Position numbers and translations under genes: made by a program
Assembly (NCBI RefSeq): GCF_900104775.1
Contig: NZ_FNSA01000003.1
Coordinates: 1,860,001-1,924,000 of the forward strand
Source of the DNA: Tsukamurella tyrosinosolvens
GTDB lineage: Bacteria; Actinomycetota; Actinomycetes; Mycobacteriales; Mycobacteriaceae
Reading direction: 5' to 3'
DNA: 64,000 nucleotides
In this document: positions 1-64,000 of the stretch, piece after piece
How the letters are laid out: the number at the start of each line of letters is the position of its first letter
Position numbering within the stretch: position 1 is the first letter of the stretch
Notes under the pieces: generated by a model
The model's input: only the letters and a program-made list of their open reading frames with translations
What the model was told of the DNA's origin: nothing
Databases searched by the model: none

Positions 1-411
1 TCCCTGGGCCGCCGGGTCACGGTGTGGTCCACCGCGTTCGCGGTGGGGATCGCGGCGGCGCTCGCCGCGCTGCAGGGCACCCTGCCGCGCCTGTTCACCA
101 CCGATGCCGCGGTGCTCGACGCCCTGACGGTGCCGTGGTGGTTCCTCGTCGGGATGATCCCGATCGCGGGCGTGGTGTTCGCCCTCGACGGGGTGCTGCT
201 CGGCGCCGCGGACGCCGCGTACCTGAGGACCGCGACGATGGCGGCGGCCCTCGTCGGCTTCCTGCCGTTGATCTGGCTGTCCTACGCCTTCGGGTGGGGG
301 CTGGCGGGGATCTGGTCCGGCCTCGCCGCGTTCATGGTGCTGCGGTGCGCGGCGGTGGTGCTGCGCTTCCTGGGGCACCGATGGGAACGGGTGGGCACCG
401 CGCCGAGCTGA
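1..411 (+). CDS. dinF: MATE/DinF-family multidrug exporter, C-terminal part
   Basis: This is the 3' end of a membrane exporter whose start lies before the window. The frame is open from base 1, and the 136 visible codons encode four strongly hydrophobic segments with short loops and a basic tail. MATE proteins are 12-helix cation-coupled antiporters of about 430-450 residues, so roughly the last third is present. The assignment rests on the hydrophobic pattern and on the position before metallophosphoesterase-pptT-truB, which matches dinF (Rv2836c) in mycobacterial gene order. The substrate is unknown. Family confidence is good; the symbol is by synteny only. Confidence 0.75.
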   Translation, partial: SLGRRVTVWSTAFAVGIAAALAALQGTLPRLFTTDAAVLDALTVPWWFLVGMIPIAGVVFALDGVLLGAADAAYLRTATMAAALVGFLPLIWLSYAFGWGLAGIWSGLAAFMVLRCAAVVLRFLGHRWERVGTAPS

Positions 412-452
412 CAGGCTTGCAATGCGGCCCTGAATACGATCGTATGTTGCAT

Positions 453-884
453 ATGGCATTCACTGTGATCACGAGCACGGCCGCGTTCCGCAGGACCCTC
501 GCCGGTGCGGCGGTCGTCGCGGCGTGCGGCGCCGCGGTGGCCTGCGCCCCGTCCGATCCCGAGTCGGTGCCCTCGTTCACCGTGAATCCCTCGGCGGCGC
601 AGAGCGCGCCCGCGAGCCCGTCGTCGGCGTCCGCGTCCGCGTCGTCGTCCGCGGCGGCCACCACCACGGCGCCGGCCCCGGCGGTCACCGAGGACCAGCC
701 CGCCGGTGGCGGCGGGCAGTACACGGCGCCCACCACGACCTACCCGACGGCGGAGACCACCACCGCCGCACCGACGACCACGCAGCCCTACCCCACGACC
801 GTGGTGATCCCGCCCGGCATCGACCTGCCGCCGGGCGCGCCCCGCACCATCACGATCCCGCCGGGCCTGCCCTTCCCGCGCTGA
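453..884 (+). CDS. Putative Thr/Pro/Ser-rich lipoprotein
   Basis: An unrecognised small exported protein of 143 residues. After a basic N-terminus (FRR) comes a short hydrophobic stretch ending in two candidate lipobox cysteines, VAAC and AVAC; the first fits the lipobox rule better. The rest is low complexity: a Ser/Ala block, then Thr-Thr-Thr/Pro repeats, then a Pro-Gly-Ile/Leu tail ending PGLPFPR. No catalytic motif is visible; it looks like a cell-wall-spanning stalk. An in-frame ATG nine bases upstream (444) is an alternative start, and neither start has a clear ribosome site. The junction with the upstream exporter is short and co-directional. Confidence 0.6.
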   Translation: MAFTVITSTAAFRRTLAGAAVVAACGAAVACAPSDPESVPSFTVNPSAAQSAPASPSSASASASSSAAATTTAPAPAVTEDQPAGGGGQYTAPTTTYPTAETTTAAPTTTQPYPTTVVIPPGIDLPPGAPRTITIPPGLPFPR

Positions 885-959
885 CCCCGCGCACGCCGCG
901 GCCCCGGGGCGGACGGCGGGTTCGCCGAGGCCGCTTCCCGGGGCCGGGCACGACGAGGA

Positions 960-2216
960 TCAGCGGGACGCGCGCGGCGCCCCCTGACCCGGGTCGATCC
1001 GCACCGGGCCGTCCTTGCCGGGCGTGACGTCGAAGTCGAAGATCGACGTCGGGATGTACACCGTGGCACAGGAGTTCGGGATGTCGACGACGCCGGACAG
1101 GCGGCCCTCGATCGGCGCGGCGCCGAGCAGCAGGTACGCCTGCTCCGGGCTGTAGCCGAACTTGGTGAGGTAGTCGATCGCGTGCAGGCACGCTCGCTGG
1201 TACGCGAGATGGCTGTCCAGGTACCGCTGTTCGTCGTCGAGGGTCACCGACGTGCCCGAGAACGCGAGGAACTGCTCGTACCGCGGACCCACGTCGCCGC
1301 CGGGCAGGAAGATCGCGTTCTCGCTGACGCCGTAGGTCTCCATGCCGCCCGAGATGATGTCGACGTGCAGGTCGATGAACCCGCCCATCTCGATGGCGCC
1401 GCAGAAGGTGATCTCGCCGTCGCCCTGGCTGAAGTGCAGGTCGCCGACCGAGAGGTTCGCGCCGTCCACGAACACCGGATAGAAGACGCGGGTGCCGCGC
1501 GTGAGGTTCTTGATGTCCTGGTTGCCGCCGTTCTCGCGCGGCGGGGCGGTGCGCGCGGCCTCGGCGGCGGCCGCGGTGAAGGCGTCGCCCGTGAGGGTGC
1601 CGAGGACGGCGTCGTTCGGCTCGGGCGGCAGCGCCAGCGGCGGAACGCGGTCGGGATCGGTCGCGATGAGCGCCGCCTCGCGGGCGTTCCACCGGGCGAG
1701 CAGGTCCTTCGACGGCGACGTGCCCATGAGGCCCGGGTGGATGATGCCGGTGAAGCTCACGTGCGGCACGTGCCGGGACGTGGCGGTGTGGCCGGTGAAG
1801 TCCCAGATCGCCTTGTAGGCGTCGGGGAACTGGTCGGTGAGGAAGCCGCCGCCGTTCTCCTTGGCGAAGATGCCCGTGTAGCCCCAGCCCTGGCCGGCGA
1901 GGGGGCCGCTGTCCTCCTGCGGGATCGGGCCCACGTCCACGATGTCCACGATGAGCAGGTCGCCGGGCTTCGCGCCCTCCACCGCGATCGGGCCCGACAG
2001 CGTGTGCACCGTCGTCAGCGGCGCATTGAGGATGTCCTCGGCCGAGTCGTCGTTGTGAATGGCACCGTCGAACCACTCCCGGCAGTGCACCCGGAAGGTG
2101 TCTCCGGGCTTGACGGTGACCGCCGGCGGGATGGCGTAGTGCCACCGGTTGTGGCCGATCTTCTCCTGGTCGGTGAACTTCTTACTGGAATCGAGCGGAA
2201 AGACGACTTCGGGCAT
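960..2216 (-). CDS. fmdA: Formamidase/acetamidase (FmdA/AmdA family)
   Basis: A 418-residue cytoplasmic amidase that hydrolyses formamide or short aliphatic amides to ammonia and the acid. Family signatures include MPEVVFPLDSSKKF at the N-terminus, GGNQDIKNL near residues 229-237 and HFSQGDGEITFCG near 258-270. The C-terminal half is typical of the FmdA_AmdA family, and length matches the family norm of about 400-415. ATG at 2216 is chosen because AAAGG precedes it by about 8 nt; the longer open frame upstream crosses fmdB and is not used. It lies 47 nt after fmdB and is probably co-transcribed. Which amide is preferred cannot be told from sequence. Confidence 0.92.
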   Translation of the reverse strand: MPEVVFPLDSSKKFTDQEKIGHNRWHYAIPPAVTVKPGDTFRVHCREWFDGAIHNDDSAEDILNAPLTTVHTLSGPIAVEGAKPGDLLIVDIVDVGPIPQEDSGPLAGQGWGYTGIFAKENGGGFLTDQFPDAYKAIWDFTGHTATSRHVPHVSFTGIIHPGLMGTSPSKDLLARWNAREAALIATDPDRVPPLALPPEPNDAVLGTLTGDAFTAAAAEAARTAPPRENGGNQDIKNLTRGTRVFYPVFVDGANLSVGDLHFSQGDGEITFCGAIEMGGFIDLHVDIISGGMETYGVSENAIFLPGGDVGPRYEQFLAFSGTSVTLDDEQRYLDSHLAYQRACLHAIDYLTKFGYSPEQAYLLLGAAPIEGRLSGVVDIPNSCATVYIPTSIFDFDVTPGKDGPVRIDPGQGAPRASR

Positions 2217-2263
2217 GGAGCGGGCCTTTCTTCTTCGGTTGTTCGGTGGAGATCGGGGGGGAT

Positions 2264-2539
2264 TCAGGGGCGGGGGAGGCGCGCGTGCCGCGGGTCGGAC
2301 GGTGCGCCGCCCCCGGTCCGGCCGGGCGGCGCGGACACGACGGCCGGTCGCTCCGCGGTGGCCTTGGTGGCGTCGAGCAGGCGCATCGCGCCCGACGCGC
2401 CGCTGCCCAGCCGCGGCGCCGTGATGCCGCGACGCGCCGGGGCGCCGCACCGGCACGGCGTCGCCGCGGGGACCTCGCGCATGCTGAAGACGGCGTCGAA
2501 GGGTCCGCAACTGCTGCACCGGAATTCATAGGTAGGCAT
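2264..2539 (-). CDS. fmdB: FmdB-type zinc-ribbon protein
   Basis: A 91-residue protein beginning MPTYEFRCSSCG, the hallmark of the FmdB family (PF09723). Zinc ligands are C8 and C11 and the CRC pair C29/C31. The C-terminal half is basic and Gly/Pro-rich. FmdB accompanies formamidase in Methylophilus and was proposed to be regulatory; the exact function is not settled. Here it is promoter-proximal to fmdA, so the two form a unit. A TACCGT -10 hexamer ends 6 nt before the ATG, implying a leaderless transcript. Confidence 0.88.
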   Translation of the reverse strand: MPTYEFRCSSCGPFDAVFSMREVPAATPCRCGAPARRGITAPRLGSGASGAMRLLDATKATAERPAVVSAPPGRTGGGAPSDPRHARLPRP

Positions 2540-2613
2540 GAGTGGACGGTATTCCTTTCATCCGGTTCCCGAGGGGAAACTACCGAATCGGTATCGTCTT
2601 TCGTGAGTACCGT
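2540..2613. promoter_or_regulatory. Divergent fmdB / HNH control region with TACCG sites
   Basis: On the minus strand the fmdB -10 box TACCGT lies at 2551-2546, 6 nt before the fmdB ATG. On the plus side there is a perfect 13-bp palindrome, TACCGAATCGGTA, at 2581-2593, and a further TACCGT just before the HNH start. The repeated TACCG half-site suggests one regulator binds between the two genes. The binding protein is not identified. Confidence 0.5.
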
Positions 2614-3045
2614 ATGTCCGTGCCCCCGAAGTCGACTCCTCCGCGTGCGCGGACCCGCAAGGCCAGGATCGCGCGACGTCGCGCGAAGCGCGTGGCGGCC
2701 GCGGACAACGACCTGACCGGCGCCCAGTGGGAGGAACTGCTCGGCCTGTGGGGCGTGTGCGCCTACTGCGGCGGCGAGGGGCCGTTCCAGAAGGACTGCG
2801 TCCTGCCGATCTCGCGCGGCGGCCGGTACACCCAGCAGAACGTCGTGCCCGCGTGCCGCTCGTGCAATGCGAGCAAGTGCAACTCCGAGGTCACGGGGTG
2901 GATGCGGCGCAAGAAGCTCGATGAGAAGGCCTTCCTGCAGGGCCACGCCGAGATCCTGATGCACCTGCGTGTGCGCAACGCCGACGACGGTGCGCCGACC
3001 GGGGAGGCCGGCGCACCGTCGGACGGAGCTGACGCGGGGGTCTGA
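2614..3045 (+). CDS. HNH-like protein with Cys in place of the catalytic His
   Basis: A 143-residue protein with a strongly basic N-terminus (residues 6-26) followed by an HNH fold. Zinc pairs are CAYC (C49/C52) and CRSC (C81/C84). The metal-site Asn lies in QQNVVPAC (N76), with K88 following. The normal catalytic DH pair before V-x-P-x-S-R-G-G reads DC here (D61-C62), so the general-base His is absent. The ATG at 2614 is chosen because the fold and basic region begin after it; the open frame extends further upstream into the promoter region. It is divergent from fmdB and converges tail-to-tail with the permease, one base apart. It may bind DNA without cutting it. Confidence 0.75.
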   Translation: MSVPPKSTPPRARTRKARIARRRAKRVAAADNDLTGAQWEELLGLWGVCAYCGGEGPFQKDCVLPISRGGRYTQQNVVPACRSCNASKCNSEVTGWMRRKKLDEKAFLQGHAEILMHLRVRNADDGAPTGEAGAPSDGADAGV

Positions 3046-3046
3046 C

Positions 3047-4744
3047 TTACGTCACCGGCGGGTCGGCGGGGAGTACGTGCGCGCCCGTCTTGTCCGTCGA
3101 GAGGGCCAGCGAGCTGATGTACTGCTTCTCGCCGTCGGGGCCGGGCACCGCGGAGGCCACCATGTCGGGCCGCTCGAACTCCACTCCGGTCACGCAGCAC
3201 AGGAGCTTCTCGCCCGACGGGTTGCCGTACTCGTCGAACATCGGCAGGTCGATCCCGTCGTCGCCGCGCCGCAGGTAGTACTTGCCCCGCGTGGCGACGG
3301 CGAGGACCGGCGGCAGCACGAGGGCGAGGACCAGGGCGACGAGCGGCGAGTAGGGCTGCAGGCCCGAGCCGAGGAGCCCGAAGAACGCGGCTATGGAGAG
3401 ACCGGCCGCCACGATCACCGAGACGAAACCGACGGGGTTGACGTCGTAGAGCATGCCGCGGCGGAACTCCGGGACCTTCGGCGAGATCTTCAGCAGGTAC
3501 TTGTTGATCGCGATGTCGCTGGCGACGGCCACGATCCACGCGATGCCGCAGTTCGCGTAGAAGTTCAGCAGGTTGTTGAGGAAGCTGAACATGTCGGCCT
3601 CCATGAGCACGATCGCGATCACCACGTTGAACACCAGGAACACGAGTCGGCCGGGGTAGGTCTTCGTGACCCGGGTGAAGCTGTTGGTCCACGCGAGCGA
3701 GCCCGAGTAGGCGTTGGTCACGTTGATCTTGATCTGGCTGATCACCACGAGGATCACCGCGAGGGTGAGCGCGAGCCAGTGCGGCAGGAAGTCCTGGTAG
3801 ATCTCCACGAACTGGTGCACCGGCTGGTTGGCGATGCCGGCGTTGTCGATGGTGATCCCGATCAGGTAGACGGCCAGGAAGAGGCCGACGATCTGCTTGA
3901 TGGCACCGAAGAAGACCCAGCCGGGACCCGCGGTGATGACGGCGGTCCACCAGCGGCGCGAGTTCTCGGGCGTCTTGGGCGGCATGAAGCGCAGGTAGTC
4001 GATCTGCTCGGCGATCTGCGCGATAAGCGAGAGGCACACGCCGGCGGCGAGCATGGTGCCGGCGAAGCTGACTCCCTTGTGGAGGGGCTCGCCGGTGGCG
4101 GTGTCGATGCCGCCGAAGGCGAAGAAGTCGCCGATGGCCTCGGGATGCTTGAACAGCAGGTAGCCGAACGGCAGCACCATCATCACGAGCCACAGCGGGG
4201 TGGTCCACACCTGCAGCTTCGCGAGGGTGTTCATGCCGTAGATCACCAGCGGGATGATGAGCACCGAGGAGAGCAGGTACCCCAGCCAGAGCGGGATGCC
4301 CAGGCCGAGTTCGAGGCCCTGCGCCATGATCGAGCCCTCGAGGGCGAAGAAGATGAACGTGAACGACGCGAAGATCACGTTCGTGAGCACCGAACCGTAG
4401 TAGCCGAAGCCGCTGCCGCGCGTGATGAGATCGAGATCGATGTTGTACCGCGCGGCGTAGTACGCCAGCGGGTATCCGGTGAGCACGATGACCAGCGCGA
4501 AGAAGCCGATGCCCCACAGCGCGTTGCCGGTGCCGTTCGCGATGCCGATGTTCGCGCCGATCGCGAAGTCGGCCAGGTAGGCGAAACCGCCGAGGGCCGA
4601 CGTGGCGACCACGGCGGGGCCCCACTTGCGGTAGCTGCGCGGCGCGAACCGCAGCGTGTAGTCCTCGAGCGTCTCGCGCGCGGCGGCGTCGCGGAGCGCG
4701 GTCGACGGTGCGCCGTCGGCCTCCGCGGGTTGCAGTGCGGTCAC
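3047..4744 (-). CDS. NCS1-type nucleobase:cation symporter (purine/cytosine permease family)
   Basis: A 565-residue integral membrane protein with about 12 hydrophobic helices. The family motif in TM1 reads LGGFAYLADFAIGANIGIANG, and the conserved loop after TM6-7 reads DYLRFMPPKTPENSRRWW. NCS1 carriers import cytosine, purines, allantoin, hydantoins or thiamine precursors with H+ or Na+. A soluble C-terminal tail of about 100 residues contains CC (LLCCVTG) and is longer than usual. It starts with GTG preceded by GAAGGGA. Proximity to formamidase suggests import of a nitrogenous compound, but this is inference; the two are not one transcript because the HNH gene intervenes on the other strand. 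Confidence 0.85.
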   Translation of the reverse strand: MTALQPAEADGAPSTALRDAAARETLEDYTLRFAPRSYRKWGPAVVATSALGGFAYLADFAIGANIGIANGTGNALWGIGFFALVIVLTGYPLAYYAARYNIDLDLITRGSGFGYYGSVLTNVIFASFTFIFFALEGSIMAQGLELGLGIPLWLGYLLSSVLIIPLVIYGMNTLAKLQVWTTPLWLVMMVLPFGYLLFKHPEAIGDFFAFGGIDTATGEPLHKGVSFAGTMLAAGVCLSLIAQIAEQIDYLRFMPPKTPENSRRWWTAVITAGPGWVFFGAIKQIVGLFLAVYLIGITIDNAGIANQPVHQFVEIYQDFLPHWLALTLAVILVVISQIKINVTNAYSGSLAWTNSFTRVTKTYPGRLVFLVFNVVIAIVLMEADMFSFLNNLLNFYANCGIAWIVAVASDIAINKYLLKISPKVPEFRRGMLYDVNPVGFVSVIVAAGLSIAAFFGLLGSGLQPYSPLVALVLALVLPPVLAVATRGKYYLRRGDDGIDLPMFDEYGNPSGEKLLCCVTGVEFERPDMVASAVPGPDGEKQYISSLALSTDKTGAHVLPADPPVT

Positions 4745-4759
4745 GGTTGTCCCTTCCGG

Positions 4760-4779
4760 CCCGCACCGCCCGGTGCGGG
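4760..4779 (-). promoter_or_regulatory. Leader hairpin before the NCS1 permease
   Basis: CCCGCACC (4760-4767) pairs perfectly with GGTGCGGG (4772-4779) across a 4-base loop, immediately upstream of the permease ribosome site. It could be a weak terminator after the upstream ion-channel-like gene or a translational control hairpin. No T-run follows on the minus strand. Confidence 0.4.
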
Positions 4780-4838
4780 GTTGGGGAAATCGTGCTGCCG
4801 CGGGGTTCGGCGGGGGTGACTGCGCCGTAACGGGTCGG

Positions 4839-5651
4839 TTACGGGGACGGGCGGCGTGTGACGGCCGTGTTGCCCGGCGTCGCCCTCGACTCCGCGTCCT
4901 CCTTGCGCTTGACCGAGTCGCGGATCTGGTCGATGTTCTCGCGCAGCATGTCCGCGACCAGCTCGTCGGTCCGCTCGTCGGCCAGCACCTGCAGCACCAT
5001 CCGGAAGGTGGTGTCGACGATGAGCTGGATGATGTCGTCGTGGAAGGGGATGTACTTGACCCGCTTGGTCTGCGGGTCGTTCTTGATGGTCTCGAGGATC
5101 ATGCCGCTCATCTCCGGCTTGTTCTCCTCGAGCGCCGCGGCGATGTTCTTCGTGTAGTGGCCCGACTTGAGCACCTCGGCGACCTCGTCGAGGACGGCCA
5201 CGGTGATCGGGCGCTTGACCGCGTCGACGACGGTGTCGGTGGCGCGGTTGACGACGGCCGCGGTGATCCGGTCGCCGTAGACCCGGTCGATGGCGCGGGC
5301 CAGACGGGCCAGGGCCACTGCAATGCGGATGATCCGGAACGCGCGGGGGATGGGCGAGGTCACGACGACGGCCGGGATCATGCCGAGGATCTCGTACCAG
5401 TTCACCAGGAGGAAGCGCCGGTGCCAGCCCACCTGGCGCCAGCGCCACAGGAACTCGGCGGCGAAGATCGCACAGATCACCGCGTCGACGATCAGCACGG
5501 TGCGCAGGGTCGTGGGCGAGACGTCGAAGAACGTGATCCACACGATGAGCCCGACCGAGACGAAGGCCAGGGCGACCATGGCCCAGTCGGTCCAGAGGAC
5601 GGGTGGTTTCCGCGGGTAGGGCGCGAGGCGGGCGTCGGTCGTGGCGTTCAT
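4839..5651 (-). CDS. Voltage-sensor-like membrane protein (ion-transporter family, no pore)
   Basis: A 270-residue protein. The N-terminal ~125 residues hold four hydrophobic helices; the fourth is S4-like, with Arg/Lys spaced every three to four residues in PRAFRIIRIAVALARLARAI. No GYG-type selectivity filter or second pore-helix pair follows. Instead the C-terminal half is soluble, helical and charged (VKRPITVAVLDEVAEVLKSG, then VADMLRENIDQIRDSVKRKE). It therefore looks like an isolated voltage-sensor domain with a cytoplasmic module rather than a complete channel. The ATG (MNATTD) is the first in-frame start after the stop of the divergent reading. Its gap to the permease is 94 nt. Confidence 0.7.
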   Translation of the reverse strand: MNATTDARLAPYPRKPPVLWTDWAMVALAFVSVGLIVWITFFDVSPTTLRTVLIVDAVICAIFAAEFLWRWRQVGWHRRFLLVNWYEILGMIPAVVVTSPIPRAFRIIRIAVALARLARAIDRVYGDRITAAVVNRATDTVVDAVKRPITVAVLDEVAEVLKSGHYTKNIAAALEENKPEMSGMILETIKNDPQTKRVKYIPFHDDIIQLIVDTTFRMVLQVLADERTDELVADMLRENIDQIRDSVKRKEDAESRATPGNTAVTRRPSP

Positions 5652-5704
5652 CGCGTCCGAGACTACTGAGCGGTGGGCGTGGGGGAGGCCGGTCCGCGCG
5701 GACC

Positions 5705-5725
5705 GCCCTCCGTCGGGCGGAGGGC
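5705..5725 (-). terminator. Hairpin after the siderophore-binding protein gene
   Basis: GCCCTCCG (5705-5712) pairs with CGGAGGGC (5718-5725) over a 5-base loop, nine bases beyond the stop of the minus-strand binding-protein gene. There is no U-run, as is common for GC-rich actinobacterial hairpin terminators. Confidence 0.55.
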
Positions 5726-5734
5726 CGCCGGGGG

Positions 5735-6679
5735 TCAGGGTCGTGCTACGGGCTTCACGAGCCGCTGCACGTCGTCGATGATGCGGCCGGCGCCGAGGAC
5801 GCCGATGCCGACCATCCACGTCTCGTCCTCGACGGCGAACGCCCGGCCGGCGGCGACGGCGGGAAGTGCGCCCCAGCGGGTGGTCACGGTCGCGGCGGTC
5901 GGATCGGCGCCGGCTCCGCGGGTGTGGAAGACGGTGTCGCCGTTGATCTCGTCGAAGCGCTCGGGCGAGAGTTCGACCATGGAGTGCTCGTTCCAGGCCT
6001 TCTGCGGGATGGTGAAGCCCATCGCGGTGATCACGCTGCCCGAGAAGGTCTCGGGCCCGTAGAGACGGAAGGCCGTGGCGCGGAACCGCACGATGGACAG
6101 CGTGGTGCCGGGCGCGCCGACCTGCTTGCCCACGGCCACGGCGCGGGCGTCGAGAGCCGCGAGCTTGGCGGCCATCTCGTCGGTCCGGTTCACGGCGGCC
6201 GCGGTGACGGTCGCCTGTTCCTTCCAATTGGTGCCGGAATCCTCGGAGAAGACCGTGGGCGCGATCCCGGACAACTGGGCGTACAGCTTCTCGTGGCGCA
6301 CCTTGGACCCGATGATGAGGTCGGGGCGCAGCGCGGCGATCGCCTCGACGTTCGGGGAGGTCGTCGATCCCACCGAGGTCGTGCCGCCGAGCTGATCGCG
6401 GAGGTACCCGGGGAAGCCGTCGTTCGCGGCGGAGACGGTCGCCCCGACGGGGGTGATGCCGAGCGCCACGAGGGCGTCCAGGTGCGGCGAATCGATGACC
6501 ACGACCCGCTTCGGCGCGACGGGGACCGTCGACTCGCCCATGGCGTGCTGCACGACCCGCGTGTCCGGGGCGGCGGCGTCGGTGGTGGTCGACCCGCACG
6601 CCACCAGCACGGCGGCGCTCGCCGTGGCGATGACTGCGGCGAGGAATCGGCGGCGGTTCGGGCGGGGTGCGATCGTCAT
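5735..6679 (-). CDS. Iron-siderophore ABC transporter substrate-binding lipoprotein (FecB/FepB type)
   Basis: A 314-residue exported binding protein that delivers a ferric siderophore to an ABC permease. The signal contains a twin-arginine motif (RRRFLAA) and a lipobox ending LVAC, so it is a probable Tat-exported lipoprotein. The body has the type III binding-protein pattern: PKRVVVIDSPHLDALVALG in lobe 1, NVEAIAALRPDLIIGS and a long linking helix. No permease or ATPase gene is adjacent, so it must partner with components elsewhere. It is preceded by an iron box and a leaderless -10 box. The siderophore it binds is unknown. Confidence 0.9.
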   Translation of the reverse strand: MTIAPRPNRRRFLAAVIATASAAVLVACGSTTTDAAAPDTRVVQHAMGESTVPVAPKRVVVIDSPHLDALVALGITPVGATVSAANDGFPGYLRDQLGGTTSVGSTTSPNVEAIAALRPDLIIGSKVRHEKLYAQLSGIAPTVFSEDSGTNWKEQATVTAAAVNRTDEMAAKLAALDARAVAVGKQVGAPGTTLSIVRFRATAFRLYGPETFSGSVITAMGFTIPQKAWNEHSMVELSPERFDEINGDTVFHTRGAGADPTAATVTTRWGALPAVAAGRAFAVEDETWMVGIGVLGAGRIIDDVQRLVKPVARP

Positions 6680-6685
6680 GCGGGA

Positions 6686-6713
6686 AACATAGCATTCGGT
6701 TAGGCTTGCCTTT
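6686..6713 (-). promoter_or_regulatory. IdeR/DtxR iron box and leaderless promoter
   Basis: The 19-bp site TTCGGTTAGGCTTGCCTTT at 6695-6713 matches the IdeR/DtxR consensus TTAGGTTAGGCTAACCTAA at 14 of 19 positions. The minus-strand -10 box TATGTT (6691-6686) ends 6 nt before the ATG. IdeR-Fe2+ bound here would block polymerase, giving induction in iron limitation. Confidence 0.8.
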
Positions 6714-6765
6714 GTTATTGCCCTGTGAGCGTCGTGGGCCGCTCGGCACCCGGTAGCGTGGAGGG

Positions 6766-7800
6766 GTGGCGAAGCTCTGGGCGATCAGTGACCTGCACGT
6801 CGGGCACCGAGGCAACGAGGGCGTCGTCGACACGGTGTGGCCCGAGTCGCCCGACGATTGGCTGATCCTGGCCGGCGACCTCTGTGAGCGCACCGACCAG
6901 CTCGACGAGGTGCTCACGGCCCTCGCGCCCAGGTTCGCGACGGTGATCTGGGTACCCGGCAACCACGAGCTCTACACGACGTCGAAGGACCCGATGCAGG
7001 TCTTCGGCGAGGCCCGGTACGACCACCTGGTGGAGATCTGCCGGCACCACGGGGTGCTCACCCCGGAGGACCCGTTCCCGGTCTTCGAGGACCCGGAATC
7101 GGGGCCGGTGACGATCGTCCCGATGTTCCTGCTCTACGACTACACCTTCCGCGACGAGGGCCTGACCACGCTCCAGGCCCTGGCCCGCGCGAAGGAGAAG
7201 AGCGTCGTCGCCACCGACGAGTTCCTGCTCTCGCCCGAGCCGTACGCCACCCGCGACGCCTGGTGCCGGGCCCGACTGGACTACACCCGCCGCCGGCTCG
7301 CCGCGCTGCCCGCCGGCACGCGGACCGTGCTCGTGAACCACTGGCCGCTGCGCCGCGAGCCCACCGAGGTGCTGTTCTACCCCGATTTCGCGTTGTGGTG
7401 CGGCACCGTCGAAACCCGCGATTGGCACGTGCGTTACAACGCCGAGGCGGTCGTGTACGGGCATCTGCACATCCCGCGCACGACCTGGTACGACGGGGTG
7501 CGGTTCGAGGAGGTCTCGGTCGGGTATCCGCGGGAGTGGCAGCAGCGCGGCCTGCCCGAGCCGCTTCTGCGGCGGATCCTGCCCGCGCCGGACTACACGG
7601 AGGAGTCGCTGGGGCATTACGGCGTGCATTTCGAGGTGGACCCGAAGTACCGGGACGACCCGGAGAAGTTCGCCGCCGAGCGCGCAGCGGCCCAGGAGCG
7701 CCTGAGCGACCGCCGCGTCGCCGCGCGGGAGCGGATCGCCGAGCGTCGGGCGGCGCGGGAGTCCGGCCGGGCGGAGCGCGAAGAAGAGGGGGAGAAATGA
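6766..7800 (+). CDS. Calcineurin-like metallophosphoesterase
   Basis: A 344-residue cytoplasmic metallophosphoesterase. Motifs in order are SDLHVGH (D9, H11), the GDLC Asp near residue 45, GNHE near residue 66 and GHLH near residue 232; together they form the di-metal centre. The C-terminal 70 residues are a charged, Arg/Glu-rich helix. The position directly before the phosphopantetheinyl transferase matches Rv2795c-pptT. GTG is the start, with TAGCGT ending 6 nt before it (leaderless). The stop overlaps the next ATG by four bases (ATGA), so they are translationally coupled. In mycobacteria a linked enzyme (PptH) removes phosphopantetheine from carrier proteins; the same role is likely here. 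Confidence 0.88.
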   Translation: MAKLWAISDLHVGHRGNEGVVDTVWPESPDDWLILAGDLCERTDQLDEVLTALAPRFATVIWVPGNHELYTTSKDPMQVFGEARYDHLVEICRHHGVLTPEDPFPVFEDPESGPVTIVPMFLLYDYTFRDEGLTTLQALARAKEKSVVATDEFLLSPEPYATRDAWCRARLDYTRRRLAALPAGTRTVLVNHWPLRREPTEVLFYPDFALWCGTVETRDWHVRYNAEAVVYGHLHIPRTTWYDGVRFEEVSVGYPREWQQRGLPEPLLRRILPAPDYTEESLGHYGVHFEVDPKYRDDPEKFAAERAAAQERLSDRRVAARERIAERRAARESGRAEREEEGEK

Positions 7801-8468
7801 TCCTGCAGTCGATGCTGCCGCGGGGCGTGGTCGCGCGGGAGGCGCAGGCCGACGTCGACGCGCCCCTGCACCCGCGGGAGGCGGCACAGATCGCGAAGGC
7901 CGTGCCCAAGCGGCAGGCCGAGTACGCGACGGTGCGTCACCTCGCCCGGGAGGCGCTGGGCGAGTTGGGTATCGGTGACGCGGTGCTCGTCAAGGGCGAG
8001 GGCGGCGGCGTGGACTGGCCGCGCAACGTCGTCGGCGCCCTCACCCACTGCGAGGGCTACCGCGGCGCGGTGGTCGGCTACCGGATGGGCGTGCGCACCA
8101 TAGGTATCGACGCCGAGCCGCACCTCGCCCTGCCGGACAAGGTGCTGCCGACGGTGTCCGTGGAGTCCGAACGGGACGTGCTCGCTGCGCGCCCCGACGA
8201 CGGTCTGCACTGGGATCGCCTCCTGTTCTGCGCGAAGGAGGCCACGTACAAGGCGTGGAACCCGATCACCGGGCGGTGGCTCGGCTTCGAGGACGCGGAG
8301 ATCACCTTCGACCTCGCCGAGCGCACCGACGACGCCGCGGAGGGCACCTTCCGCTCCCGCATCCTCATCGACGGGCGGACCACCGACGGCGGACCGCCGG
8401 TCGTCGCCTTCGACGGCCGGTGGCGGATCACCGACGGCCTCATCGTCACCTCGATCGCGGTGGTGTGA
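7797..8468 (+). CDS. pptT: 4'-phosphopantetheinyl transferase, PptT/Sfp type
   Basis: A 223-residue enzyme that moves 4'-phosphopantetheine from CoA to carrier domains of polyketide synthases, NRPSs and fatty-acid synthase. Family motifs are GIDAEPH near residue 103 (Mg2+ binding) and [11 protein letters not shown] near residue 144. PptT is essential in M. tuberculosis for mycolate and siderophore synthesis. It overlaps the metallophosphoesterase stop by ATGA and is followed after one base by truB, giving a tight three-gene operon. Pairing with a putative PptH-like hydrolase implies that holo-carrier levels are balanced by opposing enzymes. Confidence 0.93.
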
Positions 8469-8469
8469 G

Positions 8470-9375
8470 ATGACCACGGAGAGAGGCTTCCTCGAACCCG
8501 ACGGTGCCGGGCTCGTCATCGTCGACAAGCCCGCCGGCCTGACCAGCCACGACGTCGTCGCGCGCTGTCGGCGCGCGATGGGCACCCGCAAGGTCGGCCA
8601 CGCCGGCACGCTCGACCCGATGGCGACGGGCGTGCTCGTGATCGGCATCGAGCGCGCCACGAAGCTGCTGGGTCACCTCGCCCTCACCACCAAGGCCTAT
8701 TCGGCCACCGTCCGGTTGGGCGCCTCGACGTCGACGGACGACGCCGAGGGGGAGACCACCGGCGGCGCCCCCGCCGGGGGCCTGGACGAGGACGCGGTCC
8801 GCGCCGCGATGGTGCCGCTGACGGGCGACATCGAGCAGGTCCCGAGCAGCGTGAGCGCCATCAAGGTCGACGGTAAGCGGGCCCATCAGCTCGTCCGCGA
8901 GGGCGCGGACGTGCAGCTCACGGCGCGGCCGGTCACCGTCGACGAGTTCGCGGCGCACGCCTTCCGCCGCGAGGGCGCGTTCCTCGACGTCGACGTGACC
9001 GTCGAGTGTTCCTCCGGGACGTACGTGCGCGCGCTGGCCCGCGACCTGGGCGCCGCCCTCGGCGTGGGCGGGCACCTGACCGCGCTGCGCCGCACCCGCG
9101 TCGGCCCCTACGGGCTCGACCACGCGATCACCCTCGACGACCTCTTCGAGACGCCGCGCCTCTCGTACGGCATCGACGAGGCGATCGCCGCGGGCTTCGC
9201 CACCCGGGAGATCACGGCCGAGCAGGCCTCCGACCTCTCCCTGGGCCGGTGGCTCGATCCGATCGGCCTTCCCGGCGTCTACGCCGCGGTGACCGCGGAC
9301 GGCCGCGCCTTCGCACTGCTCCAGGAGTCGGGCAAGCGTGCGAGTTCGGTCTTCGTGGTGCGCCCCTCGGCTTGA
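8470..9375 (+). CDS. truB: tRNA pseudouridine(55) synthase TruB
   Basis: A 301-residue enzyme that isomerises U55 in the T-arm of tRNAs. The catalytic Asp is D49 in [25 protein letters not shown] (residues 20-30) and the [10 protein letters not shown] substrate loop are also typical. Length fits actinobacterial TruB. The C-terminal domain ([16 protein letters not shown] onward) is the short PUA-like domain. The ATG lies one base after the pptT stop. It converges with the GNAT gene on the other strand. Confidence 0.96.
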
Positions 9376-9388
9376 TTCGGTGGATCGG

Positions 9389-10507
9389 CTACCGGCGCAG
9401 GCGGGTCCACGACTCGCGTGGCGTGGACTCGTCGCCCAGGGTGGGCATCGTCGCACCTTCTGAGACGAACCCGAGTGCCGCCAGTGCGTCGGCGGCGAAC
9501 GCGTGGCGGTCGGCGAGCGCGACGGTGAGTCGTCGCGTGCCCTGGCGCTCGGATGCTGCGCGGCACGCCGCGACGACGACGGCGCCGCCCGCCACCGCGG
9601 CGGTCTCGTGCGAGAGCCGGTCGATGACCTCAGTGGTCGAGGAGCCCAGGTCGACCGTCAGCTGCACCGCGCCGACGACGGCACCGTCGACGCGCGCCCT
9701 GAACCGGTCTGCGTCGACCGCCTCGAACCCGACGGAGAGACCGTCGGTCGTGCGGACGACCGCAGGCAGCGGCCGAGTTCTTGTCGACCTCGCGGGTAGT
9801 GCGCGGGCGTGCCGCACGCCGAGCCGGGCCGCTCCGAGCGCCGCGCCGAGCGACGGTACCGCCGCAGTGCGGTGCGGCGGTAGGGGGAGTGCGCCGACGG
9901 CGTCCACGTTCTGCTCCAGGACCGCCTGGTCCGCCTCGGTGTTCTCCATCGCATAGAGAAAGTGATCGGCGGGTTCTTCGTCGTACTCGCGGAGCAGCCG
10001 GAGGGTCTGCGTTCGGCGGGACCCGAGGGATTCGAGTAGTGCGATGGCGCGCCCGTTCCTCACCGCGACCGGGGCGACGATCCGTGGCACCTCGGGGTAC
10101 GCGCGGAACACGTCGAGCATGGTCGTCGCCACGACCCAGATGGCGATCGGCCTGGATTCGTGCACCCCTGCCAGCCAGATGGACGTTTCCAGGTGTCCGG
10201 TACGCCGATCGGGGCCGTGGTGTTCCGCCTGGCCGGCCACGCGCTCGCCCGACGCGTCGTCGACGATCACGATCCGTGAGTCGACGATGGACGGGGCGGT
10301 GTGCGCACGCCACCAGGTCTCCGCCCATGCGACGCTCGAGTGCTGGGTACTCCAGTCCGTTCCCGGCCTTCCCAGAGCGGGCCGCAGGCGAAGCTCGTGC
10401 TCAAGGCTCGTGCTGCGCCACGAGTCGGCGTCCGAGAGCCGAGGCGCCCGGAGTTCGACCGCGTGCCCTCCGATTCGCCGACGAATGGCGGGCGACCGCG
10501 TGTTCAC
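9389..10507 (-). CDS. Two-domain GNAT-like acetyltransferase, tandem copy 1
   Basis: A 372-residue protein paralogous to the gene upstream. The N-terminal ~180 residues follow the RimJ/RimL GNAT pattern: VELRAPRLSDADSW at the start, a core sheet, then NGRAIALLESLG as the acetyl-CoA-side helix. The C-terminal ~130 residues form a second region ending in a GNAT-like terminus (ALAALGFVSEGATMPTLGDE). The linker is Arg/Pro-rich. The two paralogues match best in the first 60 and last 90 residues. GTG is the start, with TAGCAT ending 6 nt before it (leaderless). The substrate is unknown. Confidence 0.75.
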   Translation of the reverse strand: MNTRSPAIRRRIGGHAVELRAPRLSDADSWRSTSLEHELRLRPALGRPGTDWSTQHSSVAWAETWWRAHTAPSIVDSRIVIVDDASGERVAGQAEHHGPDRRTGHLETSIWLAGVHESRPIAIWVVATTMLDVFRAYPEVPRIVAPVAVRNGRAIALLESLGSRRTQTLRLLREYDEEPADHFLYAMENTEADQAVLEQNVDAVGALPLPPHRTAAVPSLGAALGAARLGVRHARALPARSTRTRPLPAVVRTTDGLSVGFEAVDADRFRARVDGAVVGAVQLTVDLGSSTTEVIDRLSHETAAVAGGAVVVAACRAASERQGTRRLTVALADRHAFAADALAALGFVSEGATMPTLGDESTPRESWTRLRR

Positions 10508-10516
10508 CAGGGTATG

Positions 10517-10537
10517 CTACTGCAATATCTCACCAGT
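10517..10537 (-). pseudogene. Relic of the citrate synthase 3' end
   Basis: Read on the minus strand, this reads T-G-E-I-L-Q-stop, almost the same as the true citrate synthase tail T-G-T-L-Q-stop at 11750-11733. Both tails run into the shared sequence TTGCAGTAGCATA and then the GNAT start. The simplest reading is that the GNAT gene duplicated together with the last codons of citA. Confidence 0.6.
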
Positions 10538-10594
10538 GGGCATGCCGGATCGCGACGTAGCCGAGATCGATCTTCGGAGCACTTGGACGCCCGG

Positions 10595-11722
10595 CTAGGT
10601 GTCGTTGCGAAGGCGCGTCCAGGACTCTCGCGGCGAGCCCTCGTCCCCGAGGGTGGGCAGTGTCGCTCCCTCGGAGAAGAATCCGATGGCGATGAGAGGG
10701 TCGTGGGCGCCGGTGTGGCGCTCGGCGAGCGCCACCGTGAGGCGCCGGGTGTCCTGACGTTCCGCCGCAGCTCGGCAGGCCGCGACCAGGACGTCAGTCG
10801 CAATCGCGGGCGGGGTGTCCCTGCGCATCCAGTCGATGATCGTAGTCGTCGAGCTCCCCGCGTCGCCGGTCACTTGCAGTGCGCCCATCGGCACGCCGTC
10901 CACGGTCACGGGGTAGCGCCCGTCATGCGGATCCCCGAATACGATGTCCAGCCCGTCGTCGGACAGGGCCCGTGCAGGGAGCGACCTGGTCGCGGGTACC
11001 GCTCGAGCAGCGCGTTTCGCGCGGATGCGTCGCACCGTGATCCGCGCCAGGTCGACCGCGGCGTGCGCCGGAGGCAGTGCCGCCCGACTCCGTGGTAGCT
11101 CTTGCGGGGCGACCGAGTCGATCGCCTTCTGCAGCTCACGTCGGGATTCGGCGGTGTTATGCAGAACGTAAATGGTGTGGTCGGTGGGTGTGCCCGCATA
11201 GTCGCGGAGCGATCGCGCGGTCTGCAAGTAGGTGAAGCCCAGCGATGTGGCGAGCGCCAGCGAGCCGCGATTCTCCACGGGCTGCACGGCGAGCATCGCC
11301 GAGACTCGGGGGAACTGCTCGAACGTGTCCAGGACATCCACTGCGGACATCCAGTAGGTGACCGCCTTCGACTGGGGGAGCCCCGCGACCCACGTGAGCG
11401 TCTCGGCGTGGCCGGAGCGCGGATCGGGCCCGGTGACCGACTGTTGTCCGACGACCCTCGGCCCGCTCTCGTCATCGACGGTGAGTACGCGTGAGATCAA
11501 GGGGTTCTCCGCGTTGCGAGCCGTCCACCACTGTTCCGCCCAAGCGGCTGTGGAGTGCTTTTCATCCCAGGAGACGCCTGGCTCATGGAAGGCGTCCTGC
11601 AGCCGCTGTTCGTAATCGAGATTCGTCTTGCGCCATGACGCGCCGTCGGACAGCCTGAGGGAGCGGAGTTCGACGACGTGTTCAGCGATCCGAACGCGGC
11701 CTGCGTGTGACTGTGTGTTCAC
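10595..11722 (-). CDS. Two-domain GNAT-like acetyltransferase, tandem copy 2
   Basis: A 375-residue paralogue of the downstream gene. It begins VNTQSHAGRVRIAEHVVELRSLRLSDG and ends with PTLGDEGSPRESWTRLRNDT, nearly the same ending as its partner. The first domain has the RimJ/RimL-type GNAT layout (ENRGSLALATSLGFTYLQTAR). The second region again ends like a GNAT C-terminus. Its -10 box TAGCAT (11735-11730) starts with the TAG stop codon of the upstream citrate synthase, 7 nt before the GTG start. It is therefore leaderless and independently transcribed even though it sits tight behind citA. Function unknown. Confidence 0.75.
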   Translation of the reverse strand: MNTQSHAGRVRIAEHVVELRSLRLSDGASWRKTNLDYEQRLQDAFHEPGVSWDEKHSTAAWAEQWWTARNAENPLISRVLTVDDESGPRVVGQQSVTGPDPRSGHAETLTWVAGLPQSKAVTYWMSAVDVLDTFEQFPRVSAMLAVQPVENRGSLALATSLGFTYLQTARSLRDYAGTPTDHTIYVLHNTAESRRELQKAIDSVAPQELPRSRAALPPAHAAVDLARITVRRIRAKRAARAVPATRSLPARALSDDGLDIVFGDPHDGRYPVTVDGVPMGALQVTGDAGSSTTTIIDWMRRDTPPAIATDVLVAACRAAAERQDTRRLTVALAERHTGAHDPLIAIGFFSEGATLPTLGDEGSPRESWTRLRNDT

Positions 11723-11732
11723 AGGAATTATG

Positions 11733-12842
11733 CTACTGCAAAGTACCGGTGTAACGCGCGGAGGGGCGGATGATCTTGCCCTGCCGGACCTGTTCCAGCA
11801 CGTTCACGGTCCAGCCGACCACGCGCGCGACGCCGAAGGTCGGCGTGAACATCGACGGCGGCAGCCCGACCTCGCTCATGAGCACGCCGGCGTAGAATTC
11901 GACGTTGGCGTACAGCCGCCGACCCGGCTTCAGCTCGTTGATGCCCGCCTCGATCTCGGCCTCGACCGCGCGCGCCTGCCGCACCAGTGGGGAGTCGAAC
12001 CTGGTCACGACCTGCTTGAGCAGCTCCGACCGGGGATCGTGCGTGCGGTACACCGCGTGGCCGAAGCCCATGATCTTCTCGTCGCGGGCGATCTTCCCGC
12101 GCACCCAGTCCCGGGTGTTCGCCGGGTCGCCGATCTCGTCGAGCGCGGCCAGGGCACGGCTGGGCGCCCCGCCGTGCAGTGGCCCGAGGAAGGCGCCCAG
12201 GGCGCCGAGCAGGCACGAGGCCATGTCCGACCCGGTCGAGGCGATCACCCGGCCGGCGAAGGTCGAGGCGTTGAAGCCGTGGTCGATGGTCGCGACGAGG
12301 TAGGTCTGCAGCGCGGCCGCGGCGTCCGCATCGGTGTTGCCGGTCGCCATCCTCAGGTAGTCGGCGGCGTGTCCGGCGCCCGGGTCCGCCTCGAGGGGCG
12401 CCTCGCCCCGCGCCAGACGGTGCGCCGCCGCCAGGATCGTCGGCGTCACCGCGGCGTACCGCAGCGCGGCCTCGGTCCGCTCGTCCTCCGGCAGGTCCAT
12501 GAGGGGACGGTCGCCCAGGCCGAGTGCGGCGAGCGCCACGCGCAGCGCGTGCATCGGCTCGGTATCGGGACCGACGACGGCCCGCAGCAGGTCGAGTACG
12601 CCGCCCGGGAGCGGGCGGAGCTCGCCGACGCGGTGCGTGAACGCGGCACCGTCGGACGGCCCGGGCAGCGCGCCGTACAGGACGAGGTGCCACGCGTCCT
12701 CGAACGAAACCTCCGCCGCGAGGCGCGTGGCGTCGTGGCCGCGGTAGTGGAAGTAGCCCTCCTCGCCGCGGACATCGCCGATCGCGGTGTCGGTGACGAT
12801 GACGTTCTTGAGCCCCGCCGGGGCGATGAGCGGTGTGGTCAT
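11733..12842 (-). CDS. citA: Citrate synthase (citrate synthase 2 / CitA-like)
   Basis: A 369-residue citrate synthase family enzyme condensing acetyl-CoA or propionyl-CoA with oxaloacetate. Active-site segments are GPLHGGAPSRA (His), FGHAVYRTHDPR (His/Arg) and LYANVEFYAG, where the usual catalytic Asp position holds Glu. The short length and the EGYFHYRGHDATRLA start are typical of the type I actinobacterial enzymes that sit beside an HTH-bearing partner. It starts at the ATG (MTTPLI); the longer upstream frame crosses the divergent gene. Whether it makes citrate or methylcitrate cannot be told from sequence. Confidence 0.88.
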   Translation of the reverse strand: MTTPLIAPAGLKNVIVTDTAIGDVRGEEGYFHYRGHDATRLAAEVSFEDAWHLVLYGALPGPSDGAAFTHRVGELRPLPGGVLDLLRAVVGPDTEPMHALRVALAALGLGDRPLMDLPEDERTEAALRYAAVTPTILAAAHRLARGEAPLEADPGAGHAADYLRMATGNTDADAAAALQTYLVATIDHGFNASTFAGRVIASTGSDMASCLLGALGAFLGPLHGGAPSRALAALDEIGDPANTRDWVRGKIARDEKIMGFGHAVYRTHDPRSELLKQVVTRFDSPLVRQARAVEAEIEAGINELKPGRRLYANVEFYAGVLMSEVGLPPSMFTPTFGVARVVGWTVNVLEQVRQGKIIRPSARYTGTLQ

Positions 12843-12896
12843 GGCACGAGTGTGGGCGATGTTGATCAATACTTGCAATGTTGATTCAATCAACCC
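12843..12896. promoter_or_regulatory. Shared operator between divergent citrate synthase genes
   Basis: This 54-bp gap holds three palindromes: TTGATCAA (12862-12869), TTGCAA (12873-12878) and the 13-bp TTGATTCAATCAA (12881-12893). The third ends three bases before the plus-strand GTG. Spacing and symmetry suggest cooperative binding by a dimeric HTH protein, most simply the HTH-citrate synthase encoded alongside. Confidence 0.6.
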
Positions 12897-13970
12897 GTGG
12901 ACCGGTGGATCACGACCTCGGAGGCGGCCGAGCGGCTGGGGGTCAAACGCGGCACGCTGTACTCCTACGTCAGCCGCGGCGTGCTGCATTCGCGGCGCAT
13001 GCCGGGGCAGGCGGAATCGCTGTTCGACCGCACTGAGGTCGACTCGCTCGCTGCGGTCAAACACGACGGTCGGCGGGAGGCGGACCGGCTGCTCCGCTTC
13101 CGCGCCGTGACGACCCGCGTCTCCGCGCTCCGCGGCGACGCGTTGTACCTGCGCGGGCGACCGATCGCCGAGGTCTGCGCGAGCATGGACTTCGCGGCCG
13201 CCGCCCGGTTCGCGCTGGAGACCGGTGCGGCCGCGGCGCCGCCCGACGTCGACCTCGACCTCGCGCGGTCGGTGGCTCTCGAGCGCCGGATTCCGCTGGC
13301 CGTGGCGCTGCTCGCGGCTCGGGACCCGGTGCGGGCGGACCGGTCCCACGTCGCCGAGCGCGCGCTCGGTCTCCTGCCAGTCCTCGGGGGGCTCGTCCCC
13401 GAGGCGCGGCTCGACCACCCCTGGGTCGATGCGCTCGCCACGTGCCTCATCGACAACGGGCTGGCCGCGTCGACCACGGCCGCGCGGGTCGCCGCCTCGG
13501 CGCGGGCAGGCTTCTACGACGCGCTGCTGGCCGGGTACGGCGCGATGGCCGGCGTGCTGCACGGCGGCGCGCCCGCCGCTGCGTACGCGATGCTGGGGCA
13601 GGTCCTCGGCGGCGGCGACGTCGACGCGGCGATCGCCGATGCCGCGTGGGGAGGGCACCTCGCGGGATTCGGGCACATCGTCTACACGGGGGAGGATCCG
13701 CGCGCCACCGTCGTCCTGGGCCTGATGCGTGCGGACGACCCGGACGCGCCGGCGCTGCGGGCCGTCGCCGAACTCGCCGCGCGGACAGGCAGGGCGGCGA
13801 ACATCGACCTCGCCGGCGCCGCGGTCGCGCACACGCTGGGGTTGCCGGCCCGCGCCACGGAGGTGCTCTTCCAGTACGGCCGCACGGTCGGAATGGCGGC
13901 CCACATCGCGGAGGAGTACGAGGAGGCGCCGCTGCGCTGGCGCGGCACGAACACGGGTGGCGTGCGCTGA
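12897..13970 (+). CDS. HTH-fused citrate synthase-like protein
   Basis: A 357-residue fusion. Residues 1-50 are a MerR/excisionase-like helix-turn-helix (WITTSEAAERLGVKRGTLYSYV, then RRMPGQAESLFDRTEVDSL as the wing). Residues ~60-357 are a citrate synthase fold with LHGGAPAAA, FGHIVYTGEDPR and NIDLAGAAV, so the two His and the Asp equivalents are present. The large domain is shorter than in true enzymes, consistent with a sensor. It diverges from citA with a 54-bp palindrome-rich gap. The likely role is to sense acetyl-CoA or oxaloacetate and control citA; catalytic activity is possible. Start is the GTG immediately after the operator. Confidence 0.85.
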   Translation: MDRWITTSEAAERLGVKRGTLYSYVSRGVLHSRRMPGQAESLFDRTEVDSLAAVKHDGRREADRLLRFRAVTTRVSALRGDALYLRGRPIAEVCASMDFAAAARFALETGAAAAPPDVDLDLARSVALERRIPLAVALLAARDPVRADRSHVAERALGLLPVLGGLVPEARLDHPWVDALATCLIDNGLAASTTAARVAASARAGFYDALLAGYGAMAGVLHGGAPAAAYAMLGQVLGGGDVDAAIADAAWGGHLAGFGHIVYTGEDPRATVVLGLMRADDPDAPALRAVAELAARTGRAANIDLAGAAVAHTLGLPARATEVLFQYGRTVGMAAHIAEEYEEAPLRWRGTNTGGVR

Positions 13971-13983
13971 CGGCTGTGGTTCA

Positions 13984-14002
13984 CTAGGTTAGCCAAGCCT
14001 TA
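13984..14002 (+). promoter_or_regulatory. IdeR/DtxR iron box
   Basis: CTAGGTTAGCCAAGCCTTA matches the 19-bp iron-box consensus at 14 of 19 positions. It lies 12 bases before the ATG of a second binding protein, with GGAGAG between as ribosome site. Confidence 0.78.
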
Positions 14003-14014
14003 GGAGAGTCTCGG

Positions 14015-15025
14015 ATGTTCGTCGCTACGCCACCCAGCCGTCGTCAGCTCTTGCGCGGTGCGGGCCTGATCGGTGCGGCCGCCTTCGCGGCCGCGTGCGG
14101 CATCGAGGGGGGTGCGGCCGAGCCCGGAACGCGCACCGTCGACCACCTGCGCGGCACGACGGCGGTGCCCGACGACCCGCAGCGGATTGTCACGGTCGGC
14201 TTCAGCGATCAGGATCCGGTTCTCGCGCTCGGCGGAACACTCGTCGGTGTGACCGACTGGTACGGCGACTACGAGTTCGCCACGTGGCCGTGGGCGCAGC
14301 CGAAGCTGGGGGAGCAGCGCCCCGCCGTCCTGAACAAGGGAAAGTTCACCGGCACCCCCGAGTACCGGTACGAGGAGATCGCGGCGCTTCGCCCCAATCT
14401 GATCCTCGGCCTGTACACCGAGATGAACTCCGAACAGTACGAGCGGCTCTCGCGCATCGCTCCCACGGTCGGCCCGCCTGTGGGGCACAAGGAGTTCACC
14501 GCTCCGTGGGACGTCGCGACGAGACTCGTGGGCGACGCGCTCGGCCGTCGCGGCGACGCGGACCGCGCGATCGCCGGGGTGAACGAGAAGGTCGCGCAGG
14601 CGCGCGGCGCGCATCCCGAGTTCGCGGGGCGGACGGCGGTCGTCGTCGAACGGTTCCAGCCGGGTTCGACCTTCGTGCGCTCCCCGGGGGACCCGCGGTC
14701 CCGCCTGCTCACCGAGCTCGGGTTCACGGTCCCGGAGGTCGCCGGCAGTGGCTCCGGCGGGAACGACGGCACGAACCTCCCGGACGAGCGCATGGCGGAA
14801 CTGGACCAGGACGTGCTGGTGTGGAACATCGGCAGTACCCCCGCGGTGCGCACCGAGATCGAGGGGCTGCCCATCTACCGCACCGTGCCCGCCGTACGGG
14901 CGGGGCGATCGGTGTTCATCGACGACCCGCTCGTCTCGGCCGCGTGGACCTGGGGGACGGTGCTCAGCATCCCCACCGCCGTCGACGCGCTCGCGAGTAG
15001 CATCGCGCGCGTGATGACGAGGTGA
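14015..15025 (+). CDS. Iron-siderophore ABC transporter substrate-binding lipoprotein (second)
   Basis: A 336-residue binding protein of the FecB/FepB type. The signal has a twin-arginine motif (SRRQLLRGAG) and a lipobox (FAAAC). Lobe 1 contains PQRIVTVGFSDQDPVLALGG, and YEEIAALRPNLILG precedes the backbone helix. Lobe 2 carries AELDQDVLVWNIGS. It is only distantly similar to the protein at 5735-6679, so the ligand may differ. It has its own iron box and a ribosome site GGAGAG. No permease or ATPase gene lies beside it. Its stop overlaps the GTG of alkD by four bases. Confidence 0.88.
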   Translation: MFVATPPSRRQLLRGAGLIGAAAFAAACGIEGGAAEPGTRTVDHLRGTTAVPDDPQRIVTVGFSDQDPVLALGGTLVGVTDWYGDYEFATWPWAQPKLGEQRPAVLNKGKFTGTPEYRYEEIAALRPNLILGLYTEMNSEQYERLSRIAPTVGPPVGHKEFTAPWDVATRLVGDALGRRGDADRAIAGVNEKVAQARGAHPEFAGRTAVVVERFQPGSTFVRSPGDPRSRLLTELGFTVPEVAGSGSGGNDGTNLPDERMAELDQDVLVWNIGSTPAVRTEIEGLPIYRTVPAVRAGRSVFIDDPLVSAAWTWGTVLSIPTAVDALASSIARVMTR

Positions 15026-15690
15026 AGCTGGTCGACGGGATCCGGGCGGAGTTGCGGGCCGCCGCCGATCCCGAGCGGGCGCCGAAGATGCAGGCGTACA
15101 TGAAGTCCGCGATGCCCTTCCTCGGCGTGCCCTCGCCGCAGGTGCGCACGATCACCGCCGCGGTCCGGCGCGAGCACCCGCCCGCCGACCTTGACGACCT
15201 CCGGGCCGCCGTACTCGCACTGTGGGACGACGCCGAGTACCGCGAGGAGCGGTACGCCGCCCAGAACCTGCTGCGCTACCGGCTCGGCACAGGCGACCCC
15301 GCGCTGCTCCCGCTGCACGAGCACATCGCCGTCACCGGGGCCTGGTGGGACCACGTCGACGAGACCGCTCGCCACATCGCCGCGCTCCACGACGCCCACC
15401 CCGAGGACACCGCGGCCGTCGTCCGCGCGTGGAGCCGCGGCGGCGACCTGTGGCTGCGGCGTCTCGCGATCCTCTCTCAGCTCGGCCGCAGGGACCGACT
15501 CGACACCGTCCTCCTCCAGGACGTGATCGAGCCGGCTCTGCCCGAATCGGAGTTCTTCCTGCGCAAGGCGATCGGCTGGGCGCTGCGCGAGCACGGCAAG
15601 ACCGATCCGGAGTGGGTCCGCGCCTACGTCGCGGCGCACGAGGCCGAGCTCAGCGGGCTGTCCCGCCGCGAGGCGCTCAAGAACCTGTGA
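15022..15690 (+). CDS. DNA alkylation repair protein (AlkD-like HEAT-repeat glycosylase)
   Basis: A 222-residue all-helical protein of the AlkD/AlkC class, which removes bulky or charged alkyl purines without base flipping. The conserved segments are MQAYMKSAMPFLGVPSPQVR at the N-terminus, WWDHVDETARHI near residues 107-118 and FFLRKAIGWALREHGKTDPEWV near the end. GTG at 15022 overlaps the TGA of the iron-regulated binding protein, so it is translationally coupled and should follow iron control. It converges with the MFS gene, overlapping it by 14 bases. Confidence 0.88.
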   Translation: MKLVDGIRAELRAAADPERAPKMQAYMKSAMPFLGVPSPQVRTITAAVRREHPPADLDDLRAAVLALWDDAEYREERYAAQNLLRYRLGTGDPALLPLHEHIAVTGAWWDHVDETARHIAALHDAHPEDTAAVVRAWSRGGDLWLRRLAILSQLGRRDRLDTVLLQDVIEPALPESEFFLRKAIGWALREHGKTDPEWVRAYVAAHEAELSGLSRREALKNL

Positions 15691-16870
15691 GGCACTCCGC
15701 CGGGCGTGAAGCGTCCGGTCGCGCGACGCGGGCCGCCGCCGCGTCGAGCGCCGCGAGCACCGCGGCGACGACCGCCAGTGCTGCGCCGGCGAGCGGGAGG
15801 GCGCGGTACGACGCCCCGAGATCGAGAAGTGTTCCCCCGAGCCACGGCCCGACGGCGATCCCGACGTTGAAGGCCGCGACCGTGAACGCCGGGGCCAGCG
15901 TCGGCGCGCCCGGAGCGAGCGCGAAGACCCGCGAGTTCAGGGCGGGGTTGGTCACGAATCCCGCCGCCCCGAGCAGCGCCGCGGCGACGGCCGCCGCCGC
16001 CGGATGCGGAAGTGCGACGGCGAGTGCCACCGAGGCCAGTGTCAGGGCCGTGGTGCCGCCCACCAGGACAGAGCCGGGTCGACGGTCCGCGAGGCGCCCG
16101 CCTGCGGCGATCCCCGCCACCGCGCCCACGCCGTAGAGCGCGAGCACGAGGGGCACCGTGCCCGGGGCGGCGTGCGAGCCCTCCAGGAGCATCGCCCCGA
16201 GGTAGGCGAAGCTGATGAGCAGCGCGGCGATCGATGACGCGGTGATCGCGTACGACGTCCACAGGCGGCCGGGCCGCAGCGCTCGTACCTCGTCCCGAGG
16301 GCGTGCGGGGCCGGTCGCGCTGAGGTGCGCGGGGACCGTCGTCGCGATCGCCACTCCCGCGACGACGGTGGCGACCGCGACCGCGAGGAAGGTCGCCCTC
16401 CATCCGAGGTGTTGACCGAGGACGGTCCCGGCGGGGAGCCCGATCACCGTCGCGAGCGTGAGCCCGCCGGCGACGATGCTCATCGCCCGCCCGCGACGGT
16501 CCTGGGGTACGAGCGCGATCGCCGTCGTCGCGGCCACGGCCCAGAAGCCGGCGTAGACGAAGGCGCCCACGAACCTGGTCGCGAGGAGGACGGCGAACGA
16601 GTCGGTCGTCGCCGCGACGACGTGGGTGGCGGCGAAGATCGCGGTGAAGACGAGCAGCGCCCGCCGCTTCGGCCAGCGCAGCGTCGCGAGGGCGAGGATC
16701 GGGGCGCCGAGCATCATCCCCAGCGCGAAACCCGAGATCAACAGGCCCGCCCGGGGGATCGAGACCTGTAGGTCCGCGGCGAGGTCGGGCAGGATCCCGG
16801 CGAGCATGAGCTCGGACGTCCCCTGGGCGAAGATCCCGAAGCCGAGGACCAGGACGGCGGGAGGCGTCAC
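15677..16870 (-). CDS. MFS transporter (AraJ/Cmx-type drug or sugar efflux)
   Basis: A 397-residue, 12-helix major facilitator protein. The motif A region in loop 2-3 reads GAPILALATLRWPKRRALL, and motif C-like Gly-rich TM5 (TLATVIGLPAGTVLGQHLGWRATF) marks it as an antiporter of the DHA1 type, similar to AraJ and chloramphenicol exporters. It starts with GTG overlapping the TGA of the SDR gene by four bases. The pair lies opposite a TetR regulator, a common arrangement for an inducible detoxification unit. The substrate is unknown. Confidence 0.85.
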   Translation of the reverse strand: MTPPAVLVLGFGIFAQGTSELMLAGILPDLAADLQVSIPRAGLLISGFALGMMLGAPILALATLRWPKRRALLVFTAIFAATHVVAATTDSFAVLLATRFVGAFVYAGFWAVAATTAIALVPQDRRGRAMSIVAGGLTLATVIGLPAGTVLGQHLGWRATFLAVAVATVVAGVAIATTVPAHLSATGPARPRDEVRALRPGRLWTSYAITASSIAALLISFAYLGAMLLEGSHAAPGTVPLVLALYGVGAVAGIAAGGRLADRRPGSVLVGGTTALTLASVALAVALPHPAAAAVAAALLGAAGFVTNPALNSRVFALAPGAPTLAPAFTVAAFNVGIAVGPWLGGTLLDLGASYRALPLAGAALAVVAAVLAALDAAAARVARPDASRPAECLTGS

Positions 16871-17622
16871 AGCAGCGACCCGCCGCTCGCGTCGATCCAC
16901 TGCCCGGTGACCCAGCCCGCCGCGTCGGAGACCAGGAAGCCGACGATCCCGGCCACGTCGGCGGGCCGCCCGATCCGTCCGAGCGGGGAATCCGCCGCCA
17001 TGGCCGCACGCCCCTCCTCCGTCGCGAGCCGGGCCGCGTTCATGTCGGTCGCCGTGCCGCCGGGTCCGACGGCGTTGACCGTGATCGACCGGGGCGCCAG
17101 CTCCTTGGCGAGCGCGAAGGTCAGCGCGTCGATCGCCGCCTTCGACATCGCGTAGGGAAGCAGGGCGGGGTTGTACGAGCCGTGGGTGAACCGCGTCGAG
17201 ATGTTCACCACCCGGCCGCCGTCCGCGATTCGCGGGAGCGCGTGCTGGAGGACGAAGAACGGCGCGCGGGCGTTGATCGCCATGACCTGGTCGAAGGCAT
17301 CCGGCTCGACGTCGGCGAACGGCGTCCGCCCGCCGAGGATCCCCGCGTTGTTGACCACGATGTCGGCGCGCGGGGCCTCCCGGTCGTACTGCTCCCACAG
17401 GTGCGCCGGCGCGTCGACGGCGGCGAGGTCGGTCCGGATCGCGAACGCCCGTCCGCCCCGGTCCTCGATCGCGCGCACAGTCCGCGCCGCCGCCTCGTCG
17501 TCCGCTCCGTAGTGGACCGCCACCGTCGCACCGCGGTCGGCGAGGTCGTCCGCGATCGCGCGGCCGATCCCGCGGCTCGCCCCCGTGACCAGTGCGTACT
17601 TGCCTGTCAGATCGTCGCTCAC
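16867..17622 (-). CDS. SDR-family oxidoreductase
   Basis: A 251-residue classical short-chain dehydrogenase. The Rossmann motif is TGASRGIGRA (residues 13-22), NNAG lies near residue 90, and the catalytic YAMSK near 156-160 with an upstream Ser in NISTRF. The C-terminus ends WVTGQWIDASGGSLL, as in FabG-like enzymes. The start is GTG with GGAG upstream. It forms an overlapping operon with the MFS gene and is divergent from tetR, so it probably modifies a compound that the transporter exports. The substrate is unknown. Confidence 0.88.
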   Translation of the reverse strand: MSDDLTGKYALVTGASRGIGRAIADDLADRGATVAVHYGADDEAAARTVRAIEDRGGRAFAIRTDLAAVDAPAHLWEQYDREAPRADIVVNNAGILGGRTPFADVEPDAFDQVMAINARAPFFVLQHALPRIADGGRVVNISTRFTHGSYNPALLPYAMSKAAIDALTFALAKELAPRSITVNAVGPGGTATDMNAARLATEEGRAAMAADSPLGRIGRPADVAGIVGFLVSDAAGWVTGQWIDASGGSLL

Positions 17623-17635
17623 GTGCTCCGCTCCA

Positions 17636-17694
17636 TTCCGTAGTGAGTGCTACGGAAAGAAGGTAGCAGCAAAGCGTAGCGATCGCTATAGAAT
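17636..17694. promoter_or_regulatory. TetR operator region with two palindromes
   Basis: TTCCGTAG (17636-17643) and CTACGGAA (17650-17657) form a perfect inverted repeat over 6 bases. TAGCGATCGCTA (17677-17688) is a perfect 12-bp palindrome directly before the tetR -10 box TAGAAT (17689-17694). The two sites share GTAG/CTAC arms and probably bind the TetR dimer, controlling both directions. Confidence 0.65.
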
Positions 17695-17700
17695 GAGGTC

Positions 17701-18300
17701 ATGGCGACGACGAACCGCGGCAGACCGCGCTCCTTCGATCGGGACGCGGCACTCGGTGCCGCCGCGTTGCTGTTCTGGGAGAAGGGCTTCGAAGCCACAT
17801 CCGTCCGCGATCTCACCGACCGGCTCGGCGTCGAGGCGCCGAGCCTCTATCGCGCGTTCGGGGACAAGCGGCGCCTCTTCGAGGAGGCCGTCGCCGAGTA
17901 CGACCGCACGTACGGCGGCTTCATCGACCTCGCCTTCGCGGAGGAGTCCACCGCGCGCGACGTGGTCCTGCGCCTCCTCGCGGAGGGGCCGCGGCGGTAC
18001 ACGCGCGCCGGGCTGCCGCGCGGCTGCCTCGTGGTGAGCGGCGACGCCGGCACGGCCGACGCGGAGGTCGCGGGCTACATGGTCGCGATGCGCTCCGCCA
18101 ACGTCGATCGCCTGGCCGACCGCATCGCCCGGGACGCCGAAGCCGGCGAGTTACCCGCCGCCGTCGACGCGCTCGCGTTGGCGCGGTTCGTCTTCGCGAC
18201 CCTCAACGGCCTCGCCGAGGCGGCCCGCGAGGGGGTCCCGGTGGAGGAGCTGGAGTCGGTGGCCGCGATCGCCGCGGGCGCCTGGCCCGTCAGCTCCTGA
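17701..18300 (+). CDS. TetR/AcrR family repressor
   Basis: A 199-residue regulator. The N-terminal HTH reads GRPRSFDRDAALGAAALLFW then TSVRDLTDRLGVEAPSLYRAFG (residues ~34-55). The C-terminal ligand domain is of the AefR/TetR_C_16 sort (LPRGCLVVSGDAG), often linked to stress or quinone-like ligands. It is leaderless: TAGAAT ends 6 nt before ATG. Divergent placement and palindromes in the gap imply that it represses the SDR-MFS pair and itself. It converges with mntR, overlapping by 11 bases. Confidence 0.9.
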   Translation: MATTNRGRPRSFDRDAALGAAALLFWEKGFEATSVRDLTDRLGVEAPSLYRAFGDKRRLFEEAVAEYDRTYGGFIDLAFAEESTARDVVLRLLAEGPRRYTRAGLPRGCLVVSGDAGTADAEVAGYMVAMRSANVDRLADRIARDAEAGELPAAVDALALARFVFATLNGLAEAAREGVPVEELESVAAIAAGAWPVSS

Positions 18301-18988
18301 CCCAGATGGCCTGCGCGGCCACGTCACCCAGGTCCAGCGGCGCACCGTCGTCGACGGTGACGGCGACGGTCCCGAGGAACTTGCGCAGTTCCACGACCTC
18401 GATCCGCGCGTCGGGCGCGATGCCGACCTCCTGGAAGTAGCGCAGCATCTCGGGGTCGGAATCGGAGATTCGGGCGACGGTGCCCGACTGCCCCGCTGCG
18501 AGTTCGGAGAGCAGGCACGCGTCGGGGGTGGGGACGGTGCCGTCCGGCTGGGGGATCGGGTCGCCGTGCGGATCGCGATCGGGGTAGCCGAGGCGCTCGT
18601 CGAGTCGCGCGAGGAAGCGCTCGGAGACGGCGTGCTCGAGGACCTCCGCCTCGTCGTGCACCTCGTCCCAGCCGTAGCCGAGCTCCGAGACCAGGAAGGT
18701 CTCGAGGAGCCGGTGCCGGCGCACCATCGCCGTCGCCGCGGCGCGGCCGTCGTCGGTGAGGGTGACAGCGCCGTACTTCTCGTGGTCGACCAGCCCCTGG
18801 TCGGCGAGCTTGCGAATGGCCTCGGACGCGGTGGAGGCGGAGACGCCGAGCGCGTCGGCGAGCGACTTGGTCGTGACCTTCACATCGGACCACTCCTGGG
18901 CGGTCCAGATCTGCTTGAGGTAGTCCTGCGTGACCGCGGACAGCTCGCCGACGGGGCGCGGCGAATCGGGCAGGGGAGGCTTGGGCAC
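18290..18988 (-). CDS. mntR: Manganese-dependent DtxR-family repressor MntR (SirR)
   Basis: A 232-residue metalloregulator. The winged HTH spans residues ~20-75 (SLADALGVSASTASEAIRKL). The dimerisation and metal domain includes RRHRLLETFLVSELGYGW, DEVHDEAEVLEHAVSE and PHGDPIP. A C-terminal SH3-like FeoA domain follows (VARISDSDPEMLRYFQEVGI). The position next to ribF matches Rv2788 (MntR/SirR). The start is GTG with TATGGT ending 6 nt before it. In other actinobacteria it represses Mn importers when Mn2+ is sufficient. Confidence 0.88.
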   Translation of the reverse strand: MPKPPLPDSPRPVGELSAVTQDYLKQIWTAQEWSDVKVTTKSLADALGVSASTASEAIRKLADQGLVDHEKYGAVTLTDDGRAAATAMVRRHRLLETFLVSELGYGWDEVHDEAEVLEHAVSERFLARLDERLGYPDRDPHGDPIPQPDGTVPTPDACLLSELAAGQSGTVARISDSDPEMLRYFQEVGIAPDARIEVVELRKFLGTVAVTVDDGAPLDLGDVAAQAIWVRS

Positions 18989-19022
18989 GCACCCACCATA
19001 GGCCGTCCGATAGGGTGAGTGC
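18989..19022. promoter_or_regulatory. Divergent leaderless promoters of mntR and ribF
   Basis: This 34-bp gap holds both -10 boxes: TATGGT for mntR on the minus strand (19000-18995) and TAGGGT for ribF on the plus strand (19011-19016). Each is 6 nt from its GTG start. There is no room for separate regulatory sites, so the two promoters must compete or be co-regulated. Confidence 0.75.
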
Positions 19023-19985
19023 GTGCTTCGCTGGCGAGGGCTCGATGACGTTCCCGCGGACTGGGGACGCTGTGTCGTAACGATCGGCGTGTTCGACGGT
19101 GTACACCGCGGACACGCCCAACTGATCGCACGAGCGACCGCGGAGGCCCACGAACGTGGCCTCCCCGCGGTCCTCATGACGTTCGATCCGCATCCCGCCG
19201 AGGTGGTGCGGCCCGGATCGCATCCGCCGCAACTGACCACGCTGACCCGGCGCGCCGAGCTCGCCGAGGAGCTCGGCATAGACGTCTTCTGCGTGATGCC
19301 CTTCACCGCCACCGTCATGGCGCAACCGGCCGAGGACTTCGTGCACTCCGTGTTGGTCGAGCGGCTGCACGCCGCCGCAGTGGTGGTGGGCGACAACTTC
19401 ACGTTCGGTTACCGCGCCCTCGGCAACGTCGAGATGCTCGCGCAGCTCGGCCACAAGTTCGGCTTCTCCGTCGACGCGGTGCCGCTCCTCACCGAACACT
19501 CGGTGACGTACTCCTCGACCTACATCCGTTCCTGCGTCGACGCGGGCGACGTCAAGGCCGCCGCCGAGGCGCTCGGGCGCCCGCACCGCGTGGAGGGCGT
19601 CGTCGTGCGCGGCGACGGCCGCGGACGCGAGCTGGGCTTCCCGACCGCGAACGTCGCGCCGCCGATGTTCGCGGCGATCCCCGCCGACGGCGTCTACGCC
19701 GCGTGGTTCACGGTGCTCGGCGCGGGCCCCGTCGTGGGGCAGGTGACGCCCGGGGAGCGGTACCCGGCCGCGGTCTCCGTCGGCAGCAATCCGACGTTCT
19801 CGGGGCGCACGCGCACCGTCGAGGCGTTCGTGCTGGACACCTCCGCCGACCTCTACGGCCAGCACGTGGCCGTCGACTTCGTGGACCGGGTGCGCGGCAT
19901 GGAGCGGTTCGACTCCGTCGAGTCGCTGCTCGACGCCATGGGTGGCGACGTCGACAAGACCCGCGCGATTCTGGGAATCTCCTGA
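19023..19985 (+). CDS. ribF: Bifunctional riboflavin kinase/FMN adenylyltransferase RibF
   Basis: A 320-residue enzyme that makes FMN from riboflavin and then FAD. The N-terminal nucleotidyltransferase domain shows [12 protein letters not shown] (residues ~20-31) and [14 protein letters not shown]. The C-terminal kinase domain shows [11 protein letters not shown] near residue 201 and [11 protein letters not shown]. Length is typical. The GTG is leaderless. It is followed by rpsO in the same order as mycobacteria. Confidence 0.95.
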
Positions 19986-19992
19986 CCCCTGG

Positions 19993-20074
19993 TAATGTGG
20001 CCTCTTGTGCCTGCTGCGGTTCGCGGTGGCGGCACGGAATTCTGACGACGCGATACTGGAACAAGGAGCCTCGC
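19993..20074 (+). promoter_or_regulatory. rpsO promoter and leader
   Basis: TAATGT at 19993-19998 is a good -10 box, giving a leader of about 70 nt before rpsO. AAGGAG (20063-20068) is the ribosome site. S15 in other bacteria represses its own translation through the leader; no clear S15-mimic fold was resolved here. Confidence 0.5.
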
Positions 20075-20344
20075 ATGGCGCTGACCACCGAGCAGAAGAA
20101 GAGCATCCTGGCCGAGTACGGCCTGCACGAGACCGACACGGGCTCGCCCGAGGCGCAGGTCGCGATGCTGACCAAGCGCATCACCGACCTCACCGAGCAC
20201 CTCAAGCAGCACAAGCACGATCACCACAGCCGCCGCGGCCTGCTGCTGCTGGTCGGCCGTCGTCGCCGCCTGCTGAAGTACGTCGCCTCGGTCGACATCA
20301 ACCGCTACCGCGCGCTCATCGAGCGCCTCGGCCTGCGTCGCTAA
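20075..20344 (+). CDS. rpsO: 30S ribosomal protein S15
   Basis: An 89-residue primary rRNA-binding protein of the 30S platform. The sequence is the classic S15 pattern: [49 protein letters not shown] and [15 protein letters not shown]. The ATG follows AAGGAG by 6 bases. It is separated from ribF by its own promoter and leader, and a hairpin terminator follows. Confidence 0.98.
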
Positions 20345-20357
20345 GAGCCTTCATGTC

Positions 20358-20392
20358 AACGGCCCGCTCCCGGATCTCCGGGGCGGGCCGTT
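20358..20392 (+). terminator. rpsO terminator hairpin
   Basis: AACGGCCCGC (20358-20367) pairs perfectly with GCGGGCCGTT (20383-20392) over a 15-base loop that can extend the stem with CCGG pairs. A short TT/GTTT follows. It sits 13 bases after the rpsO stop. Confidence 0.85.
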
Positions 20393-20424
20393 CGGCGTTT
20401 CCGGGGTCCGCCGGCGGCGGGAGC

Positions 20425-20498
20425 CTCACGATGTCGACCTCTGAGGCGGTGCGTGTGTTCTGACGCACCTCCGACGGCGCAGAACTCGATATCGTGAG
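20425..20498. repeat. 74-bp palindromic repeat, copy 1
   Basis: The ends are inverted repeats: CTCACGATGTCGA at the left and TCGATATCGTGAG at the right. Inside are TCTG/CAGA and a central hairpin GGTGCGT...ACGCACC. A second copy of exactly 74 bp lies at 38864-38937 with 56 of 74 identical bases. The element lies between the rpsO terminator and the stop of a convergent SDR gene. No transposase is nearby. Confidence 0.75.
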
Positions 20499-20503
20499 CG
20501 GGC

Positions 20504-21253
20504 TCAGCCCCGGCCGAGGAGCGTGCCGCCGTTGACCTGCAGGATCTGACCGGTGGTCCAGCCGGCGTCGGGAGCGGCGAGATAGGAGACCGCCGCCGCG
20601 ACCTCCTCGGGGGTCCCGGGGCGGCCCGCGGGGATCTGCGCGACGCGGCTGTCGTGCAGCTCGGCGGTGAGGCGATCCGTCCAGAACTCCGTCGCCGGCA
20701 CGAAACCGGGCGCGACCACGTTGACGGTGACGCCCTCGGACGCCAGTTCCAGGGCGAGCCCCGCCGACCAGGCGTGCAGTGCCCCCTTCGCCGCGCCGTA
20801 CGGCCCGGGCCCGCGCAGCCCCGCGATCGAGCTGATCGAGACGATCCGGCCGCCGGGACGGGCGAGGTGCGGCCGCAGCGCCTCGGTCGCCAGCACGGCG
20901 GTGACCACGTTGAGCCGGAACGTGGTCGCGTAGGAATCGGCGACCGCCGCGAGGTCGTCGGGCGCGCCGTCGCGGGCCGGGTTGCCGCCCACGTTGTTCA
21001 CCAGGACGTCGACGGCGCCGCCGGCCCCGATCCGGGCGGCGAGCGCTCCGACGGCCGAGGGATCGGCCAGGTCCGCGACCTCGGCCGATACGCGCCGCGC
21101 GTCGAGCCCGGCGTTGATCGCGGACGCGGTCTCCTCCAGTACGTCCGCCCGCCTTCCCACGATCACGACGTCGTTCCCGTCGGAGGCCAGACGGTGCGCG
21201 ATCGCCCGCCCGATGCCCGTCCCGCCGCCCGTCACCACTGCGCGCCTCGTCAT
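20504..21253 (-). CDS. SDR-family oxidoreductase (FabG-like)
   Basis: A 249-residue short-chain dehydrogenase. The cofactor motif is TGGGTGIGRA (residues 8-17), NNVGG lies near residue 87, and the catalytic pair is Ser in SISSIAG and YGAAK near 155. The C-terminus WTTGQILQVNGGTLLG matches the FabG-type tail. The adjacent lysX is co-directional with a 49-nt gap, so they may be co-transcribed. The matching gene position in M. tuberculosis is also an SDR (Rv2781c neighbourhood is different, so orthology is uncertain). The substrate is unknown. Confidence 0.85.
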   Translation of the reverse strand: MTRRAVVTGGGTGIGRAIAHRLASDGNDVVIVGRRADVLEETASAINAGLDARRVSAEVADLADPSAVGALAARIGAGGAVDVLVNNVGGNPARDGAPDDLAAVADSYATTFRLNVVTAVLATEALRPHLARPGGRIVSISSIAGLRGPGPYGAAKGALHAWSAGLALELASEGVTVNVVAPGFVPATEFWTDRLTAELHDSRVAQIPAGRPGTPEEVAAAVSYLAAPDAGWTTGQILQVNGGTLLGRG

Positions 21254-21302
21254 CGTTCGAATGTCTCACGATCTGGGCGCGCCCGCAGGACTCGCGGCGG
21301 CG

Positions 21303-24300
21303 TCAGCGATCCTGCGGCTTGACGAAGGGGAAGGCGAGGGTGGCGCGGATGTTCACGCCCGCGAGCAGCATGACGATGCGGTCCACGCCGATGCCCAGGC
21401 CACCCGTCGGCGGCATGGCGTAGGAGAGCGCGTCCAGGAAGGACTCGTCCAGTTCCATCGCCTCCGGATCGCCCGCGGCCGCGGCCATGGACTGCTTCGT
21501 GAGCCGCTCCCGCTGGTCGATCGGGTCGGTCAGCTCGGTGTACGCGGTGCCGAGCTCGGCGCCGAATCCCACGAGGTCCCACTGCTCGGTGAGCCGCGGA
21601 TCGTCGCGATGCCTGCGCGCCAGCGGCGAGACCTCGATCGGGAAATCGCAGTAGAACGTGGGGAACTCGGTCTGCTTCTCCACCAGGGCCTCGTACAGCT
21701 CCATCACGAGCTTGCCCGCGGTCGCGCCGCGCGGCACGGCCACGTGGTGCCGCGCGCAGACCTCGGACACCTCCTCGAGCGTCGACGCCGACGTCAACTC
21801 GACGCCCGCCGCCTTCGAGACCGCGGAATGCACCGTCACGACGGGCCACTCGGCCGTCAGGTCCACCTCGCGCGTGCCGCCGGCACCGTCGGGCCGCACC
21901 GCGACCGGCTTCCCGTTGACCGCGACCGCCGCGGCGAGGATCACCTCGCGCGTGAGCGTCCGCATCGTCGTGTAGTCGCCGTAGGCCTCGTACGCCTCGA
22001 GCGCGGTGAACTCCGGGTTGTGCGTCGCGTCCGCGCCCTCGTTGCGGAAGTTGCGGTTCAGCTCGAAGATCCGGCCCATCCCGCCGACCGCCAGCCGCTT
22101 GAGGTACAGCTCCGGCGCGATGCGCAGGTACAGCCCCATGTCGTAGGCGTTGATGTGCGTGGTGAACGGGCGGGCCGCGGCGCCGCCGTGCACCGACTGC
22201 AGCATCGGCGTCTCGACCTCGGTGAAGTCGCGGCCCACGAAGACGGCCCGCATCGCGGCGACGGCGCGGGAACGCCGGTACAGCAGGTCCACGGCACCGT
22301 CGTCGGTGATGAGCTCCAGCGGCCGGTTGCGCGCCCGCGTCTCGTCGCCGAGCCGCGCGCGCGTCTTGGGGACGGGGGAGAGGCACTTGCCGGCCATGGC
22401 CCACGACGCGAGGAGTACCGACGGCTCGCCCGTGCGCGAGCGGATCACCTCGCCGGTCACCGACACCAGGTCGCCCATGTCGATCGAGGTGCGCCACAGC
22501 GCCCGGACATCGTCCGGGGTGCGGTCTTGCTCCGCGATCACCTGCAGGTGGGCACCGTCCTCGTGGAGGTCGACGAAGGTCACGCCGCCGTAGTCGCGCA
22601 CCGCCCGCACCCGTCCGGTCACGGAGACGACAGTGCCCGAGGCGCCGTCGGGCGTGAGGCCGGACGCCTGCGCCCGGACCGTTTCGAGGGACGCGGTGCG
22701 CGGGACCGACGGGGGGTAGCCGGGCATTCCGGCGTCCTCGAGGGCCTGGAGTTTGCGCCGGCGCACGCGCTGCTGCTCGGAGAGCCGCACGGGTGGCGCC
22801 TCGCGGCGGAGCAGGCGCTCCTCCTCGGCGAGCAGCCGGTCGACGAACTCCGAGTCCCGCGGGAACTCGTCCGGGATCGACGGTCCGGCCAGGAACTTCG
22901 GTCCGATCTGCGGCAGGAAGCCCTCGGCGGTGCCGACGGCGATGCCGGCGCGGACCGCGCTCAGCGACTGGTCGTAGCAGAGGACGCGGGGAACCCAGTC
23001 GGGGCGGTACTTGTCGTTCGATCGGTAGAGGCTCTCCAACTGGTAGAACTTCGACGCGAAGCTGAGCACCGAGTCGACCATCCGGGTGATCGGCCCCGCG
23101 CCCACGCGGTCCGCTTCGGAGAAGACCGACCGGAAGACCGCGAAGTTCAGCGAGATCCGCCGGATCCCGATCTCCCCGCAGTGCTCGATGAGCTTGGCGA
23201 CCATGAACTCGTTGAGGCCGTTCTCGGCGTCGCGGTCGCGGCGCATCAGGTCCAGCGAGAGGCCGCGCGTGCCCCACGGGACGAAACTGAGCAGGCCCCG
23301 CACCACGCCGTCGGCGCTGTGCGCGGAGACGAGCACGCAGCGGCCGTCCACCGGGTCGCCGATCCGGTTGAGGGCCATGGAGAACCCGCGCTCGGTCTCC
23401 TCGCCGCGCCACTGCTCGGCGAGCTCGGCCACCTCGGCGAGCTCGGTGGCGGTGAGGTCGCCGTGCCGCCGGACCTTGAGCGTGTAGCCGGCGCCGGCGA
23501 CGCGGGTGACCGCCTGCCGCACGGCGCGCATGTCGCGGCCCTTGAGGGTGAACGCGTCGACGTGGATGATCGCCTCGTCGCCGATGGTCAGCGTGCGCAG
23601 ACCGGCGTCCTCGTACACGGTCGCGCCGTCGGCGCTCGCCGCGAGCACCGCGGGGTAGAGGCTGTGCGACCGGCAGTCCTCGATCCACGCCGCGACCGCC
23701 GCCGGCCAGGAGTCGCGATGGCCGATGGGGTCGGCGCTCGCCATCGACACGGGTCCGACGGCGCGGCAGGTCACGACGGCCCGCCGGTCCGGGGAGGCGA
23801 TCACCGCCTTGTCGCGCCGGGTGGCGAAGTAGCCCAGGGAGTCGTCCTCGCCGTACTCGAGGAGCAGCCGCCGGACCTCGAGCTCCTCGGGCTCGGTCAT
23901 CAGCTCGTCCCCGCGGCCGGCCCGCCAGAAGGCCATGAGCGCGAGGATCAGCACCGACGCGGACAGCACGCCGGCGAGGGAGTACAGCCACATCGGCCCC
24001 GAGTGCCCGTTGAGCGCCACGTCGATCCGCCGCGGGACGGCGACGCCGAACGTGGACCGCAGTGACCACACGAGGATCTCGACGGTGCCGCTCAGCCGGT
24101 TCGGGCCCCGGCCGGGGAACGTGAAGGCCAACGCGACCACCACCAGGTAGACGCCCACGAAGCCGCCGACCAGCACCCCGATCGCCGCGCGCCGCGAGCC
24201 CCGCGCGAGCTTCGCCGGGTATTGCGGACGGGCGGCGATGACGAAGGCGAGGCACACGGCGCTGATCGCGGCGGTGAGCGCGGCGCCCGGTAGGGAGAAG

Positions 24301-24671
24301 CGCACGGACACGTACGCCTCGATGAACGCCGGCAGGTGCCGCATCTCGTCCGGATCGAGCTGGTCGGTCGCGACGATCACGAGCGTCGCGATGTTCACCA
24401 GCACCTGCAGCGACATCATGATCACCGCGACGGTGTGCGCGGCCCGCAGGCGCCGGCGCAGCGCGCCGAGGAGGACGGTGAGCGCCGCGACGAGCAGCAG
24501 GCTCGGGTGCGAGGGGATGCCGACGATGCCGAGGAGGTCCGCCACCAGGGGCAGGACCCGGTCGCTCCGGATGATCACGCTCAGCAGGGAGACGATCCCC
24601 GCGGCCGTGATCATGTGCGCCAGCCACGTCGCCGTCGCCTCCTGCACCCGTTCCCGGCTGGTCTGCGACAC
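21303..24671 (-). CDS. lysX: Bifunctional lysyl-phosphatidylglycerol synthase / lysyl-tRNA synthetase LysX
   Basis: A 1122-residue fusion. Residues ~10-245 hold about six or seven membrane helices. Residues ~260-600 are the DUF2156 GNAT-like aminoacyl transferase, with FVPWGTRGLSLDLMRRD. Residues ~630-1122 are a class II lysyl-tRNA synthetase: an OB fold (VTGRVRAVRDYGGVTFVDLH), motif 2 (FRNEGADATHNPEFT, near residue 870) and motif 3 (GGLGIGVDRIVMLL, near residue 1090). It charges tRNA-Lys and passes lysine to phosphatidylglycerol, lowering surface charge and giving resistance to cationic peptides. GTG at 24671 is chosen because GAGGAGG lies 9 nt upstream. Confidence 0.95.
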   Translation of the reverse strand: MSQTSRERVQEATATWLAHMITAAGIVSLLSVIIRSDRVLPLVADLLGIVGIPSHPSLLLVAALTVLLGALRRRLRAAHTVAVIMMSLQVLVNIATLVIVATDQLDPDEMRHLPAFIEAYVSVRFSLPGAALTAAISAVCLAFVIAARPQYPAKLARGSRRAAIGVLVGGFVGVYLVVVALAFTFPGRGPNRLSGTVEILVWSLRSTFGVAVPRRIDVALNGHSGPMWLYSLAGVLSASVLILALMAFWRAGRGDELMTEPEELEVRRLLLEYGEDDSLGYFATRRDKAVIASPDRRAVVTCRAVGPVSMASADPIGHRDSWPAAVAAWIEDCRSHSLYPAVLAASADGATVYEDAGLRTLTIGDEAIIHVDAFTLKGRDMRAVRQAVTRVAGAGYTLKVRRHGDLTATELAEVAELAEQWRGEETERGFSMALNRIGDPVDGRCVLVSAHSADGVVRGLLSFVPWGTRGLSLDLMRRDRDAENGLNEFMVAKLIEHCGEIGIRRISLNFAVFRSVFSEADRVGAGPITRMVDSVLSFASKFYQLESLYRSNDKYRPDWVPRVLCYDQSLSAVRAGIAVGTAEGFLPQIGPKFLAGPSIPDEFPRDSEFVDRLLAEEERLLRREAPPVRLSEQQRVRRRKLQALEDAGMPGYPPSVPRTASLETVRAQASGLTPDGASGTVVSVTGRVRAVRDYGGVTFVDLHEDGAHLQVIAEQDRTPDDVRALWRTSIDMGDLVSVTGEVIRSRTGEPSVLLASWAMAGKCLSPVPKTRARLGDETRARNRPLELITDDGAVDLLYRRSRAVAAMRAVFVGRDFTEVETPMLQSVHGGAAARPFTTHINAYDMGLYLRIAPELYLKRLAVGGMGRIFELNRNFRNEGADATHNPEFTALEAYEAYGDYTTMRTLTREVILAAAVAVNGKPVAVRPDGAGGTREVDLTAEWPVVTVHSAVSKAAGVELTSASTLEEVSEVCARHHVAVPRGATAGKLVMELYEALVEKQTEFPTFYCDFPIEVSPLARRHRDDPRLTEQWDLVGFGAELGTAYTELTDPIDQRERLTKQSMAAAAGDPEAMELDESFLDALSYAMPPTGGLGIGVDRIVMLLAGVNIRATLAFPFVKPQDR

Positions 24672-25004
24672 GGCTCGATTCCTCCTCGGGGGTGCGCGCA
24701 CGGCGTGTGCGGCTCACGTGGAAAAGACTCCCGATGATAGCCTTGACGCAGGTCCGTCCGACGTCGGTGCCGGTAGATCCGGTTCCCGACTTCTGCGGTG
24801 CGCCGTCACGGTGTCACTCCCCGCGGGGTGGTCCTCGGTAGTGGTTGCCGGAAGCGCCGTCGTCCTCGACGCGCGGGTCCGGCGGCTTCGATCGATGACC
24901 GCGCCCACGTCGCCCCGCCGCCATGTCGAACGACTCCGGCCGCGCGCAGCATGCGCGCCGCCAGGTGGGGACGGACCGCGCGAAGAAAGGCTTCCCCACA
25001 CTTC
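24672..25004. promoter_or_regulatory. Divergent lysX/gpsI intergenic region (333 nt)
   Basis: No gene is seen. It must hold both promoters. For lysX, TATCAT on the minus strand near 24734-24739 is a candidate -10 box. For gpsI the leader seems long; GCGCGC (24942-24947) and GCGCGC (24953-24958) form a hairpin over 5 bases, and GAAAGG (24985-24990) may be the ribosome site. pnp leaders in other bacteria are autoregulatory; whether this one is cannot be judged here. A TTGACG at 24743 has no well-spaced -10 box. Confidence 0.4.
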
Positions 25005-27245
25005 ATGTCGGACAACACTCAGGTCGAATTCGACGACGACATCACCGAAGCGGTCGCCGTCATCGACAACGGTTCCTTCGGCACGCGCACCATCCGGTTC
25101 GAGACCGGCCGGTTCGCGCAGCAGGCCGCCGGCTCGGTGGCCGCGTACCTCGACGACGAGACGATGCTGCTCTCGGCCACGTCGCACAGCAAGCACCCGA
25201 AGGAGCACTTCGACTTCTTCCCGCTGACCGTCGACGTCGAGGAGCGCATGTACGCCGCGGGTCGCATCCCCGGCTCGTTCTTCCGTCGCGAGGGTCGCCC
25301 GTCGACCGACGCGATCCTCACCTGCCGCCTGATCGACCGGCCGCTGCGCCCGTCGTTCGTCGACGGCCTCCGCAACGAGATCCAGGTCGTCGTGACCGTC
25401 ATGTCGCTCGATCCCAAGGATCTGTACGACGTGGTCGCGATCAACGCCGCCTCGGCGTCGACCCAGATCGCCGGCCTGCCCTTCTCGGGCCCCGTCGGCG
25501 GCGTGCGCGTCGCCCTCATCGACGGCCAGTGGGTCGCCTTCCCGACCGTCGAGCAGCTCGAGCGCGCCGTCTTCGACATGGTCGTCGCCGGCCGCATCGT
25601 CTCGGGCTCCGGCAAGGATGCCGACGTCGCGATCATGATGGTCGAGGCCGAGGCCACCGAGAACGTCATCGAGCTCATCGCGGGCGGCGCCACCGCGCCC
25701 ACTGAGGCCGTCGTGGCCGAGGGCCTCGAGGCCGCCAAGCCCTTCATCGCCGTGCTGTGCGAGGCGCAGAAGCAGCTGGCCGCCGGTGCCGCCAAGCCGA
25801 CCGGCGAGTTCCCGCTGTTCCCGGCGTACCAGGACGACGTCTTCGCCGCCGTCGAGGCCGCGGGCGCCGCGAAGCTCAACGACGCGCTGTCGATCGCCGG
25901 CAAGCAGGAGCGCGACAACGCCACCGACGTCGTCAAGGCCGAGGTGCTCGAGGCCGTGGGCCCGCAGTTCGAGGGCCGCGAGGGCGAGATCGGCGCGGCG
26001 TTCCGCTCGCTGACCAAGAAGCTCGTGCGCCAGCGCATCCTCACCGACCACTTCCGCATCGACGGCCGTGGCATCACCGACATCCGCTCGCTCAGCGCCG
26101 AGATCGCCGTGATCCCGCGCGCCCACGGCAGCGCGCTGTTCGAGCGCGGCGAGACCCAGATCCTGGGCGTCACCACGCTGGACATGGTGAAGATGGCGCA
26201 GCAGATCGACTCGCTGGGCCCCGAGACCAGCAAGCGCTACATGCACCACTACAACTTCCCGCCGTACTCGACCGGTGAGACCGGCCGCGTCGGCTCGCCG
26301 AAGCGCCGCGAGATCGGCCACGGCGCGCTCGCCGAGCGCGCCCTCGTGCCGGTGCTGCCGTCGGTGGAGGAGTTCCCCTACGCCATCCGTCAGGTCTCGG
26401 AGGCGCTGAGCTCCAACGGCTCCACCTCGATGGGTTCGGTCTGCGCCTCGACGATGTCGCTGCTCAACGCCGGCGTGCCGCTCAAGGCGCCCGTCGCGGG
26501 CATCGCGATGGGTCTCGTCTCCGACGAGGTCGACGGCCAGGCCCGCTACGTGGCCCTGACCGACATCCTCGGCGCCGAGGACGCCTTCGGCGACATGGAC
26601 TTCAAGGTCGCCGGTACCTCCGACTTCGTCACCGCCCTGCAGCTGGACACCAAGCTCGACGGCATCCCGTCGCAGGTCCTGGCCGGCGCTCTGGGCCAGG
26701 CGAAGGACGCCCGCACCACGATCCTCGAGGTCATGGCCGAGGCGATCGACGCCCCCGACGAGATGAGCCCGTACGCCCCGCGGATCACCACCATCAAGGT
26801 GCCGATCGACAAGATCGGTGAGGTGATCGGACCCAAGGGCAAGACGATCAACTCCATCACCGAGGAGACCGGCGCCAACATCTCGATCGAGGATGACGGC
26901 ACCGTGTTCGTCGGTGCGGCCGACGGCCCGTCGGCCCAGGCAGCGATCGACCGGATCAACGCCATCGCCAACCCGCAGCTGCCGAAGGTGGGCGAGCGCT
27001 TCCTGGGCACCGTGGTCAAGACCACGGCGTTCGGCGCCTTCGTCTCGCTGGTCCCCGGCCGCGACGGTCTGGTGCACATCAGCAAGCTGGGCAACGGCAA
27101 GCGCGTGAACAAGGTCGAGGACGTGGTCAACGTCGGCAGCAAGCTGCAGGTCGAGATCGCCGACATCGACGAGCGCGGCAAGATCAGCCTGATCCCCGTC
27201 GTCGAGGAGACCGCCGCCGAGGCGGCTCCCGCGGGCGAGGAGTAG
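25005..27245 (+). CDS. gpsI: Polyribonucleotide nucleotidyltransferase (PNPase/GpsI)
   Basis: A 746-residue 3'-5' phosphorolytic exoribonuclease. Two RNase PH domains flank an all-helical domain; the first has [20 protein letters not shown] and the second has [20 protein letters not shown] with [22 protein letters not shown] domain has [18 protein letters not shown] near residue 607. An S1 domain starts near residue 664 ([20 protein letters not shown]). It degrades mRNA and in some actinobacteria also makes (p)ppGpp-like products. ATG at 25005 fits the conserved N-terminus. pepR follows immediately. Confidence 0.97.
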
Positions 27246-27338
27246 GAACTGAGCAGCCTTACATCACGGGCTGCGCGGGCGGGGGCATCCGGATCGGGTG
27301 CCCCCGTTCGTCGTAGCGTCCTGCCCGGCGGCCTGCGC

Positions 27339-28580
27339 GTGGTCACGGAGACGGTGCCGGGGTCCCGGTCCGCCGCCGTGGGCCTGTGGGTCGCGGTCGG
27401 CTCGCGCGACGAGCACCCGGCCTCCGCCGGGTCCGCGCACTTCCTGGAGCACCTGCTGTTCAAGGCGACGCCGCATCGCGACGCGGCGTCGCTGGCCGCC
27501 GAGGTCGACGCCGTGGGCGGCGAGATCAACGCCTTCACGTCGAAGGAGCACACCTGCTACTACGCCCACGTGCTCGACACCGACCTCGAGCTCGCGGTCG
27601 ACGTGGTGACCGACGTGGTCCTGGGCGGCCTGTGCCGCCCCGCGGACGTCGAGGTGGAGCGCGAGGTGGTGCTCGAGGAGCTCGCCATGCGCGACGACGA
27701 CCCTGAGGACCTGGTCAACGAGGCGGCGACCGCGGCCCTGTTCGGCGATCACCCGCTCGCCCGGCCCGTGCTCGGCACCGAGGAGTCGGTCTCGGCGATG
27801 ACGGCCGCGCGGCTGCGCGGTTTCCACCGCCGGCGGTACACGCCCGAGCGGATGGTGCTCTCGGTCGCCGGGAACGTCACGCACGCGCAGGTGGTCAAGC
27901 TGGCGCGCAAGGCCTTCGCGGGCCGCCTCGACGGTGCCGCCGACTCCGTCCCGGTACGCACGGGCGTCCGGCGCCGGCCGGGCGCGCCGACCCTCGAGGT
28001 CGTGAATCGCGACGGGGAGCAGTCGCACCTCGTCGCGGGCACCCGCGCCTACGGCCGGTTCCACCCGGACCGGTGGGCGCTGTCGGTGCTCAACACCGCG
28101 ATCGGCGGCGGTCTGAGTTCGCGCCTGTTCCAGGAGATCCGGGAGCAGCGCGGCCTCGCGTACACGGTGTACTCGGCCGTGGACACGTACGCCGACACCG
28201 GGCTGTTCTCGGTGTACGCCGGGTGCTCCCCGGAGCGGCTGGGGGAAGTGGCGACGGTGGCGCGGAAGGTCCTCGAGGACGTCCGCGACGACGGCCTCAC
28301 GGCCGAGGAGCTGGCGCGCGCCAAGGGCTCGCTCCGTGGTGGCCTCGTCCTGGGGCTGGAGGACGCGCAGTCCCGGATGCACCGCATCGGCCGCAGCGAG
28401 GTCAACTACCAGAACCAGCGCACCGTGGCCCGGACCCTCACCGCGATCGAGAAGGTCTCGGCGGCGGACGTGAACCGCGTCGCGCGGGACCTGCTCTCGC
28501 AGCCCTTCGGCGGCGCCGTCCTCGGCCCGCACCGCGGGAAGCGCGGCGTGCCGTCTCCCGTCCGGAACTGGCTGGGCTGA
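27339..28580 (+). CDS. pepR: M16-family zinc peptidase PepR
   Basis: A pitrilysin-type zinc endopeptidase. The inverted motif HFLEH lies in SAHFLEHLLFKATPHRDA, with the distal Glu in EVEREVVLEELAMRDDDPED. The second half contains GGGLSSRLFQEIREQRGLAY, the R/Y substrate site. GTG at 27339 is the only standard in-frame start, giving 413 residues, but the conserved N-terminal strand VRRSVLPGGLRVVTE begins before it. The frame is open back to the gpsI stop, with a CTG at 27249 placed 7 nt after GAGGAG, so the real protein probably starts there (443 residues). It follows gpsI as in M. tuberculosis. Confidence 0.93.
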   Translation: MVTETVPGSRSAAVGLWVAVGSRDEHPASAGSAHFLEHLLFKATPHRDAASLAAEVDAVGGEINAFTSKEHTCYYAHVLDTDLELAVDVVTDVVLGGLCRPADVEVEREVVLEELAMRDDDPEDLVNEAATAALFGDHPLARPVLGTEESVSAMTAARLRGFHRRRYTPERMVLSVAGNVTHAQVVKLARKAFAGRLDGAADSVPVRTGVRRRPGAPTLEVVNRDGEQSHLVAGTRAYGRFHPDRWALSVLNTAIGGGLSSRLFQEIREQRGLAYTVYSAVDTYADTGLFSVYAGCSPERLGEVATVARKVLEDVRDDGLTAEELARAKGSLRGGLVLGLEDAQSRMHRIGRSEVNYQNQRTVARTLTAIEKVSAADVNRVARDLLSQPFGGAVLGPHRGKRGVPSPVRNWLG

Positions 28581-28599
28581 ACGCGGCGGACCGGCCGGG

Positions 28600-29226
28600 C
28601 TAGGCCGTTCCCGCTGCGCCGTGTTCGGCCCGGCCGGGGGTACCGGTGGCGACCCGTCGTACATGCTCGCGCAGCGCGGATCCCGCTGCCAGCAGGGGAT
28701 CCGGGCTGCGCAGCGATCGCGCGAGGATGAACGCGCCCTCGAGCGAGCTCAGCACCGCCAGTGTCAGTTCCCGCGCTGCCGCGTCCTCGAGGCCGCGCGC
28801 GGCGAAGTACGCGGTGCCGCCGGCGATCCAGTCCGCGAAGACCTCCGCCGCCGCGGCGGCCACCTCGGGCTCGGAGTCGGCGACCTCGCCCGCGACGGTT
28901 CCGACGGGGCACATCGTGATCCAGCCCGCCTCGGCGATGTGCTCGGCGGCCAGCGCGAAGGCACCCGGGATCGCGTCGTCGAGGTCGGGCGCACCGTCGA
29001 GCAGGGTGGGGAGCAGCGCCAGGTACGCGGCTCCGGAGGACCGCAGCGCCGCTGCGGCGACCTCGGGTTTCCCGCCGGGGAAGTGGTGGTAGAGCGAGCC
29101 CATCGTGGCGCCCGCGGCCTCCGTGAGCTGCTTGACAGTGGTGGCGCCGTAGCCCTGGCGGCGCAGGAGTTCGCCCATCGCCACGACGAGGCGCTCGCGG
29201 GTGGGCATTGACCGGTCGACCATCAC
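28600..29226 (-). CDS. TetR/AcrR family repressor (LmrA/YxaF-like)
   Basis: A 208-residue regulator. The HTH is RLVVAMGELLRRQGYGATTV followed by AAGATMGSLYHHFPGGKPEV (residues ~12-53). The C-terminal domain with CPVGTVAGEVADSEPEV is characteristic of the LmrA/YxaF/AcuR branch. The GTG at 29226 is chosen because TAGAAT (29239-29234) ends 7 nt before it; an ATG follows directly. It is divergent from the hydrolase with operator repeats between, and so probably controls it. Confidence 0.9.
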   Translation of the reverse strand: MMVDRSMPTRERLVVAMGELLRRQGYGATTVKQLTEAAGATMGSLYHHFPGGKPEVAAAALRSSGAAYLALLPTLLDGAPDLDDAIPGAFALAAEHIAEAGWITMCPVGTVAGEVADSEPEVAAAAAEVFADWIAGGTAYFAARGLEDAAARELTLAVLSSLEGAFILARSLRSPDPLLAAGSALREHVRRVATGTPGRAEHGAAGTA

Positions 29227-29282
29227 GCCCTAGATTCTAGAGTATCCGCTCTAGAGTGAACGCTCCAATGGAGGTGATGGGA
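29227..29282. promoter_or_regulatory. Operator with duplicated TCTAGAGT
   Basis: TCTAGAGT occurs at 29236-29243 and again at 29250-29257, a 14-bp step. The first copy overlaps the tetR -10 box; the second contains TAGAGT, the likely -10 box of the hydrolase. One repressor binding both copies would shut both promoters. GGAGGTG (29271-29277) is the hydrolase ribosome site. Confidence 0.65.
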
Positions 29283-30128
29283 ATGCCGGAGGTGTCCGTC
29301 TCTGCGGGCCGGGTCCACTACGAGGAGTTCGGCGACGGTCCGCCGGTCGTCCTCCTGCACGGCCTGCTCATGGACCACACCGTGTGGAACGCCGTGCTGC
29401 CGCTGCTGCCCCAGGGGCACCGCTACCTGCTGCCGGACCTGCCGCTCGGCGCCCACCCGATCCCGCTGAACGCGGACGCGGACCTGTCGAACGAGGGGAT
29501 CGCCCACCTCATCGCGGACTTCCTCGAAGCTCTCGACCTGCGCGACGTCGTCCTCGTGCACAGCGATTGGGGCGGGGGCCTGCTTCTGACGGCGCTCGGG
29601 CGCGACGAGCGGATCGGCCGGCTCGTGATCCTGCCGAGCACCGCGTTCGACAACTTCCCTCCGGGCCTCCCCGGGAAGGCGGCCACGGTCGCCGCACGCC
29701 TGCCCGGCCTGACGCTCGGCCTACGTGCTCTGCGCATCGGCGCCGTCCGGCGCCTGCCGATCCTCTTCGGGCGCATGGCGCGCGACGTTCCGGACGCGAC
29801 GATGCGGGCCTGGACCCGTCCCGCGATCGAGGATCCCCTCATCCGCCGCGACCTGCTCAAACACGCCCGCGCTCCGTTCGACCGCGCCGACCTCGTGCGC
29901 GGGACCGAGGCTCTGCGCGCCTTCACCGGCGACGCCCTCGTGCTCTGGATCGCCGACGGCACCGTCATGCCGCGCGACCACGGGCGGCGGCTCGCCGACC
30001 TGCTGCCGCGCGGTCGGCTCGTGGAACTGGCGGACTGCTACGTGCTGGCGATGATCGACAGCCCGCGGACCGTCGCCGACGAGTTGTCCGCCTTCCTCGC
30101 GGAATCGGCCCCGGCGCGGCGGGATTGA
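29283..30128 (+). CDS. Alpha/beta-hydrolase with Asp nucleophile, catalytic His not seen
   Basis: A 281-residue alpha/beta-fold protein like haloalkane dehalogenases and epoxide hydrolases. The oxyanion loop is VVLLHGLLMDHTVW. The nucleophile elbow reads VHSDWGGGL, so the nucleophile is Asp. The acid Asp lies in LWIADGTVM. Where the catalytic His is expected (usually D-C-G-H), the sequence is ADCYVLAMIDSP, with no His, so hydrolysis of an ester intermediate may be impaired. ATG at 29283 has GGAGGTG five bases upstream. Controlled by the divergent TetR. The substrate is unknown. Confidence 0.8.
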   Translation: MPEVSVSAGRVHYEEFGDGPPVVLLHGLLMDHTVWNAVLPLLPQGHRYLLPDLPLGAHPIPLNADADLSNEGIAHLIADFLEALDLRDVVLVHSDWGGGLLLTALGRDERIGRLVILPSTAFDNFPPGLPGKAATVAARLPGLTLGLRALRIGAVRRLPILFGRMARDVPDATMRAWTRPAIEDPLIRRDLLKHARAPFDRADLVRGTEALRAFTGDALVLWIADGTVMPRDHGRRLADLLPRGRLVELADCYVLAMIDSPRTVADELSAFLAESAPARRD

Positions 30129-30149
30129 CGTGCCTCGTCCCGCCAGGGA

Positions 30150-31154
30150 CTACTTCGCGAACGCCCGGGGGAGCGGCTTCCCCGCCGCGGCGAGCACGCC
30201 GCGCAGGCGCGTGGGGTAGTCGGTGATGATGCCGTCGACGCCGAGCCCGAGCTGCGCGCGCATGTCCTTCTCGTCGTTGACGGTCCAGGGGATGACTTTC
30301 AGCCCGGCGGCGTGCGCGGCGGCCACCGTCTTCGCGTCGGACAGCTCGTAATCGGGGGAGAGCACGTCGAAGCCGGCCTCCGTCGCGGCCCGGACGACGT
30401 CGCCGCCGGACTTCTCGTAGCTGACGGGGCCGAGCCAGGCGGAGCCCTTCTTCCACGTCGTGGCGTCGTACAGCGCGACCAGCGGCACCGACGGTGCCTG
30501 CGCCCGCACCAGCGGCAGCGAACGCCAGTCGAAGCTCTGGACCGTGATCCGGTCGAGCACCCCCGCGCGTCGCGCGGCACCCAGGATCTGTGTGACGAAG
30601 GCGGCGGGCTCCGCCGACTTCGCGCGCTCCTCGGCCTCGATCTTGGTCTCGATGTTGAACCGCGCGGTGTTGCCCTGGTATTGCGCGACCAGGTCGAAGA
30701 GCTGCGGCAGCGTCGCGATCCGGTTGCCCTCGACCACCTTCGCCGCGGGGAACTTCGCCAGCTTCTTCGCGCAGACCAGGGTCTGCACCTGGGCGTACGT
30801 GAGGTCGTGAATCGTCTTGCCCACGTACGGGAACTGCTTGTCCCCGGGCGTCGCGGGCGCCGTGTCGGTGCACTTGTCGGCCTGCACCGTCGGGTCGTGC
30901 CAGATGAGCGGGACGTCGTCCTTGGTGAGCACGACGTCGAGCTCGAGCGTCGTCACCCCGAGCTCGAGCGACCGCGCGAAGCCGTACAGCGATTCCTCGG
31001 TGTGCTCCCCCCGGCCGCCGCGATGCGACTGCAGGTCGAAGGAGCCCGACGGTGCCGCCCAGACGGGGGCGGCGACCGCCCCGCTGCCGAGTGCGACGGT
31101 GACGGCGGCCGCGAGCGCGGCGGCGCGGGACAGGATGCGGGAGCGGGTGGTCAT
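30150..31154 (-). CDS. Secreted glycerophosphodiester phosphodiesterase
   Basis: A 334-residue exported enzyme that releases glycerol-3-phosphate from glycerophosphodiesters. A Sec signal covers residues 1-34 (RSRILSRAAALAAAVTVALG...VWAAPSG). The catalytic pair is H in FDLQSHRGGRGEHTEES and H in IWHDPTVQ, with Glu-x-Asp in TLELDVVLTKDDVPL. The TIM-barrel end GVDGIITDYPTRLRGVL is typical. Probable use is phosphate or glycerol scavenging from lipids outside the cell. It starts at the ATG with MTTRSR; the upstream in-frame ATG lacks a signal-peptide match. Convergent with the hydrolase. Confidence 0.92.
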   Translation of the reverse strand: MTTRSRILSRAAALAAAVTVALGSGAVAAPVWAAPSGSFDLQSHRGGRGEHTEESLYGFARSLELGVTTLELDVVLTKDDVPLIWHDPTVQADKCTDTAPATPGDKQFPYVGKTIHDLTYAQVQTLVCAKKLAKFPAAKVVEGNRIATLPQLFDLVAQYQGNTARFNIETKIEAEERAKSAEPAAFVTQILGAARRAGVLDRITVQSFDWRSLPLVRAQAPSVPLVALYDATTWKKGSAWLGPVSYEKSGGDVVRAATEAGFDVLSPDYELSDAKTVAAAHAAGLKVIPWTVNDEKDMRAQLGLGVDGIITDYPTRLRGVLAAAGKPLPRAFAK

Positions 31155-31207
31155 GGCGGCAACGTAATCGCACACGATGAATCGCGGGTGAACGGCGCCG
31201 CCGGCGG

Positions 31208-31486
31208 TCAGGCGTGTGGCGGTCCCGCGGGCGCTCCGGGCGCGGTGCCCGGCGAGGGCGAGGGCGAGGGCTTACCGGGTGCGCCGAGGACGGGCGGGGC
31301 GGGCTTCCCCGGGGCGCCGGCACCGGTGCCCGTGGCGGGCGCGGGTGTGCCGGGCGCGACGTGCACGGTCGGTGCCACGGGCGCGGCCGGCGCGGCGTGG
31401 GCCGCGGCGGCGAGGGGGACGCCCAGCGCGGCCGCGGCGACGGTGGCGAGGAGCAGCCGGCGACCGGCGGCGATGAGGATCGACAT
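31208..31486 (-). CDS. Small secreted Ala/Pro/Gly-rich protein
   Basis: An unrecognised 92-residue protein. Residues 1-31 look like a Sec signal (AAGRRLLLATVAAAALGVPLAAAAHA). The mature part is a low-complexity Pro/Ala/Gly/Val chain with repeats of APGKP and APVAPT and no Cys or catalytic residues. A clear ribosome site GGGAGAG lies 5 nt before ATG, which supports translation. It ends 54 nt before the GDPD start on the same strand and may be co-transcribed. A wall-associated or proline-rich spacer role is only a guess. Confidence 0.6.
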   Translation of the reverse strand: MSILIAAGRRLLLATVAAAALGVPLAAAAHAAPAAPVAPTVHVAPGTPAPATGTGAGAPGKPAPPVLGAPGKPSPSPSPGTAPGAPAGPPHA

Positions 31487-31613
31487 GGTTCTCTCCCTGG
31501 TGACGAGCCGCCTCGCCCGGTGCGGACGGCCGGTGCCGACGCTAGGAGCGCCGCGTCACCGCCCCGTCGGCGTCCGGTCGCAGGCGCGTCCCGTCCCGGT
31601 CCCGAGAGACGAC

Positions 31614-31643
31614 GGACGCCCGCCGGCGAACCGGCGGGCGTCC
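31614..31643. terminator. Strong terminator hairpin after the amino-acid permease
   Basis: GGACGCCCGCCGG (31614-31626) pairs perfectly with CCGGCGGGCGTCC (31631-31643) across CGAA, a 13-bp stem with a stable tetraloop. It sits 13 bases past the permease stop on the minus strand. The rest of 31487-31655 has no gene. Confidence 0.8.
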
Positions 31644-31655
31644 GAGGGACGTGCG

Positions 31656-33167
31656 CTACTTCTTCGGGGCGTCCTTGAGCGACCAGGAGGGCGAGAGGTC
31701 GCCGCCGGTGTGCTCGAGCACCTTCGGCTTCACGGCGATCCAGCCGATCGCCAGGATGGCGACGAAGGCGGGGATGCCGAGGATGACGACGATGAGGTTC
31801 GTCTTGTCCCAGAAGCCGCCGTCGGACTTGTAGCCCGAGTAGGCCATGCCGACGAGGACGAGGAACAGGAAGACCAGGCCGACGTAGCTCATGAACGGTG
31901 CGAGCGGGGCGCGGAACGGGCTCTTGGTGACGATGCCCGCGTCGGAGAGCTTCCGGTACCGGATGTGGCACAAGAAGATCAGGCTCCACACGCCGACGAC
32001 CGCGATGGCGGAGGCCTCCAGGGCGATGTCGAAGGCGTGGCCGGGGACGAGCGCGTTGAGCACGGCGCCGAGCACGTAGAAGATCGACGTCACGATGATG
32101 CCGGTGGCGGGGACGCCCGACTTGCTCATCTTCATGAACATGTTCGGGGCCTCGCGGCTGGCGGCGAGGCTGCGCAGCATGCGGCCCGTGGTGTACAGGC
32201 CGGCGTTGAGCGAGCTCATGGCCGCGACGATGAGCACGCCGTTGATGAGCGTCGCCATCCAGCTGATGCCCATGCGCTCGAAGACGGTGACGAAGGGGGA
32301 CTCGAGGTCGCCCTCGGCGTTCCGGGTGCCGTACTGGCTGGTCGGCAGGATGCAGACGAGCAGGAAGATCGAGCCGCAGTAGAAGACCGCGATACGCAGG
32401 ATCACCGAGTTGACGGCCTTGGGCACCTCGCGCTGCGGGTTCTGCATCTCGCCCGCGGCGATGCCGACCATCTCGATCGCGGCGTACGCGAAGACGACGC
32501 CCGACATCACGACGATCGGTGCGATCCAGCCGAAGGTGTCGCTGTGCGGCCAGAAGCCGCCCGGATTCGACCAGAGGTTGGAGATCCCGGCCTTGTGCGC
32601 CTGCTCGCCCTCACCCACGGTGATCTGCCCGACCACGATGACGAGGCCGACGACGAGGAAGACGACGATCGCCGCGACCTTGAGCACAGACGCCCAGAAC
32701 TCGAACTCGCCGAAGGCGCGCGCCGAGAGCAGGTTGATCACCAGGACCACCGCGAGCGCGATGATCACCGAGATCCAGTTGGGCAGCTCCCACCACTTCC
32801 TGACATACACCGCCACCGCCGAGAGCTCGGCGACGCCGGTGAGCGCCCAGAAGATCCAGTACAGCCATCCCGCGGCGTAGGCGGCGGCCTCGCCGAAGAA
32901 CTCGCGGGCGTAGGAGACGAAGGCGCCCGAGCTCTGGCGGTACAGCACGAGCTCGCCGAGGGCGCGCATCAAGAAGAAGGCGATCACGCCGACGAAGGCG
33001 TAACTGAACAACAGGGCCGGGCCCGTGCTGTTGAGGCGGCTTGCGGAGCCCAGGAACAGGCCCGTGCCGATGGCGCCGCCGATGGCGATCATCTGCACGT
33101 GTCGCCGACCGAGGGTCTGCTTGTAGCCCTCCTGCTCGGCCGCGAACTTATCGACGGAATGCGTCAT
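31656..33167 (-). CDS. Amino-acid permease, AnsP/GabP type (APC superfamily)
   Basis: A 503-residue, 12-helix amino-acid:H+ symporter. TM1 has the signature IAIGGAIGTGLFLGSAS, and TM3-4 include GELVLYRQSSGAFVSYAREF. The closest family pattern is AnsP/CycA/GabP, which import asparagine, serine/alanine or GABA. The ATG is followed by MTHSVDKFAAEQEGYKQ. It is divergent from the DUF294/CBS protein, which may regulate nitrogen uptake. It lies 1.6 kb from ald, hinting at alanine or another neutral amino acid as substrate, but this is not shown. Confidence 0.9.
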   Translation of the reverse strand: MTHSVDKFAAEQEGYKQTLGRRHVQMIAIGGAIGTGLFLGSASRLNSTGPALLFSYAFVGVIAFFLMRALGELVLYRQSSGAFVSYAREFFGEAAAYAAGWLYWIFWALTGVAELSAVAVYVRKWWELPNWISVIIALAVVLVINLLSARAFGEFEFWASVLKVAAIVVFLVVGLVIVVGQITVGEGEQAHKAGISNLWSNPGGFWPHSDTFGWIAPIVVMSGVVFAYAAIEMVGIAAGEMQNPQREVPKAVNSVILRIAVFYCGSIFLLVCILPTSQYGTRNAEGDLESPFVTVFERMGISWMATLINGVLIVAAMSSLNAGLYTTGRMLRSLAASREAPNMFMKMSKSGVPATGIIVTSIFYVLGAVLNALVPGHAFDIALEASAIAVVGVWSLIFLCHIRYRKLSDAGIVTKSPFRAPLAPFMSYVGLVFLFLVLVGMAYSGYKSDGGFWDKTNLIVVILGIPAFVAILAIGWIAVKPKVLEHTGGDLSPSWSLKDAPKK

Positions 33168-33309
33168 GGATGAGTCTTTCTCCTCGACGTATCGGTGCGC
33201 ATGGGGTTGTGCGCTGGATGGGAATGTAGACCTCGCAACGCTTCCGCGGACGCGTTACCGAGAGATGACTTCGGGATGTCGATCGGCACGAGCGTGTAAA
33301 CATAGGTCC
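33168..33309. promoter_or_regulatory. Divergent permease / DUF294 promoter region
   Basis: The 142-bp gap holds an imperfect inverted repeat, AACGC (33237-33241) and GCGTT (33252-33256), and TAAACAT just before the DUF294 start as a probable -10 element. No standard operator was identified. No gene is seen. Confidence 0.35.
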
Positions 33310-35190
33310 ATGACCGACTTCTCGGACCTCGGGGAGCTGTTCGCCTTCCTCTCCGGTCATGCGCCGTTCGACGGGCTGCCCGACGACGTTCGCGCACGTC
33401 TCGCGGCCGAATCGTCGGTCAGCGAGTTTCCCGAGGGCGCGACGATCCTCGACGGTTTGTCCGCTTCGCCCGACCACGCCTTCGTCGTGCTCGCGGGCCG
33501 GGTCGGGGTGTGGAACTTCCCGGCGGCCTCGCCGACCGAGGTGGGCGACGTCGACGAGGTCGTCGGCCCCGGCGGCGTGTTCGGGTACGTGGTCATCCTG
33601 GTGGGCGCGAAGGGCGGGCCGCGCGCGGTCGCGCTGTCCGACGTCACGCTGCTGCGCCTGCCCGCCTGGGCGGTGGGCGACATGTTCTCCACTCCCGCCG
33701 GCGCGGCCTTCCTGGCCACCGAGCTCGCGAAGCCCACCACGGCCGTGTCCGCCGAGGAGGTGCGCGAACGGACTGCGGGGGAGATCGTGCGGCGCCCGCC
33801 CGTCATCTGCCCGCCCACCGTCACGGTGCAGGAGGCGGCCACCGCGATGACGGCGGCCAAATCGGGCTACATCCTGGTCGAGAGCGCGTCGCGCGAGCCG
33901 CTGGGCATCGTGACCGACCACGACCTGCGCGCCCGCGTGATCTCCGTGGGGCGTCCCGTCACCGATCCCGTGACCGCGGTGATGACGGCGCCGCTCGCCG
34001 CCGTGCCGGAGTCGGCGCTCTCGTCCGACGTACTCATCGAGATGCTGGACCGCAAGCTCCACTACATGGCGGTCCTCGATGAGCACGCCGCCGTGCGGGG
34101 CGTGGTGCAGGACGTCGACTTCCTCACGGTGCCCACCACGTCGACCTTCGCGCTGCAGCGCCGGATCGAGCGGGCCGAGGCCGCGGAGCTGCCGGAGATC
34201 GGCGCCACGATCCGTGAGATCTTCCCGGTGCTGTGGGGCCAGCAGGCGCCGGTCCGGCACATCTCCGGCGTCGCCGCGGTCGCGATCGAGGCCATGGTGC
34301 GCCGCTGCATCGAGCTCGAGCTGCCGGTGCATCCCGAGCTGCGGGAGGGTGACTTCACCTGGCTCTCGCTCGGCAGCGTCTCGCGCCGCGAGGTGGTGCC
34401 CAGCTCGGACGTCGACAGCGCCATCATCCTCAAGGACGTGCCCGGCGACACGGCGGAGCAGATCGAGGTCCGACGGTCCGCCGCCCTCGCCCTGGCCGCC
34501 GCCGTCCACGAGCGGCTGGAGGAGTGCGGCATCCCTTCGGACACCAACGGGGCGGTCGCCGCGCAGACCCGCTTCTGCCGCACCGAATCGGAGTGGCTGT
34601 ACGCGGCCGGTGAGTGGATCGACGCGCCGCTGTCGAACAACGCGATGATGATGGCCTCGCTGTTGGTGGACGGCCGCCCCGTGTGGGGCGACCTGACCCT
34701 GCAGCCCGTGGCCGGTGTGTATCAACATCTTTCGGAACATCCCCGTGCATTCATCCTGATGTTGCGCGAGGCGCTGACCGCGAAGGCGCGCCTGCGCTCC
34801 GTGCGCGACGTGATCTCGCTGCGGGGCGGCACCTTCGACATCAAGGCGCACGCGCTGGTGCCGGTGGTGAACATCGCCCGCTGGGCGGCGCTGAGCCGCG
34901 GCTCGACCAAGCTGCAGACCCGCAACCGGCTGGCGGCGGGCGCGGATTCGCCCGTGCTGCCCGATGATTCCGCGGAGGTGCTGCGCGAGGCCTTCTCGAT
35001 CCTCGAACGGCTCCGGATGGAGCACCAGGTGGAGCAGATGGGAGCCGGGCGGGTGCCGGGCGATGTGCTGTCCATCCGGCGGATGTCCTCCCTGGACCGC
35101 GGGCTCCTCGAGCAGTGCGTGCGCGAGGTGGCCGCGGTGCAGCGGCGCATGGCCAACCTCGCGCAGTACCTGGACGCCGGCGAATGGTGA
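33310..35190 (+). CDS. cNMP-binding/CBS/DUF294 nucleotidyltransferase-like signalling protein
   Basis: A 626-residue multi-domain protein. Residues ~15-130 are a cNMP-type beta-barrel (SEFPEGATILD, PGGVFGYVVILVG). Residues ~165-285 are two CBS repeats (VTVQEAATAMTAAKSGYILV; LSSDVLIEMLDRKLHYMAVL). Residues ~290-490 are DUF294, a nucleotidyltransferase-like fold with GSVSRREVVPSSDVDSAIIL carrying the G-S...D-x-D metal pattern. The last ~130 residues are DUF294_C. In proteobacteria this architecture resembles the uridylylation-type PII regulators and the DUF294 proteins linked to acetate transport. A role in controlling the divergent permease is likely but unproven. Confidence 0.88.
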   Translation: MTDFSDLGELFAFLSGHAPFDGLPDDVRARLAAESSVSEFPEGATILDGLSASPDHAFVVLAGRVGVWNFPAASPTEVGDVDEVVGPGGVFGYVVILVGAKGGPRAVALSDVTLLRLPAWAVGDMFSTPAGAAFLATELAKPTTAVSAEEVRERTAGEIVRRPPVICPPTVTVQEAATAMTAAKSGYILVESASREPLGIVTDHDLRARVISVGRPVTDPVTAVMTAPLAAVPESALSSDVLIEMLDRKLHYMAVLDEHAAVRGVVQDVDFLTVPTTSTFALQRRIERAEAAELPEIGATIREIFPVLWGQQAPVRHISGVAAVAIEAMVRRCIELELPVHPELREGDFTWLSLGSVSRREVVPSSDVDSAIILKDVPGDTAEQIEVRRSAALALAAAVHERLEECGIPSDTNGAVAAQTRFCRTESEWLYAAGEWIDAPLSNNAMMMASLLVDGRPVWGDLTLQPVAGVYQHLSEHPRAFILMLREALTAKARLRSVRDVISLRGGTFDIKAHALVPVVNIARWAALSRGSTKLQTRNRLAAGADSPVLPDDSAEVLREAFSILERLRMEHQVEQMGAGRVPGDVLSIRRMSSLDRGLLEQCVREVAAVQRRMANLAQYLDAGEW

Positions 35191-35213
35191 ACCGGCGCAG
35201 GTGACGTCGTGCC

Positions 35214-36329
35214 TCAGGCCAGGACGGCTTCGGGTGCCTTCGACTCGATGCCCAAGGCCTCGCCGACGCCGGCGTTGAGGAGCACGCCGTCGTGCGTCGA
35301 CAAGCCCGCGGCCAGCGCGGCGTCCTGGGAGCACGCGGCCTTCCAACCCTGGTCCGCGATGCGCAGCACGTAGGGCAGGGTCGCGCCGGTGAGCGCGAAC
35401 GTGGAGGTGCGCGGCACGGCGCCCGGCATGTTGGCGACGCAGTAGAAGACGGTCTCACCGACGGTGAACGTCGGATCGTCGTGTGTGGTGGGGTGCGAGT
35501 CCGCGAAGCAGCCGCCCTGATCGATCGCGATGTCGACGAGCACTGCGCCGGGGCGCATCCGGTGCACCAGGTCGGTGGAGACGAGCTTGGGTGCCGCGGC
35601 GCCCGGGATCAGCACGGCGCCGATGACCAGGTCCGACTCGACGACGGCCTCTTCGAGCGCGAGCGAGGTGGAGTAGCTGGTGTGCACGCGCCCGCCGAAC
35701 TGGGCGTTGACGGCGCGCATCTTGCGCACGTCCAGGTCGAAGACGGTGACGTCGGCGCCCATGCCCGCGGCGATCTGCGCGGCGTTGATGCCGGAGACGC
35801 CGCCGCCGATCACGGTGACCTTCGCGGGCGCGGTGCCGGGGACGCCGCCCATGAGCACGCCGCGGCCGCCCTTGGAGCGCATCAGGTGATAGCTGCCGAC
35901 CTGCGGCGCGAGCCGGCCGGCGACCTCGGACATCGGGGCGAGCAGCGGCAGCGAGCCGTCGGGGAGCTGGACCGTCTCGTACGCGATCGACGTGGTCTTC
36001 GAGGACAGGAGCGCGTCGGTGCAGGGGCGCGAGGCCGCCAGGTGCAGGTAGGTGAAGATCGTCTGGTCCGGCCGCATCCGCGCGTACTCGGGCTCGATGG
36101 GCTCCTTGACCTTGAGCAGCAATTCGGCCTCGCCCCAGACGTCGTCCGCCGTCGGGACGATGCGGGCCCCCGCCGCGGTGAAGTCGTCGTTGGCGATCGC
36201 CGAGCCGACGCCCGCGCCGTCCTCGATCAGGACGTCGTGGCCTCGGCGGGTGAGCTCGGCGACACCGCCGGGCGTGATCGCCACGCGGTACTCGTTGTTC
36301 TTGATCTCGGTGGGGATTCCGACGCGCAT
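35214..36329 (-). CDS. ald: Alanine dehydrogenase
   Basis: A 371-residue NAD-dependent enzyme that interconverts L-alanine and pyruvate plus ammonia. Substrate-binding residues are Arg in EYRVAITPGG and Lys in LLKVKEP, with the catalytic His in YLHLAASRP. The NAD site is VTVIGGGVSGINAAQIAAGMGA. The C-terminal NMPGAVPRTSTFALT is highly conserved. AGGAG precedes the ATG. It is divergent from an Lrp regulator, as in mycobacteria (ald/aldR). Confidence 0.97.
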   Translation of the reverse strand: MRVGIPTEIKNNEYRVAITPGGVAELTRRGHDVLIEDGAGVGSAIANDDFTAAGARIVPTADDVWGEAELLLKVKEPIEPEYARMRPDQTIFTYLHLAASRPCTDALLSSKTTSIAYETVQLPDGSLPLLAPMSEVAGRLAPQVGSYHLMRSKGGRGVLMGGVPGTAPAKVTVIGGGVSGINAAQIAAGMGADVTVFDLDVRKMRAVNAQFGGRVHTSYSTSLALEEAVVESDLVIGAVLIPGAAAPKLVSTDLVHRMRPGAVLVDIAIDQGGCFADSHPTTHDDPTFTVGETVFYCVANMPGAVPRTSTFALTGATLPYVLRIADQGWKAACSQDAALAAGLSTHDGVLLNAGVGEALGIESKAPEAVLA

Positions 36330-36428
36330 CGTGTGCTCCTGTCAGGCGAGGGTGGCTTGTGTCACATAGTCTGAAGAAACATCGAGAACCGATCAAGGGC
36401 ACGGAAGAAGATTCTGAAGGAGTGGGAG
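36330..36428. promoter_or_regulatory. ald-aldR divergent control region
   Basis: The 99-bp gap contains AT-rich segments unusual for this genome (TCTGAAGAAACATCGAGAAC and GAAGATTCTGAAGGAG) that could be AldR/Lrp binding sites. AldR activates ald with alanine in mycobacteria. Each gene has its own ribosome site (AGGAG for ald, GGAG for aldR). Confidence 0.5.
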
Positions 36429-36938
36429 ATGGCTGACGTACATTCTGTGAGAACGGCGTATCGCCCACCTTCGTCGAACGATCGTCGCCCGCTGCTCGAC
36501 GATGCCGACCGGCGCATCCTGCTCGTGCTCCAGCGCGACGGACGGGTCTCCAACGCCGCCCTCGCCGAGGAGGTCGGCCTCGCCCCGTCGACGGTGCACA
36601 CCCGGGTCCGGCGACTGACCGACGCGGGCGTGATCCGCGGCTTCTACGCCGACGTCGATCCCGCGGCCGTGGGCCGGCCGCTGCGCGCGATGATCGCGGT
36701 GACCCTGCGCTCGACCGCCCGGCACCGGATCCGGCAGTTCGTGGAGTCGGTCATCGACCTGCCGCCCGTCATCGACGCCTACTTCCTCGCCGGCGGCGAC
36801 GACTACCTTCTGCACATCGCGGCCGTCGACACCGACGACCTGCGGCACCTCGTCGAGTACCTCAGCGCACGCGAGGAGGTCGCGGGCACCAACACGTCGC
36901 TCGTCTTCGAGCACGTCCGCGGCTCCGCGCCGCTGTAG
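36429..36938 (+). CDS. aldR: Lrp/AsnC-family regulator AldR
   Basis: A 169-residue feast/famine regulator. A 20-residue tail precedes the HTH (DDADRRILLVLQRDGRVSNA then AALAEEVGLAPSTVHTRVRR, residues ~24-65). The RAM ligand domain follows (FYADVDPAAVGRPLRAMIAV ... DYLLHIAAVDTDDLRHLV). Position and pairing with ald match Rv2779c, which activates ald with alanine bound. The ATG has GGAG 7 nt upstream. Convergence and promoter arrangement support autogenous control. Confidence 0.93.
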   Translation: MADVHSVRTAYRPPSSNDRRPLLDDADRRILLVLQRDGRVSNAALAEEVGLAPSTVHTRVRRLTDAGVIRGFYADVDPAAVGRPLRAMIAVTLRSTARHRIRQFVESVIDLPPVIDAYFLAGGDDYLLHIAAVDTDDLRHLVEYLSAREEVAGTNTSLVFEHVRGSAPL

Positions 36939-37022
36939 GTTGCAACCCGCTGCAACGATCGACGGGGCACGCGGACCGCGGCGACTGTGGGACGGATCAC
37001 ACGTCCCGACCGGAGGAATCCC

Positions 37023-38111
37023 ATGCGAGCAGCGCGCTACTACGACCGCAACGACGTCCGGATCGAGGACGTCCCCGCACCCGAGGTGACGGACGGCTCG
37101 GTCGCCATCGACGTCGCGTGGTGCGGCATCTGCGGCACCGACCTGCACGAATACGTCGACGGGCCGATCTTCGTGCCCCCGTGCGGCCACCCGAACCCCG
37201 TCAGCGGCGAAGCGGCGCCTCTGACGATCGGGCACGAGATGTCCGGCGTCGTCGCCGCGGTCGGCGCGGGCGTCGACGATCTGCAGGTGGGCGATCACGT
37301 CGTGGTCGAGCCGTACATCATCGCCGACGACGTGGACACCGGCCCCGCGAGCACCGACTACCACCTCTCGCCGAACATGAACTTCATCGGCCTCGGCGGC
37401 CGCGGCGGCGGCCTGTCGGAGCGGATCGTGGTGCAGCGCCGCTGGGTGCATCGGGTCTCGAAGGACGTGCCGCTCGACCAGGCCGCGCTCATCGAGCCGC
37501 TCGCGGTCGGGTACCACGCGCTGCAGCGCTCCGGCGCCGGGGCGGGAGCCTTCGCGCTCATCACCGGCGCGGGGCCGATCGGGCTGCTCACGGCCGCGGT
37601 GTGCAAGGCGAAGGGGCTGACCGTCGCGATCAGCGAGCCGAGTTCCCTGCGTCGCAGCCGCGCGGCCGAGACCGGCGTCGCCGACCACGTCTTCGACCCG
37701 ACGCAGGTCGACGTCGTCGAGGCCGTCCGCGGCCTCACGGGCGGCCGCGGCGCGGACGTCGGCTTCGAGTGCACGTCCGTGCAGCCCGCGCTGGACACGC
37801 TCTTCGACGCTCTGCGCCCGCAGGCGGTGCTCGTGGTCGTGTCCATCTGGGGCCACCCGGGCAGCGTCGACATGCAGAAGCTGGTGCTCAAGGAGATCGA
37901 CATGCGCGGCACCATCGCCTACGTCAACAACCACGCCGAGACGATCGCGTTGGTCGAGAACGGCACCGTCGACCTCGCGCCGTTCATCACGGGGCGGATC
38001 GGCCTCGACGAGCTCGTCACCGTCGGCTACGACACTCTGCTGCACCACAACGAGACCGCGGTGAAGATCCTCGTCTCCCCGTCGGGGGCGGGGCTGCCCG
38101 CCGGAGTCTGA
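37023..38111 (+). CDS. Zinc-dependent alcohol dehydrogenase (2,3-butanediol/threonine dehydrogenase type)
   Basis: A 362-residue medium-chain dehydrogenase. The catalytic zinc site is CGICGTDLHEY (residues ~34-44), with GHEMSG near residue 76. The substrate/zinc Glu-Pro lies in EPLAVGYHAL, and the NAD site is ALITGAGPIGLLTAAVCKAKG. The structural-zinc Cys cluster is absent; a GLGGRGGGLSERIV loop lies there. This matches the (R,R)-butanediol dehydrogenase / sorbitol branch. ATG follows GGAGG by 6 bases; the longer frame from 36987 is not used. The substrate is not certain. Confidence 0.88.
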   Translation: MRAARYYDRNDVRIEDVPAPEVTDGSVAIDVAWCGICGTDLHEYVDGPIFVPPCGHPNPVSGEAAPLTIGHEMSGVVAAVGAGVDDLQVGDHVVVEPYIIADDVDTGPASTDYHLSPNMNFIGLGGRGGGLSERIVVQRRWVHRVSKDVPLDQAALIEPLAVGYHALQRSGAGAGAFALITGAGPIGLLTAAVCKAKGLTVAISEPSSLRRSRAAETGVADHVFDPTQVDVVEAVRGLTGGRGADVGFECTSVQPALDTLFDALRPQAVLVVVSIWGHPGSVDMQKLVLKEIDMRGTIAYVNNHAETIALVENGTVDLAPFITGRIGLDELVTVGYDTLLHHNETAVKILVSPSGAGLPAGV

Positions 38112-38137
38112 CGGCGGTACCGGCCTACGCTGTCGGG

Positions 38138-38860
38138 GTGAGCGAGAGCAGGATCGTCCCGGCCGCCGACCGCACGCATTGGCGCGGCGAGGGGATCTAC
38201 ACGCGGCAGTCGATGCCCTTCACCGGCAACTTCGATCTGGGTGAGAACGCGCACGGGCAGCTGCTCGTGCACAACGACGACCTCATCGACCCCGGCTCGG
38301 GCGTCGACCGGCACTTCCACCGTGACGCGGAGATCGTCACCTGGGTGATCGCGGGCGAGGTGCACCACGACGATTCGTCCGGCGAGACGGGACTGGTCCG
38401 CGCCGGCCAGGTGCAGGCGATGAGCGCGGGCAGCGGGGTGAACCACCGGGAGCAGAATCCGCGCGCCACCGGCGTCGTCGCCCGGGTCATCCAGATGTGG
38501 CTGCCGCCGAACGAGCCCGGCGGCGAGCCCGAGTACCGCACCGCCGACGTCCCGCTCGACGGGCGGGGCCTGGTCCTCGTCGCCTCGGGGATGGCGGGCC
38601 GCGACCCGGCCGTCGCGATCAACAACGACGCCGCGGCACTGCACGCCGCCCGGCTCGCGGTGGGGGAGTCGGTCGTCCTGCCGGCGGCGCCGTACGGGCA
38701 CCTGTTCGTCGTCTCCGGTGCCGTCGCCGTCGGCGACGACCGGCTCGGGGAGGGCGACGCGCTGCGCACCGTCCACACCGGCGCGCTCACGGCGACCGCC
38801 ACCGAGCCCGCCGAGATCCTGTTCTGGGAGATGCACGCGCAGGCGGTCTCCGCGCGCTGA
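38138..38860 (+). CDS. Pirin-family bicupin protein
   Basis: A 240-residue double-cupin protein. The N-terminal cupin carries the iron ligands in DRHFHRDAEIVTWVIAGEVHH and the NHREQNP Glu; this is typical of pirin/YhhW. Pirins act as quercetin dioxygenases or redox co-factors; the role here is unknown. GTG starts the gene with TACGCT (38126-38131) ending 6 nt before it, so the message is leaderless. It follows the alcohol dehydrogenase by 26 bases and is followed at once by the second 74-bp repeat. Confidence 0.9.
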   Translation: MSESRIVPAADRTHWRGEGIYTRQSMPFTGNFDLGENAHGQLLVHNDDLIDPGSGVDRHFHRDAEIVTWVIAGEVHHDDSSGETGLVRAGQVQAMSAGSGVNHREQNPRATGVVARVIQMWLPPNEPGGEPEYRTADVPLDGRGLVLVASGMAGRDPAVAINNDAAALHAARLAVGESVVLPAAPYGHLFVVSGAVAVGDDRLGEGDALRTVHTGALTATATEPAEILFWEMHAQAVSAR

Positions 38861-38863
38861 TCG

Positions 38864-38937
38864 CTCACGATGTCGGCTTCTGGCGGCGCGCATGTGCTCA
38901 GGAGCACGTGCGCCCGCGCAGAACTCGAATTCGTGAG
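38864..38937. repeat. 74-bp palindromic repeat, copy 2
   Basis: Same length as the copy at 20425-20498 and 76% identical. The ends CTCACGATGTCGG and CTCGAATTCGTGAG pair, and GCAGAA/TTCTG inside also pair. The centre differs in sequence from copy 1 but keeps a hairpin: GGCGCGCATGTGCT against AGCACGTGCGCC. It begins three bases after the pirin stop, in a co-directional gap. Confidence 0.75.
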
Positions 38938-39034
38938 GAGGACGCCCGAGTCCCGGGAATGCCCGTTCGAGCCCGTTCGCCTTCGGCTCGGTCCACCTCC
39001 TGCGGCGCGGCCCGCGGTGTAGGAGGATTCTCCG

Positions 39035-41740
<2,706 letters not shown>

Positions 41741-41874
41741 AGAACCCCTGTCCGTTTTCGGACTGCAAAGCGCAAAACCTCTGGAATCAAGTACGGTGTA
41801 CAGGTTTTTTCCGGGAGTACGATCCGTCCAGGCGGATGATCAGCACCCGCCCCGACCCGGTGGGAAAGGGTGTG
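41741..41874 (+). promoter_or_regulatory. Promoter region of the N-hydroxylase operon
   Basis: The gap holds a small hairpin GTCCG-TTTT-CGGAC (41750-41763), a TACGGT -10 candidate (41792-41797) and a GTAC-GGT-GTAC palindrome overlapping it, then GGAAAGGG before ATG 41875. No iron-box match is seen, unlike the two binding-protein genes. Confidence 0.45.
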
Positions 41875-43155
41875 ATGCGCGCGAAGGATCCGGTGGACGA
41901 CGGCGACGTCGTCGACGTACTCGGGGTCGGATTCGGACCCGCCAACCTGGCGCTGGCGATTGCGCTCGCGGAGTCGCCCGACCGGATCGGCACCGTGCGG
42001 TTCCTGGAGCGCCGCGAACGCTTCGCATGGCATCCCGGCATGCTGCTTCCCGGTACGTCCATGCAGATCAGCTTCCTCAAGGATCTGGTCACGCTGCGCA
42101 ACCAGGCCAGCCCGTACTCCTTCGTTGCCTATCTCGGCAGCCGCGGCCGGCTCGTGGACTTCGTCAATCGCGCCGTCCTGACCCCCGAGCGCGCCGAGTT
42201 CGCGGACTACCTGGCCTGGGCGGCTGCGTCGTTCGCCGATCGGGTGCGGTACGGCCGCACGGTGACGGGACTGTCCCGCTGCCCCGACGGTCCGCGGTTC
42301 GCGGTTCGCCATCGGGGCCCGGACGGCGATGAGCGGGTGACCCGCGCCCGGTCCGTGGTCGTCGCGCGCGGCCTGCGGCCGGTACTGCCGGTGTGGACGG
42401 ACGGGCTCGATCCGCGTCGCGTCTTCCACAACATCGACCTCGTTCCTCGGCTCGGCGAGTTGGAGCGAGATCTGCCCGACGGCGTCGCGGGCGCGCGATT
42501 CCTCGTGGTGGGCGGCGGGCAGTCGGCCGCCGAGGTGGCGCTGCACCTGCACGACTGCGGCGCCCGCGTGGACATGGCGTTCCACGGCTTCGGCCTCGCG
42601 GACGTCGACGAGAGTCCGTTCGTCAATCAGGTCTTCGATCCGGACGTGGTCGACGAGTTCGCCTCCGCGGCACCGGAGGTGCGGGAGACTCTGCTGCACC
42701 GGCACGGCAACACCAACTACGCGGCGGTCGAGCACGCGTTGACGCGGGAGCTGTACGACCGGTGGTACCGCCAGAACGTGAGCGGCCCACGCCGGCTGGG
42801 CGTGCACCGCACCAGCGAGGTCGTCACCGCCGGAAAGGCGCGCGACGGCGGGGTCGAGACGGTGCTGCGCCGCCGTACCACCGGCGAGCGCACGGCCGTG
42901 ACGGTCGACGCCGTGGTGTGTGCGACGGGCTTCGAGCCGGGCGGCCTCACCGGGCTGGACGGCGTGGCACCGCCCGACGCGACGATCCGCGTCGCCCGTT
43001 CCCACCTCGCCGTGATCGACGGCACCGCGGTGCCCGGCCTCTACGTGCAGGGCGCCGACCTCCCGGGCCACGGGCTCGGGACCACGCTGCTGTCCAACGT
43101 CGCCGTCCGTGCGGGCGAGATCGCCCGCGCGCTGTACCAGGAGGAGTCGTCATGA
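41875..43155 (+). CDS. L-lysine/L-ornithine N-monooxygenase (SidA/IucD/MbtG class)
   Basis: A 426-residue flavin enzyme that N-hydroxylates a side-chain amine, the first step to hydroxamates. FAD site: VLGVGFGPANLALAIAL. Substrate-facing family motif: MQISFLKDLVTLRNQASPYSF. NADPH site: VVGGGQSAAEVALHL. Conserved NTNYAAVEH and the C-terminal DAVVCATGFEP ATG-box complete the set. ATG at 41875 is chosen for its GGAAAGG site; 41836 is an alternative. It overlaps the next ATG (ATGA) and so is tied to the acyltransferase and the RND exporter. No NRPS is adjacent. Confidence 0.9.
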   Translation: MRAKDPVDDGDVVDVLGVGFGPANLALAIALAESPDRIGTVRFLERRERFAWHPGMLLPGTSMQISFLKDLVTLRNQASPYSFVAYLGSRGRLVDFVNRAVLTPERAEFADYLAWAAASFADRVRYGRTVTGLSRCPDGPRFAVRHRGPDGDERVTRARSVVVARGLRPVLPVWTDGLDPRRVFHNIDLVPRLGELERDLPDGVAGARFLVVGGGQSAAEVALHLHDCGARVDMAFHGFGLADVDESPFVNQVFDPDVVDEFASAAPEVRETLLHRHGNTNYAAVEHALTRELYDRWYRQNVSGPRRLGVHRTSEVVTAGKARDGGVETVLRRRTTGERTAVTVDAVVCATGFEPGGLTGLDGVAPPDATIRVARSHLAVIDGTAVPGLYVQGADLPGHGLGTTLLSNVAVRAGEIARALYQEESS

Positions 43156-43988
43156 CCACGCGGACACCGGCGGGCACCGTGCTCTTCGCGGCGACCGAGC
43201 GCACCCCGTTCACGGTCTTCGTCGCCGAGGACCCGCACGACGTCGAACGGGCGCAGGCCCTGCGGTACGACGCCTTCTCCACGGAAATGGGAGCGCCGCT
43301 GCCCGGTGCGGTGTTCAGCGAGCGACTCGGCAGGCCGATCGACGTCGACCGGTTCGACGACTACAGCGCGCACCTGCTCGTGCGGCACGACCCGACCGAC
43401 GAGATCGTGGGCTGCTACCGGATCATCCTGCCCGCGCCCAGCGGGCAGCGGGAGGTGTTCACCACCAGTATGTTCCGCCTCAGCCCGGCATTCGCGGCGA
43501 TGGCGGACGACGTCGCGGAGTGGGGGCGTGCGACGATCGCCGCAGGCTATCGCGGCGGCGTGGTGTCGGTGCTCCTGCGGATCGCGCTTCTCGCCTTCTA
43601 CGAGCGATCGGGCTTCAGGTACGCGATGGGTTGCATGTCGGTCCGGATGGAGGACGGCGTGCATCCGCGCGCCGCCCTGGTCCGTGCCGCGCTCGGCTTC
43701 CTCGCCGACAACGACGCCCTCGCCGACGGGGCGGTGCGCGCCGACCCCCTCCGGCCCGTCGCCGTCGACGGGGTCCCGATCGCCGAGCTCCCGCGGCCCG
43801 AGGGCGCCGACGCGGACCTGGTGCCGCCGACGATTCGCATCGCGGTCCGGTACGGCGGCATCGTCTGCGGCATGCCCTCGTACGACCCCGATTTCGAGAT
43901 GGCCGACTTCCTGGTGCTGTTCGAGGACGAGCGGATGCGCGCAGCCGGATGCCTCGACGAGGTCCGCTCCTTCCTCGCGGCGCTGTGA
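43152..43988 (+). CDS. OlsB/hemolysin-type GNAT N-acyltransferase
   Basis: A 278-residue acyltransferase of the PF13444 (Acetyltransf_5) type, the fold of ornithine-lipid enzyme OlsB, which transfers a long acyl chain from ACP to an amine. The core has ERAQALRYDAFSTEMG, then EIVGCYRIILP and EWGRATIAAGYRGG, then LLAFYERSGFRYAMGCMSV, all typical of the family. The C-terminus has a 70-residue extension with MPSYDPDFEMADFLVLFED, present in many members. ATGA overlap with the N-hydroxylase implies it acylates the hydroxyamine product or the alpha-amine of the same amino acid. Specificity is not proven. Confidence 0.85.
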   Translation: MTTRTPAGTVLFAATERTPFTVFVAEDPHDVERAQALRYDAFSTEMGAPLPGAVFSERLGRPIDVDRFDDYSAHLLVRHDPTDEIVGCYRIILPAPSGQREVFTTSMFRLSPAFAAMADDVAEWGRATIAAGYRGGVVSVLLRIALLAFYERSGFRYAMGCMSVRMEDGVHPRAALVRAALGFLADNDALADGAVRADPLRPVAVDGVPIAELPRPEGADADLVPPTIRIAVRYGGIVCGMPSYDPDFEMADFLVLFEDERMRAAGCLDEVRSFLAAL

Positions 43989-46120
43989 TCGCCCGCCTCA
44001 CCCGCGCCGTCGCTGCGCGCCCCCGCACGGTGCTCGCGGCGTCGCTGCTCCTGCTCGTGGTGCTGGGGTGGCTCGGTGCCGGCGTCGGCGGCGCGCTCCG
44101 CAGCGGCGGGAGCACCGACCCCGCCGCCGAATCCGCCCGCGCGCAGCGGAGTCTGGAGGACGACTTCCGTCGCGGCGGCTCCTCGCTCGTCCTCACGGTG
44201 CGCTCGGAGAAGCCCGACGCGGCGCCCGCAGCCGCCGAGTACGGTCGCGCCGTCACCGACGCACTCCGGCGGACTCCGGCGGTCCAGTCAGCCGTCTCCG
44301 CGTGGTCCGATCCCGCCGCCGCGGCCCGCCTGACCTCGACGGACGGTCGCATCGGTCTCGTCGTCGCGAGTCTCGCCGGTGGTACCGGGGACGCGCCCGA
44401 CCATGCCCGCGCCATCGTCGACGGCCTGCCGCGCCCGCCCGACGGGGTGCGGATCGAGGCCGGGGGCGAGGCGATGACCTACCTGCAGATCAACGAGCAG
44501 TCGGGCGAGGACCTGGTGCGCGCGGAGCTGATCGCCCTGCCGCTCACCTTCCTGGTCCTGGTGTGGGCCTTCGGTGGGCTCGTCGCCGCCGCCGTGCCCG
44601 TCGTCGTCGGGATCGCCGCCATCATCGCTACGTCCGGGCTGTTGCGGCTCGTGGCCGAGGCGACCGACGTCTCGGTGTTCGCGCTCAACCTCATCACCGC
44701 GATGAGCCTGGCGCTGGCCATCGACTACACCCTGCTGGTCGTGAGCCGGTACCGCGAGGAGGTACCGGGCCGGGGCCGTGACGAGGCGCTCGTCGTCGCG
44801 ATGGCGACCGCCGGGAGGACGGTGCTGTTCTCCGCGATCACGGTGGGGCTCAGCCTGGCCGCGATGGTGCTCTTCCCCATGTACTTCCTGCGCTCCTTCG
44901 CGTACGCCGGCCTGGTCGTGGTCGCGTTCACGGCACTCGCCACGCTGATCGTGACGCCGGCGATCCTGGCACTCCTGGGCGACCGGATCGACAAGCTCCG
45001 CGTGGGCCGCGGGCCGCGCCCCGCGGACGAGTCGCGCTGGTACCGGGCGGTGAAAGCCGTGCAGCGCCGGGCGGTCCCGCTCGGCATCGCCGTGGTGGTA
45101 CTCCTGCTCGCGCTCGGCGCACCCTTCCTCGGCGCGAAACTCGGCTATCCCGACGACCGCGCGCTGCCGACCACGGCCTCGTCGCACGCCGTCGGCGACG
45201 AACTGCGGACCGGCTTCCGCCCGAACCCCGCCGCCGACGTCCTGATCCTGTTGCCGGAGGGGGCACCGTCGGGGACCGAGGACTACGCCCGGGACCTGTC
45301 CCGGACCACCGGCACGGGGCCGGTCGTCGGGCCCGACGGGACGTGGCTGCGCGGCGCCCGCGTCGCCGACGGCGACCCGACGGCCCGAGCCGGTTTCGCG
45401 CGCCTGGTGACGGTGGCGAGCGAGCACGACCCGCGATCGGAGGAGGGGCGCGCCCAGCTGGATGCGCTGCGCGCAGTCCCGGCGCCCGCCCCGACGCTCT
45501 TCGCCGGTGCGGCGCAGGCGGACCGGGACGCGGTGGACTCCATCCTCGGGGCGGTGCCGCGGGTGCTCGCGGCGATCGCCGTGACCACCTTCCTGCTGCT
45601 GTTCCTGCTCACCGGGAGCGTGCTGCTGCCGCTGAAGGCGCTGGTGCTCAACGTGCTCTCGCTCTCGGCGACCTTCGGGGCGATGGTGTGGGTCTTCCAG
45701 GAGGGCCACCTCGGCGGGCTCGGGACGACGGTGACCGGCCACCTCATCGCGGACATGCCCGTTCTGATGTTCTGCATCGCCTTCGGCCTGTCGATGGACT
45801 ACGAGGTCTTCCTGCTGTCCCGGATCCGCGAGGAGTGGCAGGACCTGCCCGGCCGGGACCGCGCCGCGAACGACGAGGCCGTCGCCCGCGGCATCGCGAG
45901 CACGGCGCGGGTGGTCACGGCCGCCGCGCTGCTCATGGCGGTGGTCTTCGCGGCGATCGGCTTCTCCGAGGTGTCGTTCATGCGGATGCTCGGCGTCGGG
46001 CTGGCGATCGCCGTGCTGCTGGACGCGACGCTGGTGCGGCTGGTGCTGCTGCCCGCGTTCATGCGGATCGCGGGCACCGCGAACTGGTGGCCGGGACTCA
46101 GAGCCAGCCGCGGCGCTTGA
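43985..46120 (+). CDS. MMPL/RND-family exporter
   Basis: A 711-residue MmpL-like transporter with a large exported loop after TM1, a five- to six-helix block (TM2-6), a second loop (residues ~370-510) and a second block. Family signatures are AMSLALAIDYTLLVVSRYREE and CIAFGLSMDYEVFLLSRIREEW. GTG overlaps the acyltransferase stop by four bases. No MmpS partner is present. In mycobacteria MmpL4/5 export siderophores and others export lipids. Placement after hydroxylase-acyltransferase makes a hydroxamate or acyl-amino-acid lipid the likely cargo (inference). Confidence 0.9.
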   Translation: MIARLTRAVAARPRTVLAASLLLLVVLGWLGAGVGGALRSGGSTDPAAESARAQRSLEDDFRRGGSSLVLTVRSEKPDAAPAAAEYGRAVTDALRRTPAVQSAVSAWSDPAAAARLTSTDGRIGLVVASLAGGTGDAPDHARAIVDGLPRPPDGVRIEAGGEAMTYLQINEQSGEDLVRAELIALPLTFLVLVWAFGGLVAAAVPVVVGIAAIIATSGLLRLVAEATDVSVFALNLITAMSLALAIDYTLLVVSRYREEVPGRGRDEALVVAMATAGRTVLFSAITVGLSLAAMVLFPMYFLRSFAYAGLVVVAFTALATLIVTPAILALLGDRIDKLRVGRGPRPADESRWYRAVKAVQRRAVPLGIAVVVLLLALGAPFLGAKLGYPDDRALPTTASSHAVGDELRTGFRPNPAADVLILLPEGAPSGTEDYARDLSRTTGTGPVVGPDGTWLRGARVADGDPTARAGFARLVTVASEHDPRSEEGRAQLDALRAVPAPAPTLFAGAAQADRDAVDSILGAVPRVLAAIAVTTFLLLFLLTGSVLLPLKALVLNVLSLSATFGAMVWVFQEGHLGGLGTTVTGHLIADMPVLMFCIAFGLSMDYEVFLLSRIREEWQDLPGRDRAANDEAVARGIASTARVVTAAALLMAVVFAAIGFSEVSFMRMLGVGLAIAVLLDATLVRLVLLPAFMRIAGTANWWPGLRASRGA

Positions 46121-47069
46121 ACGCCGCGTAGAGCCCACCGGCGAGGGCGATCATCGTCAGGAGGCTCAGCCAGAAGCCCCATTCCTTCCCGAAGCCCGGG
46201 TAGGGCACGTTCTGGCCGAAGTAGCCGGTGATGGCGGTGGGGACCGCGATGATCGCGGCCCAGCTGGTGAGCTTCTTCATCACGGTGTTGAGCTGGTTGT
46301 CCACCAGCGCCAGGTTGGTCGAGCGGACAGATTCGACGTTGTCACGCAGGCCCTCGGTCCAGTCCGCGGCGCGCATGGTGTGGTCGTAGACGTCCTCGGC
46401 GTAGGGCAGCAACTCGTGCAGGTCGGGCGCTGCGGACACCCGGCGCAGCACCGAGCCCACCACGTCGCGCATCGGCAGCACGATGCGGCGCAGGTCGCCC
46501 ACCTGCTTGTGCAGGTCGAAGGTGGTCTGGGAGACGCGGTCGCTCGAGCGGCCGTCGAACAGAATCGATTCCACGTCGTCGAGCCGCTCATCGACCGCCG
46601 TGATCCGGGCCGTGTAGCCGTCGACGACCGCGTCCAGCAGCATCAGCTCCAGCGACTTCGGGCCGTACTGCAGCAGATCCGCGTTGTCCGAGATGTTCTC
46701 GGCGACGTCGTCGACCGGGAAGCCGTGGCCGAGGCGCACCGTCAGCACTCCGTGCTCGAAGAGGAACAGCGAGAGCCGGCTCGTGGCGCCGTCCTCGGCG
46801 ATCGTGTACGCGGTGACGAACATGATCTCGCCGTAGCGCAGGGACTTCGGGCGTTCGTGGACCGTGAGCGCGTCCTCCACGGCGAGCTTGTCCAGCCGCA
46901 TCGCCTCGACGAAGGGCGCGAACTCCGCCTCGGTCGGGTCGAGCACGTCCACCCAGATCAGTCCCGACGGTGCCGCCAGCGCCCGCGTGGCGTCCTCCGT
47001 CGCGGCGTGGTGGACGACGTCGAAACACGCGTCGGTGTCACCGACGAAGGTCCGGATGGTCACGTCCAT
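46098..47069 (-). CDS. corA: CorA-family divalent cation transporter
   Basis: A 323-residue Mg2+/Co2+ channel subunit. The N-terminal ~240 residues form the cytoplasmic funnel, with a long helix rich in charged residues. TM1 contains AAIIAVPTAITGYFGQNVPY, so the canonical GMN filter reads GQN, and TM2 is WLSLLTMIALAGGLYAAF. GQN variants occur in actinobacterial CorA. It converges with the exporter, overlapping its tail by 23 bases. It is leaderless: TAGGGT on the minus strand (47081-47076) ends 6 nt before the ATG. Confidence 0.9.
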   Translation of the reverse strand: MDVTIRTFVGDTDACFDVVHHAATEDATRALAAPSGLIWVDVLDPTEAEFAPFVEAMRLDKLAVEDALTVHERPKSLRYGEIMFVTAYTIAEDGATSRLSLFLFEHGVLTVRLGHGFPVDDVAENISDNADLLQYGPKSLELMLLDAVVDGYTARITAVDERLDDVESILFDGRSSDRVSQTTFDLHKQVGDLRRIVLPMRDVVGSVLRRVSAAPDLHELLPYAEDVYDHTMRAADWTEGLRDNVESVRSTNLALVDNQLNTVMKKLTSWAAIIAVPTAITGYFGQNVPYPGFGKEWGFWLSLLTMIALAGGLYAAFKRRGWL

Positions 47070-47078
47070 GGGGCAACC

Positions 47079-48701
<1,623 letters not shown>

Positions 48702-48702
<1 letters not shown>

Positions 48703-49157
48703 TGGCCGTGCTCCTGGTGATCCACCACACGCCGTCTCCGCACTGCCAGGAGATGTTCGAGGCGGTGATCGCGGGGGCCACCGATCCGGACATCGAGGGC
48801 GTCGAGGTGGTGCGGCGCGCGGCGCTCGCCGTGACCGCGTCGGACGTACTGGCCGCGGACGGCTACGTCCTCGGCTCGCCCGCGAATCTCGGTTACATGT
48901 CCGGTGCGCTCAAGCACGCCTTCGACACGATCTACTATCCCTGCCTCGATTCGACCCGCGACCGGCCGTTCGGGCTGTACCTGCACGCGAACGAGGGCGG
49001 CGAGGGAGCCGAGCGGGCCGTCGACTCGATCACCGCCGGGCTGGGGTGGCAGAAGGTGACGCCGCACGTCGTGGTGTCGGGCAAGCCGTCGAAGGCGGAC
49101 GTCGAGGCGTGCTGGAATCTCGGTGCGACGGTCGCCGCACAGCTCATGGGGCAGTGA
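48702..49157 (+). CDS. Flavodoxin-like / NAD(P)H-dependent FMN reductase-fold protein
   Basis: A 151-residue flavodoxin-fold protein. The phosphate loop is HTPSPHCQEMFEAVI, and the flavin-side loop GSPANLGYMSGALKHAFD is diagnostic of the NADPH-dependent FMN reductase group. GGEGAERA is the second loop. Its ATG overlaps the membrane-protein stop (TGATG). It corresponds to Rv2771c. Substrate or partner is unknown. Confidence 0.82.
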
Positions 49158-49174
49158 GGCGGATCGCCCACCGG

Positions 49175-49238
49175 GAATCCACGGCTCAGCTGCGCACAAG
49201 GCCGAATCCTGCTTCGTGTCGATCCGAGCCGTGGATTC
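49175..49238. repeat. 64-bp inverted-repeat element
   Basis: GAATCCACGGCTC (49175-49187) is perfectly repeated in reverse as GAGCCGTGGATTC (49226-49238), with a 38-base centre that can fold further through ACAAGGC / GCTTCGTGT. It lies 18 bases after the flavodoxin-like stop and is distinct from the 74-bp repeat. It could be a terminator with a large loop or a mobile palindrome. Confidence 0.6.
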
Positions 49239-49296
49239 ACAGCGCGCTCGGGCTCACAGTGGGCGGCGACGAGCCCGACGCCGATAGAGTCGAGTG

Positions 49297-49824
49297 GTGG
49301 CTGAATCGCGGCTCGACCTCCTGCGGTGGCAGTTCGATCTGACCTGGGCGCTCGGCGAGGTGCATCTCGCCGAGCTGACGCCCGACGACTTCCGGTGGGA
49401 ACCGGCGGCCCTGTGTTGGACGATGCGCCGTGGCGACGACGGGGTGTGGATCGCCGATTGGGCCGAGACCGAGCCCGACCCGATTCCCGTCCCGACGATG
49501 GCGTGGCTCAGCTGGCACATCGGCTGGTGGTGGAGCACCACCGCCGACCACCTGCTCGGCCGCCCGGTCCGGGAGCGCGAGTCCGTGCGGTGGCCCGGGC
49601 CCGACGGTGCGGTGGCCTGGCTGACGGGGATCCGCGACGAGTGGCTGACCGTCCTCGACACGCTTACCGAGGAGCGCCTGGACGAGCCGTCGGGGTTCCC
49701 CTGGCCGCCGGACGCAGATCTGACCGTGGGGAACCAGGTCGCGTGGGTCAATGCCGAGCTGATGAAGAACCTCGCCGAGATCGGCCAGCAGCGCGTCGCC
49801 CGCGCGGCGCTGAACGCCGGCTGA
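49297..49824 (+). CDS. DinB-family metal-binding protein
   Basis: A 175-residue four-helix DinB/YfiT-like protein. Metal-site His residues are visible in MAWLSWHIGWWWSTTADHLLG (HIGW and DHLL), and NAELMKNLAEIGQQR at the end is the third helix. These proteins often act as thiol transferases or unknown metal enzymes. The GTG at 49297 is preferred because TAGAGT (49285-49290) ends 6 nt before it; a second GTG at 49294 is less well spaced. It is followed by thyA with its own promoter. Confidence 0.82.
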   Translation: MAESRLDLLRWQFDLTWALGEVHLAELTPDDFRWEPAALCWTMRRGDDGVWIADWAETEPDPIPVPTMAWLSWHIGWWWSTTADHLLGRPVRERESVRWPGPDGAVAWLTGIRDEWLTVLDTLTEERLDEPSGFPWPPDADLTVGNQVAWVNAELMKNLAEIGQQRVARAALNAG

Positions 49825-49891
49825 CCGGCGCCGGAGACGCGGGCACGCGCCGCGACCGCCGCGTGTCAGGGGTCGGCTCTAGACTGAGGGT

Positions 49892-50689
49892 GTGATCGCG
49901 ACGCCCTACGAAGACCTGCTCCGCGACGTGCTGGAGAACGGCACGCACCGGCCGGACCGCACGGGTACCGGGACGCGGAGCGTCTTCGGGCGCCAGCTCC
50001 GGTACGACCTGTCCCAGGGCTTCCCGCTCATCACCACCAAGCGGGTGCACATGAAGTCCATCGCGTACGAGCTGCTGTGGTTCCTGCGTGGCGATTCGAA
50101 CGTCAGGTGGCTGCAGGACAACGGCGTCACCATCTGGGACGAGTGGGCGGCGCCGGACGGCGAGCTCGGCCCCGTCTACGGGGTGCAGTGGCGCAGCTGG
50201 CCCACCCCGAACGGTGAGCACATCGACCAGATCAGCGCGGCGATCGAGACGCTGCGGACCAACCCGTCCAGCCGGCGCAACATCGTCTCCGCGTGGAACG
50301 TCGCCGAGATCGAGAACATGGCGCTGCCGCCCTGTCATGCGTTCTTCCAGTTCTACGCCGCGGACGGCAAGCTGAGCTGCCAGCTCTACCAGCGCAGCGC
50401 CGACCTCTTCCTCGGCGTGCCGTTCAACATCGCGAGCTACGCGCTCCTCACCCACATGGTCGCCGCGCAGGTGGGCCTCGAGCCCGGCGACTTCGTGTGG
50501 ACCGGCGGCGACTGCCACATCTACGACAACCACGTGGAGCAGGTCACCGAGCAGCTCAGCCGCGACCCGTACCCGTACCCCCGGCTCGAACTCGCCGAGC
50601 GGGCCAGCATCTTCGACTACGCGTACGAGGACATCACGGTCCACGACTACCAGCACCATCCCGCGATCAAGGCCCCGGTGGCCGTCTAG
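49892..50689 (+). CDS. thyA: Thymidylate synthase ThyA
   Basis: A 265-residue enzyme methylating dUMP to dTMP with methylene-tetrahydrofolate. Catalytic Cys: [11 protein letters not shown] near residue 148. Phosphate-binding Arg pair: [11 protein letters not shown]. dUMP contacts: [20 protein letters not shown] and [10 protein letters not shown]. The GTG is leaderless, with TAGACT (49880-49885) ending 6 nt before it. dfrA overlaps the stop by one base, so the folate-recycling pair is coupled. Confidence 0.97.
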
Positions 50690-51159
50690 TGATCGGCCTC
50701 ATCTGGGCGCAGGCGCGCGGGGGAGTGATCGGCGCCGAAGGCGGCATCCCCTGGCACATCCCGGAGGACATGACGTTCTTCCGCGAGAGCACCGCCGGCA
50801 GCACCGTTCTCATGGGCCGGCGCACCTGGGACTCGCTGCCCCCGCGATTCCGCCCACTCCCGGGCCGCACGAACATCGTGGTCACGCGGGACCGGTCGTG
50901 GCAGGCCGACGGTGCCGTCGTCCAGCACGAGCCCACCGTCCCGGACGGCGATGTCTGGGTCATCGGAGGCGGCGAGATCTACGCCGCGACACTGCCGCTC
51001 GCTGATGTCCTCGCCGTCACCGAGGTAGACGCCGACATCGTGGGCGACACCCGCGCACCGTCGATCCCCGCGGAGTTCGCGCTGGAGGAGGACGCGGGCT
51101 GGCGGGAGTCGTCGTCGGGCCTGCGCTACCGGCACCTGACCTACCGGCGCGAGCGGTAG
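50689..51159 (+). CDS. dfrA: Dihydrofolate reductase
   Basis: A 156-residue NADPH-dependent enzyme restoring tetrahydrofolate after ThyA. Signatures are LIWAQARGGVIGAEGGIPWHIPEDM at the N-terminus, TVLMGRRTWDSLPPRFRPLPG and VIGGGEIYAATLP. The GTG shares a base with the thyA TAG. It is the target of trimethoprim-like drugs. Pairing thyA-dfrA follows Rv2764c-2763c. Confidence 0.96.
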   Translation: MIGLIWAQARGGVIGAEGGIPWHIPEDMTFFRESTAGSTVLMGRRTWDSLPPRFRPLPGRTNIVVTRDRSWQADGAVVQHEPTVPDGDVWVIGGGEIYAATLPLADVLAVTEVDADIVGDTRAPSIPAEFALEEDAGWRESSSGLRYRHLTYRRER

Positions 51160-51178
51160 TCGTTCCGCGATCCGATAG

Positions 51179-52120
<942 letters not shown>

Positions 52121-52123
52121 ACA

Positions 52124-54085
52124 ATGACCGACGGTGCAGCAGGCGGAGCCCGACGGAGCCGCAAGGCCACCCGACAGGCGGGACCGCCTGCCGAGCCCAA
52201 GCCGGTGATCTCCACCTCGGCGGCGCGGGTCGTCGTCGAGGACAAGGCCCCGGCGGCCCAGGCGCCCCCGGCGCAGGCCCCGGCCGCGAAGCAGGCGCCG
52301 GCGAAGGCCGAGGCGAAGCAGCCGCAGAAGTCCGCGTCGAAGGGTGGCGGGAACCGTCGCGGCGGCGGGCGGCGCGGTGGTGGGCAGAAGGCACCGTCGG
52401 CCGCGGTGGAGCGGCTGGGCGCCCCGCCCAAGCTGCCCAAGGGCGGCATGCGCGTCGTCGCGCTCGGCGGCATCAAGGAGATCGGTCGCAACATGACCGT
52501 CTTCGAGTACGACGGCAAACTGCTCGTCGTCGACTGCGGCGTGCTCTTCCCCGAGGACCAGCAGCCCGGCGTCGACCTGATCCTCCCGGACTTCCGGTAC
52601 ATCGAGGACCGCATCAAGGACGTCGAGGCCATCGTGCTCACGCACGGCCACGAGGACCACATCGGCGCGGTGCCCTTCCTGCTGCGCCTGCGGCCCGACA
52701 TCCCCGTCGTGGGCGCCAAGTTCACGCTCGCGCTGGTCAAGGCCAAGTGCGACGAGCACCGACTGCGGCCCAAGCTGATCGAGGTGCGCGAGGGCGAGTC
52801 GACGAGCCACGGCCCGTTCGAGTGCGAGTACTTCGCCGTGAACCACTCCATCCCCGACGCGATCGCCGTGGCGATCCACGCGGGCGGCCAGGTGGCGCTG
52901 CACACCGGCGACATCAAGCTCGACCAGCTGCCGCTCGACGGCCGCCTCACCGACCTCGCCGGCTTCTCGCGCCTCGGCGACGCGGGCGTGGACCTGTTCC
53001 TCGTCGACTCGACCAACGCCGAGGTCCCCGGCTTCGTGACCCCGGAGCGGGAGATCGGCCCGGTGCTCGACAACGTGATCGGGCGGGCCAAGGGCCGCGT
53101 GATCGTGGCGTCGTTCGCCTCGCACGTGCACCGCATCCAGCAGATCGCCGAAGTCGCGATGGCCCACAACCGGCGGATCACCTTCGTCGGCCGGTCGATG
53201 GTGCGGAACATGGCGCTCGCGCAGGAGCTCGGTTACATGCACCTGCCCGAGGGTGTCGAGGTCGACCTCGACACCGCGGCGTCGCTGCCCGACGACCGCG
53301 TCGTGCTCATCTCCACCGGCTCGCAGGGTGAGCCCCTGGCCGCGCTCTCGCGCATGGCCCGCGGCGAGCACCGCAACATCACCATCTCGCCGAACGACCT
53401 CGTCGTGCTGGCCAGCTCGCTCATCCCGGGCAACGAGAACTCCGTGTTCGCGGTGGTCAACGGGCTGTCGAAGCTCGGCGCCAAGGTGATCACGCAGCAG
53501 AGCGCGAAGGTCCACGTCTCCGGCCACGCCAGCGCCGGCGAACTGCTGTACCTGTACAACGCGGTGCGCCCGCGCAACGCCATGCCCGTGCACGGCGAGT
53601 GGCGGCACCTGCGCGCCAACGCCGCCCTGGCCGAGGCCACCGGTGTACCGAAGGACCGCATCATGCTCGCCGAGGACGGCGTCGTGGTCGACCTGGTCGG
53701 CGGCGTCGCGAAGATCGTCGGGCAGGTGCCCGTCGGTCACGTCTACGTGGACGGCAGCTCCGTCGGCGACGTCGGCGAGTCGACGCTGTCCGACCGCCTC
53801 GTCCTGGGCGAGGGCGGCTTCATCGCCATCACCGTCGCGATCGACGAGGAGGGCAACGCCGTCAGCAAGCCCGAGGTCTCCGGCCGCGGCTTCTCCGACG
53901 ACCCGACCGCGCTCAAGGAGGCGGAGCAGCTCGTCGAGGACGTGATCGCCGACCTGGCCGCCGAGGGCGTCAAGGAGGCGCACCGCATCGCGCAGGGTGT
54001 CCGACGGGCCGTGGGCCGCTGGGTCGACAAGGCCTACCGCCGCCGGCCGATGATCGTCCCCACCGTGATCGTGGTGGGGGAGTAG
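52124..54085 (+). CDS. rnj: Ribonuclease J with long disordered N-terminal extension
   Basis: A 653-residue beta-CASP metallo-beta-lactamase with 5'-3' exo- and endonuclease activity. Residues 1-105 are a low-complexity Ala/Pro/Lys/Gly/Arg extension (repeats of KQAPAKAEAKQ, then GNRRGGGRRGGGQ). The catalytic core has MRVVALGGIKEIGRN at ~108 and the zinc motif LTHGHEDHIGA near residues 171-181. The beta-CASP domain includes STGSQGEPLAALSRM, and VSGHASAGEL and MPVHGEW complete the site. It follows dapA by 3 bases, as in Rv2753c-2752c. The extension is probably RNA-binding or phase-related (inference). Confidence 0.96.
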   Translation: MTDGAAGGARRSRKATRQAGPPAEPKPVISTSAARVVVEDKAPAAQAPPAQAPAAKQAPAKAEAKQPQKSASKGGGNRRGGGRRGGGQKAPSAAVERLGAPPKLPKGGMRVVALGGIKEIGRNMTVFEYDGKLLVVDCGVLFPEDQQPGVDLILPDFRYIEDRIKDVEAIVLTHGHEDHIGAVPFLLRLRPDIPVVGAKFTLALVKAKCDEHRLRPKLIEVREGESTSHGPFECEYFAVNHSIPDAIAVAIHAGGQVALHTGDIKLDQLPLDGRLTDLAGFSRLGDAGVDLFLVDSTNAEVPGFVTPEREIGPVLDNVIGRAKGRVIVASFASHVHRIQQIAEVAMAHNRRITFVGRSMVRNMALAQELGYMHLPEGVEVDLDTAASLPDDRVVLISTGSQGEPLAALSRMARGEHRNITISPNDLVVLASSLIPGNENSVFAVVNGLSKLGAKVITQQSAKVHVSGHASAGELLYLYNAVRPRNAMPVHGEWRHLRANAALAEATGVPKDRIMLAEDGVVVDLVGGVAKIVGQVPVGHVYVDGSSVGDVGESTLSDRLVLGEGGFIAITVAIDEEGNAVSKPEVSGRGFSDDPTALKEAEQLVEDVIADLAAEGVKEAHRIAQGVRRAVGRWVDKAYRRRPMIVPTVIVVGE

Positions 54086-54097
54086 CACACATCTTCT

Positions 54098-54143
54098 GAA
54101 GCGTTCTGCGACGTTTCCGTGGACGGGCGTCGCAGAACGCTTC
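54098..54143 (+). terminator. rnj terminator (16-bp perfect stem)
   Basis: GAAGCGTTCTGCGACG (54098-54113) pairs with CGTCGCAGAACGCTTC (54128-54143) over 14 bases, ten bases past the rnj stop. It lies in the convergent gap with the first secreted-family gene and can serve both strands. No U-run follows. Confidence 0.85.
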
Positions 54144-54154
54144 GAATGATGGTG

Positions 54155-54745
54155 TCAGGGTTGCCGTTCGACCTTCGCGACCTGGGCGCGCAGCGTCTGC
54201 CAGAAGACCTCGGAGTCCGCCGCGGCGTCCTTCTTCCCCTCGGCCTCGACGATCACCGTCGTGCCGCGCACGTCGACCCACGCCTGCAACGTGTTCCGGC
54301 CGACGGCCATGATGAACGGCTTCAGGCGGGCCAGATCGTCGGGCGCGGCGAGGATCGCCGGGCGGTCCGCCGCGGCGACATCGGCGCGACAGGCCTCGGT
54401 CGCCGCGGCGCGGGCCGCGGTGATCGTCTTATTGAGGACGGAGGCCTCGAGCTCCGTCGTGCCGTGGACGGCCTCGGCTTCCACGATCTCCGTGCCCTCC
54501 AAGACGCGCGCGAGTGCGTTGAGCTTGGTGCCGCACACCGAATCGGTGGGCGAATCCTCGGGGAGCCCGTCGGGGGAGGTCAGCGTCTCCCGCTCGACTT
54601 TGTAACCGGTACTGCCGGTGGGGAACTCGTGCGCGGCGAGCACCGCCTGGTGCGGGACGACCGGGGCGGCGTGGGCGAGGGCGGGTAGGGAGATGATGGT
54701 GGCCGCGGCGGCTGCCGCACCTGCGACCCGGCGTCGAACGTTCAT
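54155..54745 (-). CDS. Tandem secreted paralogue A (last copy, separate)
   Basis: A 196-residue exported protein of an unrecognised five-copy family. Residues 1-28 are a Sec signal (AAAATIISLPALAHAAPVV). The mature start APVVPHQAVLAAHEFPTGS..Y and the end SEVFWQTLRAQVAKVERQP are shared by all copies. Only a few Cys are present (two in the mature part). Between it and copy B are 71 bases, so it is the only copy not overlapped by its neighbour; it may have its own promoter. Function unknown. Confidence 0.75.
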   Translation of the reverse strand: MNVRRRVAGAAAAAATIISLPALAHAAPVVPHQAVLAAHEFPTGSTGYKVERETLTSPDGLPEDSPTDSVCGTKLNALARVLEGTEIVEAEAVHGTTELEASVLNKTITAARAAATEACRADVAAADRPAILAAPDDLARLKPFIMAVGRNTLQAWVDVRGTTVIVEAEGKKDAAADSEVFWQTLRAQVAKVERQP

Positions 54746-54816
54746 GTTCGCTCCTCCGAAGAAGGATCTTCTCGTGGGCCGGAGCCTAGCGGAGTGTCCG
54801 GTTCGAGGTGGCGGAG

Positions 54817-55389
54817 TCAGCGAGCCTTCTCGACCTTGGTGATCTGCGTCCGGAGGAGCTGCCAGAAGGTCGCGGAGTCAGCCGGCTTCTGAGAGCCCGT
54901 GACGGAGACGGCGATGGACATGCCTCGCACATCCACGACGGACTGGAGGAGTCGCCCATCCCGGGTGCGCGTGACGTACGGCGCCATCCGCGCGAGGTCC
55001 GGTGGCGGGGCCACCTCCGACGCGGGAACGACGCCGGGATCGGCGTTGCAGGACGTGATCACATCGCGCGCGACCGCCACGCCGGGGCGATCCGATACCT
55101 CGACGCGCAGCGTATCGCCGGCCCGCCTCGCCGTCGCCTCGGTACCCGTGGACCCGGCGAGCGCGACATCGGCTCGCCGTCCCGCACGATCGCACGCCGT
55201 ATCCGGGACGGTAGCGGAGGGAACTCGAGCGGTCGCCGTGCGCACGGTGTAACCGGAACTTCCCGCAGGCATCTCGTGCTCGGTGAGGACCGCCCGCGAC
55301 GTGGACCCCGGCGAGGCCTGGGCCGCGGCGGGAAACGCGGCGAGGAGCGCTGCGATGATGGCCGTTGCCGCGGACCGCCGCGCTGTCAC
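54817..55389 (-). CDS. Tandem secreted paralogue B
   Basis: A 190-residue exported protein. Signal: AATAIIAALLAAFPAAAQASP. Family start: TSRAVLTEHEMPAGSSGYTV. Family end: SATFWQLLRTQITKVEKAR. It diverges most in the middle and in the last residues. Its GTG overlaps the stop of copy C by four bases, so translation is coupled. It lacks the extra insertions seen in A. Function unknown. Confidence 0.75.
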   Translation of the reverse strand: MTARRSAATAIIAALLAAFPAAAQASPGSTSRAVLTEHEMPAGSSGYTVRTATARVPSATVPDTACDRAGRRADVALAGSTGTEATARRAGDTLRVEVSDRPGVAVARDVITSCNADPGVVPASEVAPPPDLARMAPYVTRTRDGRLLQSVVDVRGMSIAVSVTGSQKPADSATFWQLLRTQITKVEKAR

Positions 55390-55973
55390 GGTTGCCGCTC
55401 CACCTTGGCGACCTGCGCGCGGAGGGTCTGCCAGAAGGCGTCGGTGTCGACGGCGGAGCCTACGGTTGCCGACGTGATGACGTTGACGGAGATGCCGCGG
55501 ACGTCGACCCAGCCCTGGATCTCATCCTTGTCGCGGAAGAGGAACGGGTTCAGCCGCGCCAAGTCTGCGGGGGCGGCGAGGACCGTCGAGCGACTCCTCG
55601 GTGCGAGGCTCGCCTCACAGGTCGGGAATCCCTCGGCCATGAACCGCGCCATCGGCCGGCTGACGATGGTCGCGTTGATCTTGGTGCCTCCGCGGAGGGC
55701 GCCGGCATCGCTCACCCGCGCGCCGCTGAGGCGCTGGAACATCGCGTCGATGAATCGGCCGCACGCGGTGGCGGGGCGCGAGCCCGCCTGCGGCCGGTCG
55801 AACTGCCCGAGGGTCTCGGTCTCCACCTCGTACCCCGACGAGCCGAGGGGGAACTCGTGCGCCGCGAGGACGGCCTGGGCGGTGTTCACCGGCGCGGCGT
55901 GCGCGAATGCGGGGACGAACAACGACACCGCGGCGACGGGAACCAGCGCGGCGGCGAAACGTCGCGCGATCAC
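55386..55973 (-). CDS. Tandem secreted paralogue C
   Basis: A 195-residue exported protein. Signal: ALVPVAAVSLFVPAFAHAAPV. Family start: TAQAVLAAHEFPLGSSGYEV. Family end: TDAFWQTLRAQVAKVERQP. A conserved Asp-x-Arg-Gly (VDVRGISVNV) sits before the C-terminal motif, as in A, D and E. GTG overlaps the stop of copy D by four bases. Function unknown. Confidence 0.75.
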   Translation of the reverse strand: MIARRFAAALVPVAAVSLFVPAFAHAAPVNTAQAVLAAHEFPLGSSGYEVETETLGQFDRPQAGSRPATACGRFIDAMFQRLSGARVSDAGALRGGTKINATIVSRPMARFMAEGFPTCEASLAPRSRSTVLAAPADLARLNPFLFRDKDEIQGWVDVRGISVNVITSATVGSAVDTDAFWQTLRAQVAKVERQP

Positions 55974-56542
55974 GGTTGACGCTCGACCTTGGCGACTTGC
56001 GCCCGCAAGAGCTGCCAGAAGGCGTCGCGGTCCGCGGCGGCGCCGTTCTCGCCCTCGACGATGACGCCGACCGTCGTGCCGCGGACGTCGGCCCATCCGC
56101 GGATGTCGTCAGCGCCGGTGGTCAGTACACGCGGACGGACGAGCTCGAGGTCCGCGGGGGCGGTGACTGCCACTGCGCGCGGCACATCCGGCTCGGCGCA
56201 TCGGGTCACGACGTCGGCGATCCGGGACGTCAGCGGCCGATCGACGATCGACACCATGATCGCACTCCGACCGCGGAGGGCTACCGCGTCCGCGACCGCG
56301 GACCGGCGGAAATCGCCGTCCAGCCCGGCCCGCAGGGCGATGCAGTCCGCGGACTCGAGACCTCCGAGTCCTGTCGACGGCGTGCGCCGGCCCGGCGTGT
56401 AGTGCGTGGACCCGGCGGGGAACTCCGCTGCGGTCAGAAGCGCTCGCGCGGGGACGACCGGGGCCGCGTGCGCGGCCGCAGGCAGGCCGACGGCGGCGAG
56501 GACCGCCACCGTCGACCCGGCGACCAGGGTGCGCAGGCGCAT
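55970..56542 (-). CDS. Tandem secreted paralogue D
   Basis: A 190-residue exported protein. Signal: RTLVAGSTVAVLAAVGLPAAAHAA. Family start: PARALLTAAEFPAGSTHYTP. Family end: RDAFWQLLRAQVAKVERQP. ADVRGTTVGVIVEG precedes the end. Its ATG overlaps the stop of copy E by one base (TGATG). Function unknown. Confidence 0.75.
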   Translation of the reverse strand: MRLRTLVAGSTVAVLAAVGLPAAAHAAPVVPARALLTAAEFPAGSTHYTPGRRTPSTGLGGLESADCIALRAGLDGDFRRSAVADAVALRGRSAIMVSIVDRPLTSRIADVVTRCAEPDVPRAVAVTAPADLELVRPRVLTTGADDIRGWADVRGTTVGVIVEGENGAAADRDAFWQLLRAQVAKVERQP

Positions 56543-57147
56543 CAGCGCGCCCTTTCGACCTTCTGGATCTGCGCGCGGAAGACCTGCCAGAAGCGGGCGG
56601 TGTTCGCGGGGGTCTCGCTGAGGCCGCGGACGTAGACGTTGACCGTGTATCCGTTGACGTCGGCCGCGCCCTCGATCGCGCCGGCGCCCTCGTCCTCGCC
56701 GTAGGTGATGACGGTGGGGTTGAACCGCGTGAGATCGCCCGGCACCGGGAGCTCCGCGTTCCGCCCGGAGCACGCCTGGGCCACTCCGCGCCAGAGCGTC
56801 CCCTGGGCGGGCGAGATGACGCCGGCCGTCATGAACGAGTATCCGTTGCGGGCCGAGGCGGCCACGGACTGCGCGTTCGCATTCGCTCCGTTCAGTCGGT
56901 TCGCGGCGTCCTTGCACTGCTGCGGCGCGGTGTTCTTGATGGTGACCGCCTCGCCGTTCAGCCGGCCGGTGCGGTAGTCGTTCGACCCGGCGGGGAACTC
57001 GGCCTTGGTGAGCACGAGGTTCGGGCTCACCGGCGCGGCGGACGCCGCCGGGGCGAGGGCCGTGCCCCCGGCCGCGAGGGCGGCGAGGAGGGCGGTGGCC
57101 GAGGCGAAGCGCGCGCGGCGGGACGTCGACGTTGAGTTCGCAATCAT
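56542..57147 (-). CDS. Tandem secreted paralogue E (first copy)
   Basis: A 201-residue exported protein and the first of the operon. Signal: residues 1-37 with RRARFASATALLAALAAGG and ASAAPV. Family start: SPNLVLTKAEFPAGSNDYRT. Family end: TARFWQVFRAQIQKVERAR. The middle has a Cys-Lys pair (PQQCKDAANRL and QACSGRN). The ATG has TATACT (57160-57155) ending 7 nt before it, so this copy carries the operon promoter. Function unknown. Confidence 0.78.
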   Translation of the reverse strand: MIANSTSTSRRARFASATALLAALAAGGTALAPAASAAPVSPNLVLTKAEFPAGSNDYRTGRLNGEAVTIKNTAPQQCKDAANRLNGANANAQSVAASARNGYSFMTAGVISPAQGTLWRGVAQACSGRNAELPVPGDLTRFNPTVITYGEDEGAGAIEGAADVNGYTVNVYVRGLSETPANTARFWQVFRAQIQKVERAR

Positions 57148-57190
57148 GCGGTGAAGTATAGAACACTTCGTTTTGATTTCAGTACGAAGT
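57148..57190 (-). promoter_or_regulatory. Promoter of the secreted-family operon
   Basis: TATACT on the minus strand (57160-57155) is the -10 box, 7 nt before the ATG. An inverted repeat ACTTCGT (57165-57171) / ACGAAGT (57184-57190) lies just upstream across the -35 area and could be an operator. The segment is unusually AT-rich for this genome. Confidence 0.65.
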
Positions 57191-57246
57191 AAGGGAGCGC
57201 GAGTGTGCCCTGCGGCACCTCGCCGAACGCGACTAGGGTGACCGGT

Positions 57247-57864
57247 GTGAAGCCTGCTCGGAGTGAACGCGCCGCCCTCGTCGACGCGGCGCGCGCCGCC
57301 GGACCCGACGCCCCGACGCTGTGCGGTGAGTGGACGGTTCGTGAGCTGCTCGCGCACCTGATTCTCCGCGAGGGGCGCCCCGACGCCATGGCGGGCATCC
57401 TCGTCCGCCCCCTCGCCGGGTACACCGAACGGGTCCAGGCGGGTATCGCGGCCCGGTCGTTCGACGATCTGCTCGCGACGGTGGCGGGCGGCCCGCCGCG
57501 CCTGTCGCCCCTGCGCCTGGTCGATGGGCAGGCGAACCTGGGCGAGTACTTCGTGCACACCGAGGACATCCGGCGGGCCGCGGCGGGGTGGACTCCGCGC
57601 GTGCTCGACAAGCGGGTCGAGCGCGGCCTGCACGACGTGGTCGCGCGCATCGCGCGGCTCACGATGCGCGGTGCTCCGCTGCGGATCAGTCTCACCACGG
57701 AGGAGGGCACGGTCGCCGTGGCGGGGCGCGGACCCCAGGTCGCCGTGATCGGCGCGATCAGCGAGGTCACGATGTGGGCGTTCGGTCGCGACGAGGCTCT
57801 GGTCACCTTCGAAGGCGCTGACGGCGACATCGATCTGCTCGGCTCGGTGGTCCGATCGCTCTGA
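57247..57864 (+). CDS. Mycothiol-type maleylpyruvate-isomerase-fold protein (TIGR03085-like)
   Basis: A 205-residue DinB-like four-helix protein. The N-terminus VKPARSERAALVDAARAAGP followed by TLCGEWTVRELLAHLILRE carries the metal-binding His (AHLI), and NLGEYFVHTEDIRRAAAGW carries a second. This family is linked to mycothiol-dependent isomerases or unknown metal enzymes. GTG at 57247 is leaderless, with TAGGGT (57234-57239) ending 7 nt before it. It is divergent from the secreted operon and followed by ftsK. Substrate unknown. Confidence 0.82.
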   Translation: MKPARSERAALVDAARAAGPDAPTLCGEWTVRELLAHLILREGRPDAMAGILVRPLAGYTERVQAGIAARSFDDLLATVAGGPPRLSPLRLVDGQANLGEYFVHTEDIRRAAAGWTPRVLDKRVERGLHDVVARIARLTMRGAPLRISLTTEEGTVAVAGRGPQVAVIGAISEVTMWAFGRDEALVTFEGADGDIDLLGSVVRSL

Positions 57865-57938
57865 CGACCCGCCGCCGGTCCTGCTGTTACATGTGTGGCA
57901 CTTGATACGGATGGGGTTAGTGTCGATAGACTGCCCCC

Positions 57939-60584
57939 ATGGCATCGAAGACCACCACCCGCGCGCGCGGGTCCGCGAACTCCCGCTCCGGGGGCGCGCG
58001 CACCAGCCGCGCCGCGAGCCCGACGCGCAGCCGCCAGGCCGCCCCGCGCTCGCGCGGTAAGCAGGGCGCCGCGGCCCCGAAGGCCGCCTCGGGCGCCGGT
58101 GGGGGAGTGGCGCGCGGCCTCGGCGCCGGATGGAAGCTGCTGGCCAAGGGGGTCGGGGGTGTCGTGCGCACCGGTGGCCGGCCCGACGCCGACGAGCCCG
58201 CGCCCGGCGCCACAGGAGAGGTCGCCACCCCCAAGCCGACGCACTCGCGCGACGGACTCGCGCTGGTCCTGTTCGCCGTCGCGATCATCCTCGGAGCGGC
58301 CGTCTACTTCGACGCCGGCGGGCCCGTGGGCTCGTTCTTCTCGACGGGCGTCCGCGCGGTGGTCGGCTGGTTCGCCGTGCTCGTGCCGCCGCTCGCCATC
58401 GCCCTCGGCGTGGTCATGATGCGCCGCCCCGACAACCCGTCCGCGCATGTGCGGCACCGCGTCGGCGCCGCCCTCATCGTCCTGCCGTTCCTGGGCCTGC
58501 TGCACATCGCGTCCGGCGGACCGTCGACCTTCGACGACCGCGCCGCGGCCGGTGGCTACCTCGGGTACGTCGTCGGCGGCCCGCTCACCGACGGTTTCAC
58601 CGCCTGGATCTCGGTGCCCCTGCTCGTCCTCGTGGCACTCTTCGGCCTGCTCCTGGTGAGCGGAATGACGGTGCGCGAGATCATCGACCGGCTCAAGTTC
58701 TACTTCGGCGTCGACATGCGGGAGCAGTACGGCGACGAGGAGCCGCTCGACGACGAGGACCTCGACTCGCCGTTCGCCGCCTTCGACGCGGGGCGCGGCG
58801 ACACCGCGACCCGCGCGCTGACCCCGTACGGCGACCCGTACGACAACTACCCGGCCGATCCCGAGCCGCCGAAGCGCAGTCGCCGCCGCAAGGCCGCCGC
58901 CGAGGACGAGCCGGCCCCGTCGGACGAGGTGACGGCACCGATCACGCCCGAGCCGGCACCGTCGGAGGAGCCGACCGTCGAGGTGCCGCCGGCGCCCAAG
59001 CCGCGCCGCGCCGCGGTGGTCAAGGACCACACGCCGCCCCCCGCGCCGAAGGCGACCGAGTTCACCGTCGCGCGGACCATCGACAGCGAGGACTACATCC
59101 TCCCGCCCGCCGACCTGCTCATCGAGGGCGAGCCGGCCAAGGCGGGGACCAGCGCGAACGACGCCATGATCGACGCGATCAGCGGGGTCATGGAGCAGTT
59201 CAAGATCGATGCGGCCGTCACCGGCTACACCCGCGGCCCGACGGTCACCCGGTACGAGCTCGAGCTCGGCCCCGGCGTCAAGGTCGAGAAGGTCACCCAG
59301 CTGCACCGCAACATCTCCTACGCGGTGGCGACGGACAACGTCCGCCTGCTGGCCCCGATCCCCGGCAAGTCGGCGGTGGGCATCGAGGTGCCCAACACCG
59401 ACCGCGAGATGGTGCGCCTGGCCGACGTGCTCGCCGCCGACAACACGCGCAAGGACACGCACCCGCTGGTCATCGGCCTCGGCAAGGACATCGAGGGCGA
59501 GATGGTCAACGCCAACCTCGCGAAGATGCCCCACCTGCTGGTCGCCGGTTCGACGGGCTCCGGCAAGTCGAGCTTCGTGAACTCGATGCTCGTCTCGCTC
59601 CTCGCGCGCGCCACCCCCGACGAGGTGCGGATGATCCTCATCGACCCGAAGATGGTCGAGCTCACGCCCTACGAGGGCATCCCGCACCTCATCACGCCCA
59701 TCATCACCGACCCGAAGAAGGCCGCCGCCGCGCTGGCCTGGCTGGTCGAGGAGATGGAGCAGCGGTACAAGGACATGCAGGCCTCGCGCGTGCGGCACAT
59801 CGACGACTTCAACCGGAAGGTGCGCTCCGGCGAGATCACCACGCCGCTCGGCAGCGAGCGCGTGTACCGGCCGTACCCGTACATCGTCGCCATCGTCGAC
59901 GAGCTCGCCGACCTCATGATGACCGCGCCGCGCGACGTCGAGGAGGCGATCGTCCGGATCACGCAGAAGGCCCGCGCCGCCGGCATCCACCTGGTGCTCG
60001 CGACGCAGCGCCCGTCGGTCGACGTCGTCACCGGCCTGATCAAGACCAACGTCCCGTCGCGCCTCGCGTTCGCCACGAGCTCGCTCACGGACTCGCGGGT
60101 CATCCTCGACCAGCCCGGCGCCGAGAAGCTGATCGGCATGGGCGACGCGCTGTTCCTGCCGATGGGCGGCAAGTCGACCCGTATGCAGGGCGCGTTCATC
60201 ACCGACGAGGAGATCACCTCCGTCGTCGACTTCGTGCGCAACCAGGCCGAGCCGGAGTACGCCAACGGCGTCACCGAGACGAAGGTCGAGAAGAAGGACG
60301 TCGACCCGGACATCGGCGACGACCTGGACGTCTTCCTGCAGGCCGTCGAGCTGGTGGTGTCCTCGCAGTTCGGCTCGACGTCGATGCTGCAGCGCAAGCT
60401 GCGCGTGGGGTTCGCCAAGGCCGGCCGGCTCATGGACCTCATGGAGTCGCGCGACATCGTCGGTCCGTCCGAGGGCTCCAAGGCACGCGACGTGCTGGTC
60501 ACGCCCGACGAACTGCCCGGCCTGATGGTGATGCTGCGCGGCGGCGGCGAGGTCGCTCAGGAAGCGGACGAACCGGACTTCTGA
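57939..60584 (+). CDS. ftsK: DNA translocase FtsK
   Basis: An 881-residue septal DNA pump. A basic tail (residues 1-90) and four membrane helices (~100-240) anchor it to the divisome. An acidic/proline linker (~255-365) leads to the motor. Walker A is [15 protein letters not shown] near residue 536, and the Walker B/sensor region is [14 protein letters not shown]. The gamma winged-helix (~800-865) reads [20 protein letters not shown]. It clears chromosome ends at division. It is leaderless: TAGACT (57927-57932) ends 6 nt before ATG. Matches Rv2748c position. Confidence 0.96.
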
Positions 60585-60725
60585 TACAGTCCTGCTTGCA
60601 TGTGTGAGGGGAGTATCCCGCTCGCGGCGTGAACGTCAACACGGTGGATCGATATCCACCCGGGCACGCTGGACCCGCAGGTCGGGTCGGGAGAGACCTC
60701 CGGATCTGTACCGGAGGTGTATGCA
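60585..60725 (+). promoter_or_regulatory. yybP-ykoY manganese riboswitch with SD-sequestering hairpin
   Basis: TACAGT (60585-60590) is the -10 box. The leader then contains GGGGAGTA (60608-60615), the conserved loop of the yybP-ykoY Mn2+ aptamer; a perfect stem GGTGGAT/ATCCACC (60643-60660); and the conserved 3' GAGAGACC (60691-60698). The last bases of that motif begin ACCTCCGG (60696-60703), which pairs perfectly with CCGGAGGT (60711-60718), burying the terC ribosome site. Aptamer folding and this hairpin share bases, so Mn2+ should free the site. Confidence 0.82.
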
Positions 60726-61751
60726 ATGCAAGTTTCTGCTGTCGTCTGGATCGTCTCGATCCTCGTCGTTCTCGGACTCTTCGTCTTCGACTTCTTCAGC
60801 CACGTGCGCACGCCGCACGAGCCCTCGCTCAAGGAATCCGGCTTCTGGTCGGCGGTCTACATCGGCATCGCGATCCTGTTCGGCATCGGCGTCTGGGCGG
60901 TCTCCGGGCCGCAGTACGGCGGCGAGTTCTTCGCAGGCTTCGTGACCGAGAAGGCGCTGTCCGTCGACAACCTCTTCGTCTTCGTCATCATCATGGCGAA
61001 GTTCGCGGTGCCCCGGATCTACCAGCAGAAGGTGCTGCTGATCGGCATCGTCATGGCACTGGTGATGCGTGCCGGCTTCATCGCCGTCGGCGCCGCCGCG
61101 ATCTCCGCGTACTCCTGGGTGTTCTACATCTTCGGCGCGTTCCTGCTCTACACCGCTATCAAGCTGGTCAAGGAGGCGTCGTCGCCCGAGGGGCCGGTCG
61201 AGGACGAGAAGGAGCGCGAGGGTCGCGTCGCCGCGCTGTTCAAGAAGATCGTCCCCACCACGGAGACCTACGACGGCGACAAGCTGATCACCAAGGTCGA
61301 CGGCAAGAAGGTCGCGACCCCGCTGCTGCTCGCGCTCGTCGTCATCGGCTTCACCGACGTGCTGTTCGCGCTCGACTCGATCCCCGCGATCTACGGCCTC
61401 ACCCAGGAGCCCTACCTGGTGTTCATGGCGAACGCCTTCGCGCTCATGGGCCTGCGTCAGCTGTACTTCCTCATCGGCGGCCTGCTCGACCGCCTGGTGT
61501 ACCTGTCCTACGGCCTGTCGATCGTGCTGGGCTTCATCGGCGTGAAGCTCGTGCTGCACGCGCTGCACGAGAACACGCTGCCCTTCATCAACGGCGGCGA
61601 GCACGTCGCGGTCCCGGAGATCTCCACCGGCCTGTCGCTGTCGGTCATCCTCGGCGTCCTGGCGATCACCACGATCGCCTCGCTGGTCAAGTCGAAGCGC
61701 GACGGGCAGAAGGCCCTGGTCGACGAGGACAGCACCCCGAAGTCGGAGTAG
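60726..61751 (+). CDS. TerC-family membrane protein (probable Mn2+ exporter)
   Basis: A 341-residue protein with about nine membrane helices. Conserved acidic motifs lie in EKALSVDNLFVFVIIM and TDVLFALDSIPAIYG; these are the presumed metal sites of TerC/Alx. The charged loop EEKEREGRVAALF region (~155-195) is cytoplasmic. TerC proteins export Mn2+ and metallate secreted enzymes. ATG at 60726 is chosen, 8 nt after GGAGG; the GTG at 60717 would overlap the ribosome site. Expression is set by the manganese riboswitch in its leader. Confidence 0.92.
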   Translation: MQVSAVVWIVSILVVLGLFVFDFFSHVRTPHEPSLKESGFWSAVYIGIAILFGIGVWAVSGPQYGGEFFAGFVTEKALSVDNLFVFVIIMAKFAVPRIYQQKVLLIGIVMALVMRAGFIAVGAAAISAYSWVFYIFGAFLLYTAIKLVKEASSPEGPVEDEKEREGRVAALFKKIVPTTETYDGDKLITKVDGKKVATPLLLALVVIGFTDVLFALDSIPAIYGLTQEPYLVFMANAFALMGLRQLYFLIGGLLDRLVYLSYGLSIVLGFIGVKLVLHALHENTLPFINGGEHVAVPEISTGLSLSVILGVLAITTIASLVKSKRDGQKALVDEDSTPKSE

Positions 61752-61756
61752 CCGCG

Positions 61757-62485
61757 TCAGGACGGCTTGACGCCGACCGCCACGGTGGCCTGCCGCTCGT
61801 CGTCGACCTCGATGTGGGTGTCGAGGCCGACGGCGCGCAGCGCGGCCACCGTGTACGTGGCCTGCTGACGGCCCGTCTCGATGAGCACCCGCCCGTCGGG
61901 TCGCAGCCAGCGCGGCGCGTCCAGCGCGATCCGTCGGTGCAGCGTCAGGCCGTCGGGCCCGCCGTCGAGGGCGCGGTGCGGCTCGTTGTCGCGGGCCTCC
62001 GCGGGCATCGTCCGGATCGCCGCGGTGGGCACGTAGGGGGCGTTCGCCGCGATCACGTCGACGGTCCCGCGCAGCGCCGCGGGGAGCGGCCCGAACAGGT
62101 CGCCGACGAGGACCGTCGCCGCCGGGGCGTTGCGCGCGGCGTACTCCGCCGCGGTCCGGTCGATGTCGGCGGCGTAGGCCTTCGCGGACGCCGCGGTGGC
62201 GGCGACGGGCCCCGCGCCGCAGCACAGCTCCACGAGGACGCCCGAACCATCGGCCAGCTCGGACAGCAACTCGGTGCGCCGCCGGGGGACGAAGACACCG
62301 GGGCCGACGAGCAGCCGGCGTCCGCGGAACTCCACCCAGCCGAGGAGGTGCTCCAGGGGCTCGCCCGCGCATCGTCGCCGGACGAGGTCCTCCAGGTCGG
62401 GCCCGGACGCCGCTTCCTCCAGCAGTTCGGCCTCGCGCTCGGCGAAGGCGCATCCGGCCGCCCGCAGCTCACCGATCACATTCAC
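61757..62485 (-). CDS. PrmC/HemK-like protein N5-glutamine methyltransferase (NAPY variant)
   Basis: About 242 residues. A helical N-terminal domain (LRAAGCAFAEREAELLEEAA) precedes a SAM-dependent Rossmann fold (LVELCCGAGPVAATAA). The catalytic NPPY of PrmC reads NAPYVPT here, the variant seen in the actinobacterial family annotated as putative N5-glutamine methyltransferase. VFVPRRRTELL is the SAM-side motif of PrmC proteins. Two in-frame GTGs (62485 and 62479) are better starts than the TTG at 62497, which falls in an inverted repeat. It converges with terC. The target protein is unknown. Confidence 0.8.
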   Translation of the reverse strand: MNVIGELRAAGCAFAEREAELLEEAASGPDLEDLVRRRCAGEPLEHLLGWVEFRGRRLLVGPGVFVPRRRTELLSELADGSGVLVELCCGAGPVAATAASAKAYAADIDRTAAEYAARNAPAATVLVGDLFGPLPAALRGTVDVIAANAPYVPTAAIRTMPAEARDNEPHRALDGGPDGLTLHRRIALDAPRWLRPDGRVLIETGRQQATYTVAALRAVGLDTHIEVDDERQATVAVGVKPS

Positions 62486-62495
62486 CGGAGGAGTC

Positions 62496-62515
62496 AATCA
62501 CGGTTGGCCGTGATT
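62496..62515. promoter_or_regulatory. Inverted repeat between methyltransferase and argA
   Basis: AATCACGG (62496-62503) and CCGTGATT (62508-62515) form a perfect 8-bp repeat over TTGG. It may be a terminator after argA or an operator for the methyltransferase. The remainder of 62516-62595 shows no gene. Confidence 0.5.
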
Positions 62516-62595
62516 CACCACACTCACGACACCCCGGTCCGGGCTGGTTCACAGTGCGCGAATCGCCGTCCGATCAGGTGAAGTCCGGATAGCCG

Positions 62596-63102
62596 TCAGA
62601 GCGTGACAAGCATGCGGGTATTGCCCAGCGTGTTGGGCTTCACGGACGAGAGGTCGAGGAACTCCGCGACGCCCTCGTCGTAGCTTCGGCACAACTCGTT
62701 GTAGACCTCGGCGCTGACCGGCGTCCCGTCGATCTCCGCGAATCCGTGGCGGCCGAAGAAGGCGGTCTCGAAGGTCAGTACGAACACCCGGTGCAGTTCC
62801 AGCGCACGCGCCTCGTCGAGCAGTCGCGCGACGATCCTGTGCCCGATGCCGTGGCCCTTCACCGTCGGGTCGACCGCCAGGGTGCGGATCTCGCCCAGGT
62901 CGGACCACAGCACGTGCAGCGCCCCGCAGCCCACGACGGCGCCGCCCACCTCGTACACGCAGAACTCCTGCACCGACTCGTACAGGGTGACCAGGTTCTT
63001 CTCCAGCAGGATCCGTCCCGCGTAGACGTCGATGAGGCGCTTGATCGCGGGGACGTCGGACGTCCGGGCGCGGCGCAGCACATCCTCGTGGTCGGCGGTC
63101 AC
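62596..63102 (-). CDS. argA: N-acetylglutamate synthase, ArgA/GNAT type
   Basis: A 168-residue GNAT enzyme that acetylates glutamate to start arginine synthesis. Acetyl-CoA loop: DPTVKGHGIGHRIVARLLDEA. Substrate strand: FFGRHGFAEIDGTPVSAEVYN. The match to Rv2747 is both in sequence pattern and in position between ftsK and pgsA. GTG is the start, with TACAGT ending 8 nt before it. It is divergent from pgsA. Product identity is good, but single-domain GNATs can differ. Confidence 0.88.
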   Translation of the reverse strand: MTADHEDVLRRARTSDVPAIKRLIDVYAGRILLEKNLVTLYESVQEFCVYEVGGAVVGCGALHVLWSDLGEIRTLAVDPTVKGHGIGHRIVARLLDEARALELHRVFVLTFETAFFGRHGFAEIDGTPVSAEVYNELCRSYDEGVAEFLDLSSVKPNTLGNTRMLVTL

Positions 63103-63159
63103 GGGGAGAAACTGTAGCGCGCAGAACCGCCGAATCCGCGTACCGATAGGCTGATCCAC

Positions 63160-63738
63160 GTGAGTGCAACGGACGGCGTGCAGCCCGCGAGCACACCTGT
63201 CTCGAACGTCAACGTCGCGAACGGGTTGACGGTGCTCCGGATCGTACTCGTTCCCGTCTTCCTCGCGGCGCTGTTCGTCGACGGCGGGCACTCCACCACG
63301 TGGCGGTGGATCGCCTTCGCGATCTTCGCCGTGGCGATGATCACCGACCGCGTCGACGGCCAGATCGCGCGCCGCTACGGCCTGATCACCGATTTCGGCA
63401 AGCTCATGGACCCCATCGCCGACAAGGCGCTCACGGGCGCGGCCTTCGTCGGCCTGTCCGTGCTCGGCGACCTGCCGTGGTGGGTGACCCTGGTGATCCT
63501 CGCCCGCGAGTTCGGCATCACCGCCTTCCGGTTCGCCGTGATCCGCGACGGGGTGATCCCCGCGAGCCGGGGCGGCAAGCTCAAGACCCTCCTGCAGACC
63601 CTCGCGATCGGTCTCTACCTCATGCCGTTGCCGGCCTGGATGGACCTGCCCAGTCAGATCATGATGGGCGCGGCCGTCGTCGTCACGGTCGCGACCGGCG
63701 TTGACTACCTGCTCAGCTGGTGGCGTGGCCGCCGGTGA
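63160..63738 (+). CDS. pgsA: CDP-diacylglycerol--glycerol-3-phosphate 3-phosphatidyltransferase
   Basis: A 192-residue integral membrane enzyme of the CDP-alcohol phosphotransferase family, making phosphatidylglycerophosphate. The active-site motif D-G-x2-A-R-x8-G-x3-D-x3-D is seen in DRVDGQIARRYGLITDFGKL followed by MDPIADKA. Five hydrophobic helices are present. GTG is leaderless, with TAGGCT (63147-63152) ending 7 nt before it. cinA overlaps its end. Phosphatidylglycerol is also the acceptor for LysX. Confidence 0.95.
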   Translation: MSATDGVQPASTPVSNVNVANGLTVLRIVLVPVFLAALFVDGGHSTTWRWIAFAIFAVAMITDRVDGQIARRYGLITDFGKLMDPIADKALTGAAFVGLSVLGDLPWWVTLVILAREFGITAFRFAVIRDGVIPASRGGKLKTLLQTLAIGLYLMPLPAWMDLPSQIMMGAAVVVTVATGVDYLLSWWRGRR

Positions 63739-64000
63739 CGCCGCCCGCCTGGTAGCCGCACTCGCCGAGTGCGGCCAGACGGTCGCGTCGGCCGAATCGC
63801 TGACCGCCGGGCTGTTCGCCGCGACCGTCGCCGACGTCCCCGGCGCCAGCGCCGTGCTGCGCGGTGGCCTCATCGTCTACGCGACCGACCTCAAGGCGAG
63901 CCTGGCCGGCGTCCCGTCGGGCGAGCTGGACCGCAACGGCCCCGTCCACCCCGACACCGCGCGCGCCCTCGCCGACGGGGCGCGAACGCGCTGCGGAGCC
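63725..64000 (+). CDS. cinA: CinA C-terminal-domain (PncC-type) protein, N-terminal part
   Basis: The start of a nicotinamide-mononucleotide amidase-type protein, cut by the window end. The 92 visible codons include LVAALAECGQTVASAESLTA and GGLIVYATDLKASLAGVPSG, both characteristic of CinA/PncC. The GTG at 63725 lies inside the last codons of pgsA (14-base overlap), so the two are coupled. Stand-alone PncC recycles NMN by removing the amide; pgsA-cinA order is common in actinobacteria. Confidence 0.88.
   Translation, partial: MAAGDAARLVAALAECGQTVASAESLTAGLFAATVADVPGASAVLRGGLIVYATDLKASLAGVPSGELDRNGPVHPDTARALADGARTRCGA

Follow-up and report, generated by a model that had tools for sequence, protein, structure and literature searches.

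A three-gene operon of Tsukamurella tyrosinosolvens as a candidate self-contained pathway for a secreted N-acyl-N5-hydroxyornithine

A 64,000-nucleotide stretch of the Tsukamurella tyrosinosolvens genome (hereafter the window) contains an operon encoding a flavin N-monooxygenase (P0001), an N-acyltransferase (P0002) and an MMPL-family exporter (P0003), with ATGA and GTGA overlaps at the two junctions (Table 1). We propose, with a probability of about 0.6, that these genes constitute a two-enzyme pathway plus export, i.e. a self-contained module for a secreted N-acyl-N5-hydroxyornithine, which possibly cyclises to a hydroxamate. Using FAD, NADPH and O2, the monooxygenase would hydroxylate the side-chain nitrogen of free L-ornithine (L-lysine being a less likely substrate) to give the N5-hydroxy amino acid, and the OlsB/LuxI-fold acyltransferase, presumably acting second, would transfer a fatty acyl group to it from acyl-CoA or acyl-ACP. 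The alpha-amine is the more likely site of acylation; the resulting N-alpha-acyl-N5-hydroxyornithine could close to a cyclic hydroxamate lactam, and the product would be exported by the MMPL protein (in other genera, by an MFS protein of the DHA2 type).

Table 1. Features of the operon and its upstream region (positions in the window)
Feature	Position	Strand	Support
Putative operon promoter, GTGTAC (41796-41801), 16-nt spacer, TACGAT (41818-41823)	41796-41823	+	Aligned upstream sequences
SidA/PvdA/KtzI-type flavin N-monooxygenase	41875 (or 41836)-43155	+	P0001, PF13434 312.8 bits
PF13444 (OlsB/LuxI-fold) N-acyltransferase, constant module member	43152-43988	+	P0002, PF13444 72.2 bits
MMPL-family RND exporter, 711 aa, without MmpS partner	43985-46120	+	P0003, PF03176 253.2 bits, two stretches

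The profile matches and coordinates bear out the preliminary description of this DNA, which had recognised a hydroxylase-acyltransferase-exporter unit with these overlaps. The RefSeq annotation of T. tyrosinosolvens NCTC13231 contains the same three genes, with the monooxygenase starting at the equivalent of 41836, a glucosidase gene upstream and a CorA gene downstream. No other annotated gene lies between the glucosidase and CorA, so that neither an MmpS, as already noted in that description, nor an NRPS nor a regulator is adjacent; a PlsC-type OlsA, the hallmark of an OlsBA system, is equally absent from this interval. The elements GTAC and TANNAT, common to 11 aligned Tsukamurella upstream sequences, may represent the promoter.

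P0001 matches PF13434 over positions 2-338 of 339, i.e. over its full length, and belongs to the N-monooxygenases of the SidA/PvdA/KtzI type. Its closest solved relatives are 9nns (310.8 bits), KtzI (259.3 bits) and the L-ornithine 5-monooxygenase 3s5w (252.6 bits). The motifs GVGFGPANL, FLKDL, SPFVNQ, NTNY, GGGQSAAE, CATGF and TLLSN align with those of the solved enzymes, and we take them to bind cofactors and substrate. P0001 is probably an L-ornithine N5-hydroxylase. The earlier comparison with MbtG proved misleading: the protein is PvdA/KtzI-like, and in genome G043 the PF13434 enzyme of the mbt cluster (named by its cluster position and PF13434 match) aligns with it across 155 residues at only 22% identity, which is not the close relation expected of a mycobacterial mbt-cluster MbtG. 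The name MbtG alone is no guide, because 9nns, labelled MbtG by its depositors, is closer to P0001 than is the G043 enzyme. In a tree, the Tsukamurella module SidA was sister to the SidA of the genus's own DHB/formyl-hydroxyornithine NRPS cluster. A test based on 17 of the 20 module rows ruled out a single clade for the module hydroxylases (p-AU 0.0048); these enzymes have two origins.

P0002 belongs to the PF13444/LuxI-fold N-acyltransferases: it matches the family, its model has the fold, and the acidic/arginine core is conserved. It stayed below the cut-offs of the OlsB NCBIfam equivalogs (70.7 bits against 350, 68.5 bits against 320), as did the other PF13444 protein of the genome (112.2 of 350 and 114 of 320 bits). 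An acyltransferase phylogeny including OlsB, proposed in the preliminary description, separated the module enzymes from the OlsB type: in this 73-row tree the hydroxylase-adjacent sequences formed one clade of 20 rows (support 100/99), and SidA was adjacent in 20/20 rows of the clade versus 0/53 of the remaining rows. Among the structural matches listed, the nearest folds to the P0002 model were the acyl-homoserine-lactone (AHL) synthases BjaI, RpaI and LasI, together with FeeM, and ordinary GNATs followed closely behind. MbtK was not among the 50 structural matches listed, an observation that carries no weight as evidence.

A more specific, speculative version of our proposal is that the product is 3-acylamino-1-hydroxypiperidin-2-one, an N-acylated cyclic hydroxamate. 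A LuxI-fold enzyme would thereby turn N5-hydroxyornithine into the lactam counterpart of an acyl-homoserine lactone. Mycolic-acid bacteria might secrete it as a signal, a competition factor or a metal-binding lipid, the pathway having been re-assembled around the same acyltransferase with differing hydroxylases and exporters.

P0003 contains two MMPL stretches with hydrophobic bundles, as expected of an MMPL exporter; its hydrophobic segments comprise a region close to the N terminus plus the blocks 175-389 and 516-696. It scored 310.8 bits with the MmpL3-type model (cut-off 1400) and 181.6 bits with the ActII-type subfamily (cut-off 874.7).

The preliminary description had made its proposal depend on the triplet being conserved elsewhere, and it is. 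The three genes were contiguous in 9/9 other Tsukamurella loci fetched, always with the glucosidase upstream and CorA plus dapB downstream, and the unit recurs in two other genera. The ATGA and GTGA overlaps were seen in eight of the nine, the stretch inspected in the remaining one (L007) not covering the junctions. Two further loci from the same search, in Polaromonas and Brachymonas MAGs, each had only a 33-34% identical acyltransferase. The triplet is under purifying selection, the dN/dS of the module SidA being 0.15-0.33 in 8 comparisons.

In a family survey of 401 genomes, the acyltransferase had an adjacent SidA in 20 (13 Tsukamurella, 3 of genus g2 and 4 of genus g323), while a 21st match (G301) was OlsB-type. 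The module was thus present in 13 of the 16 Tsukamurella genomes listed, and two Tsukamurella genomes without it (G313 and G895) had a single SidA each, of the NRPS type. In a phylum survey of 396 genomes with the module profile (E ≤ 1e-40), 25 genomes contributed 28 matches. Just two of these were of the module type, one in G000 and one in G043 (458 bits); the others scored from 270 bits down. At most six candidates per genome were scored in the family and phylum profile searches (and at most four in another search), so some copies may have been missed. Among 14 plasmid records we found one copy of the module, in a T. tyrosinosolvens record resembling a piece of chromosome; two further plasmid searches revealed no additional module among the records listed (8 of 9 and 15 of 97).

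Further evidence that the genes work together came from the seven g2 and g323 genomes, which combine the same acyltransferase lineage and a hydroxylase in a different gene order. The MMPL gene, found in 13/13 Tsukamurella modules, is replaced in all seven by a DHA2-type MFS gene; six of the seven products exceeded the TIGR00711 cut-off, the one at locus L075 reaching 212.9 of 230.2 bits. An exporter gene was therefore present in all 20 modules inspected, but it need not encode an MMPL protein. Because the module has apparently been re-assembled around one acyltransferase with another hydroxylase lineage and another exporter, there is strong evidence for a functional link between hydroxylation, acylation and export.

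A consensus search for an iron box gave no site with up to 7 mismatches in 41301-42000, as the preliminary description had stated. The operon thus lacks the upstream element of an IdeR/DtxR-regulated iron-acquisition operon. With the same consensus, sites were found upstream of two genes for siderophore-binding proteins in the window as well as within the DHB-NRPS cluster, and none with up to 5 mismatches in 8 random 64-kb sequences. This lack of an iron box, which iron genes of the same genome do possess, argues against a stand-alone siderophore pathway, in which the N5-hydroxylamine would be acylated, as by IucB, MbtK and SidF, to an amphiphilic, fatty Fe(III)-binding hydroxamate exported for iron uptake. 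We consider such a role doubtful, though it deserves serious attention: a hydroxylase, an acyltransferase and an exporter follow the logic of hydroxamate siderophores, SidF was among the fold matches of the P0002 model, the module hydroxylase gene of G262 (L075) is followed by one for a siderophore-interacting protein (SIP) that has an iron box (3 mismatches), and the two siderophore-binding proteins with iron boxes are encoded 27-36 kb away. The other six non-Tsukamurella modules, however, had no iron box (up to 5 mismatches, in the fetched stretches), the Tsukamurella operon has no SIP or receptor gene, and a complete siderophore cluster already exists in the genome. IucB and MbtK are PF13523 rather than PF13444 proteins. 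An MbtK-type partner was also rejected, the two PF13523 matches of the genome both lying away from the operon; the gene beside the better one presumably encodes a peptidyl-tRNA hydrolase. A NIS pathway was discarded as well, since no IucA/IucC match was found genome-wide.

Membership in PF13444 and similarity to OlsB profiles could also indicate an N-hydroxylated (lyso-)ornithine lipid kept in the envelope, the MMPL protein moving it across the inner membrane; MMPL proteins do transport envelope lipids, such as trehalose monomycolate. This is improbable, and of the products suggested in the preliminary description it is the membrane ornithine lipid that has lost ground: the module has no OlsA, all 20 modules have an exporter, and the DHA2 efflux-type MFS of the other genera better fits a released small molecule. 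An OlsBA-like pair, a PF13444 gene beside a PlsC-type gene, lies elsewhere (C3:3745649-3747324), and P0002 is thus not the only OlsB candidate of the genome.

Similarly improbable is that the monooxygenase supplies a distant NRPS, with the acyltransferase and exporter as unrelated neighbours: siderophore genes can be divided among loci and the genome has 15 Condensation matches (four long-ORF places plus four short ORFs), but the hydroxamate-type cluster encodes its own SidA and formyltransferase, and the acyltransferase clade is hydroxylase-linked in 20/20 rows. A distant NRPS siderophore cluster fed by the hydroxylase was what the preliminary description had named as a possible refutation. 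Three adenylation motifs were listed for the 4826-kb NRPS, two for the DHB NRPS and none for the 342-kb protein. The mbt clusters of the two g2 genomes examined (G043 and G262) likewise retain their own, distant PF13434 protein, and replacement of MbtG by the module hydroxylase in that genus was rejected.

If the proposed N-acyl-N5-hydroxyornithine pathway is correct, it would be among the smallest routes to an N-hydroxylated lipid-amino acid, requiring neither an NRPS nor a NIS synthetase, and the finding that one acyltransferase is accompanied by hydroxylases of different lineage and by different exporters makes the prediction precise and cheaply checkable. No description of such a module was found among the open-access matches listed, at the level of titles and the beginnings of abstracts. 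The apparent assembly of the same gene set from different parts in related bacteria points to a secreted small molecule that is perhaps undescribed. According to PMC12856293, the lipidome of M. tuberculosis, the best studied of the group, is largely unassigned.

Among known systems, the DHB/formyl-hydroxyornithine NRPS cluster of Tsukamurella contains the sister SidA, but is a full siderophore cluster with formyltransferase, MbtH, DHB genes, NRPS and SIP. Mycobactin synthesis by MbtG and MbtK and other hydroxamate siderophore pathways share N-hydroxylation plus N-acylation with the module, which differs by the absence of an adjacent NRPS/NIS synthetase and of an iron box and by its acyltransferase family. 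FeeM and the AHL synthases, whose folds are the nearest of those listed (9-17% identity in structural alignments), acylate the alpha-amine of an amino acid and are not known to be linked to a hydroxylase. The module acyltransferase is related to the ornithine N-alpha-acyltransferase of OlsBA systems (in this order presumably the Rv3027c-type OlsB), but belongs to a separate clade, has no OlsA and is tied to a hydroxylase and an exporter. In overall design the module resembles the tyzACB and trzAS oxazolone clusters of Mycobacterium and Rhodococcus, which are also minimal NRPS-free combinations of an amino-acid N-acyltransferase and a flavin enzyme in mycolic-acid bacteria, with acyl-tryptophan mostly found in the culture supernatant (PMC12856293). 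Those clusters act on tyrosine or tryptophan and rely on a ThiF-like cyclase together with a flavin-dependent oxidase (PMC12856293), whereas the Tsukamurella module encodes an N-hydroxylating monooxygenase as well as an exporter.

The hydroxylase-acyltransferase-MMPL trio that the preliminary description had proposed was borne out by PF13434, PF13444 and MMPL matches and by an overlap of four bases at each junction between the neighbouring genes, which lie on the + strand of the Tsukamurella chromosome (window: G000:C3:1860001-1924000, G000 being its genome and C3 its contig). RefSeq starts the hydroxylase at an ATG equivalent to 41836; an alternative ATG at 41875, preceded by gggaaaggg, would fit better with the point where several relatives begin matching.

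Features of the window (window numbering)
Feature	Position	Strand	Remarks
PF13434 flavin N-monooxygenase	41875 or 41836-43155	+	RefSeq: SidA/IucD/PvdA family monooxygenase
PF13444 N-acyltransferase	43152-43988	+	RefSeq: GNAT family N-acyltransferase
MMPL transporter, 711 residues	43985-46120	+	RefSeq: MMPL family transporter
Siderophore-type periplasmic binding protein (PF01497)	5735-6679	-	Iron-box-like site just upstream, 6695-6713
Siderophore-type periplasmic binding protein (PF01497)	14015-15025	+	Iron-box-like site just upstream, 13984-14002

Conservation of this neighbourhood, a check suggested at the outset, was found in all the Tsukamurella loci compared: the three genes were consecutive in 9/9, with constant flanks (glucosidase upstream, CorA and dapB downstream). 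Protein identity to the window, leaving out locus L008, was 64-88% for the hydroxylase, 73-96% for the acyltransferase and 78-93% for MMPL, and dN/dS against the window was 0.15-0.33, 0.06-0.28 and 0.11-0.25, respectively (8 comparisons per gene, again without L008). The acyltransferase of T. tyrosinosolvens NCTC13231 was 100% identical to the window's. In Tsukamurella sp. PLM1 (L008/L102), both the hydroxylase gene and the MMPL gene are split over several frames, probably through sequencing error in the record, perhaps through gene decay. Extra DNA separates MMPL from CorA in some loci, about 0.5 kb in L004, L006 and L010 and 2.4-2.5 kb in L007, L009 and L078; in L009 and L078 it contains ORFs.

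In a draw of 401 genomes from the family, the acyltransferase occurred with SidA and MMPL in 13 of the 16 Tsukamurella genomes among those listed, and with SidA in seven more genomes, three belonging to genus g2 and four to genus g323. Genus g2 is probably Mycobacterium, judging from a salicylate synthase (above cut-off in G262, G043 and G258), mbt clusters and one PE-PGRS-like ORF. The 21st match, in G301, was of the OlsB type and adjoined cysteine-desulfurase-like and PlsC-like genes. In the acyltransferase-family tree (73 rows, 65 different), the rows whose fetched flank contained a hydroxylase, 20 in all, made up one clade (support 100/99). No hydroxylase was found in the fetched flanks, mostly of 1.5 kb, of the 53 other rows, which were best matches and included some genes fetched twice.

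The hydroxylases were arranged differently. In their tree, whose 43 rows took in 17 of the 20 from the modules, the Tsukamurella module enzymes grouped with the Tsukamurella NRPS-cluster hydroxylase (96/98, or 100/98 when the long row L145 was dropped), and those of g2 and g323 formed a separate group (90/83). Constraining all module hydroxylases together was rejected (p-AU 0.0048, L145 left out). The gene order was SidA-acyltransferase-MMPL in 13/13 Tsukamurella modules and MFS-acyltransferase-SidA in 7/7 others, with a DHA2-type MFS that passed the TIGR00711 cut-off in six of the seven and fell just below it in L075. One acyltransferase lineage has thus stayed paired with a hydroxylase even though the latter was newly acquired or substituted and the exporter swapped. 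This re-assembly is the strongest evidence that hydroxylation, acylation and export act together.

We rejected the idea that the module helps a known siderophore pathway, as the DHB-NRPS cluster of Tsukamurella and the mbt clusters of G043 and G262 have their own hydroxylases. The second full-length SidA of G000 (334 bits) lies inside the DHB-NRPS cluster, together with isochorismate synthase, isochorismatase, DHB-AMP ligase, SDR, NRPS, MbtH, formyltransferase, SIP and binding proteins; ABC transporters were observed in the NCTC13231 record only. Of the three module-less Tsukamurella genomes (G313, G895 and G922), the two searched, G313 and G895, each have a single SidA, of the NRPS type. The PF13434 enzymes of the G043 and G262 mbt clusters are distant (39.7 and 38.6 bits), the G043 one sharing 23% identity over 175 residues with that genome's module hydroxylase. 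With the module hydroxylase as query, matches in 23 g2 genomes were confined to G262, G043 and G258, where it was the sole match at E<=1e-30, and G166, where the match (36% identity) had no acyltransferase in the fetched flank. A passage in a review describes mycobacterial lysine hydroxylases as apparently the most distant among all N-hydroxylases (PMC7347517). Of the initial remarks on this point, the absence of an adjacent NRPS stood, the module coming out negative in the NRPS/NIS membership test; the comparison with MbtG did not, the module also being negative as mbt-cluster MbtG (22% identity over 155 residues between the window enzyme and that of the G043 mbt cluster).

The NRPS of the DHB-NRPS cluster (G000:C3:4455453-4464011; L036:453-9011) carries C-terminal TesB/4HBT_3-type acyl-CoA thioesterase domains, and no other thioesterase family was among the matches listed. 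A protein of about 3470 residues at G000:C3:342015-352409 (L037/L038) has several Condensation matches and 0 sites in an adenylation-motif pattern search. Five proteins of the NCTC13231 siderophore cluster are 100% identical in G000. In NCTC13231, dapB, thymidylate synthase and this cluster are on 'plasmids 15 and 26' (NZ_LR134457.1 and NZ_LR134468.1; L152, L182), which look like chromosome pieces, because these genes sit on the 4.9-Mb contig in G000.

The reported lack of an iron box held: nothing resembling one at up to 7 mismatches was found in 41301-42000. With the same consensus, each of the window's two binding-protein genes has a site in front of it (4 and 5 mismatches), and three sites fall in the DHB-NRPS cluster (3, 5 and 5 mismatches). 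The consensus gave none in five other G000 stretches (86 kb), and none with 5 or fewer mismatches in 8 random windows. In G262 (L075), a SIP gene (7559-8452, - strand) directly follows the module hydroxylase, with an iron box at 8289 (3 mismatches) between them; the other six non-Tsukamurella module loci fetched had none. These results do not support a classical iron-controlled siderophore, which is a less likely but possible product.

We also discarded the module acyltransferase as the genome's only OlsB: G000 has another PF13444 gene at C3:3746.5 kb, presumably of the Rv3027c type, adjoined by PlsC/OlsA-like and cysteine-desulfurase-like genes. The module itself was negative in the membership tests for OlsB and OlsBA. 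The nearest described systems that we found are small clusters in mycolic-acid bacteria, tyz and trz, in which N-acyltransferase, ThiF-like cyclase and flavin oxidase are reported to yield N-acyl tyrosine and tryptophan oxazolones (PMC12856293). The module would follow the same outline of working, but differs in using N-hydroxylation and in having an exporter.
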